From Prochlorococcus sp. MIT 1341 (GTDB lineage Bacteria > Cyanobacteriota > Cyanobacteriia > PCC-6307 > Cyanobiaceae), in NCBI RefSeq assembly GCF_034092415.1, contig NZ_CP139304.1, forward strand, positions 1,224,001 through 1,288,000: 64,000 nt of DNA, in the 5' to 3' direction. The notes beneath the pieces are model-generated. The model did no database searches, was not told where the DNA came from, and worked only from the letters and a program-made list of their open reading frames with translations. Every line of letters starts with the position of its first letter. Position 1 is the first letter of the stretch. Shown piece after piece: positions 1 to 64,000 of this stretch. The translations under genes and the position numbers were made by a program.

Positions 1-2
1 CA

Positions 3-248
3 CCCGTAATTTATGCAATTAGAGGTTCTCATAATCGTTTAGGGGAATGGAAAAAAGCATTCAACGCTGCATTTAATCAAGAACTAAACAAACACTTTTA
101 TCCCGTCAATGAACCTCCTCCTCCTCCTGCCTGGGATGAAATAATCCATGATCAATGGGATACCTCTAAAGTACTTCCCTGGAATCATCTAGAAGGACCT
201 ATAAACAAAGCAAAACTTATTGAGCACCACCTACTTTTAAAGACTTGA
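3..248 (+). CDS. C-terminal end of a radical SAM protein (TIGR03960-like), 5' part outside window
   Basis: An open frame runs in from the left edge and ends at a TGA at 246-248, giving about 81 residues. The tail contains SKVLPWNHLEG followed by a charged helix. This resembles the DEVLPWDHI-type ending I associate with B12-binding/radical SAM proteins of the TIGR03960 type. The upstream RGSHNRLGEWKKAF stretch also fits the end of that family. A short proline run precedes the motif. No catalytic part is visible, so the call rests on C-terminal similarity from memory. Its last 32 bases overlap the end of the convergent IctB-like gene. Confidence 0.5.
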   Translation, partial: PVIYAIRGSHNRLGEWKKAFNAAFNQELNKHFYPVNEPPPPPAWDEIIHDQWDTSKVLPWNHLEGPINKAKLIEHHLLLKT

Positions 249-1590
249 TCAAGTTTTCTTTTTTACCTGGATATAACATCGACCTCAACCCAGCCAACAA
301 AATCCAACCAACTATATTAATTCGACTATCAAAAAAGGGCATATCTGCTCCATGCATTGCCAACAAAACAAATGCTGCGGTCCACCATGCTCGATCAAAA
401 ATCTTCTCATTAAAATTGCCACCATTAGGCACCCCCTTTAGAAGAACCCCTCTTTTCAATGCAGTTATTAAGAGGGAAACAACAGTAAAAACAAAAATTA
501 GCGCAACTGGTAAACCGTGACTTACAGCTAGATCTAAAGGAAGATTGTGGGCATGACCATGCCACTGGCCAGTCCTTAGTGGATACAGAACGGAAAAAGC
601 TGCTGCTCCCCAACCAAACCAAGGACGTTCTGTAATGAACTCAACGGCCACTTGCCACTGGCGAAGGCGCGTAGAATCCAAAATTCTGGAATCACTATAT
701 TGCATATCATTTAATCGAGACCAAATACTTTCAGGAACAAATCTTCTGGCAAAAGTTTGCAAGTTTGGATGAACTAAAGGAAAAGAAGCAAAAGCTACAA
801 ACATAGAAATAAATGCCAATAGAGGCAATAACCAATACCAACGCGTAGGTCCAATTACAAAGGGTAAAGCCAAAAACAACCCCCCCCAAGCATTGCGCGA
901 ATCTGTAAGAACAAGAGCACAAACAATCAAAATTGCAAAAATAAATGCAAAAAAACGATGTAACCTACTAATCTTTACTTGCAAAAGTAAAGCAAGAGAA
1001 AAAGGCCACACTACAGCCAACCAAGCACCTGCAATATTTGCATAATCAAAAAGACCAGATAATCGACCTACAGGTTCACCACCAGGAGAAATAAACCAAA
1101 CAATTAAACCATTAAAGATCTCCCAAGGTCCCTGCCAGCCAAACCAAAGCTGACCAAAGCCTGTAAGCAAAACTGGGAAAGTGCCTACAACTAAACAAAC
1201 AGCAGCCTGTCGTCTAGCCTTAGGAAAGAGAAGAAAAGGCTGTGCCGCAATGAATAACCAAAAAAAAGGCAACCAGTTCCCTAATCCAACAATAGCCAAC
1301 CAACCTGTATATGAACTAAAAATACCTAACAGCATCAATAAAGCAATTATGAAGAATGCTTTGTTCCATCGGTCATTCCAAAACTTTTTAAATTGTCTAG
1401 GAGTGGTATAAAACAAAGCCGGAAGTAAAAATAAACCTGATAAAAAGGCACTGGATGGCAAAAAAAACAAACCGGCTTGAAACAAACACCAAAATCTGAC
1501 ATTAATGAGAGGTGGTGCATCCCTTACATCCTTTAAAAAAGATTTGATGGATAGAAGAAATAAGCCAGTTGGATTAGCCTGTTGATTCAT
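217..1590 (-). CDS. ictB: IctB-like multi-pass membrane protein (O-antigen ligase/Wzy_C superfamily)
   Basis: This 457-residue protein is strongly hydrophobic, with about ten predicted membrane segments. It has a TDSRNAWGG stretch near residues 230-237 and, further on, a loop with GWGAAAFSVLYPLRTG and GHAHNLPLDLAVSHG. These are typical of the cyanobacterial IctB family (TIGR00947), which belongs to the O-antigen ligase-like Wzy_C superfamily. IctB was first described as linked to inorganic carbon accumulation, but a direct bicarbonate transport role is disputed, so the substrate should be treated as unknown. The ATG at 1588-1590 starts a conventional N-terminus. It is convergent with the radical SAM gene and divergent from the FAD oxidoreductase. 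Confidence 0.8.
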   Translation of the reverse strand: MNQQANPTGLFLLSIKSFLKDVRDAPPLINVRFWCLFQAGLFFLPSSAFLSGLFLLPALFYTTPRQFKKFWNDRWNKAFFIIALLMLLGIFSSYTGWLAIVGLGNWLPFFWLFIAAQPFLLFPKARRQAAVCLVVGTFPVLLTGFGQLWFGWQGPWEIFNGLIVWFISPGGEPVGRLSGLFDYANIAGAWLAVVWPFSLALLLQVKISRLHRFFAFIFAILIVCALVLTDSRNAWGGLFLALPFVIGPTRWYWLLPLLAFISMFVAFASFPLVHPNLQTFARRFVPESIWSRLNDMQYSDSRILDSTRLRQWQVAVEFITERPWFGWGAAAFSVLYPLRTGQWHGHAHNLPLDLAVSHGLPVALIFVFTVVSLLITALKRGVLLKGVPNGGNFNEKIFDRAWWTAAFVLLAMHGADMPFFDSRINIVGWILLAGLRSMLYPGKKENLIKSLKVGGAQ

Positions 1591-1896
1591 AATAAAAGCC
1601 TTACATAGCTTAGAGGCACTAGATCATTCGCATTTAATCGACGAATAATCACACTAATCTACTCGAAAGAAGAAACCTAAAGATCGAAGTGACTTATTCC
1701 AAGGTTTAGTCACTAAAAAGTTTTTTATTTATAAACATTGCACACTAGAAAGGGGAATTACGCTAAAACCAACAATAAGACACATAAAGAAGTAAATTAG
1801 TAAAATCAATTTCAAAAAAAACTCAAACCATCTATTGGGTCATTTAAGCAATCAAAAGATTGATAGTATAAACAGATACATTCCGGAATCGACACA
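1591..1896. other. Divergent intergenic region, no gene seen
   Basis: About 300 bases separate the divergent IctB-like gene and the FAD oxidoreductase. It is AT-rich and should hold both promoters. I see no convincing tRNA, hairpin terminator or small ORF with a ribosome binding site. A T/A-rich tract near 1717-1735 could be part of a promoter, but I cannot assign -35 and -10 boxes with confidence. Confidence 0.4.
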
Positions 1897-2976
1897 CTGA
1901 ACAAAGAAATTGCTATTATTGGTGGGGGCTCAATTGGCCTAGGTACAGCATGGCATCTGACAAACCTAGGGCACAATGTGGCAATTATTGACGAACATAT
2001 CTGCAAAAAGTGCAACAAGTCAAATAGTCAATCTGGAACAACTGCATCATTAGGTGTTTTGATGGCAAATGTCTTCCAAAGAAGCACTGGAAGAGCCTGG
2101 AAGCTTAGACAAAGGAGTCAAAATCTTTGGCCAATATGGATAAAAGAGCTGACTACAAAAGAATTCCAAATAAAATTAGAGAATCCACTCATTAAGATTG
2201 CAACAAACGAAAAAGAAGATCTCAGAATAAAAACATTAATCCAAACACGTCAACACCTTGGAATTAGACATCTAAATAAAGAAGAAAAGTATTTTTACGA
2301 GCAATTATGGCCACAAAATAAATATACAGGCATGGTATCAATGAATGATGGGAGGATAGATCCCATAGGCCTACAACAAGCTTTGAAGTATAATTTAAAA
2401 AAAACAAATATAAACATGTTGGCTGCAAAAGTAACCAGCATAAGAAGGCAAGTAACAGGTAAAGTTAATCATTGGTCATTAAAACTAGACAACATTGGTG
2501 AGCTATCCTTTGAGAAAGTAATTATCTGTGCCTCGCTAGGAAGCAGTGGGTTGATTATAGATTTAGGTTACAATATTCCACTGGAACCAGTCTTAGGACA
2601 AGCTGTTGAAATAAAAACTTCGCTTTCAAATGAAACATATTTAAAATTACCACCTGTTCTAAACATTTATGGTGTCAACATAATTCCAACACAAGATAAT
2701 CAAATTTACATAGGAGCAACTCTGGAAAGAAATACAGAACCACTACCTACATATCTTGAGCAAATGATTTGTCTGAATAACCAAGCGCCACAATGGATAC
2801 AAACAGAAGAAATCATTCATCAATGGCACGGATTAAGAGCAAAACCAATTAATCGATCTGCACCAATCCTTGAACAACTAGAGCCCGGTTTAATTTTAGC
2901 CACGGGTCATTACAGAAATGGAATTTTATTAACTCCAGCCACTGCAGAGTTTATAGCAAATGAAATCTCTAAATAA
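1897..2976 (+). CDS. FAD-dependent amine/amino-acid oxidoreductase (DAO family), non-standard start codon
   Basis: The protein is a DAO-type flavoprotein, related to glycine oxidase ThiO or D-amino-acid dehydrogenase DadA. The dinucleotide-binding motif IAIIGGGSIGLGTAW lies at the very N-terminus. Near the C-terminus HQWHGLRAKPINRSAPIL and ATGHYRNGILLTPAT match the closing FAD/substrate region of the family. The first ordinary start codon in frame is GTG 1978, but that cuts off the GxGxxG motif. Between the upstream in-frame stop (1864-1866) and 1978 there is no ATG, GTG or TTG. The best candidate is CTG at 1897, about 359 residues, with GGA eight bases upstream. Which amine it oxidises cannot be told. 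Confidence is high for the family and low for the exact start. Confidence 0.75.
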   Translation: MNKEIAIIGGGSIGLGTAWHLTNLGHNVAIIDEHICKKCNKSNSQSGTTASLGVLMANVFQRSTGRAWKLRQRSQNLWPIWIKELTTKEFQIKLENPLIKIATNEKEDLRIKTLIQTRQHLGIRHLNKEEKYFYEQLWPQNKYTGMVSMNDGRIDPIGLQQALKYNLKKTNINMLAAKVTSIRRQVTGKVNHWSLKLDNIGELSFEKVIICASLGSSGLIIDLGYNIPLEPVLGQAVEIKTSLSNETYLKLPPVLNIYGVNIIPTQDNQIYIGATLERNTEPLPTYLEQMICLNNQAPQWIQTEEIIHQWHGLRAKPINRSAPILEQLEPGLILATGHYRNGILLTPATAEFIANEISK

Positions 2977-3015
2977 CTAATAACAATCTAAATAAGAAAC
3001 AAGGCAATTAATTCT

Positions 3016-5062
<2,047 letters not shown>

Positions 5063-5980
5063 ATGACAATGATCAACGGAAAAACAGAGTTTTTAGGGCT
5101 TCTTGGAAACCCAGTAAAACATTCCTTGTCACCAGTTATGCACAATGCAGCACTGGCAGAAATGAATATGAACTGGTGCTACATCGCTATGCCTTGTGAA
5201 ACTAACAATTTAAAAACAGTCTTAAAAGGGCTTAGCGCATTGAACTTTCAGGGCCTGAATGTCACGATCCCTCACAAAAACACAATCACGAAATTCTGCG
5301 ATGAACTAACACCACTGGCTCAAAGGCTAGGAGCTGTCAATACATTAGTACTAAACAAAAGCCATGGATGGATAGGGTCTAATACTGATGTAGAAGGATT
5401 CTTAGCCCCTCTGAAAAGCAAAAATTACGCATGGGATAATCGAAAGGCGATGGTTTTAGGCTGTGGAGGAAGTGCTAGAGCTGTATTAACAGGCCTCAAA
5501 GAATTAGGCATAGCCGAAATCACTGTCATAGGACGTAATAAGCAACGCCTAAACACCTTCATAAAAGAGATGAATCAAATATTAACTGACTTTCCCAAAG
5601 AATCTAAATCCATTGCTATAAAAGGGATTCTAGAAACCGATTTAGAATTAATCGAAAAAATAAAGCAAATAGATTTGTTTGTTAATGCAACACCAATAGG
5701 CATGGAAAATGACACTGAAAAACCAAAGCCAACTCTCAAAATTCCTCTTGGTAAAGAAATATGGAAACACCTAAACTCTCACTCAATTCTTTATGACCTG
5801 ATTTACAATCCAAGGCCAACTGAATGGCTTAAATGGGGGAAGGAACAAGGTTGCGAATGCATCGATGGGCTTGAAATGTTGGTACAACAAGGAGCCGCCT
5901 CACTAAAGATTTGGAGTCGCAAAACAGAAATACCAATAGAAGTTATGCGAATAGCAGCGAAAACCGCTCTATTGAACTAG
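5063..5980 (+). CDS. aroE: Shikimate dehydrogenase
   Basis: Catalyses NADPH-dependent reduction of 3-dehydroshikimate to shikimate, step four of the shikimate pathway to aromatic amino acids. The N-terminal substrate domain shows GNPVKHSLSPVMHNAAL and NVTIPHK, whose lysine is catalytic. GAVNTLV and SNTDVEGF follow, and the Rossmann domain has VLGCGGSARAV near residues 135-145. NATPIGM and the closing GLEMLVQQGAASLKIW are also standard. The length, 305 residues, is slightly above the common 270-290. Starts at ATG 5063, with a second ATG at 5069. It is 24 bases upstream of the Tic20-like gene and probably co-transcribed with it. Confidence 0.95.
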   Translation: MTMINGKTEFLGLLGNPVKHSLSPVMHNAALAEMNMNWCYIAMPCETNNLKTVLKGLSALNFQGLNVTIPHKNTITKFCDELTPLAQRLGAVNTLVLNKSHGWIGSNTDVEGFLAPLKSKNYAWDNRKAMVLGCGGSARAVLTGLKELGIAEITVIGRNKQRLNTFIKEMNQILTDFPKESKSIAIKGILETDLELIEKIKQIDLFVNATPIGMENDTEKPKPTLKIPLGKEIWKHLNSHSILYDLIYNPRPTEWLKWGKEQGCECIDGLEMLVQQGAASLKIWSRKTEIPIEVMRIAAKTALLN

Positions 5981-6004
5981 CGTCATAACAACCAATTCAA
6001 ACTC

Positions 6005-6469
6005 ATGCTCCTACCAATCTGGCAAAGGTTGCTAGGCATTTTGCTTTACCTCATTCCCTGGAGCGATGCAATTCCTTTTGGAAGAAATTTGTTCGCAGAA
6101 TTTCCTTTTTTACGCTGGATCAGCCTTCCTGCATTACCAATTGTGATCTTGCAACAAGCTATTCCTTTTGGCGGATTCTTGGTCTTTCTGATTATTTTCC
6201 TAGCTGTGATAAGAAATCCAAGAGTGCCGTACTTCCTACGTTTCAATGCCTTACAAGCTCTACTTTTAGATATTGGACTTATTTTGCTTAGCTATGCATT
6301 CCAAATAATCATTAGCCCACTTGGAAATGCTCTAATTATTCGTACATTCTCAAGCACTATTCTTGTAACAATGCTTGCCGTAGTAATTTTCTCAATTATT
6401 GAATGCCTCAAAGGCAATGAGCCAGACTTACCTGGAATAAGTACCGCTGTACGCATACAAATCAACTAA
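6005..6469 (+). CDS. Tic20-like membrane protein (Ycf60 family)
   Basis: A 154-residue protein with about four membrane helices. RLLGILLYLIPWSDAIPFGR, the central FLAVIRNPRVPYFLRFNALQ and a closing hydrophobic segment match the cyanobacterial and plastid Tic20/Ycf60 family. In chloroplasts Tic20 is part of the inner-envelope protein import machinery. The function in cyanobacteria is not established, so only the family is called. The gene follows aroE closely and precedes rpsF by 73 bases. Confidence 0.8.
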   Translation: MLLPIWQRLLGILLYLIPWSDAIPFGRNLFAEFPFLRWISLPALPIVILQQAIPFGGFLVFLIIFLAVIRNPRVPYFLRFNALQALLLDIGLILLSYAFQIIISPLGNALIIRTFSSTILVTMLAVVIFSIIECLKGNEPDLPGISTAVRIQIN

Positions 6470-6542
6470 AAGTTACCCCGAAGGGATATTCTGGTTATTC
6501 CGTCGCTCATCTCATTGAGCCTTCAGTCCTCGTCGGAAAACC

Positions 6543-6956
6543 ATGACCGAACAGCCTTACTACGAAACAATGTACATCCTCCGTCCGGACATCCCGGAAG
6601 AGGAGGTCGAAAGCCATTTGAGCAAATACAGCGAAATACTTGAAAACACTGGCGCGAAAATCCTAGATAATCAGATGCGTGGGAAAAGAAGACTTGCATA
6701 CTCAATTAAAAAGCACAAAGAAGGTATTTATGTACAACTGAGTCATAATGGAGATGGGCAACAAGTTGCTGTGCTTGAAAAAGCTATGAGGTTAAGTGAC
6801 GATGTAATTCGCTATCTCACAGTTAAGCAAGAGGGTCCGCTTCCAGCCCCAAGAGTTGTACCAAATAACGAAAATACCGAAAAAGAAAAAGAAAAAGAAA
6901 AAGAAAAAGAAAGCCCTGAAGAAGAAACAAAAGAAAAGGTAGATAATGATAACTAG
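6543..6956 (+). CDS. rpsF: 30S ribosomal protein S6
   Basis: S6 sits on the platform of the 30S subunit and pairs with S18 on 16S rRNA. Residues 1-100 form the standard S6 fold: [34 protein letters not shown] and the VIRYLTVK strand are clear. After residue 105 there is a low-complexity charged tail, (EK)n, encoded by a GAAAAA hexanucleotide repeat. The total of 137 residues exceeds a minimal S6 of about 95-110, and the excess is this tail. It stands alone, without rpsR or ssb next to it. Confidence 0.96.
6879..6908 (+). repeat. GAAAAA hexanucleotide repeat in the rpsF tail
   Basis: Five perfect copies of GAAAAA follow one another, then a partial copy (GAAAG). In the rpsF frame each copy encodes Glu-Lys. 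As the unit is a multiple of three, gain or loss of copies lengthens or shortens the charged tail without a frameshift. Confidence 0.9.
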
Positions 6957-6987
6957 TTCTTAATAGTATTATAAAAAATCTTTAAAA

Positions 6988-8193
6988 TTAATTCCTCCTC
7001 ATTGCAGCCCATAATCTAATAGGAAGACCCCAAATATAAATAAATCCATTAGCTGCTAAATGATCAAACTGATCCTCTTTTCCATATGTAGCCATGTTAG
7101 AATTATAAAGACTAGATTGAATTGATTGCCGGCCAATAATTGTCGCATTTCCCTTTTGAAGATGAATTCTCACCACACCATTTACATCTTTTTGAGTACA
7201 ATCTAAAAACGAATCTAAGGCCTGCTTTAGAGGGCCAAACCAAAGTCCTTGATATACCAAATCAGCCCATTGCATTTCTAATTGCCGCTTTAAACGTAGT
7301 ACATCAGCAGCAAGGGTTAAACTTTCCAATTCTTGATGAGCTTTGATTAACAAAAGCAATCCTGGAGTCTCATAAATCTCTCTGCTTTTGATCCCTACAA
7401 CGCGATTCTCAATCATATCTATCCGACCAAAGCCATGTCTTCCAGCTAAGGCATTTGCCTCTGTCACAAGTTGAACAGGCTCCAAATTCACTCCATTAAG
7501 TGAAACAGGGTTACCGGCTTGAAAACCGATTTCTATCTCTTCACCTCTATCAGGAGCTTCATCTATTGATGAAGTAATAGCAAAAACCTCTTCTGGCGCT
7601 GAAATATTGGGATCTTCAAGCACACCTGCTTCTACACTTCGCCCTAATAAATTCAAATCAATTGAATAAGGAGATTTCTTACTGACAGGGGCTGGAATAC
7701 CAAATCTCTCGCCGTATGAGATGGTTTCCTCTCTACTCATGCCCCATTCCCTAGCAGGTGTGAGAACCTGTAAAGCCGGATCAAGTGAAGCAAAAGCGAC
7801 ATCAAAACGCACTTGATCATTTCCTTTACCAGTACATCCATGAGCAACGGCATCAGCCTTCAAATCCTTAGCGACCTGAACCATTCGCCGAGCAATCAAA
7901 GGTCTTGCCAAAGCAGTTGAAAGTGGATACCTACCTTCATAAAGAGCATTTGCTCTAATAGCTGGAAAAGCAAATTCTTCAACAAACGGGTTGATTAAAT
8001 TTTCAACTATAGATTCGATTGCCCCAGCTTTAAATGCTTTTTGGCGGATTGGTTCAAGTTCATCACCCTGACCCAAATCAGCCGCAAACGCAATAACCTC
8101 TTCAACGCCCCATTCCTCTTTGAGATATGGAATGCAAACACTGGTATCAACCCCTCCTGAATAAGCAAGAACTACTCTCTTGGCCCGTCCCAT
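6988..8193 (-). CDS. argG: Argininosuccinate synthase
   Basis: Ligates citrulline and aspartate with ATP to make argininosuccinate, which ArgH (encoded at 38.5 kb) then splits to arginine. The N-terminal PP-loop [13 protein letters not shown] spans about residues 7-19. [14 protein letters not shown] (citrulline/aspartate site) and [17 protein letters not shown] follow. The C-terminal helix is intact, and 401 residues is the normal length. Start at ATG 8191-8193. The gene is transcribed leftward, convergent with rpsF. Confidence 0.96.
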
Positions 8194-8504
8194 GAGTTAC
8201 ACCCCTAAACGCTGTTTAAGTTATTTCATTTTGAAGGACTTGATGCTCTTTCTACAAAAGTCACGAAACCTCATATTCCTCTTAACAGTTCTCAAGATGT
8301 TTAAAAGACATGCTGCTACTAAAACAAAACTATCCGGACAATCAAGCAGTGGCAAATCTCGTGCACTACCTACTTAGTGACCAAATGAACACATTCTTCA
8401 TGCAATTAAGCACGCCATCCCTAATTTGCAGGAAAAAGGGTAAAAAGGCAATGCGTGTAAAAACTGATTGCGCTAAAGGCAAATAGAAGCGAGTCTTAAA
8501 ACAT
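8194..8504. other. Intergenic stretch upstream of argG, no supported gene
   Basis: The first part should hold the leftward argG promoter. A plus-strand ATG frame of 58 codons (8310-8486) exists, but it has no ribosome binding site, begins with a leucine run and ends in a lysine-rich tail. I do not call it as a gene. An A/T-rich stretch around 8490-8510 may be the promoter of the structured element that follows. Confidence 0.3.
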
Positions 8505-8521
8505 CAAATACGGAGGCGTCC

Positions 8522-8551
8522 ATGGACGACACGCCACCTGAGCATTTCTAG
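8522..8551 (+). other. Nine-codon mini-ORF inside a hairpin, with strong ribosome binding site
   Basis: ATG 8522 follows GGAGG (8512-8516) with a spacing of five bases, then reads MDDTPPEHF and a TAG. The GGAGG and the bases after it pair with 8531-8538, so both the ribosome binding site and the ATG would sit in one hairpin. This could be a leader peptide or a chance arrangement. The sequence alone cannot say whether it is translated. Confidence 0.3.
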
Positions 8552-8754
8552 AAGCAACCTTTTCTAGGCCCCTGCTCCAACAGTCTTAACTAAAAAGTGA
8601 GCTATTTCGTCTGGTGCGACAACTGAAGGCAAGTCAAGCCAGTCGACACTCCTCTGCATCGTTTAGGTGCCCTCAAAGGAGATAAGCTTTACACCTAAAA
8701 ACTTGGCCCCAGGCGCCACAATCTGGAAGCTTCAAAGCTGATTTTTCTAAAAAG

Positions 8755-8783
8755 CCGACTTCTCTAATCAGAGTCGGTTTTTT
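8755..8783. terminator. Strong, probably bidirectional intrinsic terminator
   Basis: CCGACT (8755-8760) pairs with AGTCGG (8772-8777). The stem extends to eight pairs with a one-base bulge, and six Ts follow on the plus strand (8778-8783). On the minus strand the same stem is followed by CTTTTT. It can therefore end both the rightward structured transcript and the leftward small membrane-protein gene, whose stop codon lies in the T-run. Confidence 0.8.
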
Positions 8784-8976
8784 AATGTGATCGCCAAAAA
8801 CCCGCAAACCAAATCCAAAAGGCCATCAGCAAGGAAGGCAAAAACAATAAAAGAACAATCAACCAAGACCTGATCAAAAAGGGTTCAGGATGCAATTGCC
8901 CCCAGACACGAAGCCCGAGGCTGCAAATAAAAGCAGCACCCCATAAAAAAAATAAGAGTATTAACTTAGTAATCAC
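8782..8976 (-). CDS. Small two-helix membrane protein, unknown function
   Basis: A 64-residue protein with a GTG start (8974-8976). It has two hydrophobic segments, about residues 3-22 and 38-60, separated by a short polar loop (RVWGQLHPEPF). Its stop codon sits in the terminator at 8755-8783, which supports it as a real transcript unit. I do not recognise a family. The ribosome binding site is weak. It is divergent from the DUF3134-like gene. Confidence 0.55.
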   Translation of the reverse strand: MITKLILLFFLWGAAFICSLGLRVWGQLHPEPFLIRSWLIVLLLFLPSLLMAFWIWFAGFWRSH

Positions 8977-9036
8977 GGAAAAGTACCAAAAGTTGGCCTA
9001 TGGACTATCTTGAATGATTGGTCCACTCTATGGGTA

Positions 9037-9312
9037 ATGAGCACTCTAGACAAAGTTGACTTGAGCTCTTTAGACGATATAAATCCTGCTTTGACACGTT
9101 TCGGACGTACTGAGCCTGCTCCAGTGTTGCCACTTAGAGAAGAGCCAGACTTGCTTTCTTGGCTAGAAGAAACTGGAAGACTGATGACGGACGACGACTC
9201 TGCGTCTCCAGAAGTAAGCACAGTTGAAGAGGAAGAACTTTCTGCTCTCATGGGAGAAAAAGAAGATTACAAAGCAGAAGATGAGCAAACAGATGATGAG
9301 TGGGAGGATTAA
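9037..9312 (+). CDS. DUF3134-like acidic protein
   Basis: An acidic protein of about 91 residues. The block INPALTRFGRTEPAPVLPL followed by LLSWLEETGRLM resembles the cyanobacterial DUF3134 family, of unknown function. The C-terminal half is almost wholly Asp/Glu and probably disordered. The frame is open to a TTG at 9010, but ATG 9037 gives a more natural start (MSTLDKVDL). No ribosome binding site stands out at either position. It precedes mraY by about 90 bases and could be its own unit. Confidence 0.7.
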   Translation: MSTLDKVDLSSLDDINPALTRFGRTEPAPVLPLREEPDLLSWLEETGRLMTDDDSASPEVSTVEEEELSALMGEKEDYKAEDEQTDDEWED

Positions 9313-9405
9313 TCACTCTAATCATTTAAAATTATGAGTCTTTATAGACTTTGATATAGAGGAGTAATGCTCTATATATCCTGAGTAGTTTCTAACTGCG
9401 AAAAG

Positions 9406-10497
9406 TTGAAAATCTCTAAATCATTAAATCCGGCAACTATTTCAAGTTTAATTTTAGGTAGTCTAATTTTTGCAAGTTGTTTTATATCAGATCAATTAAT
9501 AGTGAATAGTTTCTTAAGTGTTCCATTAATTTGCTGCACAATTTTCTCAATTTTATGTACCCATTTGAGTATTCCACAATTAAAAACACTGAAGATAGGA
9601 CAAATAATTCGACCAGAAGGCCCTCAATCTCATAAAAGAAAAAGCGGAACTCCAACTATGGGAGGAATTGCTGTAATACCAATTAGTCTAATTATAGGCA
9701 GTCTAATCAGTGTCAACGAAGGGATGGGCACAAAACTAATCGCAATTAGCTCAATAACACTAGCCTTCATGTTTATTGGTGGGCTTGATGATTTACAAAG
9801 TCTGTTAGATGCAAGAAGTTTAGGGCTCACTGCAAAGAAAAAGATTTTATTGCAATCAATTGCTTCTAGTATTTTTCTGGTTTATTGCTCATTTCAAAAC
9901 TGGATAGACCCAACAATTAATTTTCCATGGCATCAATCAATCTCAATAGGTCTGTTAATTTGGCCTTTATCTCTTTTCGTATTCCTTGCGGAAAGCAACT
10001 CAACAAATCTAACTGATGGATTAGATGGATTAGCAAGTGGCTGCGGAGCTCTTGTGTTTACAGGAATAGCAATTCACCTAATGCTACGTGGAAATAATGG
10101 AGATCCTGCTCTAGCAGGATTCAGCATTGCAATGGCAGGCGGGTGGCTTGGATTCCTTTCGCAAAACCATAACCCTGCAAAACTATTTATGGGTGACACA
10201 GGGTCTCTTGCGATGGGAGCATCCTTGGCAGCAATTGCTTTACTGTCTGATAGCCTTTGGGCACTCCTGATAATGGGTGGTGTATTTTTAGCAGAGGCTT
10301 TATCGGTAATTATTCAAGTATCTATTTTTAAATTTACGAAGAAAAAATATGGGGTTGGATATCGATTGTTAAAGATGGCGCCTTTACACCATCACTTAGA
10401 ACTCAGTGGTCTTAGCGAGAATCTAATTGTTACAAGTTTTTGGCTAATAACTTGTATTTTAATAGGGATAGTCTTAATTACTACTGTTCCAACCTAA
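9406..10497 (+). CDS. mraY: Phospho-N-acetylmuramoyl-pentapeptide transferase
   Basis: Integral membrane enzyme that moves phospho-MurNAc-pentapeptide from UDP to undecaprenyl phosphate, making lipid I of peptidoglycan synthesis. It has about ten membrane segments. Family motifs are complete: SHKRKSGTPTMGGI, FIGGLDDLQ, NLTDGLDGLASG (catalytic Asp), FMGDTGSLAMG and PLHHHLEL. At 363 residues it has normal length. The start is a TTG at 9406, with no better codon nearby. Genes murB and murC of the same pathway are at 47-49.5 kb, on the other side of the origin. Confidence 0.95.
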   Translation: MKISKSLNPATISSLILGSLIFASCFISDQLIVNSFLSVPLICCTIFSILCTHLSIPQLKTLKIGQIIRPEGPQSHKRKSGTPTMGGIAVIPISLIIGSLISVNEGMGTKLIAISSITLAFMFIGGLDDLQSLLDARSLGLTAKKKILLQSIASSIFLVYCSFQNWIDPTINFPWHQSISIGLLIWPLSLFVFLAESNSTNLTDGLDGLASGCGALVFTGIAIHLMLRGNNGDPALAGFSIAMAGGWLGFLSQNHNPAKLFMGDTGSLAMGASLAAIALLSDSLWALLIMGGVFLAEALSVIIQVSIFKFTKKKYGVGYRLLKMAPLHHHLELSGLSENLIVTSFWLITCILIGIVLITTVPT

Positions 10498-10510
10498 AGA
10501 AAAGATATTT

Positions 10511-10756
10511 ATGAGCTACTTCACATGGGAAGAAAAAGGGCTTACTGAAGACTGTGAAAGTCTTGAAGCAATGGCATCACGACTTGAAGAGGCTGCTTGC
10601 TTAATGCGACGAATGTCAAAAGAAGGTTTTATTTTAAAAAAAAAATGCAACAAACAACTGATTACTCATAAAGATAAAACTGTTTTTGAAGCATGGGGCT
10701 TTATCACTGAAGAAAAACCTTTTAACCAGCTAAAATTAATACCTGAGGAAGAATAA
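10511..10756 (+). CDS. Small conserved-looking hypothetical protein downstream of mraY
   Basis: An 81-residue, charged, soluble protein with a helix at about residues 10-36 (LTEDCESLEAMASRLEEAA). It begins 13 bases after the mraY stop and so is probably co-transcribed. I know no named domain in it. The normal codon use and tight spacing argue for a real gene. Its function is unknown. Confidence 0.65.
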   Translation: MSYFTWEEKGLTEDCESLEAMASRLEEAACLMRRMSKEGFILKKKCNKQLITHKDKTVFEAWGFITEEKPFNQLKLIPEEE

Positions 10757-10849
10757 CTAAAGCAAAAAAATATTAACAAACAAAAGAATTTTTTAATTTC
10801 TCAAATATTATTAATAGGCTATAAATCTATAGATAAACGAATCCAAGAC

Positions 10850-12040
10850 ATGGAGCATAAAGCAAAAGTTCTTGAAATGCCAAAAACTCTCATGCTGCTT
10901 GGCAGTGGGGAACTTGGAAAAGAAATTATAATTGCTGCGCAACGTATTGGATGCATAACTATCGCATGTGATCGTTACAGGTCAGCTCCTGCAATGCAAG
11001 TTGCTGACAAATTTGAAATTGTGGACATGACCAATCAAGAAAGGCTTGAATATGTAATTAATAAACATAAACCTGACATTATTATTCCCGAAATTGAAGC
11101 CCTAGCCGTTGATTGCTTAAAAAGATTTGAGAAAGAAGGGATAACAATTATTCCAACAGCAAGAGCAACTGCAACAACAATGAACAGAGATCTGATTAGA
11201 GATCTAGCAGTTAATGAACTACAGCTAGAGACAGCAAAATTCAAATATGCTAATTCGGCAAAAGAACTAAAGGAAGCTGCTCAAGGAATTGGATTACCAG
11301 TTATCATCAAGCCGATTATGAGTTCTTCGGGTAAAGGACAAAGTTTAATTGAGAAGAAAGAAGATTTAGAACAAGGTTGGCAGAATGCAATACAAAATGC
11401 CCGAGGGAAATCTAAAAAAATAATTGTAGAGGAGTTTCTTAAGTTTGAACTAGAAATTACACTGTTAACCATAAGACAAAAAGATGGGTCGACTATTTTC
11501 TGTCCACCAATAGGGCACATACAAAAAAATGGAGATTATCAATGCAGCTGGCAACCAGCGAATTTAAAAGCTGAGCAACTTATAGAAGCTCAGGAAATGG
11601 CTAAAAAAATTACAGAAAATCTTGGTGGCACAGGCTTATTTGGAGTTGAGTTTTTTATTACCAATACAAAAGTAATCTTTTCGGAGTTATCACCTCGCCC
11701 ACATGATACAGGTCTAGTTACATTAATAAGTCAAAACCTGAATGAATTTGAATTACATATTAGAGCAATTCTAGGATTACCAATACCTAAAATTATAAAC
11801 AAACAAGCTAGCGCAAGTAGGGTAATTCTAGCTAAAAAGAAACTTAAAGATATTAGATATCAGGGGCTCGATGATGCGTTAAGAGATCCGAATAGCGAAA
11901 TATTACTGTTTGGCAAGCCTGATGCTAAGGAAGGGCGAAGAATGGGAGTTGCATTAGCAAAAGGTGAAAATATTATCGAAGCGTGCAATAGAGCTGAGAA
12001 GGCAGCTCAAACAATAAAAGTATTAGGAAGTGAATACTAA
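10850..12040 (+). CDS. purT: Formate-dependent phosphoribosylglycinamide formyltransferase (GAR transformylase 2)
   Basis: An ATP-grasp enzyme that makes formyl-GAR from GAR, formate and ATP in purine synthesis. The N-terminal domain has LMLLGSGELGKEIIIAAQRIG. The ATP-grasp part shows PVIIKPIMSSSGKGQS, and later GLFGVEFFITNTKVIFSELS and PRPHDTGLVTL. 396 residues matches PurT, and MSSSGKGQS and RPHDTGLVT point to PurT more than to PurK. It is separate from purL/purF at 25-29 kb. The last four bases overlap the end of the convergent sucrose-phosphate synthase gene. Confidence 0.93.
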   Translation: MEHKAKVLEMPKTLMLLGSGELGKEIIIAAQRIGCITIACDRYRSAPAMQVADKFEIVDMTNQERLEYVINKHKPDIIIPEIEALAVDCLKRFEKEGITIIPTARATATTMNRDLIRDLAVNELQLETAKFKYANSAKELKEAAQGIGLPVIIKPIMSSSGKGQSLIEKKEDLEQGWQNAIQNARGKSKKIIVEEFLKFELEITLLTIRQKDGSTIFCPPIGHIQKNGDYQCSWQPANLKAEQLIEAQEMAKKITENLGGTGLFGVEFFITNTKVIFSELSPRPHDTGLVTLISQNLNEFELHIRAILGLPIPKIINKQASASRVILAKKKLKDIRYQGLDDALRDPNSEILLFGKPDAKEGRRMGVALAKGENIIEACNRAEKAAQTIKVLGSEY

Positions 12041-14169
12041 CGAGTAGGAAGAAATCTATAGTGAGTTAATCCATCAAATACACTTTTTGCATGTGATCTA
12101 GAAGAAAAGAAGACTCGTTGTTGAGATCGAAAAGTCTCTAAACATGAATCATGTTCTGCTGGTATGACTGTAGATGTTAATCCTCTAACCAATTCAGCAT
12201 CGCCTTGTTGACTGGCAATAACCATCACGTTTTGAAGAGGCAAACCCCAACAAAGTGCTATATGACGTATTGCCTCAGTCCTTGACGCACGTAAAGGAAC
12301 TACATCTAAAAACCAGTGACATCTCAGATGGGCACAAGCAGCCTGACACTTCTGACGTAGACGTTTCTGCACTAATGAAAGAACATTCGCTCTGCTTTCT
12401 TTTAAAATATAACTAACTTTAAAAGGTCCTTGTTGACTCTGATCTTGCAAATTCAATTGCTGATCTAGATCCAGAAGATTCTTTTTAATATCATTACGGT
12501 TCCAATCAATAGATATATAGGACTCCCAAAATTGATCTACAGAATCATTAGATCCATAATATATTTCAGTTCCCGCTCTTGTGATCCAGACATTTGGCTT
12601 AGGTAAATGTAATTGTGCATAACGATGTCTTGCTACTTTAATAGATCTCCCTGAAATTATTCCAATAGCAGTTTGGTTCTGTTTTTGTAAAAAATCAAGT
12701 TTTTTACTAAAAGAGACAAGATCCTCTTCTTGCGAAGCTTCTAAAGTTGAATCTAGATCTAATAATAATAATTTACTTATCTGAAGATTAAACGTTTTTG
12801 TCTCACAAATCAAACTCGGTTTTGCAGGCATAACCTCTAGGTGCTGTTGCATTAATGCTAAATAATTACAAACATGCGCATCCCAACTAAAATGTCTACT
12901 TACTGCTTCTATACCATTATCTCTCCAAGACTTCCATTTCTTGACTTGTGATCCTGCTTGCTCTAAAGCATCCTGAAGTGAATCTAAATCTGTTACATCA
13001 GTAAGCAATCCATTTTCACATCTAGATAATATATCTCGAGGACCGCCATCATCTGTAGCTACAATAGGTAAGCCTGATGCGGCAGCCTCAAGCAATGTTA
13101 AACCAAAAGGCTCAGTAAGTGCAGGGTTTACAAATAATCCTTTTTTATGCGCAGCCCATCTATAAATTGCAGGAATTTGGTCTCGTCGATGATACTTAGG
13201 ATAAGCAACACGACCGTAAAGATCATAACGATCAACAAGATCAAAAACTTGTTGAAGAACCTCCCTCTGCTGTTTTTCTAATTGGCGTGGATCTTCTCTG
13301 CACCCTAAAATAAGAACTAAATTATTTCGTTGGCGCAAAATTGAAGATCTGCCATACGCCTCGACAAGAGCAGGTATATTCTTACGCCGAACAGCTCTAG
13401 AAATTGCAAGCAATGGGGGTAAAGAAGGTTCTCTAAGAAATGGAGCGACCAATTCATTAATCTGCGAATATTCTTTCTCTATTTGAACAGAATGAAAGCG
13501 AGTAGAATCAACACCAGGTGGGACAACCTCTGCCTGATTCGGAGAAAAACTGTCATAACGTGAATATTGTTGATTAGCTTCCTGAGCGGTACTTGTAATC
13601 ACAAGACTTGAATGTGCCAAAGCCAACTCTTCAGCATCAATACGTTTACTAATTGAATAAGTTTGTTCTATTTGAACATGATCAACACCTCCCGCTAATA
13701 ACCGCCTTTGCTTCTCACGACCCAAAGAATGAGCTGTAAATACTAACGGAATACCTAATCGACGGCTAACAAGTGATCCAACATAACCAGCATCCGCATA
13801 ATGTGCATGAATCCAATCCGGTAAAACAGTCTCCTTTTGCAAATAACTAACTAATTGATCTGCAAGATCATCTAAATAAGGCCAAAGCAACTCTTTTCGC
13901 AAATATCGTTTAGGACCAAAAGAAAACCGAAGAATATTTGAATCTGATGCGATTCGCTCAATAGGCTGAGCATAATCTGCTGAGACCCGACGATCATGAA
14001 TTAAACGAGTAACCAAATCTACTTGCTCTACTTCTGGACGAGAGGCCAAACCCTTAATCAATTCCAAAACATATAAAGTCTGTCCTCCAGTATCCGCATC
14101 TCTACCAAGCTCAAGATCATGCGAACGGAACAATCCATGGAGATTTAGATGAAGCAATCGCAAGCCCAT
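12037..14169 (-). CDS. spsA: Sucrose-phosphate synthase with C-terminal SPP-like HAD domain
   Basis: Makes sucrose-6-phosphate from UDP-glucose and fructose-6-phosphate; sucrose is a compatible solute in these cells. Residues 1 to about 460 form a GT4-type GT-B glycosyltransferase: LHLNLHGLFRSHDLELGRDADTGGQT at the start, HAHYADAGYVG, and FVNPALTEPFGLTLLEAAASG. Residues about 470-700 are a HAD/SPP-like domain. It keeps DLDST but in place of the GDSGND-type motif reads VMVIASQQGDAEL, as in plant SPS tails, so phosphatase activity is doubtful. Length of 710 fits the two-domain cyanobacterial SPS. ATG 14167-14169. Confidence 0.9.
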   Translation of the reverse strand: MGLRLLHLNLHGLFRSHDLELGRDADTGGQTLYVLELIKGLASRPEVEQVDLVTRLIHDRRVSADYAQPIERIASDSNILRFSFGPKRYLRKELLWPYLDDLADQLVSYLQKETVLPDWIHAHYADAGYVGSLVSRRLGIPLVFTAHSLGREKQRRLLAGGVDHVQIEQTYSISKRIDAEELALAHSSLVITSTAQEANQQYSRYDSFSPNQAEVVPPGVDSTRFHSVQIEKEYSQINELVAPFLREPSLPPLLAISRAVRRKNIPALVEAYGRSSILRQRNNLVLILGCREDPRQLEKQQREVLQQVFDLVDRYDLYGRVAYPKYHRRDQIPAIYRWAAHKKGLFVNPALTEPFGLTLLEAAASGLPIVATDDGGPRDILSRCENGLLTDVTDLDSLQDALEQAGSQVKKWKSWRDNGIEAVSRHFSWDAHVCNYLALMQQHLEVMPAKPSLICETKTFNLQISKLLLLDLDSTLEASQEEDLVSFSKKLDFLQKQNQTAIGIISGRSIKVARHRYAQLHLPKPNVWITRAGTEIYYGSNDSVDQFWESYISIDWNRNDIKKNLLDLDQQLNLQDQSQQGPFKVSYILKESRANVLSLVQKRLRQKCQAACAHLRCHWFLDVVPLRASRTEAIRHIALCWGLPLQNVMVIASQQGDAELVRGLTSTVIPAEHDSCLETFRSQQRVFFSSRSHAKSVFDGLTHYRFLPTR

Positions 14170-14446
14170 CTCACAGCTCCACTAAGGGAGTAAAGAATTA
14201 ATTGATTTTCATGCCAACAAACCTAAAGAAAGCATAAGGAAAATAGTAATTGGAAGCTATATCGCCGAGATTCCTTGTCCCACAAGCATTCTAAGGAAGA
14301 TTAAAGAAAATAGATTCGTTAATTTCATGGCGAAATGCGAACGATTTTTAGGTAAATTTTGCTTTTTCTCAATATTTAGGCTTAAGAAAATCGAAACCGA
14401 CATAAAACCACTACTTGCCATAGCAGCTTTTGAATGGTTTTAAAAC
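14170..14446. other. Intergenic region between sps and uvrA, no supported gene
   Basis: This region should contain the leftward sps promoter and the end of the uvrA transcript. A 38-codon plus-strand frame (14327-14443) is present, without a ribosome binding site and lying antisense to both neighbours. I do not call it. No tRNA or obvious terminator was seen. Confidence 0.35.
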
Positions 14447-17398
14447 CTATGCATAGTTTGCAAGCGCCTTCCTAAGATACTGGGCCGTGTGACTAGTGTT
14501 ATGCCTGGAAACATCCTCTGGTGTACCAGTTACCACTACTTCTCCACCTTTATCACCACCTTCTGGGCCTAAATCAATAATCCAATCAGAGCATCGAATC
14601 ACATCTAAATTATGTTCAATAACAATAATAGAATTACCTTTTTCTACGAGCCTTTGTAAAACATTCATCAACTGATGGACGTCTGAAAAACTAAGACCAG
14701 TAGTTGGCTCATCAATTAAATATAAAGTCTTACCAGTAGCTCGTTTGGAGAGTTCAGTGGCAAGCTTTACACGCTGAGCTTCTCCTCCTGAAAGAGTAGG
14801 AGCTGGCTGACCAAGCTTGATATAACCCAAACCAACATCAACTAAAGTTCTTAAACGATCGGAGGCTTGAGGAATAGAGGAAAAAACCTCAGCAGCTTGC
14901 TCAACTGTCATTTGCAAAACATCAGAAATAGTAAAACCCTTATACCGAACTTGAAGCGTTTCGCGATTAAAACGAGCGCCCTTACATACATCACATTGCA
15001 CATATACATCCGGCAAAAAGTTCATTTCAATTACATTCACTCCTTGCCCTTTACAAGCCTCGCATCTGCCTCCTTTTACATTAAAACTAAATTGTCCAAC
15101 TTGATAACCTCTTGCTCTAGCTTCAATTGCTGAAGCAAAAATTTGCCGAATAGGGTCAAAAGCACCTGTATAGGTAGCAGGATTAGACCTTGGCGTCCTA
15201 CCTATAGGAGATTGATCTATAACAATTACTTTATCAATTGATTTAATTCCTGTTAACTTACCAAGTCCTTTAGGAAATGGAACTTTTAATCCCAAACTAT
15301 GATTTAAGGAAGGATGTAATAATTCATTGATAAGTGTTGATTTTCCACTTCCACTTACACCTGTTATAGCAACCAGTTTTCCAAGCGGGAAATCAACCGT
15401 AATGTTTTTAAGATTATTTAAATCACAATCAATTAGGGAAATTTTTCTATTTCCAGTCTCACGCCTCTCAGAAGGAGTAGGAATATATAGTCTTCCACTT
15501 AAATAATCAGAAGTCAACGAATTCTTGGCCTGTAATAAATCATCCAAAGTTCCCTTCGCAACTATTTCTCCGCCATGAACTCCAGCACCTGGTCCTATGT
15601 CAACCAAATAATCAGCTGCACGAATTGTTTCTTCATCATGCTCAACTACTATTAGAGTATTTCCAAGATCTCTGAGACGTTTTAAAGTAGACAAAAGACG
15701 ATCATTATCGCGTTGATGTAAACCAATACTGGGCTCATCTAAAACATAAAGCACACCTGTAAGACCCGAACCAATTTGAGTTGCTAAACGAATTCTTTGT
15801 GCTTCACCACCAGATAGTGTCATTGCTGGCCTATCCAATGTTAAATAATCCAAGCCAACATCAAGCAGAAAGTTAAGCCTCATAGAAATTTCCCTCAAAA
15901 CTAATTCTCCTATCTTCATTTGTCGACTATTTAAAAGCGGTTTAGTTCTTTTTGACTTACCCATTCCCATTAAGGTTTGGAACTTTTGTAAAGTCTCAGC
16001 TACGCTAACTTCAGTAAGTTCCGTAATAGTAAAAGGACCGATTTTTACAGCTAAAGCCTCAGGTCGCAACCTTTTACCTTTACAACTTTCACAAGGTACT
16101 AATTCTAAATATTTTTCTAACTTTTGTTTTGCAGACTCCCCAGCAGAGTCCATTAACTGTCTCTCAAGAATAGGCAATATACCCTCAAAGGGTTTTGCAT
16201 AGCCCCCTCCCTGAGCATATCTACTATCTGCCTGAATTAAAATAGGTTTAGTACTTCCATTTAATAAAATATCTTGCTGATCTGCCGTTAATTGATCCCA
16301 TGGTGTTTTTATTTCAAAGCCAAATGCCTCCCCAACAGAATACAAAAGAGAAAAATAATATGAATTATCTTTCTCACTCCAAGGCGCAACTGCCGCATAA
16401 ACTGGTAAGGCAGTGTCAGGCACAACTCTTTGTTTTGTAAATTTACGCAAATGACCCAGACCATGACAATCCGGACATGCGCCATATGGACTGTTAAATG
16501 AAAACATCCTAGGCGACAATTCTTCCATAACTGCACCATGTACTGGACAGGCATAATTCTCGGAAAACAATCGTTCTCGATCTAAACCTAAAGGAATTTT
16601 CTCATTAGCTTTTGGAACAATTTCTACCAATGCCAAACCTTCTCCACGTTTCAACGCCGTAGATAAAGAATCCGTTAATCTTTCTTGAATATCTTCCCTA
16701 GCAATTAACCTATCAACAACAACCTCAATTGTATGAGAATGATTCTTATCAAGTTCAATGTTATCCCCTAAATCTCTTACTTCATTGTTAATGCGAACAC
16801 GGGCAAATCCCTCAGATGCCAATCCACTAATTAATTTTGCATGTGTTCCTTTTTTACCCCTTACCACTGGTGCCAGCAATTGATATCTAGTCCCATTGGG
16901 TAAGGTCATAATTTGATCGACCATCTCATCAATGGTTTGTGGACGAATAGATCGATCGCATTTTGGACAATGTGGTTCACCAGCTCGTCCAAATAAAAGC
17001 CTTAGATAATCTTGTATCTCTGTAACTGTTCCAACGGTTGAACGAGGATTATGACTAGTTGATTTTTGATCAATTGATATTGCCGGAGACAAACCCTCTA
17101 TGGAGTCAACATCAGGCTTATCAACCTGCCCTAAAAACTGTCTTGCATATGTTGAAAGACTTTCAACATAACGTCGTTGACCCTCAGCAAAAATAGTATC
17201 AAAGGCAAGCGAGCTCTTCCCACTGCCACTAACTCCAGTAAAAACAACCAACTTATTACGAGGAAGAGCAAGGTCCACACTCTTCAAATTGTGTTGCCGA
17301 GCTCCTCTCACAGTAATGAGATCAGAACTCGAGCTATCGCCTTTAGTCCCAGAAAGAGTAACTGCCTTTTTAAGACTTTCGTCAGAGCCTGACCCCAT
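14447..17398 (-). CDS. uvrA: Excinuclease ABC subunit A
   Basis: DNA damage sensor of nucleotide excision repair, acting with UvrB and UvrC. It has two ABC ATPase halves. The first Walker A is GVSGSGKSSLAF (about residues 55-66) with signature LSGGEAQRIRLA, and the second is GVSGSGKSTLINE with LSGGEAQRVKLA. Zinc-binding cysteines are visible in CPVHGAVMEELSPRMF...CPDCHG and in CEACKGQGV...CDVCKGARF. 983 residues is slightly longer than the usual 940-970; the surplus is a Ser-rich N-terminus of about 20 residues. It is 46 bases from recN, with which it is co-directional. Confidence 0.97.
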   Translation of the reverse strand: MGSGSDESLKKAVTLSGTKGDSSSSDLITVRGARQHNLKSVDLALPRNKLVVFTGVSGSGKSSLAFDTIFAEGQRRYVESLSTYARQFLGQVDKPDVDSIEGLSPAISIDQKSTSHNPRSTVGTVTEIQDYLRLLFGRAGEPHCPKCDRSIRPQTIDEMVDQIMTLPNGTRYQLLAPVVRGKKGTHAKLISGLASEGFARVRINNEVRDLGDNIELDKNHSHTIEVVVDRLIAREDIQERLTDSLSTALKRGEGLALVEIVPKANEKIPLGLDRERLFSENYACPVHGAVMEELSPRMFSFNSPYGACPDCHGLGHLRKFTKQRVVPDTALPVYAAVAPWSEKDNSYYFSLLYSVGEAFGFEIKTPWDQLTADQQDILLNGSTKPILIQADSRYAQGGGYAKPFEGILPILERQLMDSAGESAKQKLEKYLELVPCESCKGKRLRPEALAVKIGPFTITELTEVSVAETLQKFQTLMGMGKSKRTKPLLNSRQMKIGELVLREISMRLNFLLDVGLDYLTLDRPAMTLSGGEAQRIRLATQIGSGLTGVLYVLDEPSIGLHQRDNDRLLSTLKRLRDLGNTLIVVEHDEETIRAADYLVDIGPGAGVHGGEIVAKGTLDDLLQAKNSLTSDYLSGRLYIPTPSERRETGNRKISLIDCDLNNLKNITVDFPLGKLVAITGVSGSGKSTLINELLHPSLNHSLGLKVPFPKGLGKLTGIKSIDKVIVIDQSPIGRTPRSNPATYTGAFDPIRQIFASAIEARARGYQVGQFSFNVKGGRCEACKGQGVNVIEMNFLPDVYVQCDVCKGARFNRETLQVRYKGFTISDVLQMTVEQAAEVFSSIPQASDRLRTLVDVGLGYIKLGQPAPTLSGGEAQRVKLATELSKRATGKTLYLIDEPTTGLSFSDVHQLMNVLQRLVEKGNSIIVIEHNLDVIRCSDWIIDLGPEGGDKGGEVVVTGTPEDVSRHNTSHTAQYLRKALANYA

Positions 17399-17444
17399 AG
17401 AGCAAAATTATTAAGCCAATAATTCTACGAAGGAACTTGTGGTT

Positions 17445-19133
17445 TTAAGCAGCTTCTTTAGAAAGCAAACTAGATGCGTAAAGCCTTGAATGAGCAAAAT
17501 CACCACCAGCTAGCTCTGCAAGCTCCTTTTCGCGATCTTCAATACGTTCCAGAGAAGAAACCTCAACATTCGTAAAACCACCCTCAACAAATTTACTGAT
17601 TCGCAAATGATTATCTGCTTTTACTGCAACTAATGGCTGATGAGTAACACAAAAAACCTGATTATTGAAAGATAATTCCTTAAGTAATACTGCTATAGCT
17701 GTACTAACTTTGCCACTAACGCCTGAATCAATCTCGTCAAAAACGAGTGTACTAGAACCTGCTCTACTAGCTAATGTCGTTTTTAACGCTAATAAAAAGC
17801 GGGACATTTCACCACCAGAAGCAATGCGTATTAAAGGGGCAAGGGGCTGATCAGGATTAGAAGAAAAAAGGAAAAGAACAGAGTCCACACCATGTTCTGT
17901 TGGTTTTTCAGAATTTAATTCAACCTTAAATCGAACATTAGGTAATCCCATTGATTTTAGATATTGAAGAAGTTGATTTTGCAGTTTTAATGCAGCCTTA
18001 TGCCTCAACTCAGAAAGTTTTTTATTATTCAGATCGCGAAATTCACGAAAACTATGCTCTTCTTCTGCCAATCGAGAACATATAACTTGAGGTTGATCTG
18101 AATTTATCAAGTCTCGCAAGCGATCTCTTTCTGATATTAAATGAGACAAATCACAATTACTTATACGCTTTAAGTGCTTTAAATATGAAATTCTATCTTG
18201 GATCTCATCTAATTTTTGAGGATCGGAATCTAAATTACTTGCATAATGTTGTAATGACTGTGAAAGGGAATCTAAACGAGTAAATACATCCAGAATGCTT
18301 TCTAAATAGGTTGAGAGGCTAGAGTCTAGTTGTGTCAATATATTGATTTCATTCAAGCAATTATTTAAGAGCTCTAGGACAGTCGGTAAATCACTATTTG
18401 ATTCATAAAGAATAGAGGAAAGAGTAGATAGACCTTGCTGTATGCGAACTGTATGAGCTAATGTATCTTGTTGATTCAAAAGTTTAACATCCTCTTCTGG
18501 GTCTAGTAGTTGAGCTGCTTCTAATTTTGACAAAAAGGCTTTCTGCTCTGAAATTTGACTTTCTAAATTCATAAAATCATTCTGAGCTGCCTGTAAAGAA
18601 CAAAAAGCTTTCTTCCACTTATAATAAGCTTCTTTTACAGCAATTTTTGAATCTTCTAAAATCGAACCACCGAAACAATCTAAACAATCTCTTTGATGAC
18701 CTGATTTAGATAGTTCTTGGACTTGGCCTTGTCCCGTCAAATCAATCAAACTAGGACGGATAGATAATATTTGATCCTTACTGACTGCTACTCCATTGAT
18801 TCTAAAACGACTAATTATCCGATCCTGCCTGCGAATCAAAACTCTACTAACCAATAATTCATTGTCGACTGCATCAAAATCATGGTTTGTAAAGGAGGCC
18901 ATATCAATACAATCAGCTGTAAAAGAAGCTTCAATATGTCCTCGATCGCATCCTGTACGCAATAACCCAGACAAGCTGGGGCCAGAAAGCCCCCCCAAAA
19001 GTGCATCCAGGGCATCTAATAAGATCGATTTGCCAGCACCTGTTTCACCTGTCAAAACAGTAAAACCTTGCTTAAAAGTCAAATCAAGGCTTTGAATAAG
19101 AGCAATGTTGGATAATCGAAGACCTGTTAGCAA
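17445..19133 (-). CDS. recN: DNA repair protein RecN
   Basis: SMC-like ATPase of recombinational double-strand-break repair. N-terminal Walker A GETGAGKSILLDAL begins at residue 29. Long coiled-coil segments fill the middle (about 150-380). The C-terminal half-site has LAPLIRIASGGEMSRFLLALK (signature) and VFDEIDSGVSG (Walker B), then CVTHQPLVAVKAD. 562 residues is normal. It forms a repair pair with uvrA downstream. Divergent from the ABC1 kinase gene with a 61-base gap. Confidence 0.95.
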   Translation of the reverse strand: MLTGLRLSNIALIQSLDLTFKQGFTVLTGETGAGKSILLDALDALLGGLSGPSLSGLLRTGCDRGHIEASFTADCIDMASFTNHDFDAVDNELLVSRVLIRRQDRIISRFRINGVAVSKDQILSIRPSLIDLTGQGQVQELSKSGHQRDCLDCFGGSILEDSKIAVKEAYYKWKKAFCSLQAAQNDFMNLESQISEQKAFLSKLEAAQLLDPEEDVKLLNQQDTLAHTVRIQQGLSTLSSILYESNSDLPTVLELLNNCLNEINILTQLDSSLSTYLESILDVFTRLDSLSQSLQHYASNLDSDPQKLDEIQDRISYLKHLKRISNCDLSHLISERDRLRDLINSDQPQVICSRLAEEEHSFREFRDLNNKKLSELRHKAALKLQNQLLQYLKSMGLPNVRFKVELNSEKPTEHGVDSVLFLFSSNPDQPLAPLIRIASGGEMSRFLLALKTTLASRAGSSTLVFDEIDSGVSGKVSTAIAVLLKELSFNNQVFCVTHQPLVAVKADNHLRISKFVEGGFTNVEVSSLERIEDREKELAELAGGDFAHSRLYASSLLSKEAA

Positions 19134-19194
19134 ATTTCCTTCTCGTTACCAACTGACGGTAGCGAGTATCACGCTGCTTTAAAAGGGGGTAGAA

Positions 19195-21069
19195 ATGGAA
19201 CAAAAAAAAATGCGAGAGGAGCTAGAAGACTTCATAGAGGCTTCGGGATTGTTGGAATATGACTATGCGGCAATTGAAAGAATATACAGAGGAAGTCCGA
19301 TGCGACTTATAAATAGAGTTTTAGAAACGCTGGTACCCATAGGACTATTTATAATTGGAATTGGAACAGACAAAATTCTGGGACTACTTAATAATGAACA
19401 AAGGACAAAGGAAAGAGCAAAGGAATGTGCACAACTATTTGTTAGCTTGGGCCCTGCATTTATTAAAGCTGGACAAGCACTATCAACAAGACCAGATATT
19501 ATCCCAACAGTATTATTAGATGAACTTGCGCAACTCCAGGATCAACTACCTGGATTTGATAGCAAACTTGCAATGGCTTGCATAGAGGAAGATCTCAAAA
19601 AACCCATAGAAGAAATATTTAAAGAGATTGAAATAAATCCGATTTCAGCCGCATCGTTGGGTCAAGTGCATAAAGGAGTTTTATTGAATGGAGAAAGTGT
19701 TGCTGTAAAAGTTCAAAGGCCTGGATTACGAGAACAAATTACATTGGATTTATATATCGTCAGAAATATTGCAGTTTGGATAAATAAAAACGTAAAGCTA
19801 GTGCGAAGTGATGTAGTTGGCTTAATAGATGAACTTGGAAAAAGGGTTTTTGAGGAAATGGATTATTTAAATGAGGCAGATAATGCTAGAAAATTCAGAG
19901 AGTTACACTCGAAGAATGAAAAAATTTGCATTCCAAAAATATACAAAGATGAAACTAGTAGAAGAGTGTTAACCATGGAATGGATTGAAGGTGTAAAATT
20001 AACGAATATAAATGCAGTTAAAAAACTAGGAATAGATCCCAATGAAATGATAGAAATTGGAGTAAGTTGTAGTTTACAACAACTACTCGAACATGGTTTT
20101 TTTCATGCAGATCCGCATCCTGGAAACCTATTAGCCTTAAGCGATGGACGTATTTGTTATCTTGATTTTGGTATGATGAGTGAAGTAACTAGAGAATCAA
20201 GAACAGGTCTTATACAAGCAGTAGTTCATTTAGTCAATAAAAACTTTAAAAAGCTGTCTCAGGATTTTGTGACATTAGGATTTTTAAGTAAAGAAGTAAA
20301 TTTAGAACCGATTGTCCCTGCCTTTGAAAGTGTATTTGATGAAGCAATCGAAAAAGGTGTTGCAAAATTAGATTTTAAAGCAGTTACTGATGAAATGTCA
20401 GGTGTTATGTATAAGTTTCCTTTTCGTGTTCCCCCTTACTATGCGCTTATAATAAGATCTTTAATTACTTTAGAAGGAATAGCATTAAGTGTAGATCCTG
20501 AATTTAAAATACTTGGTGCTGCATATCCTTACTTTGCCAAAAGACTAATAGAAGATCCAGACCCATCATTAAGAAAAAGTTTAAAAGACATGGTCTACGA
20601 TGATGGCAAATTTAATTGGAAAAGATTGGAAGAGTTGATTGAAATTACAAATAGTCAAGTCTCAATTGATATTGAATTAATTTTAGATCAATTAATAAAT
20701 CTTCTATTCTCCGAAAAAGGTGGATTACTTCGTGATCAACTGGTTGATAATATGGTAATAAAACTAGACGATGTTAGCTGGAGAATTGTAAAAAAAGCAA
20801 AAAGATTTCTACTAAGCCCTATAGAAGTTATAAAAAAGAGAAAAGAATGGAATATAAAAAACAGAATCTTGCTAGAATTAGAGCCTATACGAGAATTAAG
20901 AGCTGTGTTAAAGACTATACCAGGGTTTAGAACACAACTTCTATTAGCAAGAATTCCTAGAATCCTTAGTGAACCTGATACAAGAAAAATGAGCATCGGA
21001 GTTATGAAAGGTGTAACCGAAAAAGGATTAGTTAGAGTTATCAAAAGAACTGCTAAAGCAAGTTCTTAA
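19195..21069 (+). CDS. ABC1/UbiB/AarF-type atypical kinase
   Basis: A 624-residue member of the ABC1K family linked to quinone metabolism and photoprotection in cyanobacteria and plastids. Signature elements are present: the KxGQ motif FIKAGQALSTRPDI, the alanine-rich loop SAASLGQVHKG, VAVKVQRPG with the lysine, MEWIEGVKL, and the catalytic loop FFHADPHPGNLL with LDFGMM. A hydrophobic segment lies at about residues 50-68. The C-terminal 150 residues are more variable. Which quinone or prenyl-lipid process it serves cannot be told. It begins a rightward set with the DUF1400-like gene (8-base gap) and thrC. Confidence 0.9.
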   Translation: MEQKKMREELEDFIEASGLLEYDYAAIERIYRGSPMRLINRVLETLVPIGLFIIGIGTDKILGLLNNEQRTKERAKECAQLFVSLGPAFIKAGQALSTRPDIIPTVLLDELAQLQDQLPGFDSKLAMACIEEDLKKPIEEIFKEIEINPISAASLGQVHKGVLLNGESVAVKVQRPGLREQITLDLYIVRNIAVWINKNVKLVRSDVVGLIDELGKRVFEEMDYLNEADNARKFRELHSKNEKICIPKIYKDETSRRVLTMEWIEGVKLTNINAVKKLGIDPNEMIEIGVSCSLQQLLEHGFFHADPHPGNLLALSDGRICYLDFGMMSEVTRESRTGLIQAVVHLVNKNFKKLSQDFVTLGFLSKEVNLEPIVPAFESVFDEAIEKGVAKLDFKAVTDEMSGVMYKFPFRVPPYYALIIRSLITLEGIALSVDPEFKILGAAYPYFAKRLIEDPDPSLRKSLKDMVYDDGKFNWKRLEELIEITNSQVSIDIELILDQLINLLFSEKGGLLRDQLVDNMVIKLDDVSWRIVKKAKRFLLSPIEVIKKRKEWNIKNRILLELEPIRELRAVLKTIPGFRTQLLLARIPRILSEPDTRKMSIGVMKGVTEKGLVRVIKRTAKASS

Positions 21070-21076
21070 AAAAAAT

Positions 21077-21634
21077 ATGAAAATCAAGAAAAGAAATTTT
21101 TTAATTCCTATCCTATTGTTAGGATTAGAATTGAATAACATTAAACCTGCAAACGCTGCGAGTTATATTGCATTTGTTAGTGGGGGCTTTCGCCGATCTG
21201 TATCAATAGAAAGTATTGAACAACTTGCCCAAACTGGAGAGGCCAAAGGTATTTTGAAAGATTTACTAAAATTTGGTTCTCAAGATCCAAAAGAAATTTC
21301 AAAGTTGTTGAACCAAGAAGTTGAATTACCTCTAGTACTCACAAGTCGTCTAATTAATAGTAAAATAGGTGAAGCTGTTATTGGAAGAGTAGCAAAAATA
21401 ATCCATCCCATAAAAGTTGAAGATCCCAAAATTGCAATACCTGCTATTAGGGCTGGAATTGTGTTAGGAATAGCAAAAAGAGGAGATTCGTTAACTGCTG
21501 TCGACTTTATAAAAGCATATCCAACACAAACGATGGCTATAAGTATACCCGAATTACTAAAAGTCATAGATAAGGTAAACTCAGTAAGTGGACTGATAAA
21601 ATTTTTCTCTAGTTCACCACTAGAAAAACTTTAA
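21077..21634 (+). CDS. Secreted DUF1400-like protein
   Basis: A 185-residue protein with an N-terminal signal peptide ([24 protein letters not shown], cut after about residue 27). The body resembles the DUF1400 domain, usually found at the N-terminus of cyanobacterial alpha/beta hydrolases: [33 protein letters not shown], and [27 protein letters not shown]. The hydrolase domain itself is absent here. It lies 8 bases after the ABC1 kinase and 16 before thrC. The function is unknown. Confidence 0.7.
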
Positions 21635-21650
21635 ATGGGGTAAGCACAAA

Positions 21651-22751
21651 GTGAGTATTATCAACAAAATCCAAAAAAAAATAAACGGAACACAACAAAA
21701 TGAATGGACGGGTTTAATAAACGCCTATAAAAAATTTTTACCTATAAATTCTAAAACTCCTATTATCACACTAAAGGAAGGGAATACGCCTCTAATACGA
21801 GCTAGTAAATTAGAGAAAATAATTGGTAGAAATATTCAAATTTTTCTTAAATATGATGGACTAAACCCAACAGGATCATTCAAAGATAGAGGAATGACTA
21901 TGGCAATTAGTAAAGCAAAAGAAGAAGGTTCAAAAGCAGTTGTTTGTGCAAGTACAGGAAACACCTCAGCATCTGCTGCAGCTTATGCTAGAAGAGCAGG
22001 ACTTAAAGCATATGTTGTAATTCCAGATGGATATGTTGCGCAAGGAAAACTAGCGCAAGCATTAGTTTATGGTGCTGAAGTACTAGCAATAAAAGGAAAT
22101 TTTGATAAAGCACTTGAGATTGTTCAATCTATTGCAAATGACAATCCAATAACACTGGTAAATTCTGTGAATCCTTATAGATTACAAGGTCAAAAAACAG
22201 CTGCCTTTGAAATTATAGAAAAATTAGGTGATGCCCCTGATTGGTTATGTATTCCTGTTGGAAATGGAGGTAATATTTCAGCATATTGGATGGGATTTAA
22301 TGAATATTACAATAAGAAAAAAGCAAAAACACTGCCAAAAATGATGGGTTATCAAGCTTTTGGATCTGCACCACTTGTCTTTGATAAAATTTATGAATCT
22401 CCAGAAACGATTGCAACAGCTATAAGAATTGGAAACCCTGTAAATTGGGAAAAAGCAGTTAAAGCAAAAGAAGAAAGTTGCGGAAATTTTGAAGCAGTAA
22501 CAGAAACAGAAATTATTGAAGCATATAAATTAATTGGGCATGAAGGAATCTTTTGTGAACCTGCTAGTGCTGCATCTGTTGCAGGTTTACTTAAAAATCA
22601 AAAAGAATTACCTAATAATTCAAAAGTTGTTTGTGTACTAACTGGTAATGGCTTAAAGGATCCAGATTGTGCCATTAAAAACAATGACGCTATATTTCAC
22701 AGCAATCTCAATCCGGACATAAGTGAAATTTCAAAAATAATGAGCCTTTAA
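21651..22751 (+). CDS. thrC: Threonine synthase
   Basis: PLP enzyme converting O-phosphohomoserine to threonine. The PLP lysine lies in [12 protein letters not shown] near residue 78. [20 protein letters not shown] binds the phosphate of substrate or cofactor, and [15 protein letters not shown] and [13 protein letters not shown] are also standard. 366 residues matches the short bacterial form. It starts with GTG 21651, with a GGGG-rich site upstream. It is the last gene before the putative origin. Confidence 0.95.
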
Positions 22752-23112
22752 CAAAACAAAACAGACAATTAAAAATCCGGTCAACGGAAAACCTCGAAAA
22801 ACCCTATTGATTACCTGTGGGAAAACAAAGAAAAGAGAGCAAAACCATCACCGGTTTTCCACAAAACAATAAAACCTAACGAAAAGGTAGTGTTTTTTCA
22901 ACGTCTTAGAATTTTATTCCACATGTCGGTTGGAAATTTTTTTGTTTGTTATCAAGGTTTTTGTGGTGTTTTCCACTTCTTCCACAGGAACTACTACTAC
23001 GGATTAATTATTCTTAGAAAAAAAAAGAAAGAAAAGTAGATATTCGAAGTTCTTGGATTAATTTTTGATTTATGGGATTCCTTTCTTTGGTTTTACTGGT
23101 TACGTTGGTGGA
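22752..23112. other. Putative replication origin (oriC) upstream of dnaN
   Basis: A 360-base AT-rich gap holds at least five DnaA-box-like 9-mers relative to TTTTCCACA. One is perfect (22855-22863, plus). Single mismatches are at 22915-22923, 22969-22977 and 22978-22986 (plus) and 22816-22824 (minus, TGTGGGAAA). A purine-rich AT tract lies at 23018-23040. Coding-strand A/T bias flips across it. In several cyanobacteria the origin lies next to dnaN. No dnaA gene is in the window. The evidence is positional and motif-based, without a computed skew. Confidence 0.75.
22855..22986 (+). promoter_or_regulatory. DnaA box cluster
   Basis: Within this span are the perfect box TTTTCCACA at 22855-22863 and the near-boxes TATTCCACA (22915-22923), TTTTCCACT (22969-22977) and TCTTCCACA (22978-22986). 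The last two lie back to back. All point the same way. They may also control dnaN expression, as DnaA often regulates origin-proximal genes. Confidence 0.7.
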
Positions 23113-24279
23113 ATGAAATTCATTTGTTCTCAGATTGAATTGAATTCAGCCCTGCAATTGGTCAGTAGGGCTGTATCGTCACGCCCAACACACCCTGTTT
23201 TAGCTAACGTACTGCTAACAGCTGATGAAGGAACGAGCCGTTTAAGTCTAACTGGCTTTGATTTGAATCTAGGAATTCAAACCTCAATAGCTGCTTCTGT
23301 AAATCAAAGTGGAGCAATAACGTTACCTGCTCGTTTATTTAGTGAAATTGTTTCAAAGCTTTCAGCTGAGACTCCTATAACTGTTTTTTCAGAAGAAGAC
23401 TCACAAAATGTTGAATTGAGTAGTTTAAGCAGTACGTACAAAATGAAAGGTTTATCTTCTGATGATTTTCCAGATCTTCCTTTAATTGAAAGTGGTACTT
23501 CTCTAAAAGTATCTCCAAAATCTTTAATATATGCTCTTAAAAATACCTTATTTGCCAGTAGTACAGATGAAGCAAAGCAATTGTTAACAGGTGTTCATCT
23601 TATTTTTAAAAATGACAATATGGAAACAGCTGCTACTGATGGACATAGATTAGCGATTTCAAAACAGATTGATGTTTTAAAATCTGGATCTAATTTAGAT
23701 AATTCTAGTCTTGAAGAAGATGGTTCTTTTGCGATCACATTACCTTCTAAATCTTTAAGAGAAGTTGAGAGGTTAATTTCTAGTTGGAGTAATGATGAAC
23801 TTGTAAGTATTTTTTGTGATCAAGGTCAAGTTGTATTTTTAGGAAGTGACCAAATACTTACGAGTCGAACGCTTGATGGAATTTATCCAAATTATAAACA
23901 ATTGGTACCTGATAGTTTTTCTAGAACAATTGATGTAGAACGTCGAACATTTATATCAGCATTAGAGAGAGTTGCCGTCTTAGCAGATCAATATAATAAC
24001 GTAATTAAAATAACTACAAATATAGAAACCCAGTTATTAAACATAAATGCTGATGCACAAGATGTCGGTTCTGGAAATGAATCTTTATCTGCTGTGTTAA
24101 AAGGTGATTCTTTACAGATCGCATTTAATGTTAGATATCTACTGGATGGCTTAAAGGCTATTGATGCTGATAGAGTTCTTTTAAGTTGTAATTCATCAAC
24201 AACCCCTGCTATTCTTTCAAGTCCTGAGGAAATTCAACAATTTACCTATCTCGTCATGCCAGTTCAAATAAGATCTTGA
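23113..24279 (+). CDS. dnaN: DNA polymerase III beta subunit (sliding clamp)
   Basis: Ring-shaped clamp that tethers DNA polymerase to its template. The protein begins MKFICSQIELNSALQLVSRAVSSRPTHPVL, the standard N-terminus. It has three clamp domains of about 130 residues and ends with TYLVMPVQIRS, the conserved closing strand (usual form YLVMPMRL). The open frame runs back to TTG 23065, but ATG 23113 with GGTGG upstream gives the normal start and a protein of 388 residues. It opens the rightward run dnaN, PRC-barrel protein, purL, purF. Confidence 0.97.
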   Translation: MKFICSQIELNSALQLVSRAVSSRPTHPVLANVLLTADEGTSRLSLTGFDLNLGIQTSIAASVNQSGAITLPARLFSEIVSKLSAETPITVFSEEDSQNVELSSLSSTYKMKGLSSDDFPDLPLIESGTSLKVSPKSLIYALKNTLFASSTDEAKQLLTGVHLIFKNDNMETAATDGHRLAISKQIDVLKSGSNLDNSSLEEDGSFAITLPSKSLREVERLISSWSNDELVSIFCDQGQVVFLGSDQILTSRTLDGIYPNYKQLVPDSFSRTIDVERRTFISALERVAVLADQYNNVIKITTNIETQLLNINADAQDVGSGNESLSAVLKGDSLQIAFNVRYLLDGLKAIDADRVLLSCNSSTTPAILSSPEEIQQFTYLVMPVQIRS

Positions 24280-24282
24280 GCT

Positions 24283-25074
24283 TTGTCTTTACCTGAAACT
24301 ATTTTTCTAAGTGATTTGTTTAGGCATAGGGCACGATGTGATAGAGGGATTGATCACGGCCCAGGGGCTTTTGTTTGGATGCATCCTCCAGTTCATAGAA
24401 TATTAGGTTGGGCTACTAGGCCTTCGTCTTTTACTTCTGAAAGACATGTTTGGAGACTCAATCAAATTTGTGCAATTAGTGATGAACAGGTTTATGTAAA
24501 AGGAATACCATCTATCTCAAATGTTCTTACTCTTGATTTATTACCTTCCCTTTTGGATGCTCACCTTTTAAACAATAATGGACAGAAACTTGGATTAATT
24601 GCCGATTTTGTATTTAATTCTAAGACAGGAAAGATTCTTTATTATTTGATATCCAGATCGGATCCACGCCTTCCAGGTAGTAGTAGATGGAGACTTTCGT
24701 TAGATCGTATTGTCGATCAGCATCCAGGAAGAGTAGAAGTTAATGCTACAGTTTTAGATGAGCTACCTTTATCAAGATCTAGTATTAAACAAGACTTTTT
24801 AAGACAAACTAGAAATTTTAGAGAACAATTTAATCAATTTACATCTTTAGCCTCTGACAAATTAGAAGGGTGGCTAGATGAGTCTCTTTCAGAAGAAAAA
24901 ACAGATCTGTATGATTCTTATAATTATAAGGAAGATGTTGATTCTATTTTAGATTGGGATGATAATAATTCAGATTATCTTGGGAAAGATAAAAAAAATA
25001 ATATTTCAGATCGTTCTTACAAGAGAGAAAAATATTCTAATATTGAATCAAATGAGGAAGATCCTTGGGTTTGA
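24283..25074 (+). CDS. PRC-barrel domain protein between dnaN and purL
   Basis: A 263-residue protein starting at TTG 24283, four bases after the dnaN stop. Residues about 100-150 form a PRC-barrel-like module (DAHLLNNNGQKLGLIADFVFNSKTGKILYYLI), and an N-terminal block is rich in His, Trp and Arg. The last 80 residues are acidic and low in complexity. PRC-barrels occur in the photosynthetic reaction centre H subunit and in RimM; here neither role is indicated. The very tight spacing to dnaN suggests co-expression. Function unknown. Confidence 0.8.
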   Translation: MSLPETIFLSDLFRHRARCDRGIDHGPGAFVWMHPPVHRILGWATRPSSFTSERHVWRLNQICAISDEQVYVKGIPSISNVLTLDLLPSLLDAHLLNNNGQKLGLIADFVFNSKTGKILYYLISRSDPRLPGSSRWRLSLDRIVDQHPGRVEVNATVLDELPLSRSSIKQDFLRQTRNFREQFNQFTSLASDKLEGWLDESLSEEKTDLYDSYNYKEDVDSILDWDDNNSDYLGKDKKNNISDRSYKREKYSNIESNEEDPWV

Positions 25075-25096
25075 ATCTTATCCTTTATTTTAAATT

Positions 25097-27478
25097 ATGA
25101 CTACTTCACCTTTTACAGAAGACTCTTCTTCACTAGATTATGATCTAGATCTAGCTTTGCAAAAGGAAGGTTTATCTCATTCTGATTTTGATGAAATCAA
25201 AAAAAGATTAAAGCGACTACCAAACAGAACTGAATTAGGCATGTTTGGCGTTATGTGGTCGGAACATTGTTGTTATAGAAATTCTAAACCCCTTTTATCA
25301 CAGTTTCCCACTTCCGGACCAAATATTCTTGTGGGTCCTGGTGAAAATGCTGGCGTCGTTGATTTAGGTTATGGTCAACGTCTTGCTTTTAAAATTGAAA
25401 GTCATAATCATCCTTCTGCTATCGAACCTTTTCAAGGTGCGGCAACTGGTGTAGGTGGTATTTTAAGAGATATTTTTACTATGGGCGCAAGGCCTATAGC
25501 TATTTTGAACTCTCTCCGTTTTGGTAAATTAAATAATAGTAAAAATATTGGTTTACTTGAAGGAGTAGTTTCTGGAATATCTCATTATGGAAATTGTGTA
25601 GGGGTTCCAACTGTTGGAGGAGAGGTTTGTTTTGATAATAGTTATTCTGGTAATCCTTTGGTAAATGCTATGGCACTAGGATTAATGGAAACAAAAGATA
25701 TTGTCAAATCGGGAGCCTCAGGTGTTGGATATCCAGTTGTTTATGTAGGAAGTACTACTGGTAGAGATGGAATGGGTGGTGCAAGTTTCGCAAGCGCAGA
25801 ATTGTCTAATTCATCATTAGATGATAGACCTGCTGTTCAAGTAGGGGATCCTTTTTTGGAAAAAGGTTTAATAGAAGCCTGTTTGGAATCTTTTAAAACA
25901 GGTGATGTTGTGGCTGCACAAGATATGGGTGCTGCAGGCTTAACGTGTAGTTGTTCTGAGATGGCAGCAAATGGAAAATTAGGTATAGAAATTAATCTTG
26001 ATTTAGTACCTTCGAGAGAAGCTGGTATGACAGCCTATGAGTATCTATTATCTGAGTCACAGGAAAGGATGCTTTTTATTGTTTATCCAGGTAAAGAACA
26101 TACTTTAATGGAAAGATTTATGCGTTGGGGTTTACAGGCTGCTGTGGTTGGTCGGGTTTTAGATTCTAATATTGTTAGAGTTATTCACGAAAATAAAATT
26201 GCTGCTGAACTTCCAGCAAGTGCACTCGCTAATGATACTCCAATTAACGAACATAAATTAATTTCTTCTCCCCCTGAAGATATCCTTAATCATTGGAAAT
26301 GGACTGAGGATTCTATAATTAAACCTACGCTAGATGGTGTTATTTTAAATACTAAATTGAAAGATTGGAATAATGTTATTTTAACATTATTAGATGAACC
26401 TAATATTGCATCTAAAGAATGGATTTATGATCAATATGATCATCAAGTTCAATTAAATACCCTTGTAAAACCTGGGGATGCAGATGCCGCTGTCATTCGA
26501 CTTAGACCACAAAATAAAACCTCTGATGATTTAAATAATAGAGGTATTGCTGCAGTTGTTGATTGTCTTAATCGTTGGGTTTATTTGGACCCTGAAAGAG
26601 GTGCTGTTGCTTCGGTCGCGGAAGCCTGTAGAAATGTCTCTTGCGTTGGTGCAAAACCTCTAGCAGTAACCGATAATCTTAACTTCCCTTCCCCTGATAC
26701 CTCTATTGGCTATTGGCAATTAGCAACTGCTTGTCATGGATTATCAATTGCATGTAAGGCTTTTCAAACTCCTGTTACTGGTGGCAATGTATCACTTTAT
26801 AATGATACTCGACTTAGCGACGGATCTTTACAGCCGATCCAACCAACACCAGTTGTTGGCTTAGTAGGTCTTGTTGAAGATATTTCACAAGTTATTGGTC
26901 AATCTTGGGTTGCTCCTGGTGATAACATTTGGTTATTGGGAGTTCCTATTGAAACTTCAGAAATATCTGATGAAAGAATAAGCCTATCTGGTAGTTCATA
27001 TTTAGAATATATACATAAATTGGTTACAGGACGACCTCCAAAGGTTGATCTTCAACTAGAAATTCTTGTGCAAGAATTTCTAGTAAATTGTATACGTAAA
27101 AATTTAATTTCATCAGCTCATGACGTTAGTGATGGTGGGATTGCTATTACTCTTGCTGAATGTTCTATTAGTTCTCAACTAGGTATCGAAATTGATATTC
27201 CAAAGAGTTATAACAGGCTTGATCGTATTCTATTTGGTGAGGGTGGTGCCCGAATAATTATTAGTATTTCTGAGAATAATACTTCTAACTGGTTGCAAGC
27301 AATAAAAGATTGGACTTCTAGTTACCCAAATGCAATCCATCCTCAACTTTTGGGTAGTGTTTCTACAACAGATCAATTTACCATTAAATATGATTCTAAT
27401 GTTTTAATAGATCTTTCTATTTCTCAAATGAAGCATACTTCTTCTAGTTCCATTTCCAGACGTATTAATGCAGAGTAA
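25097..27478 (+). CDS. purL: Phosphoribosylformylglycinamidine synthase subunit PurL
   Basis: Synthetase subunit that makes FGAM from FGAR, ATP and ammonia in purine synthesis; the small form needs PurQ and PurS, which are not here. [34 protein letters not shown] and [17 protein letters not shown] mark the ATP/active site. A second AIR-synthase-like half contains DNLNFPSPD and [12 protein letters not shown], and [17 protein letters not shown] follows. 793 residues is typical of the small PurL. It is co-directional with purF, the first enzyme of the pathway, 80 bases downstream. Confidence 0.97.
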
Positions 27479-27558
27479 CAATTAAATTGTCATTTATTAC
27501 TATCCGTATCTTTAAAGAGCTAATATTTGCTAATCATATGAACTAATTGCTTTTAGAC

Positions 27559-29019
27559 ATGTGTGGCATCGTTGGTGTTTTTTCAATCGAGTCAGTAAAC
27601 CAGCAAATCTATGATTCTTTATTGTTGCTACAGCATAGAGGACAAGATTCTACAGGTATAGCCACAATGGACGGTAATACCTTTCATTTACATAAATCAA
27701 AGGGTTACGTTAAGGAAGCATATAGAACTAGGCATATGCGCTCTTTGATAGGGAATATTGGTTTAGGACATGTTCGCTACGCGACCAAAGGATCTGCTGA
27801 TCGGGAAAATGAAGCACAGCCTTTTTATGTAAATGCTCCCTATGGGATAGTTTTAGTTCACAATGGAAACCTTATCAATACAAGGGAATTAGAGATTGAT
27901 TTATATCAAATTGATCGACGCCACACTAATTCTACAAGTGATACTGAAATGTTATTGAATGTTCTTGCGACTGAATTACATGAGAATGTTTCTGGTCGTG
28001 AATTAACACCAGATCAAGTTTTTAAATCCGTTACCTCTTTACATAAAAGAGTTAAAGGTTCTTATGCATCGATTGCCTTGATTGCTGGCTATGGCATTTT
28101 AGCTTTTAGGGATCCTTTTGGAATTCGTCCCTTAGTTTTAGGAAAGAGATATTCGAAGGTTCATACAAAGGAAGAGTGGATGATTGCAAGCGAGTCCTTA
28201 GTTCTTGAAAATGGAGACTATCAAATTGTTCGCGACCTTATGCCAGGTGAAGCAATATTTATAACCTCTAATGGTGAATTGTTTTCAAAACAATGTGTTA
28301 CAAATCCAGTTTTATCGCCCTGTTCATTTGAATATGTTTATCTTGCACGTCCAGATTCTGTTATGAATGGGATTTCCGTTTATGAAGCCCGATTAAGGAT
28401 GGGTGATTATTTAGCTAAAACAATTTCTAAGCAAATCTCAAAAGGGGATATTGATGTTGTTATGCCAATCCCTGATTCTTCTCGTCCAGCAGCAATGCAG
28501 GTGGCAAGGTCGCTTGGAATTGAATATAGAGAAGGGTTTTTTAAGAATAGATATATTGGAAGAACTTTTATTATGCCAGGTCAATCACAGAGAAAACAAT
28601 CCGTACGACAAAAACTAAATGCAATGGGAACAGAGTTTAAAGGAAAGAATGTATTGATTGTCGATGATTCTGTCGTTAGAGGAACAACATCAAAAGAAAT
28701 TGTCCAGATGGCGAAACAATCAGGTGCTAATAAAGTTACCTTTACCTCTGCGGCGCCACCAGTTCGTTACCCTCACGTTTATGGAATCAACATGCCTAGT
28801 CGTAAAGAGCTTATCGCATATAATCGAACAGAAAAGGAAGTTCAATACGAAATATTAGCTGATCAAGTTGTTTACCAGACAGTTGAAGATTTAGAGCATT
28901 CTATTATTCAGGATTCAATTGTGAAGCATTTAGATCTTTCTTGTTTCAATGGGAAATATGTGACTGATGGAGTAACGGATGAATATTTAACATGGGTTGA
29001 AGAAACGTATGTTTCTTAA
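27559..29019 (+). CDS. purF: Amidophosphoribosyltransferase
   Basis: First committed enzyme of purine synthesis, making phosphoribosylamine from PRPP and glutamine. The frame is open from TTG 27547, but ATG 27559 is the right start because it places Cys2 (MCGIVGVF) as the N-terminal nucleophile of the Ntn-type glutaminase. LLLQHRGQDSTGIAT, GHVRYATKGS and VHNGNLIN follow. The PRPP-binding motif VLIVDDSVVRGTTS is near residues 360-375. 486 residues, normal. Its 3' end faces the gyrA-like gene with only four bases between. Confidence 0.97.
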   Translation: MCGIVGVFSIESVNQQIYDSLLLLQHRGQDSTGIATMDGNTFHLHKSKGYVKEAYRTRHMRSLIGNIGLGHVRYATKGSADRENEAQPFYVNAPYGIVLVHNGNLINTRELEIDLYQIDRRHTNSTSDTEMLLNVLATELHENVSGRELTPDQVFKSVTSLHKRVKGSYASIALIAGYGILAFRDPFGIRPLVLGKRYSKVHTKEEWMIASESLVLENGDYQIVRDLMPGEAIFITSNGELFSKQCVTNPVLSPCSFEYVYLARPDSVMNGISVYEARLRMGDYLAKTISKQISKGDIDVVMPIPDSSRPAAMQVARSLGIEYREGFFKNRYIGRTFIMPGQSQRKQSVRQKLNAMGTEFKGKNVLIVDDSVVRGTTSKEIVQMAKQSGANKVTFTSAAPPVRYPHVYGINMPSRKELIAYNRTEKEVQYEILADQVVYQTVEDLEHSIIQDSIVKHLDLSCFNGKYVTDGVTDEYLTWVEETYVS

Positions 29020-29023
29020 GTTT

Positions 29024-31495
29024 TTAGTTTAGGTTATAGATAGGCATCAGTCTGTTTATATACTCATTGTCTTTTAGTTTAATTGTATCTAGTTCTTTCA
29101 GGTTTTTAATATTTAGATTTTCTTGTTTTATTCTTCCAAATCTGTTTAAATTAGTACCTAATCCAATTATTGATTCTTCCATACAAAATGTGATAATTCT
29201 ATCTTTTTCTAGTTTTTTGTCTATCAAATAGATTCCCATGCTTCCCATTGCCCCCCGACGATTTTCACGGATACCCTTTGTTTCTAAGCTACAAATTCTT
29301 CCTTGTTTTGTAGCCATAAATAATTTTTTTGTTGAGTTTTGGGAAATACTTGATGCACCAATTAATTCTTCATTAGGAAGTAGTTTCATTGTCATTGGCC
29401 CTTGTGCTAGCTTACCCATAAGAGGAGTATTATTTGTATTAATCTTTAGTTTTAGAATTCTTCCAAGATTACTTACAAGTATTAAATATCCTTTTTCTTC
29501 GCAGATAGTCGCAGATTTTAATTTCGTACCTTCTTTTAGTTTTACTAATGTAGATGCTCTTCCTGATAAATCTAAAACTTCTTCAATAGCAATTCTTTTA
29601 AACCTTCCGTCGTTATTAAGCAGCCCAAGGCTTATAGATTTTTTTTCTGGTATTTTTAGTATTTCAATTATTTTCTCGCCTTCTAAACCTCCTGGTAAAA
29701 AATTATTTAACTTTCCAGGTTGTTGATTCGCAAACTCCCATCGAATTATTGCAACTCTTCCTGTTTCTGTAATTGCAATTAATTTTGGTGATTCATTGAT
29801 TGGCAGGATTAATTTTCCTGGAACTATGTCTTCAGTAACATTACATTCCTCTTTTAGATGTAATTTATCTAAAACCTTTGTACTTAATATTTTGATTTCA
29901 TGGTTATATTGAACAAGGATCTTATGGTCATTTGGTATTGAGTCAAAAGCAAGTTTTCTTAGACTTTCTGTAGTGGGTCTTTGAATAGCAGCCTTTTCAG
30001 CTAATATACGATCCCCGCCTTCTATTAGTTTTGTTCTTCTTTTATCTCCAAATCTTTTCTTTAATAATTTCAATTCCTTTATAAGTGTATTCAATAAATG
30101 TTGCCTGTTGTTCAGAAGTTCTTCAAGCTCTTCTTTTTTAATTTTAAGACTATTAAATTCGTCTTTTAAGTTTTGTTGCTCCAAACCCGTTAGCCTTCTT
30201 AGAGGCATAGCTAAAACTGCATCTGATTGTTTTTCATTTAAATTTAATCTAACCATTAATTTTGCTTTTGCTGTAGCAGCATCTTTAGCTTCTTGAATCA
30301 TTGATATAACTACTTGTAAATTTTTAATGGCTTCTATTAGACCTTCTATTATTTCAAGTCTATTAATTGTTTTTTGAAGGTTAAATCTTGTACGTTTTAT
30401 AATAGTAAGTTCTCTGTAATTTAGGAATTCTGACAATAACTCCTTTAATGACAATTGTTTTGGTTGTCCATTTACTAGAGTAAGCAGAATTGCTCCAAAG
30501 TTATTTTGAAGAGATGTTCTTCTTTGGATTTCTAATAATACTTTTTCTGCATCAGAATCCCTTCTCAGTTCAACCATGATTCGCATACCATCTCTATCAC
30601 TTTCGTCTCGAATATCTGAAATTCCATTGATTTTACCGTCGTTTACCATGTCAGCTAATTTTTCAATCCAACCCGACTTGCTTAATTGATAAGGCAATTC
30701 TGTAATGATTATTGCGTTTCTTTTGTGCTTTCCTTTACCGGGATGAATTTCTTCAATATGTGCGATTCCCCTCATGGGAATACTTCCTCTCCCTTTTAGA
30801 TAAGTTTCCCGAAGTCCACTTCCCATTAGAACTTCACCTCCTGTTGGGAAATCGGGACCTGGAATAATTTCTAATAATTTTTCATCTTTTATTTCTGGTT
30901 TTTTAATTAATGCGATTAACCCGTCAACAAGTTCATTCAGATTATGTGGTGGTATAGAAGTTGCCATACCTACAGCAATTCCTGAACATCCGTTTAACAA
31001 TAGAAATGGAAGTTGTGCTGGAAGTACTGTTGGCTCTTGTTGTGAACCATCAAAATTTGGGGAAAAATTTACTGTCTCTTCTCCAATTTCTGAAAGCAAA
31101 CCTTCATATGCAATTCCTGCAAGTCTTGTCTCTGTATATCTCATTGCAGCTGGAGGATCATCATCCACAGATCCAAAGTTTCCATGTCCATCAAGAATTG
31201 GATATCGGCTTGAAAAATCTTGAACTAAACGAACAAGTGCGTCATATACCGCTTGATCTCCATGGGGATGGTATTTGCCAAGTACATCTCCAACGACACG
31301 AGCACATTTTCTATAGGGTCTATCTGGTGTAAGACCAAGCTCGTGCATTGCAAATAGGATTCGTCTTTGAACTGGTTTCAGTCCATCACGAACATCTGGC
31401 AACGCTCTTCCAACGATTACGCTCATTGCGTATTCGAGATATGAGCGTTGCATCTCTTGATGCAAGGAGATTGGTTTTAGGCGTTCCTCAGCCAT
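29024..31495 (-). CDS. Type IIA topoisomerase subunit A (GyrA/ParC-like)
   Basis: Breakage-reunion subunit of gyrase or topoisomerase IV. N-terminal [37 protein letters not shown] and the active tyrosine in [10 protein letters not shown] (about residue 123) are clear. A long coiled coil spans about 360-480, and a C-terminal beta-pinwheel of about 300 residues follows. I do not find the GyrA box (QRRGGKG) that gyrase needs for DNA wrapping, although [10 protein letters not shown] occurs in a late blade. It could be a second GyrA-like or ParC-type subunit. 823 residues. The gyrase-like gene order near the origin is not proof of type. Confidence 0.85.
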
Positions 31496-31568
31496 TTAGC
31501 TAGGGGACTTTTGCAACCACGCAATGTTTAGCCTACATATTTTTGCTCGTCTTACCAGTACTTTTTGA

Positions 31569-32453
31569 TTATGGTTCGGAATTGGCTCGGGCTCTTTCTA
31601 CGTTTGCCTGCAGTTCAGGTAAAGAGAGAAGTGCTTTAGTGGCTGCTCTTAACTTTTCCCCCCATAGTTGTTTTTCTTGGTATTTAGATGAGACATAGTT
31701 TGGATTTTTAGATAATGCTTCTTTTGCAAGTTTGAGTGCCTCTTCGTTATTTTTTTCTGCATGATAAATGCCAGCTGCAAGAGCTAGCATTGGTTCAGCA
31801 TTTGCATTGATTTGAATAACTTCTCGCCAAGTCTTTATTGATGTTTTAATGTCTCCAATTTCAAAGAGTACTAGTGCTTTATTATTTAAAGCTTCCCAAA
31901 ATGTAGGTTTTAATTTTGTAGCCTTCTCAAAGGCTAATAATGCAGCTCTAAATTTTAATTGCATTATCTTTGCATTTCCTAAATGGAAATAAGCCCCTGC
32001 ATTTTCAGGTTCTAACTTTAAGCCTCTGTTTAATAGCTCAATAGCTTTATTTGTGTTTTTTTCTTGTAACTCTATAGATGCCTCTGCAAACCACAGACTT
32101 CCTTTTTTAGGATTTATTGATTTTGCTTTTTTGAGAGATGCCTTTGCTTTTTCAAGTTTATTGGCTCTTAATTGTGCTTCTGCAAGGATAGCCCAAAGTT
32201 TATCATCAGTTTTGACAAGTCTTACTGATAATTCTGCCAATCGCTCAGCTTCTTTAGCTTGTCCCAATTGTAATAATTGTGCTGCTGTACGTCCAATACT
32301 TAGACTTGTAGCTCGAAGACTATTTTTGTTTGGCTGATATAAATAAGGAACAAAGGCTTTAGAAGGTGTTGCTAACAAGCCTGCAGATAAACTGAAAAGG
32401 GTCACTAGCAACCAATGACTTGCTTTTGATAGGCCAGGATTGGTGTGTTTCAT
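31569..32453 (-). CDS. Secreted or membrane-anchored TPR protein
   Basis: A 294-residue protein with an N-terminal hydrophobic segment (WLLVTLFSLSAGLLATPSKAF, about residues 14-34) that looks like a signal peptide or anchor. Several tetratricopeptide repeats fill the rest: examples are KLWAILAEAQLRANKLEKA, SLWFAEASIELQEKNTNKA and GAYFHLGNAKIMQLKFRAA. TPR proteins act as scaffolds, and the partner is unknown. It directly follows queG (one base apart) on the same strand, so the two are co-transcribed. Confidence 0.85.
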   Translation of the reverse strand: MKHTNPGLSKASHWLLVTLFSLSAGLLATPSKAFVPYLYQPNKNSLRATSLSIGRTAAQLLQLGQAKEAERLAELSVRLVKTDDKLWAILAEAQLRANKLEKAKASLKKAKSINPKKGSLWFAEASIELQEKNTNKAIELLNRGLKLEPENAGAYFHLGNAKIMQLKFRAALLAFEKATKLKPTFWEALNNKALVLFEIGDIKTSIKTWREVIQINANAEPMLALAAGIYHAEKNNEEALKLAKEALSKNPNYVSSKYQEKQLWGEKLRAATKALLSLPELQANVERARANSEP

Positions 32454-32454
32454 T

Positions 32455-33429
32455 CTACTTTTCTTTCCCTTTCAGACTACTAGAAATACTATTTTTTGTC
32501 GCTAAAGCATTTCTTCGCCACATCCAAGGCTTAATTCTTTTTAATGCTGACCCTTTTAATTTTTTTTGCCAAGTTTTTTCATCCCATGATAAGGCTTGAT
32601 TATAGGTTAACTTCATTATCCACTCTCTTGGGGTGATATCAGGATCATTGCTTTCTTTAATTGAGGACTTATTCCAGGGACATATTTCTTGACATATATC
32701 GCAGCCTGCTACCCATTTTCCTATTTCAGCAGCAATGTTTATAGGTAGATTCTCCTGACGATTTTCGATCGTATGATACGCAATGCATTTTCTTGAGTCG
32801 ACAACAAATGGTTCATGGATGGCATTTGTTGGACATGCTTTGATGCATTCTTCACAAGTTCCGCAAAGAGGTTTTGATGGCTTGTCCGCAGTGAGTTTTT
32901 CTGTACATAGCAAATGGCCTATTACCATCCATGAACCGTTTTTTTGATTAATTAGGTTGCTGTGTTTGCCGATCCATCCAATACCAGCTTCTTCTGCCCA
33001 TGCTTTTTCAAGTAAGGGTGAGGTGTCTACACATATTTTAAATTGACAATTCGGACGTTGTATTTTCAACCATTTGCTAATTATCTTTAATCTATCTTTC
33101 AAGATTTTGTGATAATCCTCTCCCCAGGCATATCTTGCAATTAGTAGGCTTTCGGAATGTTGTTTTTCTTTTACATAGTAATTGAGCCCTACACTTAAAA
33201 TGCTTTTTGCATTAACTAATAATTCATTTATTTTTTTTCTAGTACTGGTTTCCATCCATTTCATTTCTGCGTGATTCCCTGCTGCGAGCCATCTTTCTAA
33301 AGCTTGGTTTCGTAGTTTTAACCGATTGCTGCCTGGAACTTTTGCAATTCCAATTGGATTAAATCCTTGTTTTCTAGCCACTTCTTTAAGGGCTTTGGTG
33401 AGTTCGGATTGGCTTTCTATGATTTTCAT
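32455..33429 (-). CDS. queG: Epoxyqueuosine reductase
   Basis: Cobalamin- and Fe-S-dependent enzyme reducing epoxyqueuosine to queuosine in certain tRNAs. The N-terminal DUF1730 region has SVGLNYYVKEKQHSESLLIARYAWGEDYH. Two 4Fe-4S motifs follow, CGTCEECIKACPTNAI and CDICQEICPWN. 324 residues agrees with the family, although the HEAT-like C-terminal extension of some members is absent. It is the first gene of a leftward pair with the TPR protein. Confidence 0.92.
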   Translation of the reverse strand: MKIIESQSELTKALKEVARKQGFNPIGIAKVPGSNRLKLRNQALERWLAAGNHAEMKWMETSTRKKINELLVNAKSILSVGLNYYVKEKQHSESLLIARYAWGEDYHKILKDRLKIISKWLKIQRPNCQFKICVDTSPLLEKAWAEEAGIGWIGKHSNLINQKNGSWMVIGHLLCTEKLTADKPSKPLCGTCEECIKACPTNAIHEPFVVDSRKCIAYHTIENRQENLPINIAAEIGKWVAGCDICQEICPWNKSSIKESNDPDITPREWIMKLTYNQALSWDEKTWQKKLKGSALKRIKPWMWRRNALATKNSISSSLKGKEK

Positions 33430-34000
33430 TATCAGAAACCTAGAATTAATTACTTTTAAACATTTTTGTTGTGCCTTTAAAAGATAATCTTTCGTTTTTT
33501 TTCCATAGAAGGTTCCTGTTTTGCTGACTAGGAATCACTTTGGCCCTACTCCTCTTGTTGCAGATTAGTGTTTTTGCGTCTTTTGCCTTGTTTTCGGAAA
33601 GAAGACTTCAGGAATTGTTTTTGAATGCTTAATTACCAAACCCTCAATGGGATTTGTTGGTTTGATGCTTATGGCTTTTAGTATGCGTCTAGAGGCTTCG
33701 GTGTCTTTTCAGAAAAGGATGGGATGGGTGATTCTCCCTTTTCAAGTTGTTTTGCCTTCTTGTGGTTTATTGCAACTTTTTTGATGTTTATGAAAATCTA
33801 AGTTTTTTAGAAGACTCGGGATAAATTGCCTTGACAGAGGAAAAAATCAGTTATCGATGATGCGTGAACATCTTAAAAGACCCTAATATTTTAGGAGCCT
33901 TCTCAATGCAGTTTGTTCAGTGAGGTCAGATTTCTGCTGAGGAAACAGAGGCTGAGAAGCAAGCTGTGGCAATGGAATTTGTGGATAGCAATTGGATCAG
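33430..34000. other. Large intergenic region, no firm gene
   Basis: This is a T-rich stretch of about 570 bases, long for such a compact genome. A plus-strand frame of 45 codons (33647-33784) is hydrophobic but has no ribosome binding site and may be a chance product of T-richness. An inverted repeat CCTAA/TTAGG lies near 33880-33895 without a T-run. The region should contain the queG promoter (leftward) and that of the small membrane gene (rightward). It may be a decayed gene, but I recognise nothing. Confidence 0.4.
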
Positions 34001-34132
34001 ATGATTTTTAAAATTAGACTTGACGAAAAACAGCGCAAAATTGCGATAAAGCAAAGGCTTTCTGCAAGTACTTTGAGAGGAGTGGTTTTGGCTGTCTCAT
34101 TTGTGTTAATTGCTTTGTCAGCATTTGCCTGA
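34001..34132 (+). CDS. Small single-helix membrane protein (43 residues)
   Basis: ATG 34001 opens a 43-codon frame ending with TGA 34130-34132. The product has a basic, charged first half (FKIRLDEKQRKIAIKQRLSA) and one hydrophobic helix (LRGVVLAVSFVLIALSAFA) that reaches the C-terminus. GGATCAG lies just upstream of the ATG. The charged-then-hydrophobic layout is typical of real small membrane proteins. I know no homologue. It precedes the DUF502-like gene by 73 bases. Confidence 0.5.
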   Translation: MIFKIRLDEKQRKIAIKQRLSASTLRGVVLAVSFVLIALSAFA

Positions 34133-34205
34133 CATCTCACAAAATGATCTTTCTCGTTATATTTAGTGAGATTAACCTTATGATGTGAAAGGAATTTGAT
34201 GCTCC

Positions 34206-34955
34206 TTGGTCGAATCAAACCCCAGACCTGATCTTCCTCTAGCCGCAAGGCTTCAGCAGGATCTTAAAAATGATCTCATAGCTGGATTGTTAGTGGTGAT
34301 TCCATTGGCAACAACCATCTGGCTATCGACTGTTGTGAGTAGATTTGTTCTTGCTTTTTTGACTTCTGTTCCTAAGCAATTAAATCCTTTTATTACTCTC
34401 AATCCACTTTTGCAAGATTTGATTAACCTTGCATTGGGTTTGACTGTGCCTTTGTTGGGCATTCTTTTAATTGGTTTAATGGCAAGAAATATTGTTGGGC
34501 GATGGTTACTTGAGTTTGGGGAAGGTACTTTGTCTCGTATTCCTCTTGCAGGTTCTGTTTATAAAACTCTAAAACAACTATTAGAGACTTTTTTACGGGA
34601 CAACTCAAAGAGGTTTCGACGTGTAGTGCTTGTTGAATATCCAAGAGAGGGCCTTTTTAGTGTTGGTTTTGTTACAGGTTTAGTTGGTCCTTCATTGCAG
34701 CCTGAATTAGATCAACCTTTGCTTAGTGTCTTTATTCCGACAGCACCAAACCCAACAACCGGTTGGTACACGCTTGTTCCAGAATCTTCTGTTAAAGATT
34801 TAAATATTTCCGTTGAAGATGCTTTTAGAACGATAATTTCCGCAGGTATTGTTAATCCTGATGAGAGGGAAGTTCCTGTTAATCGTAGTTTTTCTAGTTT
34901 GTTCTCTCAGTTAAGAGCTCGAACAACTCCTTCCTCAACATCATCCCAGGCTTGA
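34206..34955 (+). CDS. DUF502 family membrane protein
   Basis: A 249-residue protein with a TTG start at 34206. Two or more membrane segments (LIAGLLVVIPLATTIWLSTVV, about 25-45, and NLALGLTVPLLGILLIGLM) are followed by SRIPLAGSVYKTLKQLLET and VLVEYPREGLFSVGFVTG. FIPTAPNPTTGWYTLVPES completes the match to DUF502, a widespread bacterial and plant (COV1-like) family of unknown biochemical role. It heads a rightward set with nusB and ftsY. Confidence 0.85.
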   Translation: MVESNPRPDLPLAARLQQDLKNDLIAGLLVVIPLATTIWLSTVVSRFVLAFLTSVPKQLNPFITLNPLLQDLINLALGLTVPLLGILLIGLMARNIVGRWLLEFGEGTLSRIPLAGSVYKTLKQLLETFLRDNSKRFRRVVLVEYPREGLFSVGFVTGLVGPSLQPELDQPLLSVFIPTAPNPTTGWYTLVPESSVKDLNISVEDAFRTIISAGIVNPDEREVPVNRSFSSLFSQLRARTTPSSTSSQA

Positions 34956-34983
34956 GGCAATATTTTTCTTCTTCTCTTGATCT

Positions 34984-35625
34984 ATGATGCAATCTAGGTC
35001 CTTTTCTAGAGAGTTGTCCCTATTGGTTTTAGGACAAATTTCTGAAAGTAGTATTGCCTTAGACGATCATGCTTCTTTGGATCTTTTGATTCAGAAGTCC
35101 ATAGAAACTCTTAAACAGCATTGGCGTGAGGTGCTTGATAATTGTGCAATTGAGTTGGAGACAGCACAGCAAAACTTAGTTCAGACTGATCCTTTAGAGT
35201 CTCCATCTATTTCTATTGATGAAACTAGAAAATGTTTAGTTAATTGTCTAACGGAAGCTGAGAAGTTGTTAAATGGCTTATCTGCAAGTGTTGAAATACC
35301 ACAACTATTGGTTTTATCAGATCAAGATGAAATTCGTAAGGGTGCTATTCATCGTATAAATTTAGTCCTGCAAAATCGAAATAATATTGATCATCGCTTG
35401 GATCAGATTATGGAAGGCTGGCGTTTAAAAAGATTGCCACGAATTGATAGAGATATCCTTCGACTTGCTTGTGTTGATTTAATGATTTTAAAAACTCCCG
35501 AGGCTGTTGCTTGTAATGAGGCTGTTGAACTTGCAAATAGATATAGTGATGATCAGGGTCGTAGAATGATTAATGGAATTTTACGAAAATTCCAAGACTC
35601 TGTTTTATCTAAAGGTATCAAATGA
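34984..35625 (+). CDS. nusB: Transcription antitermination factor NusB
   Basis: NusB joins NusE (S10) in antitermination of rRNA transcription. The C-terminal half carries the NusB fold: RINLVLQNRNNIDHRLDQIM, RLPRIDRDILRLACVDLM, and PEAVACNEAVELANRYSDDQ. The protein, 213 residues, is longer than the usual 140-160, with extra sequence in the middle (about residues 30-110); I have seen such forms in picocyanobacteria. Its last four bases overlap the ftsY start (ATGA), so the two are translationally coupled. Confidence 0.93.
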   Translation: MMQSRSFSRELSLLVLGQISESSIALDDHASLDLLIQKSIETLKQHWREVLDNCAIELETAQQNLVQTDPLESPSISIDETRKCLVNCLTEAEKLLNGLSASVEIPQLLVLSDQDEIRKGAIHRINLVLQNRNNIDHRLDQIMEGWRLKRLPRIDRDILRLACVDLMILKTPEAVACNEAVELANRYSDDQGRRMINGILRKFQDSVLSKGIK

Positions 35626-37010
35626 ACAATAATCAAGATTCTGATTCTTCTTTTAAAATAGATTCAGGAGCTGGTCAGGTTAGCTCTCCTTTAAATAGTT
35701 CAGAAGAAGAAGATTCTATAGAGTGGGCGCGTAAAGCATATGCAGCATTAAAGGCAAAACAAGAAGAACAAAAAGTAGAAAATTTGCAAGTTGAAGAGAA
35801 GAACCTTTCTCATCAGTCTAATTTAATAAACACTGAGAATGTAGACAACAATAAAAACATTAAAGAACCAAATACTACTGATTTAAATTCACAAACTATT
35901 CCTGGAGTTTCTAATTTAGATGCAGATTTTAGGCCTGATAATTTATCTTTAAAAGATATTAAACATGATGCTTCAATTGAAGAAGGTGTGCAGTTGGGAG
36001 AATTTGATGAAACTTTTACTTGGTCAGCAGAAGTCTTGGCTGCACAGGGACGTGATGCAAGTCAAGTCTCATTGGAAGAAGTTGATTGGTTAGGCCGTTT
36101 AAGAAGAGGACTTGAAAGTACTCGTCAAAGTTTTGTCACTGGGTTATTAGAAAACTTGGGAGATGACCCACTCACTCCTGAGGTTCTCGATGATTTGGAA
36201 ACATTGCTTTTGCGTTCTGATGCTGGGGTATCAGCTACAGATCAAGTTTTGGATGCGTTGCGTTTCAAAATGAATCAAGAGGTTGTTGAACCAGAAGCAG
36301 GATTGCGATTTCTTAAGCAGCAACTTTGTAATTTGATTGAAGCTCCTATTAAAGCGACTGGTAAAAATATTCTTTCTCCAGTACGAGGTCGTCTAAATAT
36401 TTGGTTGTTTGTTGGAGTAAATGGTGTTGGAAAAACAACAACACTTGGGAAAATCGCTAATTTGTCAGTTCGAAGTGGTTTTTCTACTTTGATTGCAGCA
36501 GCCGATACATTTCGCGCAGCAGCAGTTGAGCAAGTCAAAGTATGGGGAGAACGTAGCGGTGTTCCAGTTATCGCAAATGCTTCAGCCAATGCGGATCCCG
36601 CAGCTGTCGTTTTTGATGCAATTGGTGCTGCGAAATCCAAGAATGCTGATCTTTTGTTAGTTGATACAGCCGGACGTCTTCAGACAAAGAATAATTTGAT
36701 GGAGGAACTCAATAAGGTGCGTCGCATAATTGACAGATTGGAGCCTGATGCTTGTGTTGAGTCGTTATTGGTGTTGGACGCTAGTCAGGGACAAAATGGT
36801 TTAAGACAGGCTATGGCTTTTAGCAAGACTGCGGGATTAACTGGTGTTGTTATTACAAAATTAGATGGCACTTCCAGAGGGGGTGTTGCTTTGGCGGTTT
36901 CTTCTGAAGCGAATCTGCCAATTCGATTTGTAGGTGCTGGCGAGGGTCTTCATGATTTGCGACCTTTTAATAGCTTTGAATTTGTTGAAGCTTTACTAGC
37001 TAAACGATGA
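35622..37010 (+). CDS. ftsY: Signal recognition particle receptor FtsY
   Basis: SRP receptor GTPase that directs ribosomes to the membrane. An acidic, low-complexity A-region covers about residues 1-155. The N domain follows ([20 protein letters not shown]), then the G domain with [36 protein letters not shown] and [10 protein letters not shown]. Ends [23 protein letters not shown]. 462 residues. It overlaps nusB by four bases. Confidence 0.96.
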
Positions 37011-37062
37011 TTTAATAGTTTCTTTATGTTGGTTTTGCTACGTTTCAAATCCTCTTCAAGTT

Positions 37063-38478
37063 TTGGTGGTGAATAGAAAAGCACCACAGCGACATTCAAT
37101 ACCTTCGGTTCGGAGTACATCTGAGTCTCTGACAGTATCGTCTGCGGTTCGTGCTTTGTTGGATAGTTTGTCCAGAGAGCAGCGTTCTAATCAGGATTTG
37201 TTGTCTTCTTTAGGGTTTGCTATTAGAAGTTTTACCAACTTGCATTCTTTTCTTGAGTTGGTACCAGTTTTTACATCTCGTTTAGTTGGTGTAGACGGGT
37301 CTTTATTGGTCCCGTTTCAGGAAAATGGAAGTATTTGGCGAGAACATTTACAGGTTGTACCAATTGCTGATTCTCAGGAATTGTTAAGGCAATTGGCTTC
37401 TTTTAAGCCAGGAACACAAGAAGGTTTTGGACGAGATGGTAATCAAATCTTAGAGATGGATCGATTGGTGCAGCGTCATATGGCTGGTGTGGGCATTTTT
37501 GCTACATCAATAGTTTCTCGTGGTCGAGAAAGGGGGCGCCTATATGTTTTTGATCCTCGCGGATCTCTTGTTTGGAGTGAGGCACATAGAAGAAATGTTC
37601 AGTTGGTTGCTGATTTGACTGGTGTTGCCATTGAAAATGATTGCAGTCTTCAATTGGTTCGTAGGCATGAGAGTGTTGATCGGCAATTAACTATTGGAGC
37701 TGAGATTCAGGCTCAGCTTTTACCTGATCATTGTCCAGTTATTGAGGGTGTCGAATTGTCTGCAAGATGTAGACCTGCTTATCAGGTAGGAGGAGATTAT
37801 TATGATTTTATGCCAACTCGGCCTGAATTGACTGGTCGTCGTAGAGAAAGAAGTCGTTGGGCTTTAGTGGTTGGTGATGTTATGGGTAAAGGAGTCCCAG
37901 CAGGTCTTTTGATGACCATGCTTAGGGGGATGTTGCGTGCTGAAGTTTTAAGTGGATTGCCACCTGATCGCATATTGCATGATCTAAATCAGTTGGCCTT
38001 AGAAGATCTTGCACATTCTCATCGGTTTGTTACTCTTTTTTATTCTGATTATGATCCTCGATCTCGTCGTTTGAGATTTGCAAATGCTGCCCATAATCCA
38101 CCATTGCTATGGCGTTCTCAGCAGCGGTCAGTAACTAGGCTTGATGCAGCGGGTTTGTTGATTGGTTTGCAAGCAGAAGCAGAATATGTATGTGGTGAAA
38201 TTGTTTTAGAACCCGGAGACGTTATTCTTTATTACACAGATGGGGTAACGGAAGCCTCGGGTATGGCCGGAGATCGTTTTAACGAAAGCCGTTTGATTCG
38301 AACTTTAGAGGTTGCCAGTAGAAGTGGAAAATCTTCTCAAGGTATTTTGGATGATTTATTTAGTCGATTAGATGCATTTGTTGGTCCTGACCACCATCTT
38401 GAAGATGATGCTTCTATGGTTGTCTTGAAGATACCCGATGGTCTTGCTTTGCCATCTGTGCCCCAGAGTATTTCATGA
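37063..38478 (+). CDS. GAF-PP2C (RsbU/SpoIIE-type) serine phosphatase
   Basis: A 471-residue protein. A GAF-like sensor domain spans about residues 50-195, and a PP2C-type SpoIIE/RsbU phosphatase domain about 215-465. The latter shows QAQLLPDHCP, YQVGGDYYDF and VVGDVMGKGVPAGLLM with the metal-binding aspartates, and FANAAHNPPLL, YYTDGVTEA and DDASMVVLK. Such enzymes dephosphorylate anti-sigma-antagonist proteins. No such partner is next to it. Start is one of TTG 37063 or GTG 37066/37069. It lies between ftsY and argH. Confidence 0.88.
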   Translation: MVVNRKAPQRHSIPSVRSTSESLTVSSAVRALLDSLSREQRSNQDLLSSLGFAIRSFTNLHSFLELVPVFTSRLVGVDGSLLVPFQENGSIWREHLQVVPIADSQELLRQLASFKPGTQEGFGRDGNQILEMDRLVQRHMAGVGIFATSIVSRGRERGRLYVFDPRGSLVWSEAHRRNVQLVADLTGVAIENDCSLQLVRRHESVDRQLTIGAEIQAQLLPDHCPVIEGVELSARCRPAYQVGGDYYDFMPTRPELTGRRRERSRWALVVGDVMGKGVPAGLLMTMLRGMLRAEVLSGLPPDRILHDLNQLALEDLAHSHRFVTLFYSDYDPRSRRLRFANAAHNPPLLWRSQQRSVTRLDAAGLLIGLQAEAEYVCGEIVLEPGDVILYYTDGVTEASGMAGDRFNESRLIRTLEVASRSGKSSQGILDDLFSRLDAFVGPDHHLEDDASMVVLKIPDGLALPSVPQSIS

Positions 38479-38519
38479 ACTTTTTAGCATTTACTTGCAA
38501 GATTACATAACATCTTATT

Positions 38520-39899
38520 GTGAGTAATACCTGGAGCGATAGGTTTGATCAGGGATTGCATCCAGCAATCGAGCAATTTAATGCGTCTATTGGTTTTGAT
38601 ATTCAACTTTTACAAGAAGATTTGGATGGTTCTATTGCTCATGTACGCATGTTAGGAGAATGTGGCGTTATTTCGCCAGATGAAAGTTTGCAAATAGAAA
38701 AAGCACTTGAAGAAATTCGCTCAGAAGAACTGTCGGGAACATTTGTTCCTGACCTAAATGATGAGGATGTTCATTTTGCAGTGGAAAGGAGACTAATAGC
38801 CAAGATAGGTAAGCTTGGGAAAAAGCTTCATACAGGGAGAAGTCGGAATGATCAAGTTGGAGTTGATATAAGATTATGGTTACGGAGACAGATAGATTTA
38901 TTGGATAAACAGTTAGAATCTTTTCAGAAAATTCTATTATCTAAAGCAGAGGAAAATTTATATGTCCTTATTCCAGGATACACTCATCTCCAAAGAGCAC
39001 AACCGCTTTCTTTAGCGCATCATTTACTTGCTTATGTTGAGATGCTGCAAAGAGACAGAGAAAGATTAGTTGATGTAAGAAAAAGAGTTAACATATGTCC
39101 TTTAGGGTCTGCAGCTTTGGCGGGCACATCAGTGCCAATTGACAGACGCAAAACATCTGAAATGCTTGGATTTGATGATGTTTATTCAAATAGTCTTGAT
39201 GCAGTAAGTGATAGAGATTTTGCTATAGAATTTAATTCCGCATCTGCTTTAATAATGATTCATTTAAGTCGTTTAGCTGATGAGGTTATTCTTTGGGCAA
39301 CAGAGGAATTTGCGTTTGTTCGACTTACTGATCGTTGTGCAACAGGAAGTAGTTTAATGCCTCAAAAAAAGAATCCTGATGTCCCTGAACTGGTCAGAGG
39401 AAAGTGTGGCCGTGTTTTTGGACATCTTCAAAGTCTACTGACAATGATGAAAGGATTGCCACTTGCCTATAATAAGGATTTTCAGGAAGATAAAGAAGCT
39501 CTCTTTGATGTTGTTAAAACTACTCATAATTGTATAAATGCAATGACTATTCTTATGGATGAGGGGCTTGAGTTTTGTACAGAACGTCTTTCTGTGGCTG
39601 TTGAGTCTGACTTCTCTAATGCTACCGATGTCGCTGATTATTTGGCAAGGAAAGGTGTTCCTTTCCGCGAGGCTTATCAAATGGTTGGGAGTTTGGTTAA
39701 ACGTTGTATTAACGAAAGAATCTTGTTACGTGACCTCACTCTTGAGCAATGGCAGGAACTTTCTCCTTGTTTTCAGAACGATATTTATGACAGCATTTTG
39801 CCTAGAGCGGTAGTTGCTTCTCGTACAAGTGAAGGTGGTACAGCTTTTTCTCGCGTAAAGGAGCAATTGAATTTTTGGAAAAATCGTTTTGATCTCTAG
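38520..39899 (+). CDS. argH: Argininosuccinate lyase
   Basis: Splits argininosuccinate into arginine and fumarate, the last step of arginine synthesis, after ArgG (7 kb). The signature [12 protein letters not shown], near residue 280, carries the catalytic serine. [19 protein letters not shown] and [18 protein letters not shown] are the other two conserved blocks of the fumarase/aspartase superfamily. 459 residues, GTG start. It is 40 bases after the phosphatase gene. Confidence 0.96.
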
Positions 39900-40022
39900 A
39901 AGTAATGATCCAAATACCCGCTTGGGTCTACTCTATTTAAGTCATAAGTGAATAATTTTTATTAGAGTTATTCACAAGTGGCGATTTTTCCCACAGGTCC
40001 ATTTTTACGGTCAATTAGCAAA

Positions 40023-40751
40023 GTGAGTATTTTCGTTGGCAATCTTCCCTTCCGCGCTGAGCAGGAAGACGTGGTTGAGTTGTTTGCACCTTTTGGAGAG
40101 GTAGCAAACTGTGCGCTCCCCTTAGAGCGAGATACGGGTCGAAAAAGGGGGTTTGCGTTTATTGAAATGGCTGATGAAGCAGCTGAGGCTGCTGCCATAG
40201 AAGCACTTCAAGGCGCTGAAATGATGGGTCGTCCACTCAGGATCAATAAAGCTGAGCCTAGAGGTAGTGCTCCCCGAAGAGGCGGCGGCGGCGGCGGCTA
40301 CGGCGGTGGCTACGGCGGTGGCGGTGGCTACGGCGGTGGCGGCGGTGGTAACTACGGCGGTGGCGGCGGTGGTAACTACGGCGGTGGCGGCGGTGGTAAC
40401 TACGGCGGTGGCGGCGGTGGTAACTACGGCGGTGGCGGCGGTGGTAACTACGGCGGTGGCGGTGGCTACGGCGGTGGTGGTGGTAACTACGGTGGCGGCG
40501 GTGGTGGTAACTACGGCGGTGGCGGTGGTGGTAACTACGGCGGCGGCGGTGGTGGTAACTACGGCGGTGGCGGCGGTGGTGGTAACTACGGCGGTGGTGA
40601 GCCTGCTGATCGTGGGCCCTCAGGTGCTAGTGGTTGGGAAGATAGAAGTTATGGGGGAGGAGCTTCCACAGAGAATGCATCTGATGATGATCGGAGGAGT
40701 AGACGACGTAGGGGTGCAGCTCCAGAAAATACCGAAGATTTTGGTGGTTGA
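40023..40751 (+). CDS. RRM RNA-binding protein with glycine-rich tail
   Basis: A cyanobacterial Rbp-type protein. Residues 1-80 form one RNA recognition motif: SIFVGNLPF (RNP2) and RKRGFAFIEM (RNP1). The rest is a long glycine-rich tail of GGGGNYGG repeats with ten Asn-Tyr pairs, then an Arg-rich end. These proteins resemble eukaryotic glycine-rich RNA-binding proteins and are often cold-induced. I prefer GTG 40023 (VSIFVGNLP) over the upstream GTG 39978. The GC-rich tail stands out against AT-rich neighbours because glycine needs GGN codons. Confidence 0.9.
   Translation: MSIFVGNLPFRAEQEDVVELFAPFGEVANCALPLERDTGRKRGFAFIEMADEAAEAAAIEALQGAEMMGRPLRINKAEPRGSAPRRGGGGGGYGGGYGGGGGYGGGGGGNYGGGGGGNYGGGGGGNYGGGGGGNYGGGGGGNYGGGGGYGGGGGNYGGGGGGNYGGGGGGNYGGGGGGNYGGGGGGGNYGGGEPADRGPSGASGWEDRSYGGGASTENASDDDRRSRRRRGAAPENTEDFGG
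40281..40598 (+). repeat. Tandem GGN-rich repeat, about 24-base unit, in the RRM gene
   Basis: About 318 bases of GGC/GGT codons are broken by AACTAC (Asn-Tyr). The common spacing of 24 bases encodes eight residues (NYGGGGGG), with ten Asn-Tyr pairs. Units are near identical at DNA level, so slippage or recombination can change copy number in frame. The long valine/alanine frame visible in another register is an artefact of this repeat. Confidence 0.92.
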
Positions 40752-40788
40752 GAGCCCTAAATTACGCAAAAAAGAATAAATAAATCAT

Positions 40789-41793
40789 TCACAGCCCTGC
40801 ATCTTCTAGTTGTTTGGCTGAGTGTTCTAGTACCTTTAAATTAGCGTTCTTTTTTTGAGCCGAAACTGATAATTCATGCCTCCATTTTCGTGCTCCATGA
40901 ACTCCTTCCACTATTTGAATTACGTGCTTGCATATGTCCCAAAGATTTCCGCCATTATTTAAGTGTTTTTCCGCATAAGGTAGGATCCCTTTAATTACAT
41001 CTGAAGCAGTAATTGATTTTGGGGATCCACCAAAAATTACTTCATCTATATGTTGCCATCTAAGAGGATGTTCGTATGCAGCTCTTCCCACCATTGCTCC
41101 ATCAAAAATAGTTAATGCCTGTAGGCAATCGCTAGGTGTTTGCAAACCACCATTCAGCTCAATTAGTAAGTTAGGTCTTTTTGCTTTTAATTCTGCAACT
41201 CTTTCGTATTGAAGAGGAGGGATAGTTCTATTTTGTTTTGGGTTGAGCCCTTTTAACCAAGCTTTTCTTGCATGCACTGCAAATCTTTTGGCTCCTGCAA
41301 TTGAAAGATGATCTACAAACTCTATTAGCAGCTCAAGATTATCTAGATTATCTATGCCTATACGGTGTTTGACTGTGATGGGCAGTCGGGTTGCTTTTGT
41401 CATTGATTCAATGCAACATGCCACCTTTTTAGGTTCTGCCATAAGGCATGCTCCAAAATTTCCTGATTGAACTCTGGGACTTGGACATCCAATATTTAAA
41501 TTTACTTCGTCGTAACCCCAATCTTCTGCAATACAAGCTGCTTCTGCTAAGAGTTTGGGATTATCACCTCCGAGCTGCAAAGCTATTGGGTGTTCAATGA
41601 AATCAAAATCAAGTAATCGATCACGACGCTGAGTGTAATGTAAAGACTGTGCAACTATCATTTCAGTATATAAAAGAGCTTTCTTACTTATTTGTCGCAT
41701 GAGAACCCTGAAGTGCCTATCAGTGCAGTCCAGCATTGGTGCAATACTAAATTGATAGGATTTTGTGTTGGTTGAAGAGTATTGCTTAAGCAT
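40789..41793 (-). CDS. dusA: tRNA-dihydrouridine synthase A
   Basis: FMN enzyme that reduces uridine to dihydrouridine in the tRNA D-loop. FSIAPMLDCTDRHFRVLMRQ is the DusA-type N-terminus. LNIGCPSPRVQSGNFGACLM holds the catalytic cysteine (about residue 105). ITVKHRIGID and ELNGGLQTP bind FMN and phosphate, and MVGRAAYEHPL follows. 334 residues. It is convergent with the RRM gene and divergent from msrB. Confidence 0.94.
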   Translation of the reverse strand: MLKQYSSTNTKSYQFSIAPMLDCTDRHFRVLMRQISKKALLYTEMIVAQSLHYTQRRDRLLDFDFIEHPIALQLGGDNPKLLAEAACIAEDWGYDEVNLNIGCPSPRVQSGNFGACLMAEPKKVACCIESMTKATRLPITVKHRIGIDNLDNLELLIEFVDHLSIAGAKRFAVHARKAWLKGLNPKQNRTIPPLQYERVAELKAKRPNLLIELNGGLQTPSDCLQALTIFDGAMVGRAAYEHPLRWQHIDEVIFGGSPKSITASDVIKGILPYAEKHLNNGGNLWDICKHVIQIVEGVHGARKWRHELSVSAQKKNANLKVLEHSAKQLEDAGL

Positions 41794-41860
41794 TTATTTG
41801 TTTAGCTATCATTTAAGATTTTAAGAGCTTTATTCTGTCTTTATAGAGATTTTTGATTGT

Positions 41861-42370
41861 ATGCAAAGTAATTCTTTTATTATTAATCGACGTTTATTGC
41901 TTTTAGGTGCAATTACAGCATATGGTGGAGTTTGCTTTCATCCTTTATTAGCCTTGGCAGAAACGTTAGCTTCAGAAGATAATAATTGGGCTCTTAGCAA
42001 GGCTGACTGGAAGAAACGTCTTTCTAGGGAGGCGTTTGCTGTTTTGCGAGAGGAGGCAACTGAGAGAGCCTTTTCTAGTCCATTAAACAATGAGAAGAGA
42101 GAAGGTATTTATCATTGTGCAGGCTGTGATTTACCTCTTTTTTCTTTCGCTTCGAAATTTGATAGTGGTACAGGCTGGCCTAGTTTTTGGGAACCTTTGC
42201 CAAATGCTGTAGAGACTAAGACTGACTTTAAGCTAATTGTTCCTCGCACTGAATATCATTGTATTCGTTGCGGTGGACACCAGGGTCATGTCTTTAATGA
42301 CGGGCCTCGTCCTACAGGCAAGCGATATTGCAACAACGGAATTGCCCTCACATTTCGACCATCAGCATGA
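41861..42370 (+). CDS. msrB: Methionine-R-sulfoxide reductase B, probably exported
   Basis: Repairs the R-form of methionine sulfoxide in protein. The N-terminus (INRRLLLLGAITAYGG, then LALAE) looks like a Tat-type or Sec signal peptide of about 31 residues, which suggests export, perhaps to the thylakoid lumen or periplasm. The zinc cysteines are CAGCD and CIRCGGH, and the catalytic Cys157 lies in RYCNNGIAL. GTGWPSFWEP is a family hallmark. 169 residues. Its end overlaps the start of the flavoprotein gene. Confidence 0.93.
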   Translation: MQSNSFIINRRLLLLGAITAYGGVCFHPLLALAETLASEDNNWALSKADWKKRLSREAFAVLREEATERAFSSPLNNEKREGIYHCAGCDLPLFSFASKFDSGTGWPSFWEPLPNAVETKTDFKLIVPRTEYHCIRCGGHQGHVFNDGPRPTGKRYCNNGIALTFRPSA

Positions 42371-43586
42371 ACTTCTAGTTGTTGGGGGTGGCCCTTCAGG
42401 TTTTATGGCGGCCATTACAGCTGCGGAAAATGGTGTTGTCTCCCCTCTTATTTTAGAAGCCACTTCTTCGCCATTACAGAAAGTACTTATTAGTGGTGGT
42501 GGCCGATGCAATATTACACATGCTTGTTGGGACTCACGTGATTTAGTTGATTATTACCCAAGAGGAAGGCAGGCACTATTAGGTGCATTCCATAGATTTG
42601 CTTGTGCTGATGTGGTTAATTGGTTTTCAGATAGAGGGCTCAAAATAGTTGCTGAATCTGATGGAAGGATGTTTCCTAGTAGTAATCGCTCTTCTTCTGT
42701 TATTGATTGCTTGAGATCTACCTCGCAGAAAGTAGGTGTTTCTTTGCGATTGAAATCAGCTGTAAGAGATTTGCAATTTTCAAAGAAAAATGGTTTTTTG
42801 CTTACTTGTAAGGACGATACAAAATATGCTTCTCAAAAAGTTTTACTAGCTACGGGCGGACATCCTTTAGGCAGAAGATTATCCCAGTTAGTTGGACATA
42901 GTATTGTGCAACCTGTACCTTCTCTTTTCTCTTTAGGATTAGATGCATCTTGGCTAAAAGATTGTTCAGGCATTGCTTTAGATAATATTGCTTTAACTTT
43001 GCATACGTCAGATAAAAAATTTCAGGAAATTGGCAGAGTTCTGCTTACACATTGGGGTATTAGTGGCCCTGCAGTTTTGCGTTTGACTGCATTTGCTGCC
43101 CGTGAATTACATCGTTTGTCGTATAAGGGTCGTTTGACAGTAAATTGGTTAGCAAATTTTCATCGATCTTCTATAAGTAAGATCTTGAATCAATTTCGTT
43201 ATGAGGGAGCTTCAAAGACACTTTTACAGGCGAGACCCTTTAGGGCGTTACCCAAACGACTTTGGTTAGTTCTTTTAAAGCAAATCCGTGTTGACTCTTC
43301 ACTTCGTTGGGCTGAACTTTCTTCTCAAAAAGAGCTTGCTTTGTTGGAGGCTTTAACAGCAAGTCAGTATGAAATTTCTGGACGAGGACCCTTTGGTGAG
43401 GAGTTTGTAACTGCCGGAGGGGTTCCCTTGTCTGAGGTTGATTCCGTGAGGCTTGAAAGTAGGATTTGCCCAGGCTTGTATTTTGCTGGGGAGTTGCTTG
43501 ATATTGATGGTGTGACAGGTGGATTTAATTTTCAACATTGTTGGACAAGTGGTTGGCTTGCAGGTAAAGCAATTGCATATTCATAG
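42342..43586 (+). CDS. FAD-dependent HI0933/BaiN-type flavoprotein
   Basis: A member of the HI0933-like family of NAD(P)/FAD-dependent oxidoreductases, whose substrate is mostly unknown. ELLVVGGGPSGFMAAITAAE is the FAD Rossmann motif. KVLISGGGRCNITHA is the family hallmark, and VLLATGGHPLGRRL, GISGPAVLRL and the closing LYFAGELLDIDGVTGGFNFQ follow. The open frame reaches back to 42237, but that is inside msrB. TTG 42342 (414 residues) or ATG 42297 are likelier starts. I list the TTG. It is probably translationally linked to msrB. Confidence 0.85.
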   Translation: MPSHFDHQHELLVVGGGPSGFMAAITAAENGVVSPLILEATSSPLQKVLISGGGRCNITHACWDSRDLVDYYPRGRQALLGAFHRFACADVVNWFSDRGLKIVAESDGRMFPSSNRSSSVIDCLRSTSQKVGVSLRLKSAVRDLQFSKKNGFLLTCKDDTKYASQKVLLATGGHPLGRRLSQLVGHSIVQPVPSLFSLGLDASWLKDCSGIALDNIALTLHTSDKKFQEIGRVLLTHWGISGPAVLRLTAFAARELHRLSYKGRLTVNWLANFHRSSISKILNQFRYEGASKTLLQARPFRALPKRLWLVLLKQIRVDSSLRWAELSSQKELALLEALTASQYEISGRGPFGEEFVTAGGVPLSEVDSVRLESRICPGLYFAGELLDIDGVTGGFNFQHCWTSGWLAGKAIAYS

Positions 43587-43611
43587 TTCCCCTTGGGATA
43601 TTGCAAGCATA

Positions 43612-43665
43612 GTTTTAGGGCACTAAAACAAGGTATGTGAGCAGAAAGGTGCGGGCTTCCCCCGC
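43612..43665 (+). promoter_or_regulatory. Two hairpins upstream of grpE
   Basis: GTTTTAG (43612-43618) and CTAAAAC (43623-43629) form a perfect 7-bp stem with a 4-base loop. GCGGG (43651-43655) and CCCGC (43661-43665) form a second, GC-rich stem. Neither has a T-run, so they are unlikely to be simple terminators. They lie 50-100 bases before the grpE start and could be operators or leader structures. No CIRCE element is present. Confidence 0.4.
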
Positions 43666-43712
43666 TTGTGCCAGGAGTGCTTCTCCATTCAAAGTATGTA
43701 TAGGCGAGTTTT

Positions 43713-44462
43713 ATGGTCAGCATGAGTGGTGAACAATCAAATTCAGTTCAAGATTCTTCTCTAGACACGCCTTCTACAGATGAGATGATCGAAGTGAGTA
43801 AGTCATCAGCTTCAGAGCTCGATAATCAAAATCAAGATTTGGGCCCTATCAAGAACCCTGAAACTGATATCGAAGCTGAAGCAACCCCACAGAAGTCTTC
43901 TGCTGATAATGAAACCCGCTTGCTGCAATTAGAAAAGGAGCATGAAACCTTGAAAAGTCAATATATGAGGATTGCAGCTGATTTTGATAATTTTCGTAAG
44001 CGTCAAAGTCGAGATCATGATGATTTGCGCCTGCAGTTGATCTGCTCAACTTTGTCCGAAATCCTACCTATAGTGGATAACTTTGAAAGAGCTCGTCAGC
44101 AGCTTGATCCACAAGGTGAAGAAGCACAAGCACTGCATCGAAGTTATCAGGGGTTGTACAAGCAATTGGTGGATGTTTTGAAGCAACTTGGTGTTGCACC
44201 GATGCGGGTGATTGGACAAGCTTTTGATCCAAATCTGCATGAGGCTGTAATGAGAGAGCCAAGTGAGGAGCAGCCTGAGGATATTGTTGTTGAAGAGTTA
44301 CAGCGTGGCTACCACTTAAATGGAAAGGTATTACGACATGCTCTTGTAAAGGTTTCGATGGGTCCAGGCCCTGGACAAAATGCTCAATTAGAAAATTTAG
44401 TCAATTCATCTCAAGAGTCTTCTGTAGAACAACAAAGTGATCCAAAAGAGGATACGGAATGA
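43713..44462 (+). CDS. grpE: GrpE nucleotide exchange factor
   Basis: Releases ADP from DnaK. Residues 1-65 are polar and likely disordered, and a long helix follows ([31 protein letters not shown]). The C-terminal beta domain has [23 protein letters not shown] and [22 protein letters not shown]. The long disordered start and tail bring it to 249 residues. It is 42 bases upstream of dnaJ, forming a grpE-dnaJ operon; dnaK lies about 40 kb away across the origin. Confidence 0.95.
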
Positions 44463-44504
44463 ATTTAATAGGCATCTTGATATTTAAGGAGTGAAGAGGG
44501 CTTA

Positions 44505-45626
44505 ATGGCTGATTTTTACGATTTGCTTGGAGTCAGCAAAGATGCTGATGCAGATTCTCTAAAGCGTGCTTATCGCCGCTTAGCAAGAAAGTATCATCCA
44601 GATATAAATAAAGATCCTGGAGCTGAGGAGCAATTTAAAGAGATTGGACGTGCTTATGAGGTTTTAGGGGATCCAGAAAAACGAGCAAGATACGATCAGT
44701 TTGGAGAAGCTGGTTTGGGTGGGGCTGCAGGTATGCCAGATATGGGAGATATGGGTGGATTTGCAGATTTGTTTGAAACTTTTTTTAGTGGTTTTGGTGG
44801 GCCAGGGGGTACTCGGACTCAGAGAAGAGGGCCTCAGCAAGGCGATGATTTGCGTTATGACTTAACTATTGATTTTCAGCAGGCTGTCTTTGGAGAGGAG
44901 AAAGAAATAAAAGTCCCTCATTTAGAAAGTTGTTCTAGCTGTAGGGGAACAGGTGCGAAATCAGGCAGTGGTCCTACGAGTTGCAATACCTGTGGTGGGG
45001 TAGGTCAGGTACGAAGAGCAACTAGAACTCCATTTGGCAGTTTTACTCAGGTTGCTGAATGTCCCAATTGCTCTGGGAGTGGTCAGGTTATATCAAATCC
45101 TTGCGGAGGCTGTGGAGGGAAAGGTGTTCAACAAATAAGAAAGAAATTACGTATCAATATTCCAGCAGGAGTAGATACTGGGACGCGTTTACGAGTTTCA
45201 GGAGAAGGTAATGCTGGCTTTAGAGGAGGTTCTTCTGGTGATCTTTATGTTTTCCTGAAGGTAAAAAATCATCCGCGTTTGCAACGTGACGGTCTTACGA
45301 TTTTATCTGAAGTGAATATCAGCTATCTTCAAGCAATTTTAGGAGACACTATTGAAGTTGATACTGTAGATGGGCCAACTTCTTTAGAGATTCCATCTGG
45401 AACACAACCCAATGAAGTTTTAACTTTAGAGAATAAAGGAATTCCAAAGTTAGGCAATCCAGTGGCGAGAGGTAATCAAAGAATTACAGTAAAAGTTAAA
45501 CTTCCTAAGCGAATTTCAGATGATGAGAGATCACTCCTAGAGAAGTTAGCAAGTCATTTTTCTGCACGCGGATCCCAATATCATTATCATAAAAGCGGTT
45601 TATTTTCTCGTTTATTCCGTCAATAG
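44505..45626 (+). CDS. dnaJ: Chaperone DnaJ (Hsp40)
   Basis: Stimulates the DnaK ATPase and delivers substrates. The J domain at residues 1-68 has the HPD tripeptide in [11 protein letters not shown] Gly/Phe-rich region follows, then four zinc CxxCxGxG repeats, although variant: [24 protein letters not shown] and CGGCGGKG. The C-terminal substrate domain is intact. 373 residues, the full type I length. It is co-directional with grpE and the TusA-like gene (9-base gap). Confidence 0.96.
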
Positions 45627-45635
45627 GCAGAGACA

Positions 45636-45872
45636 GTGAACTTGCCTAAACAGCAAATTGATTTAAGAGGAATACCTTGCCCTTTGAATTTTGTTCGCGT
45701 GTCACTTGCTCTAGAGCAATTGAAGAAAAAAGATAGGATTTTTGTAAATTTAGATAGAGGTGAACCGGAATTTATGGTGGTTAATGGTCTTCAAGAAGCT
45801 GGGCATTATGTTCAGATTATTCAGAAAGATGTAAAGTCAATAACTATTTTGGTTGTTTGCGGAGAGGATTAA
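45636..45872 (+). CDS. TusA/SirA-like sulfur-carrier family protein
   Basis: A 78-residue protein starting at GTG 45636. The family hallmark is DLRGIPCPLNFVRV, with the CPxx-type cysteine at residue 15. True TusA proteins carry sulfur for tRNA thiolation, and other members have unrelated or unknown roles. Immediately downstream is rsgA, whose ribosome binding site lies within this gene's end, so the two are coupled. Whether it transfers sulfur cannot be told. Confidence 0.82.
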   Translation: MNLPKQQIDLRGIPCPLNFVRVSLALEQLKKKDRIFVNLDRGEPEFMVVNGLQEAGHYVQIIQKDVKSITILVVCGED

Positions 45873-45876
45873 TATT

Positions 45877-46806
45877 TTGAGCTGTCTGGGAATTGTTGTT
45901 TCTAAGCAAGCTAACTTTTTTAATGTTGAACTTCTTGACGAACAGCAAAGTTTGAAAGACCAGAATACAATAACAAATTCAAAGCCGTTAAATCGCTTTT
46001 TATGTACAGCTAGAAGCCGCTTAAAACATTTTGGAGACTCAATATATGTTGGCGATTTTGTGTTACTGGAAGAAATATGTTGCAGAAACATGACAGCTGT
46101 TGTAAATGAAGTTTGTTCGAGGAAAAGTTGGTTAAAGCGGCCAGCAGTTGCTAATGTTTCTAATATAATTGTTGTTTTGGCTCATAAGGAACCCGTCTTT
46201 GATTTTACTCAAGCGAGTCGGTTTTTGTTAACGGCAGAAAATACAGGCTTATCGGTTGATTTCTTATTGACGAAAATGGATTTAGTTTCTACTGATGAGA
46301 TGAATAAACAATTAGCAAGAATTGATAGTTGGGGATATCGACCTTTTTCTGTGTCCGTTAAAACTGGAGAGGGTCTCAAGAGGCTTAAAGAACATATATT
46401 TAGAAAAAGCTTATCGGTAGTTTTTGGTCCTTCGGGTGTTGGAAAAAGTAGTTTACTTAATAAGCTGATTCCTGGTACAGATTTAAAGGTTGGAACATTA
46501 TCAGAAAAAATTAGCCGTGGAAAAAATACAACTAGGCATGTAGAGTTATTTAGTCTTTCAAGTAATAGTAGGGTAGCTGATACTCCTGGATTCAATAGAC
46601 CTGAAATCTTTGTCGAGCCATCTAAGATAGCTGCTCTATTCCCTGAAATACGTAGCCAATTAAAGGATTATCCCTGTAGATTTCGTAATTGCCTTCATCT
46701 CGATGAATTAGGTTGTGGTTTGAATAAAAACTGGGAAAGATATTCGTTTTATAGAAACTTTGTTCAGGAGATGTTTAGTCTGAGCTTTCCAGGCCAGGCA
46801 AGTTAA
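45877..46806 (+). CDS. rsgA: Ribosome small-subunit-dependent GTPase A
   Basis: Circularly permuted GTPase that checks late 30S maturation. An N-terminal OB domain precedes the G motifs, in the permuted order: TKMD (G4), [15 protein letters not shown] (G1, about residue 190) and [10 protein letters not shown] (G3). The C-terminal zinc motif [14 protein letters not shown] follows. The frame is open from TTG 45853, but TTG 45877 with GGAGAGG (45861-45867) upstream is preferred, giving 309 residues. Its end overlaps the convergent YbaB gene by about 32 bases. Confidence 0.93.
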
Positions 46807-47122
46807 GGTTTAGGCCACCGGTAATTTCATTCATCCTTTCTTTCATCGTAGAGGTTGATGCTTCATAAGCTGCTTCAAGTGCTTCCAGGATTGATTGCTC
46901 GATTTCTTCTTTTGTTTGGGATAGAAGTGAAGCTGCAAGTTCCACCCGTATTGGTTTTTGGTTGCCTGATAACCAAATACTGGCTCTACCATCGGAGCTT
47001 TTCCCTTCTAGCTCCATTGCGTCAAGCTCTTCTTGTAGTTTTTGGGCCTTTTCTTGGATTTGTTGTGCTTTTTTAAAGGCTTCGGTGATTTGACCGAAGT
47101 TTGGGAGACCGAATCCAGCCAT
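46775..47122 (-). CDS. YbaB/EbfC family nucleoid-associated protein
   Basis: A small DNA-binding protein that forms dimers. The start at [12 protein letters not shown] (ATG at 47120-47122) is preferred over the upstream ATG at 47146. The long helix [22 protein letters not shown] and the strand block with [17 protein letters not shown] match the family, as does the final helix. 115 residues. It is 37 bases downstream of murB. In other bacteria it often sits beside dnaX-recR, but not here. Confidence 0.9.
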
Positions 47123-47159
47123 TGTTGATGTAGTGGCGATTTGCACATTAAACGTTTGC

Positions 47160-48032
47160 TTAGAAGCCCAGTCGCTTTACTTCTGGATGAAGTAGCAATT
47201 GATGGGCTTCTTTGACTTCTTTTTGTATGAGTCGTATGAGCGTATCAATGTCATGAGCCTTTGCGTTGCCGTTGTTCACAATAAAATTCGCATGTTTTTT
47301 GGAAATTTCAGCATCACCGATTCTTTTCCCTTTAAGGCCTAAATTCTCTATTAGTTGCCCAGCTTTTAATGGTTCTGGGTTTCGAAAAACACTGCCGCAA
47401 CTTGGTAATTGGTAGGGTTGTGTTTCTAGTCGATGATGAAGATTTTCATTGTTATGCTTTTCTATAACCCTTTGGTTGTGTCCCGGTTCAAGTTGAAACC
47501 GAGCTGATAGAACAATCATTTGTTCCTTTTGTATTCGACTTGATCGATAACCAAAGTCAAGCTCTTTGTTGTATATCCGGAATGCCTTTTTGCTGTCCAA
47601 TGCCATGACTAAAGCTGAATCTAACCTCTCAGCAATACATCCTCCTTGAGCTCCTGCGTTCATAGCAGTAGCTCCACCTACTGTTCCTGGAATCCCAATG
47701 GACCACTCAAGGCCATGAAGGCCAGCTTTTGCAACTTTTCTGGCTAATGTTGGCAGAGATTCCCCAGCCACTGCTTCGACATATCCATCTATATTGTTGA
47801 TCTCACTTCCTTGAAGTTTTCTTGTGCATATAGTTAGACCTTCTAGCCCTGAGTCGTTTATTAGAAGATTAGACCCTGCTCCAATAATTTGATAGGGCAT
47901 CTTTTCTTGATGTGCAAATTGAAGAAGGCTTTTAATTTCATTTTGATTTGTTGCTTCTGCTAAAAATTCAGCAGGTCCACCAACTTTCCATGTTGTAAAA
48001 GTTGAAAGAGAAACTAGTTTGTCTAATTTCAT
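47160..48032 (-). CDS. murB: UDP-N-acetylenolpyruvoylglucosamine reductase
   Basis: FAD/NADPH enzyme that makes UDP-MurNAc in peptidoglycan synthesis. [15 protein letters not shown] and [17 protein letters not shown] are the FAD-binding parts. [19 protein letters not shown] and [19 protein letters not shown] carry the catalytic serine and substrate site. 290 residues is the short type II form. It lies 10 bases downstream of murC on the same strand, so the two form an operon. Confidence 0.95.
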
Positions 48033-48042
48033 TGCTGGATAT

Positions 48043-49530
48043 TTAGTTGGTCAAAGATTTCTCTTTGTTGTCTGTTTGTATTAATAATTTCCAAAGAGAA
48101 TTTATGTCACCTGCACCCATTGCAAGGATTAAATCTTCAGGTTGACTTTGATCTTTGATTAATTGTGTGATTTCATTCATATCTTCTCCAACTAGGATAG
48201 GAATATCTTGGTATATTTTTTTTGCTTCTTTTGCAATGTTATTGCTGTTTATTCCTTCAATGGGTTTTTCACCTGCTCCATAGATAGGTGCAATTATAAT
48301 GAGATCTGAAGTTGCAAGTGCCTCAATAAATTCCTTAAGGAATTGCTTAACTCTTGAAAATCTATGAGGTTGGAAGACCGCTATAATTCTTTTTGGTGTA
48401 CTTGGAAGAGAGCTTTTTCCTGTTTGAATCATTAGTTTTGCCATAGTTAAAGTTGCTTTTATCTCACTTGGATGATGAGCATAGTCATCGACTATTAAAC
48501 GCTTTTCCCAATTGCCGCGAAATTCAAAACGTCTAAGCGGAGTTTTAAGGCAAGAGATAGCATTGATGAGTTTTATCTTCGAGACGCCCATTAATCTGCA
48601 ACTGGCATATGCGGCAATGGCATTGCTTAGGTTATGTATACCTGGAACTGGTAATGTTATTGTCTCTATATATTTACTATCCTCATATAATTTAGCAGTT
48701 GTTTGATTTCCTTCTAGGTGGATAGGTATTGCAGCAAAATTTACATTTTCATGTGTTTTTACAGACCACCAAGCTGAAGGGCTTATGTGTTCTCGAAGAA
48801 TGTTGCAGTCATAATTGGCCAGTAGTCCGTCACACCCATGATTAAATTCTTTCATGGTGTCAATTATTTGTTCGAGGCTTGAGTAATGATCTGTGTGATC
48901 TAGTTCCAGGTTTGTTATGACACCTAGCGCTGCTTGGAATTTGATCAGAGTTCCATCTGACTCATCAGCTTCTGCGATTAGTAAAGCCCCTTGCCCGCTA
49001 TGAGCGTTGCTTGAGTAGCAGGGGACTAGCCCTCCAATTAAGGCGGTTGGATCCTCTCCAGCCTCCGCAAGCATTGTTGTAATGAATGTACTGGTTGTTG
49101 TTTTCCCATGTGTTCCCGTAACTGCGATGGAGGGTTGGTCGGCTATAAGAGCTGCTAAGAGGTCAGATCGATGCCAAATTGGGAGTTGTTTTTTTTCTGC
49201 TGTCTTTAGTTCAGGATTCTCTTTGGAAATAGCCGAACTGATAACTATTAAGGGCGAATCCTGTCTTTTTGTGCATATGGATTTGATATTTTCGCCAGTT
49301 TGTTCGGTAAAAATTTTGATACCTGCATCTTCCAGGCGCTGAATTATCAAGCTATAGCGAGTATCAGATCCTGAAATGATGTGCCCACGGTTAGAGAGGA
49401 TCATGGCCAAGGCAGACATACCTATACCGCCAATACCAATGAAGTGAATGTGTCTTTGGCTTTTTAGGGTGATAGCCAATTGGCTGAGGACAAGAATTGA
49501 AACATAGAACAGTCTTTGCCCCAATGCCAT
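48043..49530 (-). CDS. murC: UDP-N-acetylmuramate-L-alanine ligase
   Basis: Adds L-alanine to UDP-MurNAc. The N-terminal domain has [17 protein letters not shown], the ATP-binding P-loop is [14 protein letters not shown] (about residue 140), and [10 protein letters not shown] and [14 protein letters not shown] are also diagnostic. The frame opens at ATG 49530, giving 495 residues with about 27 extra N-terminal residues that are hydrophobic. A TTG at 49479 would give a more typical start, so the start is uncertain. It precedes murB and is divergent from gap2. Confidence 0.94.
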
Positions 49531-49676
49531 TGATCGCTGTTTTTCGATGCTTTTACAAAGGTTTTTTGCTCGTCAGGTCCGCCTTTTTTGAGATATGACT
49601 AAAAAGATAGAGGGATTTCAAGGCATTTCTGTATGATCAGCGCCCAATTACTTTTTGCGGTTGAACCGCTTTTCTC

Positions 49677-50699
49677 ATGACTTTGCGTGTTGCGATTAAT
49701 GGATTCGGACGTATTGGTCGCAACTTTATGCGTTGTTGGCTTAGTCGAGGATCTAATACGGGTATTGAGGTTGTCGGTATTAACGTCACTTCTGACCCTA
49801 AAACCAATGCCCATCTCCTGAAGTACGATTCAATTCTGGGACAGATTAAAGATGCCGAGATTGGTTATACAGATGATACTTTCATAATTAACGGAAAAAC
49901 TATCAAATGTTTTTCAGATAGGAACCCTTTAAATCTGCCATGGAAGGAGTGGGATATAGATATAGTGATTGAATCAACAGGTGTTTTTAATACTGATGTG
50001 GGTGCAAGTAAGCATATTCAGGCCGGTGCTAAAAAAGTCATTCTTACAGCTCCTGGAAAGGGAGATGGTGTAGGTACTTATGTTGTTGGTGTTAATGCTG
50101 ATCAATACCGACATGAATCCTTTGACATTCTAAGTAACGCAAGTTGCACTACTAATTGTCTCGCGCCTATTGTAAAAGTATTGGACCAGGAATTCGGAAT
50201 CAATAAGGGTTTAATGACTACAATTCATAGTTATACTGGAGATCAAAGAATTTTAGATAACAGTCATAGGGATCTTCGCAGGGCTAGGGCTGCAGCAATG
50301 AATATTGTTCCAACCTCAACTGGTGCAGCAAAGGCGGTTGCTTTGGTTTATCCGCAAATGCAAGGAAAGCTAACAGGAATTGCTATGCGTGTTCCTACTC
50401 CTAATGTTAGTGCTGTGGACTTGGTGTTTGAAGCAGGGCGATCTACTACTGCTGCAGAAGTGAATGCTGCTTTAAAAACAGCCTCTGAAGGTTCTATGAA
50501 GGGTATTATTAAATATGGGGACCTGCCTTTGGTTTCAAGTGATTATGCAGGGACTAATGAGTCAACTATTGTTGATGAGGCATTAACAATGTCCATTGGA
50601 GATAATATGGTGAAGGTACTTGCTTGGTACGATAATGAGTGGGGTTATAGCCAAAGAGTGGTAGATCTGGCTGAGATTGTTGCAAAGAACTGGAAGTAA
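49677..50699 (+). CDS. gap2: Glyceraldehyde-3-phosphate dehydrogenase, Calvin-cycle Gap2 type
   Basis: In cyanobacteria Gap2 is the NADP(H)-using, anabolic enzyme of the Calvin cycle. [14 protein letters not shown] binds the cofactor, and the catalytic Cys157 is in [12 protein letters not shown]. [23 protein letters not shown] residues (here [17 protein letters not shown]) point to Gap2 rather than glycolytic Gap1. The common Asp between Asn and Thr is replaced by Val. 340 residues. Divergent from murC, it ends in a terminator that overlaps its stop codon. Confidence 0.95.
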
Positions 50700-50714
50700 A
50701 TTACTTCCTTTTTT
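50692..50714 (+). terminator. Intrinsic terminator of gap2, overlapping the stop codon
   Basis: GGAAG (50692-50696) and CTTCC (50704-50708) form a stem that can extend through TAA/TTA, followed by six Ts (50709-50714). The gap2 TAA stop codon (50697-50699) lies inside the hairpin, so the last codons double as the terminator stem. Confidence 0.8.
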
Positions 50715-50765
50715 ATTAATCTGTTCTTCTAAAAAGATGACTGTTTCTTTTAAATTGTCTTCTTT

Positions 50766-51746
50766 TTAGAAGTGTTTATATGATGTTTTAGAGCTAATTT
50801 CTCCGTCTTCATCGCGCCAAAATACTTTTGCTGGCCCAGATTCGATTTTCCCAATTATCTTGCTAGTGGAGACCTCTTCTATAAAGGCTTTTGCCCATGT
50901 TGGTGGAAGGCTGAGGACCAGCTCAAAATCTTCTCCACCATTGATGCACCAGTCTTCCCAAAGATTGCCTGTTGGCCAATGAGATGGCTTGGGAAGGTCT
51001 TTTCTTGTAATTACTGCTGAGCATTTACTGCTTTTGCATATACATTCAAGTGCTTTAATGAGTCCATCGCTGCTATCAGTTCCTCCTGCCCGCCATGCCA
51101 AGTGATTTGGCTTACATTTTTCTAGCTTCCGAATAATTTGGATGGATGGATGAGGTCTCCTATGAGACTTTATTGCTTCTTCTTTCAGTGATTTTTGAAT
51201 ATTCAATTCTTTAATTTGTGGATCATTCAGTAATAAACCAAGGCCAAGACGGCTCAGTCCATGAGGACCGCTAACAACTATGTAATCGCCTGGGATGGCA
51301 TTTCCTCTGTGTATATGCAGTGGTCCCAGGGTGCCGAAAGCGGTGATAGCAATTAACTTTTGCTTTCCGTTTGAACAGTCCCCTCCCAGAATTTCACCGC
51401 CATAGTGATTCAAAGCACTTTTAATGCCTTCATATACGCCTGATACCCATTCCCATTTAGTGTTTGGAGGAGTTATTAGTCCGATTGTTAGGCCAATGAA
51501 TTCTTCTACCCCACTTGCTGATAGGTCAGAAATGTTCGCTGCGATTGCTTTCCAACCAATATCCTCTGGATTAGTAGTTAATTCATTGAAATGAATACCT
51601 TCAACTAATACATCAGTATTTATTAAAAGTTCTTTGCCTTTCGCAGAGATTACCGCTGTATCGTCTTCTATTTGACCATTAGGAAGATAATGCGAAATGC
51701 GATTTAGAATTTCGTCTTCACCTAGTTGTTTTAGAGTTTCGTTCAC
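50766..51746 (-). CDS. thiL: Thiamine-monophosphate kinase
   Basis: Makes thiamine diphosphate, the active cofactor, from thiamine monophosphate. The N-terminal DDTAVIS and NTDVLVEGIHFN, with the metal-binding aspartates, and the GGDCSNG motif are visible. GTDSSDGLIKALECI and INGGEDFELVLSLP complete the PurM-like kinase fold. 326 residues. It lies 11 bases downstream of the cyclophilin gene on the same strand. Confidence 0.93.
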   Translation of the reverse strand: MNETLKQLGEDEILNRISHYLPNGQIEDDTAVISAKGKELLINTDVLVEGIHFNELTTNPEDIGWKAIAANISDLSASGVEEFIGLTIGLITPPNTKWEWVSGVYEGIKSALNHYGGEILGGDCSNGKQKLIAITAFGTLGPLHIHRGNAIPGDYIVVSGPHGLSRLGLGLLLNDPQIKELNIQKSLKEEAIKSHRRPHPSIQIIRKLEKCKPNHLAWRAGGTDSSDGLIKALECICKSSKCSAVITRKDLPKPSHWPTGNLWEDWCINGGEDFELVLSLPPTWAKAFIEEVSTSKIIGKIESGPAKVFWRDEDGEISSKTSYKHF

Positions 51747-51757
51747 TATTTAGCAGC

Positions 51758-52831
51758 TTACCCATGCGGAGCAAGTCGGTCTTTCCCGTCTGTCACTTTT
51801 ACAGAGATGATTTCATCGTTAACACCTAGTTTCTCTAATATTTCATTTCCATCTACTACATATCCAAAGGCTGCATTACGTCCATCAATAAGATTTCTTC
51901 CCGCAGGAGTTAATTCGGCTTCATACAAAAACATGAAAAATTGCGACGAACCATCGTTTAGAGATGCATTTGAATGAGCCCATCCAAGAGTTCCTGAGGC
52001 GGAGAACGGAAGCACAGGTGTAGTTTTGTAGAGACCTAGCTCTTCAAAAGATTGACCATAAAAGGGTAATACTTTATCTGGTGAGCGAATTTCTAATGGT
52101 ATTTCTCTTAATTTATTGGTTGAAGGATCAATATATCCAACTTCGGGCCCTTCAGGATCACCAGTTTGAAGAATATAAAAATCTTCGGCCCTAGTGAATG
52201 GTAAGCCGTCGTAAAAACCTTTAATTGCTAAATCAATAAATGCACCACTAGTTATAGGAGCATTGTAACCATCGATCACAGCCTTGATAGTGCCTTGTGT
52301 TGTTCTGATGTCTACACTTGCTCTTCCAAGCAGTCTGGGAAGAGCATTATATTCTTCGGGAATCTGGAAAGGAAAATCTCCAACTAAAAGGGTTTCGACT
52401 TCCCCTATTAATTTTAGGGTTTGGTCTCTTTTTTCAATAAAAGCATCTTTGTTTTGGGCTTCGGTAGCTAGTTCAAGCTGGTCTAGATTTTTATTTATTA
52501 AGTTAAATAGTGTTTCTGCTTCAGTTGATTTGTCTTTCGGAATAGCTGCAATAATTTTTTGATTTTTGCTAGTGATTAGGAATTTGCTTGAAGAAACTAT
52601 TTTCGCCAAAGATGGCCAGCGATTTCCTCTAATTAGTTCTCTGGTGGATTCGAGCTTATGTTGAAGATTTTGTATTTCCTCTTGTTTTATGGGAAGTGCA
52701 TTACGCAAAATTGCTGTGGCATCGGTTACTGCATTACCTGGTGGAAGGTCAGCCAAGACTGGCTGTGTAAATATCAAAAAACCTACAGCAATTATTGATA
52801 AGACGTTTTGTAGAAGCCGGGTACGTGCCAT
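51758..52831 (-). CDS. Lumenal cyclophilin-type peptidyl-prolyl isomerase (CYP38/TLP40-like)
   Basis: A 357-residue protein with a signal peptide ([22 protein letters not shown], cut after about residue 27), so probably in the thylakoid lumen or periplasm. Residues about 30-160 form a helical region, as in plant CYP38/TLP40, which assists photosystem II assembly. The cyclophilin domain (about 175-350) has [15 protein letters not shown] and the altered GSSQFFMFL. Several catalytic residues differ from classic cyclophilins, so isomerase activity is not certain. It is upstream of thiL. Confidence 0.85.
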
Positions 52832-52894
52832 TTTGGTGTCAAGTGCTTAAGAACTTTCGCACAGCTCTATGATTTCATAATTGATTTTGCAGGA

Positions 52895-53455
52895 ATGATC
52901 TCCAGCAACGATTTCCGAACTGGTACCACTATTGAGTTAGATGGGGCTGTTTGGCGTGTTGTTGAGTTTTTACATGTCAAACCTGGAAAGGGATCAGCGT
53001 TTGTAAGGACAAAACTCAAGTCGGTTCAAGGTGGAAATGTAGTCGAGAAAACATTTCGCGCTGGTGAAATGGTGCCACAAGCATTGCTTGAGAAATCAAC
53101 TCTTCAGCACACTTATATGGATTCAAGTGATTATGTCTTTATGGATATGTCTAGTTATGAAGAAACGCGTCTTACTTCCCAACAGATTGGCGAGAGCCGG
53201 AAGTACCTAAAGGAAGGTATGGAGGTAAACGTTGTTTACTGGAATGGAAAGCCTTTAGAAGTTGAGTTGCCAAATTCTGTGGTTTTAGAAATTACTGAGA
53301 CTGATCCTGGTGTAAAGGGTGATACTGCTACAGGTGGTACAAAGCCTGCCAAACTAGAAACAGGAGCAATGGTTATGGTTCCCTTGTTTATTTCCGTTGG
53401 TGAGAAAATTAAGGTCGATACTCGTAATGACTCTTATTTAGGTCGTGAGAACTAA
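52895..53455 (+). CDS. efp: Elongation factor P
   Basis: Relieves ribosome stalling at polyproline. The N-terminal KOW-like domain carries [14 protein letters not shown], with the modified-type lysine region. Two OB domains follow, with [25 protein letters not shown] and [23 protein letters not shown]. 186 residues, normal. It is five bases upstream of accB, a pairing common across bacteria. Confidence 0.96.
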
Positions 53456-53460
53456 TCACC

Positions 53461-53949
53461 ATGCAGCTTGATCACGAACAACTGCATCTTTTGCTTGATG
53501 CTTTAGCAGAAAGCGATATCCAGGAATTTCGCTTGGAAGGGGATGATTTTCGTTTGGAAATCAGGCGCAATTTGCCTGGTCCTTTAACAAGCACTCCCTC
53601 ATCGCTTCCTGTTGTCCATGAGGCCGCGATTTCATCGCCTCCTGAGTTCAAAGTAGAAGCTTCTACTCCTGTAACCCCTCCCCCGGCTGTAACGGCTTCC
53701 AGGGCTGACCTGGTGGATGTTACTGCTCCTATGGTTGGTACTTTTTATCGAGCTCCCGGTCCTGATGAGGCTCCTTTTGTTGAGGTGGGAACACGTATAG
53801 GCATAGGTCAACCTGTTTGTATTCTTGAGGCGATGAAGCTTATGAATGAGTTGGAGTCTGAGGTTGGTGGTGAAGTAATAGAAATACTCGTTGATAATGG
53901 AACCCCAGTGGAATATGGCCAGGTTTTAATGAGGGTTAAGCCGAGTTAA
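53461..53949 (+). CDS. accB: Biotin carboxyl carrier protein of acetyl-CoA carboxylase
   Basis: Carries biotin for the first step of fatty-acid synthesis. The biotin-accepting Lys126 lies in ILEAMKLMNE. APMVGTFYRAPGPDEAPFVEVG starts the biotinyl domain. A Pro/Thr/Ala-rich linker covers about residues 40-80. 162 residues. It directly follows efp and should be co-transcribed. No accC is adjacent. Confidence 0.96.
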   Translation: MQLDHEQLHLLLDALAESDIQEFRLEGDDFRLEIRRNLPGPLTSTPSSLPVVHEAAISSPPEFKVEASTPVTPPPAVTASRADLVDVTAPMVGTFYRAPGPDEAPFVEVGTRIGIGQPVCILEAMKLMNELESEVGGEVIEILVDNGTPVEYGQVLMRVKPS

Positions 53950-53956
53950 TTTGACT

Positions 53957-54982
53957 TTATTTTTTTAATTCCCAGGCAGTTTGAATTGCGGCCAACATGC
54001 TTTCCTCGCGAGCGCAACCCTTACTGGCTATATCAAATCCTGTGCCGTGGTCTGGTGAGGTTCTTATAAATGGAAGTTCTAACGTGAGATTTACGGCAGT
54101 GTCGAAGGCTAATAATTTCATTGGAATGAGACCTTGGTCATGATATAGAGCTAGAAACCCATCAGGTGTGTGACTTGTTTGACCTTTCCTCCATGCTTCT
54201 GCAGCTGATAGCCAACAACTATCCGGTGCAATTGGGCCTATTAGATTGATTGTGGGATGTTGACAGCTCCATTCCCTTAAAAGGGGAGTTAACCATTTTA
54301 TTTCTTCATCGCCAAGACTTCCGTTTTCTCCAGCATGTGGATTCAAACCTGCTACTGAAAGAGTTGGCTTGTCTTTAAAGTTTTTGCAGAAATTTAACAG
54401 AATATCTAGTTTTGATGAGATTAGTTGTGGTGTCAGTTTTGTAGAAATTTGTGAAATTGGGATATGTGTTGTAGCTAAAAGAGTATTAAATCGCCAATTG
54501 CAATAAGGAGATTTTGCTGTAAATAGCATTGAGGCTTGATTCGTTTTTGCCAGCTCTGCTAGTCGTTCTGTTTGTCCAGGGTAAAAGTGGCCTGCAGCAT
54601 GCCAGGCATGCTTACAAATTGGTGCTGTAACTAATGCTTTTGCTTTTTTGTCCAGAACGTATTCTGTAGCTCTTGTTAGCCATTCAAATGAAGCATCGCC
54701 TGTCGCTGCGGATGGATACCCTGGTTTAAATTCTTCAGTTAATGGGATGTCGTCTATTTCTATATCTTGAATATTTGGAAGAGGGCCAATTCCTTTTTCT
54801 TTTAGATTTTGGTGAGTAGCGATTAGGGTTTTTTTGCATCCAACCAGTAATGGAATTATCCCTGGGGGTAATTTTCTTGACGCTAAAGCTTTGAGAGTGA
54901 TTTCCATTCCTATTCCTGCAGGATCCCCTAATGCGATGATCAAATTTTTAGTAGCGTTGAGGTATTGATCTTTTTTAGCCAT
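53957..54982 (-). CDS. pdxA: 4-hydroxythreonine-4-phosphate dehydrogenase
   Basis: NAD-dependent enzyme of pyridoxal phosphate synthesis. LGDPAGIGMEITLKALA opens the protein. APICKHAWHAAGHFYPGQTERLA contains metal-binding histidine, and VAGLNPHAGENGSLGDEE, ALYHDQGLIPMKLLAF and RTSPDHGTGFDIASKG are diagnostic. 341 residues. Start ATG at 54980-54982. The start codon overlaps by two bases that of a small divergent gene. Its 3' end faces accB. Confidence 0.95.
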   Translation of the reverse strand: MAKKDQYLNATKNLIIALGDPAGIGMEITLKALASRKLPPGIIPLLVGCKKTLIATHQNLKEKGIGPLPNIQDIEIDDIPLTEEFKPGYPSAATGDASFEWLTRATEYVLDKKAKALVTAPICKHAWHAAGHFYPGQTERLAELAKTNQASMLFTAKSPYCNWRFNTLLATTHIPISQISTKLTPQLISSKLDILLNFCKNFKDKPTLSVAGLNPHAGENGSLGDEEIKWLTPLLREWSCQHPTINLIGPIAPDSCWLSAAEAWRKGQTSHTPDGFLALYHDQGLIPMKLLAFDTAVNLTLELPFIRTSPDHGTGFDIASKGCAREESMLAAIQTAWELKK

Positions 54983-55157
54983 GTTGCGTTGGTTGTTTAT
55001 TGGGCTTCTGTTGTTTGGTTTTGGTAGAGGCCTTCAAAATGGATGGATAGTGGTCAAATGGTCACAGTTCTTCCACGAGGTTGGTTTTACTGATGTAGAT
55101 CCAAATAAACCCATGAATTGGTCTGAATTTATTCTTGGAGAACCAAATCAAGAATAA
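54981..55157 (+). CDS. Small hydrophobic-start protein (58 residues), divergent from pdxA
   Basis: ATG 54981 opens a 58-codon frame to TAA 55155-55157. The product has one N-terminal hydrophobic segment (LRWLFIGLLLFGFGRG), then a Trp-rich, soluble part with WIVVKWSQFFHEVGFTDVDP and NKPMNWSEFILG. The Trp/Phe content and acid-basic balance look like a real gene, not a shadow. The start overlaps the pdxA start by two bases, and the end overlaps the epimerase gene by ten. I recall similar short hypotheticals in marine picocyanobacteria, but cannot confirm. Confidence 0.65.
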   Translation: MLRWLFIGLLLFGFGRGLQNGWIVVKWSQFFHEVGFTDVDPNKPMNWSEFILGEPNQE

Positions 55158-56071
55158 TTAGGATTGGTGTTTTTTTGATATTTAAAATGTTTGAGACAGT
55201 CTTTAAGTCCTGATTGATAGTCAGGGTGAAGTAATGAATAGCCTAGTTCTTTGCAAAGAAGATGATTGCTAACCCTTCTGTTTTCTTGCCAAAATGAAAT
55301 TGCCATAGCACTCATTTCTTCAATTGCTCTTTCAAATGGCTCGACTATAGGCAATGGCTTTTCAAGTAATTTGGCCGCAAAATTCAGAACATCTTTGTTT
55401 GACGTCGGGAGATCATCAGCAATATTCACAACCAAAGGCCATTCTCCTTGAGAGGATTTGTGAATGAGGTGTAATACGGCTCCAGCAATATCGTCAACAT
55501 GGATTCTTGAGAAGACTTGTCCCGGTTTTTCAATGATTTTACATTTTTCATTTTTGAAGTTTTCCAATGCTGAACGATTAGGGCCATAAATCCCTGGAAG
55601 ACGGAGAATTTGAATGGGTAAGCCTGAATGTTTCCAAGCTTCTTCACATGCAAGTCTTCTTATGCTTCGTGGTTGTTGTGGTTTAGGAATATCGTTTTCT
55701 GTTACCCATTCTCCTTTGGAGTCCCCATAAACTCCAGTAGTAGAAAGATACCCAATCCATTGGAGTGGCATCTCTTGCAGATGGTTTAGAAATTTTGTTA
55801 GTACAGGGTCTTCTCCAGTTGCTAATGGGGGAATACAGCTAAGAACATGAGTGATGGTTTTTAGATCATCTATAGGAGGTAGATCTTTGGAATTGCTATC
55901 AAACTCAATATCTGCTCCAGAACTATTGATATTTCGTCTACTACATATCACAGTCCTGCCTTGGGCTTTGACAACATTTGCGACTCTTCTACCACTAAAA
56001 CCTGCTCCTAGAACCAATAGTTTTGAATTCGGTCTTAAGGGCGGGAAAGACTTGACAAACTCTTTAGGCAT
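55148..56071 (-). CDS. NAD(P)-binding epimerase-like protein (SDR family)
   Basis: A 307-residue extended or atypical short-chain dehydrogenase. KLLVLGAGFSGRRVANVV is the nucleotide motif near residues 17-34. LSTTGVYGDSKGEWVTEND marks the YxxxK-like region, although the usual Tyr-Lys pair is weak. LRLPGIYGPNRSALENF and RIHVDDIAGAVLHLI are typical of nucleoside-sugar epimerases and YeeZ-like proteins. The substrate is unknown. It is divergent from the 56.1-kb small gene with a 32-base gap. Confidence 0.8.
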   Translation of the reverse strand: MPKEFVKSFPPLRPNSKLLVLGAGFSGRRVANVVKAQGRTVICSRRNINSSGADIEFDSNSKDLPPIDDLKTITHVLSCIPPLATGEDPVLTKFLNHLQEMPLQWIGYLSTTGVYGDSKGEWVTENDIPKPQQPRSIRRLACEEAWKHSGLPIQILRLPGIYGPNRSALENFKNEKCKIIEKPGQVFSRIHVDDIAGAVLHLIHKSSQGEWPLVVNIADDLPTSNKDVLNFAAKLLEKPLPIVEPFERAIEEMSAMAISFWQENRRVSNHLLCKELGYSLLHPDYQSGLKDCLKHFKYQKNTNPNYS

Positions 56072-56103
56072 GAGTACAAATGTATTACTGGTCAGGTCGC
56101 CTT

Positions 56104-56325
56104 ATGGCTGATTCGAGTTTTCGTCTGAAACATAGTTCGCATTTCATGTTGCCTGAGAGTGAGGAAGATAGTTCTAGAGAGTTTTTGAACAGAAGTTGGA
56201 TTTCCTTTGGTTTTATAGCTGCAATTTTGATAATTTTTGCAGCTTTATTAGCACCTGAGAAACCTTTGGTACATGCAAAGATTTGTCAGCAACATAATTC
56301 ATCAGCTGCTTGTGCTGTTTGGTGA
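56104..56325 (+). CDS. Small single-helix membrane protein, unknown
   Basis: A protein of about 73 residues starting at ATG 56104 (MADSSFRLKH); the frame is open to 56080. A charged first half is followed by one membrane helix (WISFGFIAAILIIFAALLA) and a short Cys-containing tail (KICQQHNSSAACAVW). I recognise no family. It is convergent with the HNH nuclease, eight bases between them. Confidence 0.65.
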   Translation: MADSSFRLKHSSHFMLPESEEDSSREFLNRSWISFGFIAAILIIFAALLAPEKPLVHAKICQQHNSSAACAVW

Positions 56326-56332
56326 ATTTGAT

Positions 56333-56785
56333 TTATGCAGCAAACAATGCCCAATCTTCTTCATTATCTTTGCTGTTTTGAGAAATCTCTTGGTTTATCT
56401 CTTTGTGATTCGCCTTGCGATTAGGAGTGGCCCATTGCAACAATCTTATCGCTAATCGTAAATCCCCATCTAGCCAAGCTCTTATAGCCATTGCACGGCG
56501 AGGATCATAAAATTTTTGTTGTCTATACCAATCAAAAGCATCGGTATCAGATTTCTTACCGTTGCAAGAAAGGCATGCCGGAACACAGTTTTCAGTAATG
56601 CTGAGGCCGCCACGACTCATTGGCAAAATATGATCAATAGACTCTGATGGCTTCCCACAATAGATACAGCTTTTTCCAGTAAAAGTATGAAGAGATTGTC
56701 TCCATTGCCGAACACGCAACTTAGGGCAGAGATCCTCTAGGAAAACCGCATCCCTTGAGTGCATCCGAATCAATTGGTTAAGCAA
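56333..56785 (-). CDS. HNH endonuclease
   Basis: A 150-residue protein with a compact HNH domain. CIYCGKPSESIDHILPMSRGG supplies the first zinc cysteine pair and the DH core, and ENCVPACLSCNGKKSD the asparagine and second cysteine pair. This is the Cys4-type HNH seen in phage, intron and repair nucleases. The C-terminal stretch (WYRQQKFYDPRRAMAIRAWLDGD) is typical of a cyanobacterial HNH group. It is divergent from the SNF2 helicase at 56934, 148 bases apart. It could serve DNA repair or defence, or be a domesticated mobile element gene. Confidence 0.88.
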   Translation of the reverse strand: MLNQLIRMHSRDAVFLEDLCPKLRVRQWRQSLHTFTGKSCIYCGKPSESIDHILPMSRGGLSITENCVPACLSCNGKKSDTDAFDWYRQQKFYDPRRAMAIRAWLDGDLRLAIRLLQWATPNRKANHKEINQEISQNSKDNEEDWALFAA

Positions 56786-56933
56786 AGTTTGCCGTGCTTG
56801 TGCGGCTAGTCAATGCATTGAATGTTTCAATTTCCATATTTGACGTAGGTTGCGTTATTTCGTCTCTGATTCTTGCAACTATGCCTAGTGAGAGTAAATT
56901 TGGATTCATTACGGCAAAGCGGCATAGATTTCT

Positions 56934-58484
56934 TTGGCTCCTAGTTGTTATTTAGATCTCTCTGCAGATGGCTTGCTTAAGGTGGTTTTTCCATTCGATG
57001 GGGTGACTGATGCTCAGTTGAAGAAAGTGAGGCCCAAGGGAACATGGAATGGCGTTCAGGAAGGTTGGCAGTTCCCTTTATCTGCTGCACAAGAGCTTCT
57101 TGAGCAACTTGGTTCACGGTTTTTAGTGACAAATGATTTAGCTCGCTGGCTGCAGTTGGTTAGACATCCCTTGGGGCCACTGCCTAGCCATGAGGAATTG
57201 ATGGTTGCTGCGTCCCTAGATCGAGAGTTGCCTGATGGCAGGAGCCTTTTCCCTCATCAGCGGTTTGCTGTTAGTTGGCTTCTATCTCGCAAAGCTGCTT
57301 TGCTTGCTGATGAGATGGGCTTAGGGAAAACACTGACTGCTCTTTTAGCCTCGCAAGCGATTGTTAGATCAACTGATGCACTTGTCATGGTTATTGCTCC
57401 TTCATGCCTTCATTCACTTTGGACTGAAGAGGCAAACGCAATTGATCTTCCAATAATTCTGAAAAGCTGGGCCTCTCTCCCTAGAGATTTACCTAATCAA
57501 GAAACAGTTTTAATTGTAGATGAAGCACATTTTGCTCAATCAATTAAAGCTAATAGAACACAAGCATTATTACGTTTATCCCGTCATCCAAGGTTGCGAG
57601 CAATTTGGCTACTAACTGGAACACCCATGAAAAACGGATATCCATCGCAACTTTTTCCTTTATTAGCTGCAATGCAGCATCCTATTGCTTCAAATAAAAA
57701 AAAATTTCACAGAGATTTTGTTGATGATCAACACCAAAATTTGCTTGAACTTCATGAAGCTACAGCTTCATTTATCTTGCAGCGTCGCAAACTAAATCTT
57801 ATCAAGTTACCTCCGAAAACCCGTATTAAACATCCTGTTAAACTTGACTCTGCAAAAACCTTGGGTTTTGAACGAAGAGTTTCCTTAGCGATTGATGATT
57901 ATCGTTTTCGTGTCCAACAAGGTTTGGTTCGCTCCGAAACCGAATCATTAGTTTTGCTAACTGCTCTTCGACAGATTGGTGCAGAGTTTAAGTTACCAGA
58001 AGCTTATTCTCTGATAAAAGGAATTATTGATCAAGATCAATCTGTTGTTTGTTTTAGTAGCTTTGTTACCCCTTTAATTCTTCTTAGAAGACGATTGGGA
58101 GGTGAATTAGTGACAGGTAGACAGAGTATTAAAGAGCGTGATATATCTATAAAACGTTTTCAATCTAACCCAAGTTCTTTGTTACTCACAACCTATGGAT
58201 CTGGCGGTCTTGGGCTAAATCTTATGAAGGCAAATCATGTTGTCTTATTAGAACGTCCATGGACACCAGGCGATGTCAATCAAGCAGAAGATCGTTGCCA
58301 TCGAATAGGCAGCAAATGGCCATTAAAAAGTCATTGGCTGCAGCTTGGGATTGCTGATCAGTTAGTTGATGCAACTATTGAAAAGAAGGAAAAAAGGATT
58401 GATTTATTTTTAGGGAATAGACAAGTTTCTATAGAGCGTCAGTCATTTTCAGAAATGGTTCGACTTTGTATGCAGTTTTTGTGA
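56934..58484 (+). CDS. SNF2-family DNA translocase, SMARCAL1/HARP-like
   Basis: A 516-residue superfamily 2 translocase. Residues 1-75 form a small domain with GTWNGVQEGWQFPLS, similar to the HARP/annealing-helicase N-terminus of SMARCAL1. LFPHQRFAVSWLL (Q motif), LLADEMGLGKT (Walker A, residues 126-133), DEAH (196-199), LLTGTPMKNG (motif III), VCFSSFV, LLLTTYGSGGLGLNL (motif V) and QAEDRCHRIG (motif VI) follow. SMARCAL1-like enzymes rewind DNA and remodel stalled forks. The only in-frame standard start is TTG 56934 (stop at 56925). It is divergent from the HNH gene. Confidence 0.9.
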   Translation: MAPSCYLDLSADGLLKVVFPFDGVTDAQLKKVRPKGTWNGVQEGWQFPLSAAQELLEQLGSRFLVTNDLARWLQLVRHPLGPLPSHEELMVAASLDRELPDGRSLFPHQRFAVSWLLSRKAALLADEMGLGKTLTALLASQAIVRSTDALVMVIAPSCLHSLWTEEANAIDLPIILKSWASLPRDLPNQETVLIVDEAHFAQSIKANRTQALLRLSRHPRLRAIWLLTGTPMKNGYPSQLFPLLAAMQHPIASNKKKFHRDFVDDQHQNLLELHEATASFILQRRKLNLIKLPPKTRIKHPVKLDSAKTLGFERRVSLAIDDYRFRVQQGLVRSETESLVLLTALRQIGAEFKLPEAYSLIKGIIDQDQSVVCFSSFVTPLILLRRRLGGELVTGRQSIKERDISIKRFQSNPSSLLLTTYGSGGLGLNLMKANHVVLLERPWTPGDVNQAEDRCHRIGSKWPLKSHWLQLGIADQLVDATIEKKEKRIDLFLGNRQVSIERQSFSEMVRLCMQFL

Positions 58485-58813
58485 CGAGTTTTGAGCTCGT
58501 GAATTAGGAGACGGTCATTTGTGATGGTTTTATTTTTAATAAGAGAAATACCTTTCTCTATATCTTTACATGCAAGATCATCTTCATCTAATAGTATGAA
58601 TAGCATGGATCTTGCATTTAGTGCTAGAGCACTATTTGGATATTTTTTGATAATTTTATTGCAATTTTCTAAGGCTATTTCTAGCTTGCTAAGATTTACA
58701 CCCTCCAAGCATGAGTTTGATGATGGTTGTGAATTTATTGTCGACATATCTCCCTGTTCACGACAACTTATTTGAAGTATTGTTATGCTTAATAGGATTA
58801 GTATTTTTAGCAC
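58439..58813 (-). CDS. Small lipoprotein with TPR-like repeats
   Basis: A 124-residue protein with a GTG start. The N-terminus LKILILLSITILQISC has a lipobox, with Cys17 as the likely lipidation site, so the protein should be membrane-anchored on the outside. SKLEIALENCNKIIKKYPNSALALNARSMLFIL and DLACKDIEKGISL look like one or two TPR units. The function is unknown. Its end overlaps the helicase end by 46 bases in the convergent direction. Confidence 0.7.
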   Translation of the reverse strand: MLKILILLSITILQISCREQGDMSTINSQPSSNSCLEGVNLSKLEIALENCNKIIKKYPNSALALNARSMLFILLDEDDLACKDIEKGISLIKNKTITNDRLLIHELKTRHKNCIQSRTISEND

Positions 58814-58827
58814 TTTATCAGTCTACG

Positions 58828-59244
58828 TTAGTAGCTGTAGCGACTAGCACTGTTTGAGTTGTATTTAGTCTTTTGGTTGGTTTCAGTATCTTGCATGTTG
58901 GCAATTTCTTCTTTTATTTTGTTTGGTGAGAATAGATCTCCCAGATATTGTCCACAATTGGGATATTTTTCTGGATCTTGGACTACAGCTTCGGTGATCA
59001 TTACTGCAGCATGTTTAGGAGATGTTTTAAACATGCTATTTGATTGTCTCTTAAGTAGTGCATATGAGGCATCCCAGCTGACTTCATGTGCATTGCCATT
59101 ACTGCGCATATAGCAATAGACCTTTGCGCCTTTACCTCCTTGAGTGTTTAGTTCACTTGCTTTTGCATAGGAGGTCAAAATCCCAATGCTTGAAATGCCA
59201 AGTAGTAGGAGTGAAAATTTTTGGAAGGTGTTATTTGCTTTCAT
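58828..59244 (-). CDS. Secreted protein, DUF6554-like
   Basis: A 138-residue protein with a signal peptide (FSLLLLGISSIGILTSYAKA, cut near residue 30). The mature part has VYCYMRSNGNAHEVSWDASYALLKRQ, TSPKHAAVMITEAVVQDP and CGQYLGDLF, which I associate with DUF6554, a cyanobacterial family of unknown function. Two cysteines may form a disulfide bond. The Ser/Asn-rich tail is low in complexity. It lies 14 bases upstream of the lipoprotein gene on the same strand. Confidence 0.75.
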   Translation of the reverse strand: MKANNTFQKFSLLLLGISSIGILTSYAKASELNTQGGKGAKVYCYMRSNGNAHEVSWDASYALLKRQSNSMFKTSPKHAAVMITEAVVQDPEKYPNCGQYLGDLFSPNKIKEEIANMQDTETNQKTKYNSNSASRYSY

Positions 59245-59626
59245 GGCTGGATAGCAAAGATATTTTTGATCAACTTATCTACTCTTTAGATTCTGTCCAG
59301 GCCTGATCAGGGATTTTATTTCTAAGAGGTCCCCAAAGCTTCATTCTTAGAGCCAGTACACAAGCACTCTGATTAGTCTTACAGGATGAAGACTAGCGAC
59401 TGCAGCATTTACTCAAAACTCTTCTCCTACAAGGCTCATCCCACTAATACCGCCTGCGGCTTCACCTAAAAGTGATACGACTGTATCAATACCAAGTCAG
59501 CGGCTGCTCCATAGGCCAATACCAATGTCTGTATGTTATTAGCGTGTTAGTGATTAGGAAGGCTTGTGTCCAAAGGTTTTGGATTTGTTCTAAAGCTTCT
59601 CTATTAAGGCCTGTTCAAATAACCGT
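59245..59626. other. Non-coding stretch with decayed-looking frames
   Basis: No intact gene is seen in about 380 bases. On the minus strand a frame reading TVVSLLGEAAGGISGMSLVG (near 59440-59500) is open for some 25 codons but has a stop just before it and no start. With the adjacent RND remnant this suggests a decayed region. No tRNA or terminator is seen. Confidence 0.4.
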
Positions 59627-59890
59627 TCAAATGCCTATTTTTAATGTGATTGGTGTACGTAGTGGCAATTCGATATTTTTGATTTGACCATTCATACTTG
59701 CGATCCCTGCTCGAAAAATTGCTCTTGCTAGCTGAGCAGCAGGGATTCCACTTCGCACAGTCAGCAACCCGATTAATGTTCCACAAAAAGGTAGTTAAAA
59801 TGGCCCTCAATTTGACATGATCTTTCCGCATACAGATCTCTTTGGATTCAGTTCTTGCTTTCAAAACAAGTTCTATGAGGACTTGAGATT
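59627..59890 (-). pseudogene. Remnant of an RND (AcrB-type) efflux transporter
   Basis: The minus strand reads VLIELVLKARTESKEI and VKLRAILTTFL, like the AcrB segment (LIVEFA..., RLRPILMTSL) before a membrane helix. The match then moves to another frame: GTLIGLLTVRSGIPAAQLAR, then AIFRAGIASM, as in GVLPLVVASGAGAAARQ...GTAVFGGMIAS. A frameshift near 59775-59795 joins them, and a stop follows at 59627-59629. Only about 85 of the more than 1000 residues remain. The alignment is from memory and should be tested by a translated search. Confidence 0.4.
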
Positions 59891-59934
59891 GTCTCTTCTA
59901 TGTGTTGTCATCTGAAGTAGTGCAACTTATTGCG

Positions 59935-60213
59935 ATGCCTTCGTCATGCTCTTTCAGGATTACTAGAACAGCAGAAGATCTTGCCCAGACAATTAATGCA
60001 TTGTCTCAGCGTTTGGTGAGGCTTGAGCAACGACAAGAGGTTCTTGAATTGCAGTTGAATAAAGCTCAGCAGGAACCTTCTGAGGAGGAATTAGCAATGT
60101 TGGATGGTGTTGAGCAACTTCTTAGGGATTGCCAGGAATTGTTGGCAACCTCAAGCCCACCTGAAAATGTTGACCAGTCATGGTCGGATGAAGAGGAAAC
60201 ACTTGCGGCTTAG
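59935..60213 (+). CDS. Small coiled-coil hypothetical protein
   Basis: A protein of 92 residues from ATG 59935; the frame is open to TTG 59902. A central helix, LAQTINALSQRLVRLEQRQEVLELQLNKAQ, with hydrophobics at heptad spacing, predicts a coiled coil of about 30 residues. The remainder is acidic and low in complexity. No named family is known to me. It could oligomerise or pair with a partner. It follows the RND remnant on the opposite strand. Confidence 0.6.
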   Translation: MPSSCSFRITRTAEDLAQTINALSQRLVRLEQRQEVLELQLNKAQQEPSEEELAMLDGVEQLLRDCQELLATSSPPENVDQSWSDEEETLAA

Positions 60214-60540
60214 TGTATGACTGACAATTGCAATGAGTGCAATTGCCTAAAGTGTTATGAAATGATCCGATTGCTACCTCATCAAGAGTGGATATATTGA
60301 TTATTTATTGAAAACCTAAGAAAACTTTTTACGGTATCCATCAAGATTTTTGAAATAAGTAGCAAGATTATTACTTTTTTTGCTTTCCCCTGCTAAGAGC
60401 TTCTGACTTGAAGTGGTGTCTACATATTTTGACATTGCTGTTGTATACTAACAGTGTTAAATAGAATCTAATTTCAGCTTTAATTGAAGAACTTCATTTA
60501 AGAAGACTTGACTTACACTATTCTAAGAACTTGATTTCAA
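60214..60540. other. Intergenic region, possible promoter for the small downstream gene
   Basis: An extended -10-like TGTTGTATACT lies near 60441-60451 with TTGACA just upstream, but the spacing to TATACT is only nine bases, so the pair is not a normal sigma-70 promoter. No tRNA, terminator or ORF is evident. The region is AT-rich and should include the promoter for the gene at 60541. Confidence 0.3.
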
Positions 60541-60732
60541 ATGGTTGCTTCGCATAGTAAACGTGAGGCTTATTTTAAAGCTGCTTTAAGTTTCTTTGAT
60601 GCTGCATGCCTGAAGGCTGAAGCTGGTGATATAGATGCAGCAGGAATGTTGATTCTTAGGGCCTTAGATCAGGAACGTCGAGCTGGAGCAGTGGGTCCTC
60701 AGGTTCTTCAATTAATTAAACCAAGAAGCTAG
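60541..60732 (+). CDS. Small hypothetical protein, helical
   Basis: A 63-residue protein with helices at about 8-27 (EAYFKAALSFFDAACLKAE) and 33-48 (AAGMLILRALDQERRAG). It ends LQLIKPRS. Neither membrane nor metal motifs are seen. The helix-helix layout resembles half of a TPR unit. The gene stands alone between a non-coding stretch and tRNA-Gly. I know no function. Confidence 0.6.
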   Translation: MVASHSKREAYFKAALSFFDAACLKAEAGDIDAAGMLILRALDQERRAGAVGPQVLQLIKPRS

Positions 60733-60820
60733 GCTGCTGGTTATTAGCATTTAGCAATACTAATAAATTACTAGCATGTAAAATATTCTAAGCTTGGAAC
60801 TGATGCTATTTACCTAGCAA

Positions 60821-60891
60821 GCGGGTGACCGGAATCGAACCGGCGACGTTCAGCTTGGGAAGCTGACATTCTACCGCTGAATTACACCCGC
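60821..60891 (-). tRNA. tRNA-Gly (CCC anticodon)
   Basis: The minus strand folds into a full cloverleaf of 71 bases. The acceptor stem GCGGGTG pairs with CACCCGC, and the anticodon stem TCAGC/GCTGA encloses the loop TTCCCAA, so the anticodon is CCC (reads GGG). The T arm is GCCGGTTCGATTCCGGT. CCA is not encoded. It is the only tRNA in the window. It lies next to the accessory-looking region and so could be an integration site. Confidence 0.97.
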
Positions 60892-60935
60892 AACTTTTAC
60901 ATATACTAACAGACTTGCATAAATTTGGGTTGCTT

Positions 60936-62084
60936 TTAGGCTAATATTCTAGCTGCTGCAGCCATTCCTGCACCTGGATTTGTTTTATGTAATCTTAAAG
61001 CATCTAAAGTGCCTTCAATAGCAGCGATCACTGTCAAAATATCTCTATCATTTACAAACCCTAAATGACCAATCCTAAAAACTTTTCCTTTGAGATGATC
61101 TTGTCCTCCTGCTAAAAGGATGTCATAACGGTTTAGAACTGTTTTTCTAAGTTCTTCTGCATTAATAAATTGTGGTTCTATAGCTGTTATAGAAGGACTC
61201 CCATGTTCTTCAGCTGCAAACAAAGGCAATTTAATTGCGTGCATTGCAGCTTGAATCGCACTTCTATGTCGAGAGTGTCTATTGAAGATATTTGCAAGGC
61301 CCTCTTCTTGCATCATGTTGAGTGATTTTTCTAGGCCAAAGTATAGGTTTACTGCAGGAGTAAAAGGATTGCTATTTTTTAAGGAAGTAGATTTATAGGG
61401 ACCTAGGTCAAGGTAAAATTTTGGCAAATCTGATCGTTCATAAGCTTTCCAAGCTCTTTTACTCATAGCTACAAAACTTAAACCAGGTGGGATCATATAT
61501 CCCTTTTGAGAGCCAGATGCAACGACATCAAGTTCCCATTCATCCATAGGGACATTGCAAGCTCCAAGACTTGTAACACAATCTACAATTATTAGAGCAT
61601 TGCCATATCTATGTACATATTCACTAATTGTTTTTAGGTCATTTATGACGCCTGTTGATGTTTCGGAGTGTGTAATTATTACTGCACGTATTTCTTTCTT
61701 TTTGTCATTTTCTAGTTCGTTTTTGAATTTAGTTGGATCTAGCGGTTTACCCCATTCTTCTTTGATGACTTTTACATCGAGTCCATATGCCTTGGCGACT
61801 TTGACCCATCGCTCTCCAAATTTTCCATTTTCACCACATAACACTTTGTCTCCTTTACTTAAAGTATTGATGATTCCTGCTTCCATTGCAGCAGTTCCAC
61901 TCCCAGTCAGGACTAGAACTTCATTAGTGGTCTGATGCAACCATTTCAGTTGTTCAGTAGTTCGTTGTACAAGGTTTTGAAACTCACTACTCCTATGGCC
62001 AATAGGATGGCGTCCTATCTCTTTGAGTACAGTTTCTGGGACTGGTGTAGGACCAGGGATCATCAGGGTTAGTTTGTCCTGCAT
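60936..62084 (-). CDS. Class V aminotransferase (alanine/serine-glyoxylate type)
   Basis: PLP enzyme of 382 residues. It begins LTLMIPGPTPVPETVLKEIGRHPIGHRSSEF, the family start. The PLP lysine lies in ASGSQKGYMIPPG (about residue 194), and ALIIVDCVTSLGACNVPMD precedes it. The most likely substrate is glyoxylate from photorespiration, with alanine or serine as amino donor, as is common in cyanobacteria. Older annotations name similar proteins soluble hydrogenase small subunit, which I consider wrong. It is divergent from cbiD. Confidence 0.9.
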   Translation of the reverse strand: MQDKLTLMIPGPTPVPETVLKEIGRHPIGHRSSEFQNLVQRTTEQLKWLHQTTNEVLVLTGSGTAAMEAGIINTLSKGDKVLCGENGKFGERWVKVAKAYGLDVKVIKEEWGKPLDPTKFKNELENDKKKEIRAVIITHSETSTGVINDLKTISEYVHRYGNALIIVDCVTSLGACNVPMDEWELDVVASGSQKGYMIPPGLSFVAMSKRAWKAYERSDLPKFYLDLGPYKSTSLKNSNPFTPAVNLYFGLEKSLNMMQEEGLANIFNRHSRHRSAIQAAMHAIKLPLFAAEEHGSPSITAIEPQFINAEELRKTVLNRYDILLAGGQDHLKGKVFRIGHLGFVNDRDILTVIAAIEGTLDALRLHKTNPGAGMAAAARILA

Positions 62085-62155
62085 GGTCTCTGGATTAAAC
62101 GGATGACACTTTAAAAGTTAGCCTCTGGTTAGTTCCCATAGAAAAACATTGCGCT

Positions 62156-63316
62156 ATTGACAAAGGATTAGTCCTTCCTGTTTGGGCAGCAGCAGCTGCC
62201 AAATCCGCATTAGAAACATTGCGAGGAAGGCCTTTCTCTTCATCTCAGAGTCTTAATTTATTAGACGGGAAAGGACCCCGAGATGTGCCAGTTAGATTTT
62301 CGGGCAGGTTTAATGAAGGTCAGCAAGCTTTTGCAATTGCTGATTGTCAGTCAGGTGCTTCATTAGATTTAACGCGAGGTCTTGAAATCTGGGTATTTGT
62401 GCAATGGATAGATGCAGATACAGCAGGACTTTCTAGTGAAAAATTTGAAGATTATGGGGATGATTGGCTTCAAATTATCCCTGGAATAGGAGTTGGGACT
62501 TATCAGGATAATGGTGATATTTGCCTTTCATCTTTTGCAAAGGAGTTGTTGACAGTAAATTTACGTTCATTAGTACCTGATGGATCTTCACTAAGGGTTG
62601 AAATTGTTTTGCCAAGAGGCAAAGATTTGGCGATTAAAACTAGTAATGCTTCTTTTGGTGTTGTAGATGGCTTAGCTTTGATAGGTACTCAGGCCGAAGT
62701 TCAAGATAGTGCTTCTCCTGACCAGCTTCAAAAGACTCTACAAAAACTTCGAGAACAGACTTCTCAAAATGATTTTGAGGGTCGATTTGTTTTTGTTATC
62801 GGAGAGAATGGATTGCTATTGGCTCAAGAGATTGGGATACCATTCAATTTGATCCTTAAGGTAGGTAATTGGTTGGGACCCGCCTTAGTTGCTGCTGCTG
62901 AAGTTGGTGTTAAAGAACTTTTGTTATTTGGTTACCATGGCAAATTAGTTAAGTTAGCTGGGGGTGTATTTCATACACATCATCATTTAGCAGATGCTCG
63001 TCTTGAAATCCTGACCTCTTTAGCAGTCAAGGAAGAATTATCTGTTTCGGTGATCAGATTAATTGCTGATGCTGAATCAATGGAAGCTGCCTTTCGTGTG
63101 CTTAGTAAGCAACAACCAGATTTAGCAAGCAAATTATGGAATAGATTGGCTGTTGAGGTTGAGATGAAAAGTTTGATTTATATTGCGAGATATGGATCAT
63201 GGTCCATCAAAGTGGGCTCTGCTTTGTTTGATCGAGAGAGGTGTTTGCGATGGGTAGGTCCAAATGGGATGGAACTTCTTAGTTCTTTGGGTGTTGATTG
63301 GGAGGACGTCTCATGA
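62156..63316 (+). CDS. cbiD: Cobalt-precorrin-5B C1-methyltransferase, non-standard start codon
   Basis: Methylates C1 in anaerobic cobalamin synthesis. The protein must begin near GLVLPVWAAAAAKSALETL, as CbiD proteins start with TLPVWVAAAAKAAL-like residues. KGPRDVPVRF, PGIGVGTYQDNGDICLS and LLFGYHGKLVKLAGGVFHTHHH (cofactor loop) follow. The first ATG, GTG or TTG in frame is TTG 62219, after that block. From the in-frame stop (62096-62098) to 62219 there is no standard start. ATT 62156 and ATA 62138 are candidates. I list 62156, giving 386 residues. Confidence 0.88.
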   Translation: MDKGLVLPVWAAAAAKSALETLRGRPFSSSQSLNLLDGKGPRDVPVRFSGRFNEGQQAFAIADCQSGASLDLTRGLEIWVFVQWIDADTAGLSSEKFEDYGDDWLQIIPGIGVGTYQDNGDICLSSFAKELLTVNLRSLVPDGSSLRVEIVLPRGKDLAIKTSNASFGVVDGLALIGTQAEVQDSASPDQLQKTLQKLREQTSQNDFEGRFVFVIGENGLLLAQEIGIPFNLILKVGNWLGPALVAAAEVGVKELLLFGYHGKLVKLAGGVFHTHHHLADARLEILTSLAVKEELSVSVIRLIADAESMEAAFRVLSKQQPDLASKLWNRLAVEVEMKSLIYIARYGSWSIKVGSALFDRERCLRWVGPNGMELLSSLGVDWEDVS

Positions 63317-63370
63317 GTTTTTATCTACTCTGAAGGATCTTAGTGTTTCTTTTTAAAAGATTTAGGATAT

Positions 63371-64000
63371 ATGCCTTCTACTCAGTCAAACGGGCAGCGA
63401 CAGGCTGCGATAGTTATTCTCGATTTTGGCTCGCAATATTCCGAGTTGATCGCTAGAAGAGTCCGAGAGACGGAGGTCTACTCTCTCGTTCTCAGCTATA
63501 GCACTTCAGCGGAGACTCTGCGAAAGATGGCGCCTAAGGGAATCATTCTTAGTGGGGGACCAAGTTCTGTTTATTTTGAAGGTGCTCCTAAGTGTGATCA
63601 AAAAATTTGGGACTTAGATATTCCAGTACTTGGAGTCTGTTATGGAATGCATTTGATGGTACATCAGTTGGGGGGAAAAGTAGAAGCTGCGATTGGCAGG
63701 GCGGAATATGGAAAGGCTCCTTTAGAGATTGATGATCCAACAGAATTGTTTACCAATGTAAAAAATGGTTCAACGATGTGGATGAGTCATGGGGATTCTG
63801 TTTTGCAACTTCCAGAAGGATTTGATTGCTTAGCGCATACATCAAATACTCCTATGGCAGCAATTGCCTCTCAGAGGCAAAGATTATATGGAGTTCAATT
63901 TCATCCTGAAGTTGTACATTCACAATATGGAATGTCAATGATAAGGAATTTTGTTTACCATATTTGTGGTTGTGAACCTGATTGGACTACTAATACATTT
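63371..64000 (+). CDS. guaA: GMP synthase (glutamine-hydrolysing), 5' part; 3' end outside window
   Basis: Makes GMP from XMP in purine nucleotide synthesis. The 210 residues seen are the class I glutamine amidotransferase domain: [35 protein letters not shown], the catalytic Cys90 in [15 protein letters not shown], and the catalytic histidine in [15 protein letters not shown]. The C-terminal ATP-pyrophosphatase part lies beyond 64000. ATG 63371 is a clear start. It follows cbiD on the same strand. Confidence 0.97.

Follow-up and report, generated by a model that had tools for sequence, protein, structure and literature searches.

A Yfr103-family RNA gene of Prochlorococcus with a conserved micro-ORF: a probable dual-function RNA of the Cyanobiaceae

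Results

A structured RNA gene beside argG

The window, that is, the whole 64,000-nucleotide stretch of Prochlorococcus sp. MIT 1341 DNA that was analysed, carries on its + strand a chain of hairpins, with argG lying upstream on the - strand and a convergent 64-aa ORF lying downstream. Upon reading and folding of the sequence, the hairpin chain, a Shine-Dalgarno (SD) sequence, a short ORF and an intrinsic terminator were all found where an earlier, sequence-only reading had placed them (Table 1). The near-ideal GGAGG described there is present, the nine-codon ORF reads ATG-GAC-GAC-ACG-CCA-CCT-GAG-CAT-TTC-TAG, the terminator stem ends in a T-run, and no + strand gene precedes it, as had been stated. 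This terminator, which is not listed by a simple scan with narrow loop and tail criteria, is possibly shared with the convergent gene. The latter (8782-8976, - strand) encodes a membrane-type protein without a Pfam match, is conserved alongside argG and mraY, and has its stop codon inside the terminator.

Folding of the + strand gave -80.2 kcal/mol, with a z-score of -2.16 relative to dinucleotide shuffles, whereas the - strand folded no better than its shuffles (z -0.50). The Rfam search proposed with the sequence-only reading was run: across the window, gathering thresholds gave a single RNA gene, a tRNA, no Rfam model matches the hairpin chain at gathering scores, and relaxed thresholds yield chance-level matches only. 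The earlier failure to match it to tmRNA, 6S, SRP or RNase P RNA therefore holds. Cyanobacterial tmRNA (cyano_tmRNA, RF01851) resembles it in its similar length, structured nature and internal short ORF, but the tmRNA of this genome is a separate gene (G000:C1:973855-974140).

The conserved element begins farther upstream than the interval considered previously, with an imperfect palindrome. Its start lies 54-57 nt upstream of position 1 of our covariance model (R1, see below) in 76 of 98 distinct members of the family, compared to 0/98 in a shuffled control, and in five genomes every occurrence of the palindrome pattern lies upstream of one of these RNAs. It is a probable binding site for a repressor or activator in the promoter of the RNA. 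The 5' end of the transcript is predicted at about 8506, since the distance from the palindrome fits a published spacing to the transcription start site (TSS), and the 3' end was placed by the hairpin scan at the terminator, giving a predicted length of about 280 nt. That the region of ~8503-8785 (+) is a structured RNA gene we regard as practically certain, as its conservation throughout the whole family takes it far beyond chance.

Table 1. Features of the RNA gene and its surroundings, in positions of the window
Feature	Position	Strand	Evidence or remark
Imperfect palindrome, GCAATGCGTGTAAAAACTGATTGC	8448..8471	+	Position relative to model, 98 members
Yfr103-family RNA, whole transcript	8503..8785	+	Covariance model, structure support, hairpin scan
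Shine-Dalgarno sequence, GGAGG	8512..8516	+	Tree changes per column: 5, 0, 1, 0, 1
Helix P1, SD with Thr-Pro-Pro codons, A.A mismatch	8512-8519/8531-8538	+	Covariation count
Micro-ORF MDDTPPEHF, 9 codons + TAG	8522..8551	+	Codon-position bias, NTG start, core frame
Helix P0, closes the RNA body, GAAGC/GCUUC	8551-8555/8729-8733	+	Pairing in 98.2% of cells; three sequences with a double change, AU to CG
Helix P6	8571-8574/8710-8713, 8577-8579/8704-8706	+	Hardly varies; a single double change, CG to UA (L015)
Invariant stretch CTGCTCCAAC, overlapping P6 in part	8572..8581	+	Identical in 55/55 sequences (alignment A2)
Helix P2, weaker part	8597-8599/8692-8694	+	
Helix P2, inner	8600-8603/8685-8688	+	All four pairs with double changes; 90.9% of cells paired
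Hairpin P3	8607-8620/8633-8646	+	Double changes in 9/11 pairs; 92.8% of cells paired
Hairpin P4, outer	8649-8653/8677-8681	+	Double changes in three of five pairs
Hairpin P4, inner cap	8656-8660/8666-8670	+	Almost invariant
Intrinsic terminator incl. T-run	8748..8784, stem 8748-8760/8772-8784	+	Sequence reading, hairpin scan

The RNA is a member of the Yfr103 family

The passages on Yfr103 in PMC5069720 describe it, with reference to Voigt et al. 2014, as the non-coding RNA of highest abundance in marine Synechococcus and in Prochlorococcus MIT9313, with an enigmatic function, a strongly conserved secondary structure and an imperfect palindrome at -29 to -58 relative to the TSS. According to the same passages, Synechococcus CC9605 harbors seven paralogs of 290-328 nt, homologs are listed in WH7803, RCC307, SS120, NATL and MIT9303/9313, the RNA responds to light and temperature, and in a Red Sea metatranscriptome its paralogs made up 55% of the CC9605 primary-transcript (mdRNA-Seq) reads (PMC5069720).

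We are highly confident that the hairpin chain represents a Yfr103 copy, an identification made from the published description. It follows from three matches: a genome with seven copies, a palindrome at the published distance, consistent with a TSS near 8506, and a match in a listed strain, WH7803. Specifically, a 2,510,659-bp genome, which we take to be that of Synechococcus CC9605, contains seven full-length R1 matches (118-206 bits), equal in number to the published paralogs, and one degenerate 102-nt fragment at G215:C1:1172076-1172177. Family matches were also found in each of the genomes that we take to be MIT9313 (one copy), SS120 and RCC307. As to length, all ends being predicted only, the window's copy is estimated at ~280 nt, slightly shorter than the 290-328 nt published for the CC9605 paralogs, the presumed MIT9313 copy at 304 nt, and those copies assigned to CC9605 in which a terminator was detected at 329-367 nt. 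The RNA resembles Yfr103 in strain range, copy number, palindrome distance and strong conserved structure, and roughly in its predicted length, and differs in that this copy sits between argG and mraY in another genome. The suggestion that the locus encodes a stand-alone RNA stood, but the RNA is not new, as it matches one already published (PMC5069720).

A DNA search detected the RNA in 316 of 400 Cyanobiaceae genomes and in 50 of 59 genera, and R1 detected members in 37 of 38 chosen genomes of the family, several of them lacking a DNA match, high-light-type Prochlorococcus and Cyanobium-type genomes among the 37. Hits to named genomes include Synechococcus WH7803, Prochlorococcus MIT 0701 and Cyanobium. 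R1 scores the window's RNA, which is part of the model, at 235 bits, with an E-value of 1.3e-71 across the searched loci, and a high-light-type member at 62 bits (E 4e-17). The latter keeps the palindrome and an ORF (MIDSLPEISE), and we infer that the genomes carrying it are high-light Prochlorococcus. By these sequence matches, members in high-light Prochlorococcus and Cyanobium-type genomes are new relative to published Yfr103. When R1 was applied to 194 genomes of the class, good scores were obtained only within the same family, with nothing above noise outside it; candidate members beyond the family had E-values of at least 4e-4 and were taken as chance. No copies were found in phage records, nor in viral contigs with one exact pattern. 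The Yfr RNAs of Prochlorococcus MED4 offered no obvious counterpart of the high-light member by published sizes and neighbours.

About 22 of 97 loci share the neighbourhood of argG, the 64-aa gene, a DUF3134 gene and mraY, and the remaining members lie in many different contexts, often in several copies. Such varied contexts and frequent multiple copies fit a trans-acting RNA better than a leader. A leader-peptide attenuator or riboswitch for an adjacent gene, to which the order of SD, short ORF, hairpins and terminator would classically point, is accordingly largely refuted, there being no same-strand gene downstream and a convergent one after the terminator.

Several arrangements of copies were observed. 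The genome of the window itself has a second, diverged but colinear copy at G000:C1:569684-569914 (-), equivalent to L004 1477-1707 (-), which likewise has a palindrome, a terminator and an ORF (MIDTPPEYQIEAN) of its own, and similar copies occur in related genomes (L041, L042, L050, L112, L115). Locus L046 holds identical direct copies (949-1199 and 11836-12086) that flank ~10.6 kb encoding GAPDH, an MFS transporter, a PBP-superfamily (phosphate-type) binding protein and an alternative oxidase; a comparable pair of copies is seen in many other genomes, of genus g56, and may mark a recombination site. Three tandem copies spaced by exactly 450 nt lie at G076:C1:2267988-2269132. Finally, a contig labelled as a Bifidobacterium breve MAG (CALPNT020000051.1) matches the RNA pattern (L154 3173-3279), and this record is probably mislabelled or contaminated.

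Covariation supports a nested fold of the RNA body

Because the fold returned by RNAalifold on a MAFFT alignment was poor, a nested structure was drawn by hand after aligning 55 members (alignment A2), and then tested. It comprises P1 at the 5' end, the closing helix P0, P6, P2 and the arms P3 and P4 (Table 1). Standard pairs occupy 94.5% of its pair cells, compared to 33-43% after shifting one strand by 1-3 columns; the paired percentage leans in favour of the structure, since it was drawn from the same sequences as were scored. Changes on both sides were found in 19 of 46 pairs, against 9.1 in shuffles, and the covariation score was 0.149 versus 0.072. The fold is thus supported by covariation, the double changes in P2, P3 and P4 being harder to explain away, and the compensating changes among relatives that the sequence-only reading had proposed to look for do occur.

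Two other pairings were rejected. The obvious inverted repeat TTTAGGTG/CACCTAAA (8662-8669/8692-8699) is probably not the main fold, as it is broken in several relatives and competes with covarying helices. RNAalifold also suggested that the SD pairs with a CUCC of P4, but the changes in P4 (CTTC/GAAG, CTCTT/AAGAG) compensate inside P4 while GGAGG stays fixed. We observed a module, AAGGATCAATGATTTAGGTGC, in the P3 loop of many copies (L028, L030-L032, L045, L046, L049), with a near copy forming a separate hairpin downstream of the body in a high-light-type member (L084 ~1727-1749); it is possibly an exchangeable RNA module.

The first codons of the micro-ORF are under coding-type selection

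An SD (GGAGG or a close variant) and a start codon are in place in all 98 distinct members, counting L138 (GGAGACCTCCATGGACGACACGCCG), in whose sequence GGAG...ATGGACGACACGCCGCCT is seen. The encoded peptides follow the pattern M-(x)0-2-[D/E/N]-T-P-P-[E/Q/R/N/G]..., with the core [D/E]-T-P-P-E in essentially all 98. Most ORFs span 13-14 codons (range 7-27), and in the window's clade a one-nucleotide difference gives a TAG at codon 10.

We counted codon changes on a tree made from the RNA outside the ORF. In the D-T-P-P codons, 7, 4 and 53 changes fell on positions 1, 2 and 3, respectively. Part of this signal falls on bases that pair in P1; the bias is also seen at the Asp codon, beyond the limits of P1, with 2, 0 and 10 changes. 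At the start codon (NTG), base 1 changed nine times and bases 2-3 never. Relative to the SD and the 5' end, the start moved 34 times, whereas its distance to the core changed on nine occasions, always by whole codons where the core is intact. The core is in frame with the start in all members except one frameshifted sequence, and in high-light members M(I/V)DSLPE is retained but encoded by different codons. The codons near the stop carry no signal of coding-type selection. Two near-identical copies (L189 and L191) of the seven in the genome taken as CC9605 have a one-nucleotide deletion that breaks the frame (MTAEPHLS...), and both still keep the SD and CCCCACC.

These data demonstrate coding-type selection on the first ~7 codons of the micro-ORF, and we consider it likely, judging from this pattern of substitution, that the micro-ORF is translated. 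We found no description of the conserved micro-ORF; the passages in PMC5069720 call Yfr103 non-coding, to which the present analysis adds the micro-ORF.

The Shine-Dalgarno sequence can pair with its own codons

The first hairpin had been proposed to hide the SD. In part this stands: a CC-N(1-2)-CC motif, pairable with the SD, is found in all 98 members compared to 28% of shuffles, and it is kept even where the peptide has lost Pro-Pro. In part it does not, the P1 hairpin being no more stable than shuffled controls. One P1 pair alone covaries (8517/8533, with CG, AU, UG and GU types), and three of the six scored pairs never vary. A modest burial of the SD is therefore what the folding makes plausible. 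Ribosome stalling at Pro-Pro was weakened as a universal mechanism by the high-light members (DSLPE) and one Synechococcus subtype (DDGPTE), which lack Pro-Pro.

Discussion

The sequence-only reading had offered a stand-alone regulatory or dual-function RNA, and the covarying stems, together with an ORF conserved as coding sequence, lend this support. The Yfr103-family gene is, on these sequence comparisons, probably a dual-function RNA, combining a trans-acting structured body with a translated micro-ORF. It has its own putative promoter with a private palindromic site, a predicted transcript of about 280 nt and an intrinsic terminator; a translation start (GGAGG, 5 nt, ATG) forms the 5' end, followed by the body of P0, P6, P2, P3 and P4, which would act in trans as an abundant structured RNA.

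Translation of the micro-ORF would be weak or conditional, given the potential pairing between the SD and the Pro-Pro codons. An initiating ribosome would have to open P1, and it would finish on or beside the upstream (5') strand of P0, the closing helix: most members have an ORF that extends across this strand to a TGA, and in the window the TAG touches it. Translating the ORF and keeping the body closed would therefore compete physically, and the fold of the body would in this way become coupled to the supply of ribosomes. Pro-Pro pausing could strengthen the competition, though not in all members. We offer such translation-coupled folding as a tentative proposal. Equally speculative is the broader statement that this abundant, so-called non-coding RNA is a translated dual-function RNA, its DTPPE core kept across the Cyanobiaceae, in which translation of the first codons, by ribosome pausing or by opening of P1 and P0, might control the fold or activity of the body.

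A purely non-coding Yfr103, whose RNA binds a protein or mRNA and whose ORF is an accident of the pairing between GGAGG and CC.CC, seems unlikely to us. Such an RNA would explain why CC.CC is kept in the GPT and SLP types and in the frameshifted copies assigned to CC9605, many other bases of the RNA are invariant too, and Yfr103 was published as non-coding (PMC5069720); yet it fails to predict an NTG start that varies at its first base alone, a start-to-core distance that changes by whole codons, or changes at the third position of the Asp codon, which is unpaired. We think it improbable that the RNA is an initiation decoy, in which a strong SD and a very short ORF bind or cycle ribosomes and so damp translation during light or temperature shifts: an SD and start at the very 5' end of all members, along with the very high abundance and the light and temperature response described in PMC5069720, would suit it, but the conserved peptide core and the elaborate covarying body are left unexplained, and every member has an SD able to pair with codons of its own ORF. 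Less credible still is a small mRNA whose sole product is the micropeptide, the rest being an untranslated 3' region, for although the first codons are conserved in a coding-type manner, the ORF is followed by a covarying structure of about 180 nt, the peptide tail is unconstrained and some copies are frameshifted. Least tenable of all is the attenuator or riboswitch dismissed above on its gene context.

A dual-function Yfr103 would work like SgrS/SgrT, RNAIII and VcdRP, which likewise combine a small ORF and a regulatory body in one RNA, although those RNAs have longer ORFs (VcdP, 29 aa; delta-hemolysin, 26 aa) and known regulatory targets. Closer in organism are Yfr6 and Yfr9 of Prochlorococcus MED4, structured RNAs proposed to have both a small ORF and an RNA function, whose peptides of 33 and 44 aa are overlapped by antisense RNAs (PMC2518516, PMC1242208). 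The Yfr103 ORF, in contrast, lies at the 5' end and has 9-14 codons, and no relationship to them was found or is claimed.

The structure and covariance model described here could become an Rfam family, which is missing at present. For an abundant RNA of enigmatic function, the selected micro-ORF is a first tangible lead: ribosomes are predicted to occupy a known site, single-base mutants would separate translation from structure, and there is a way to ask whether this RNA senses or tunes translation in light and temperature shifts.
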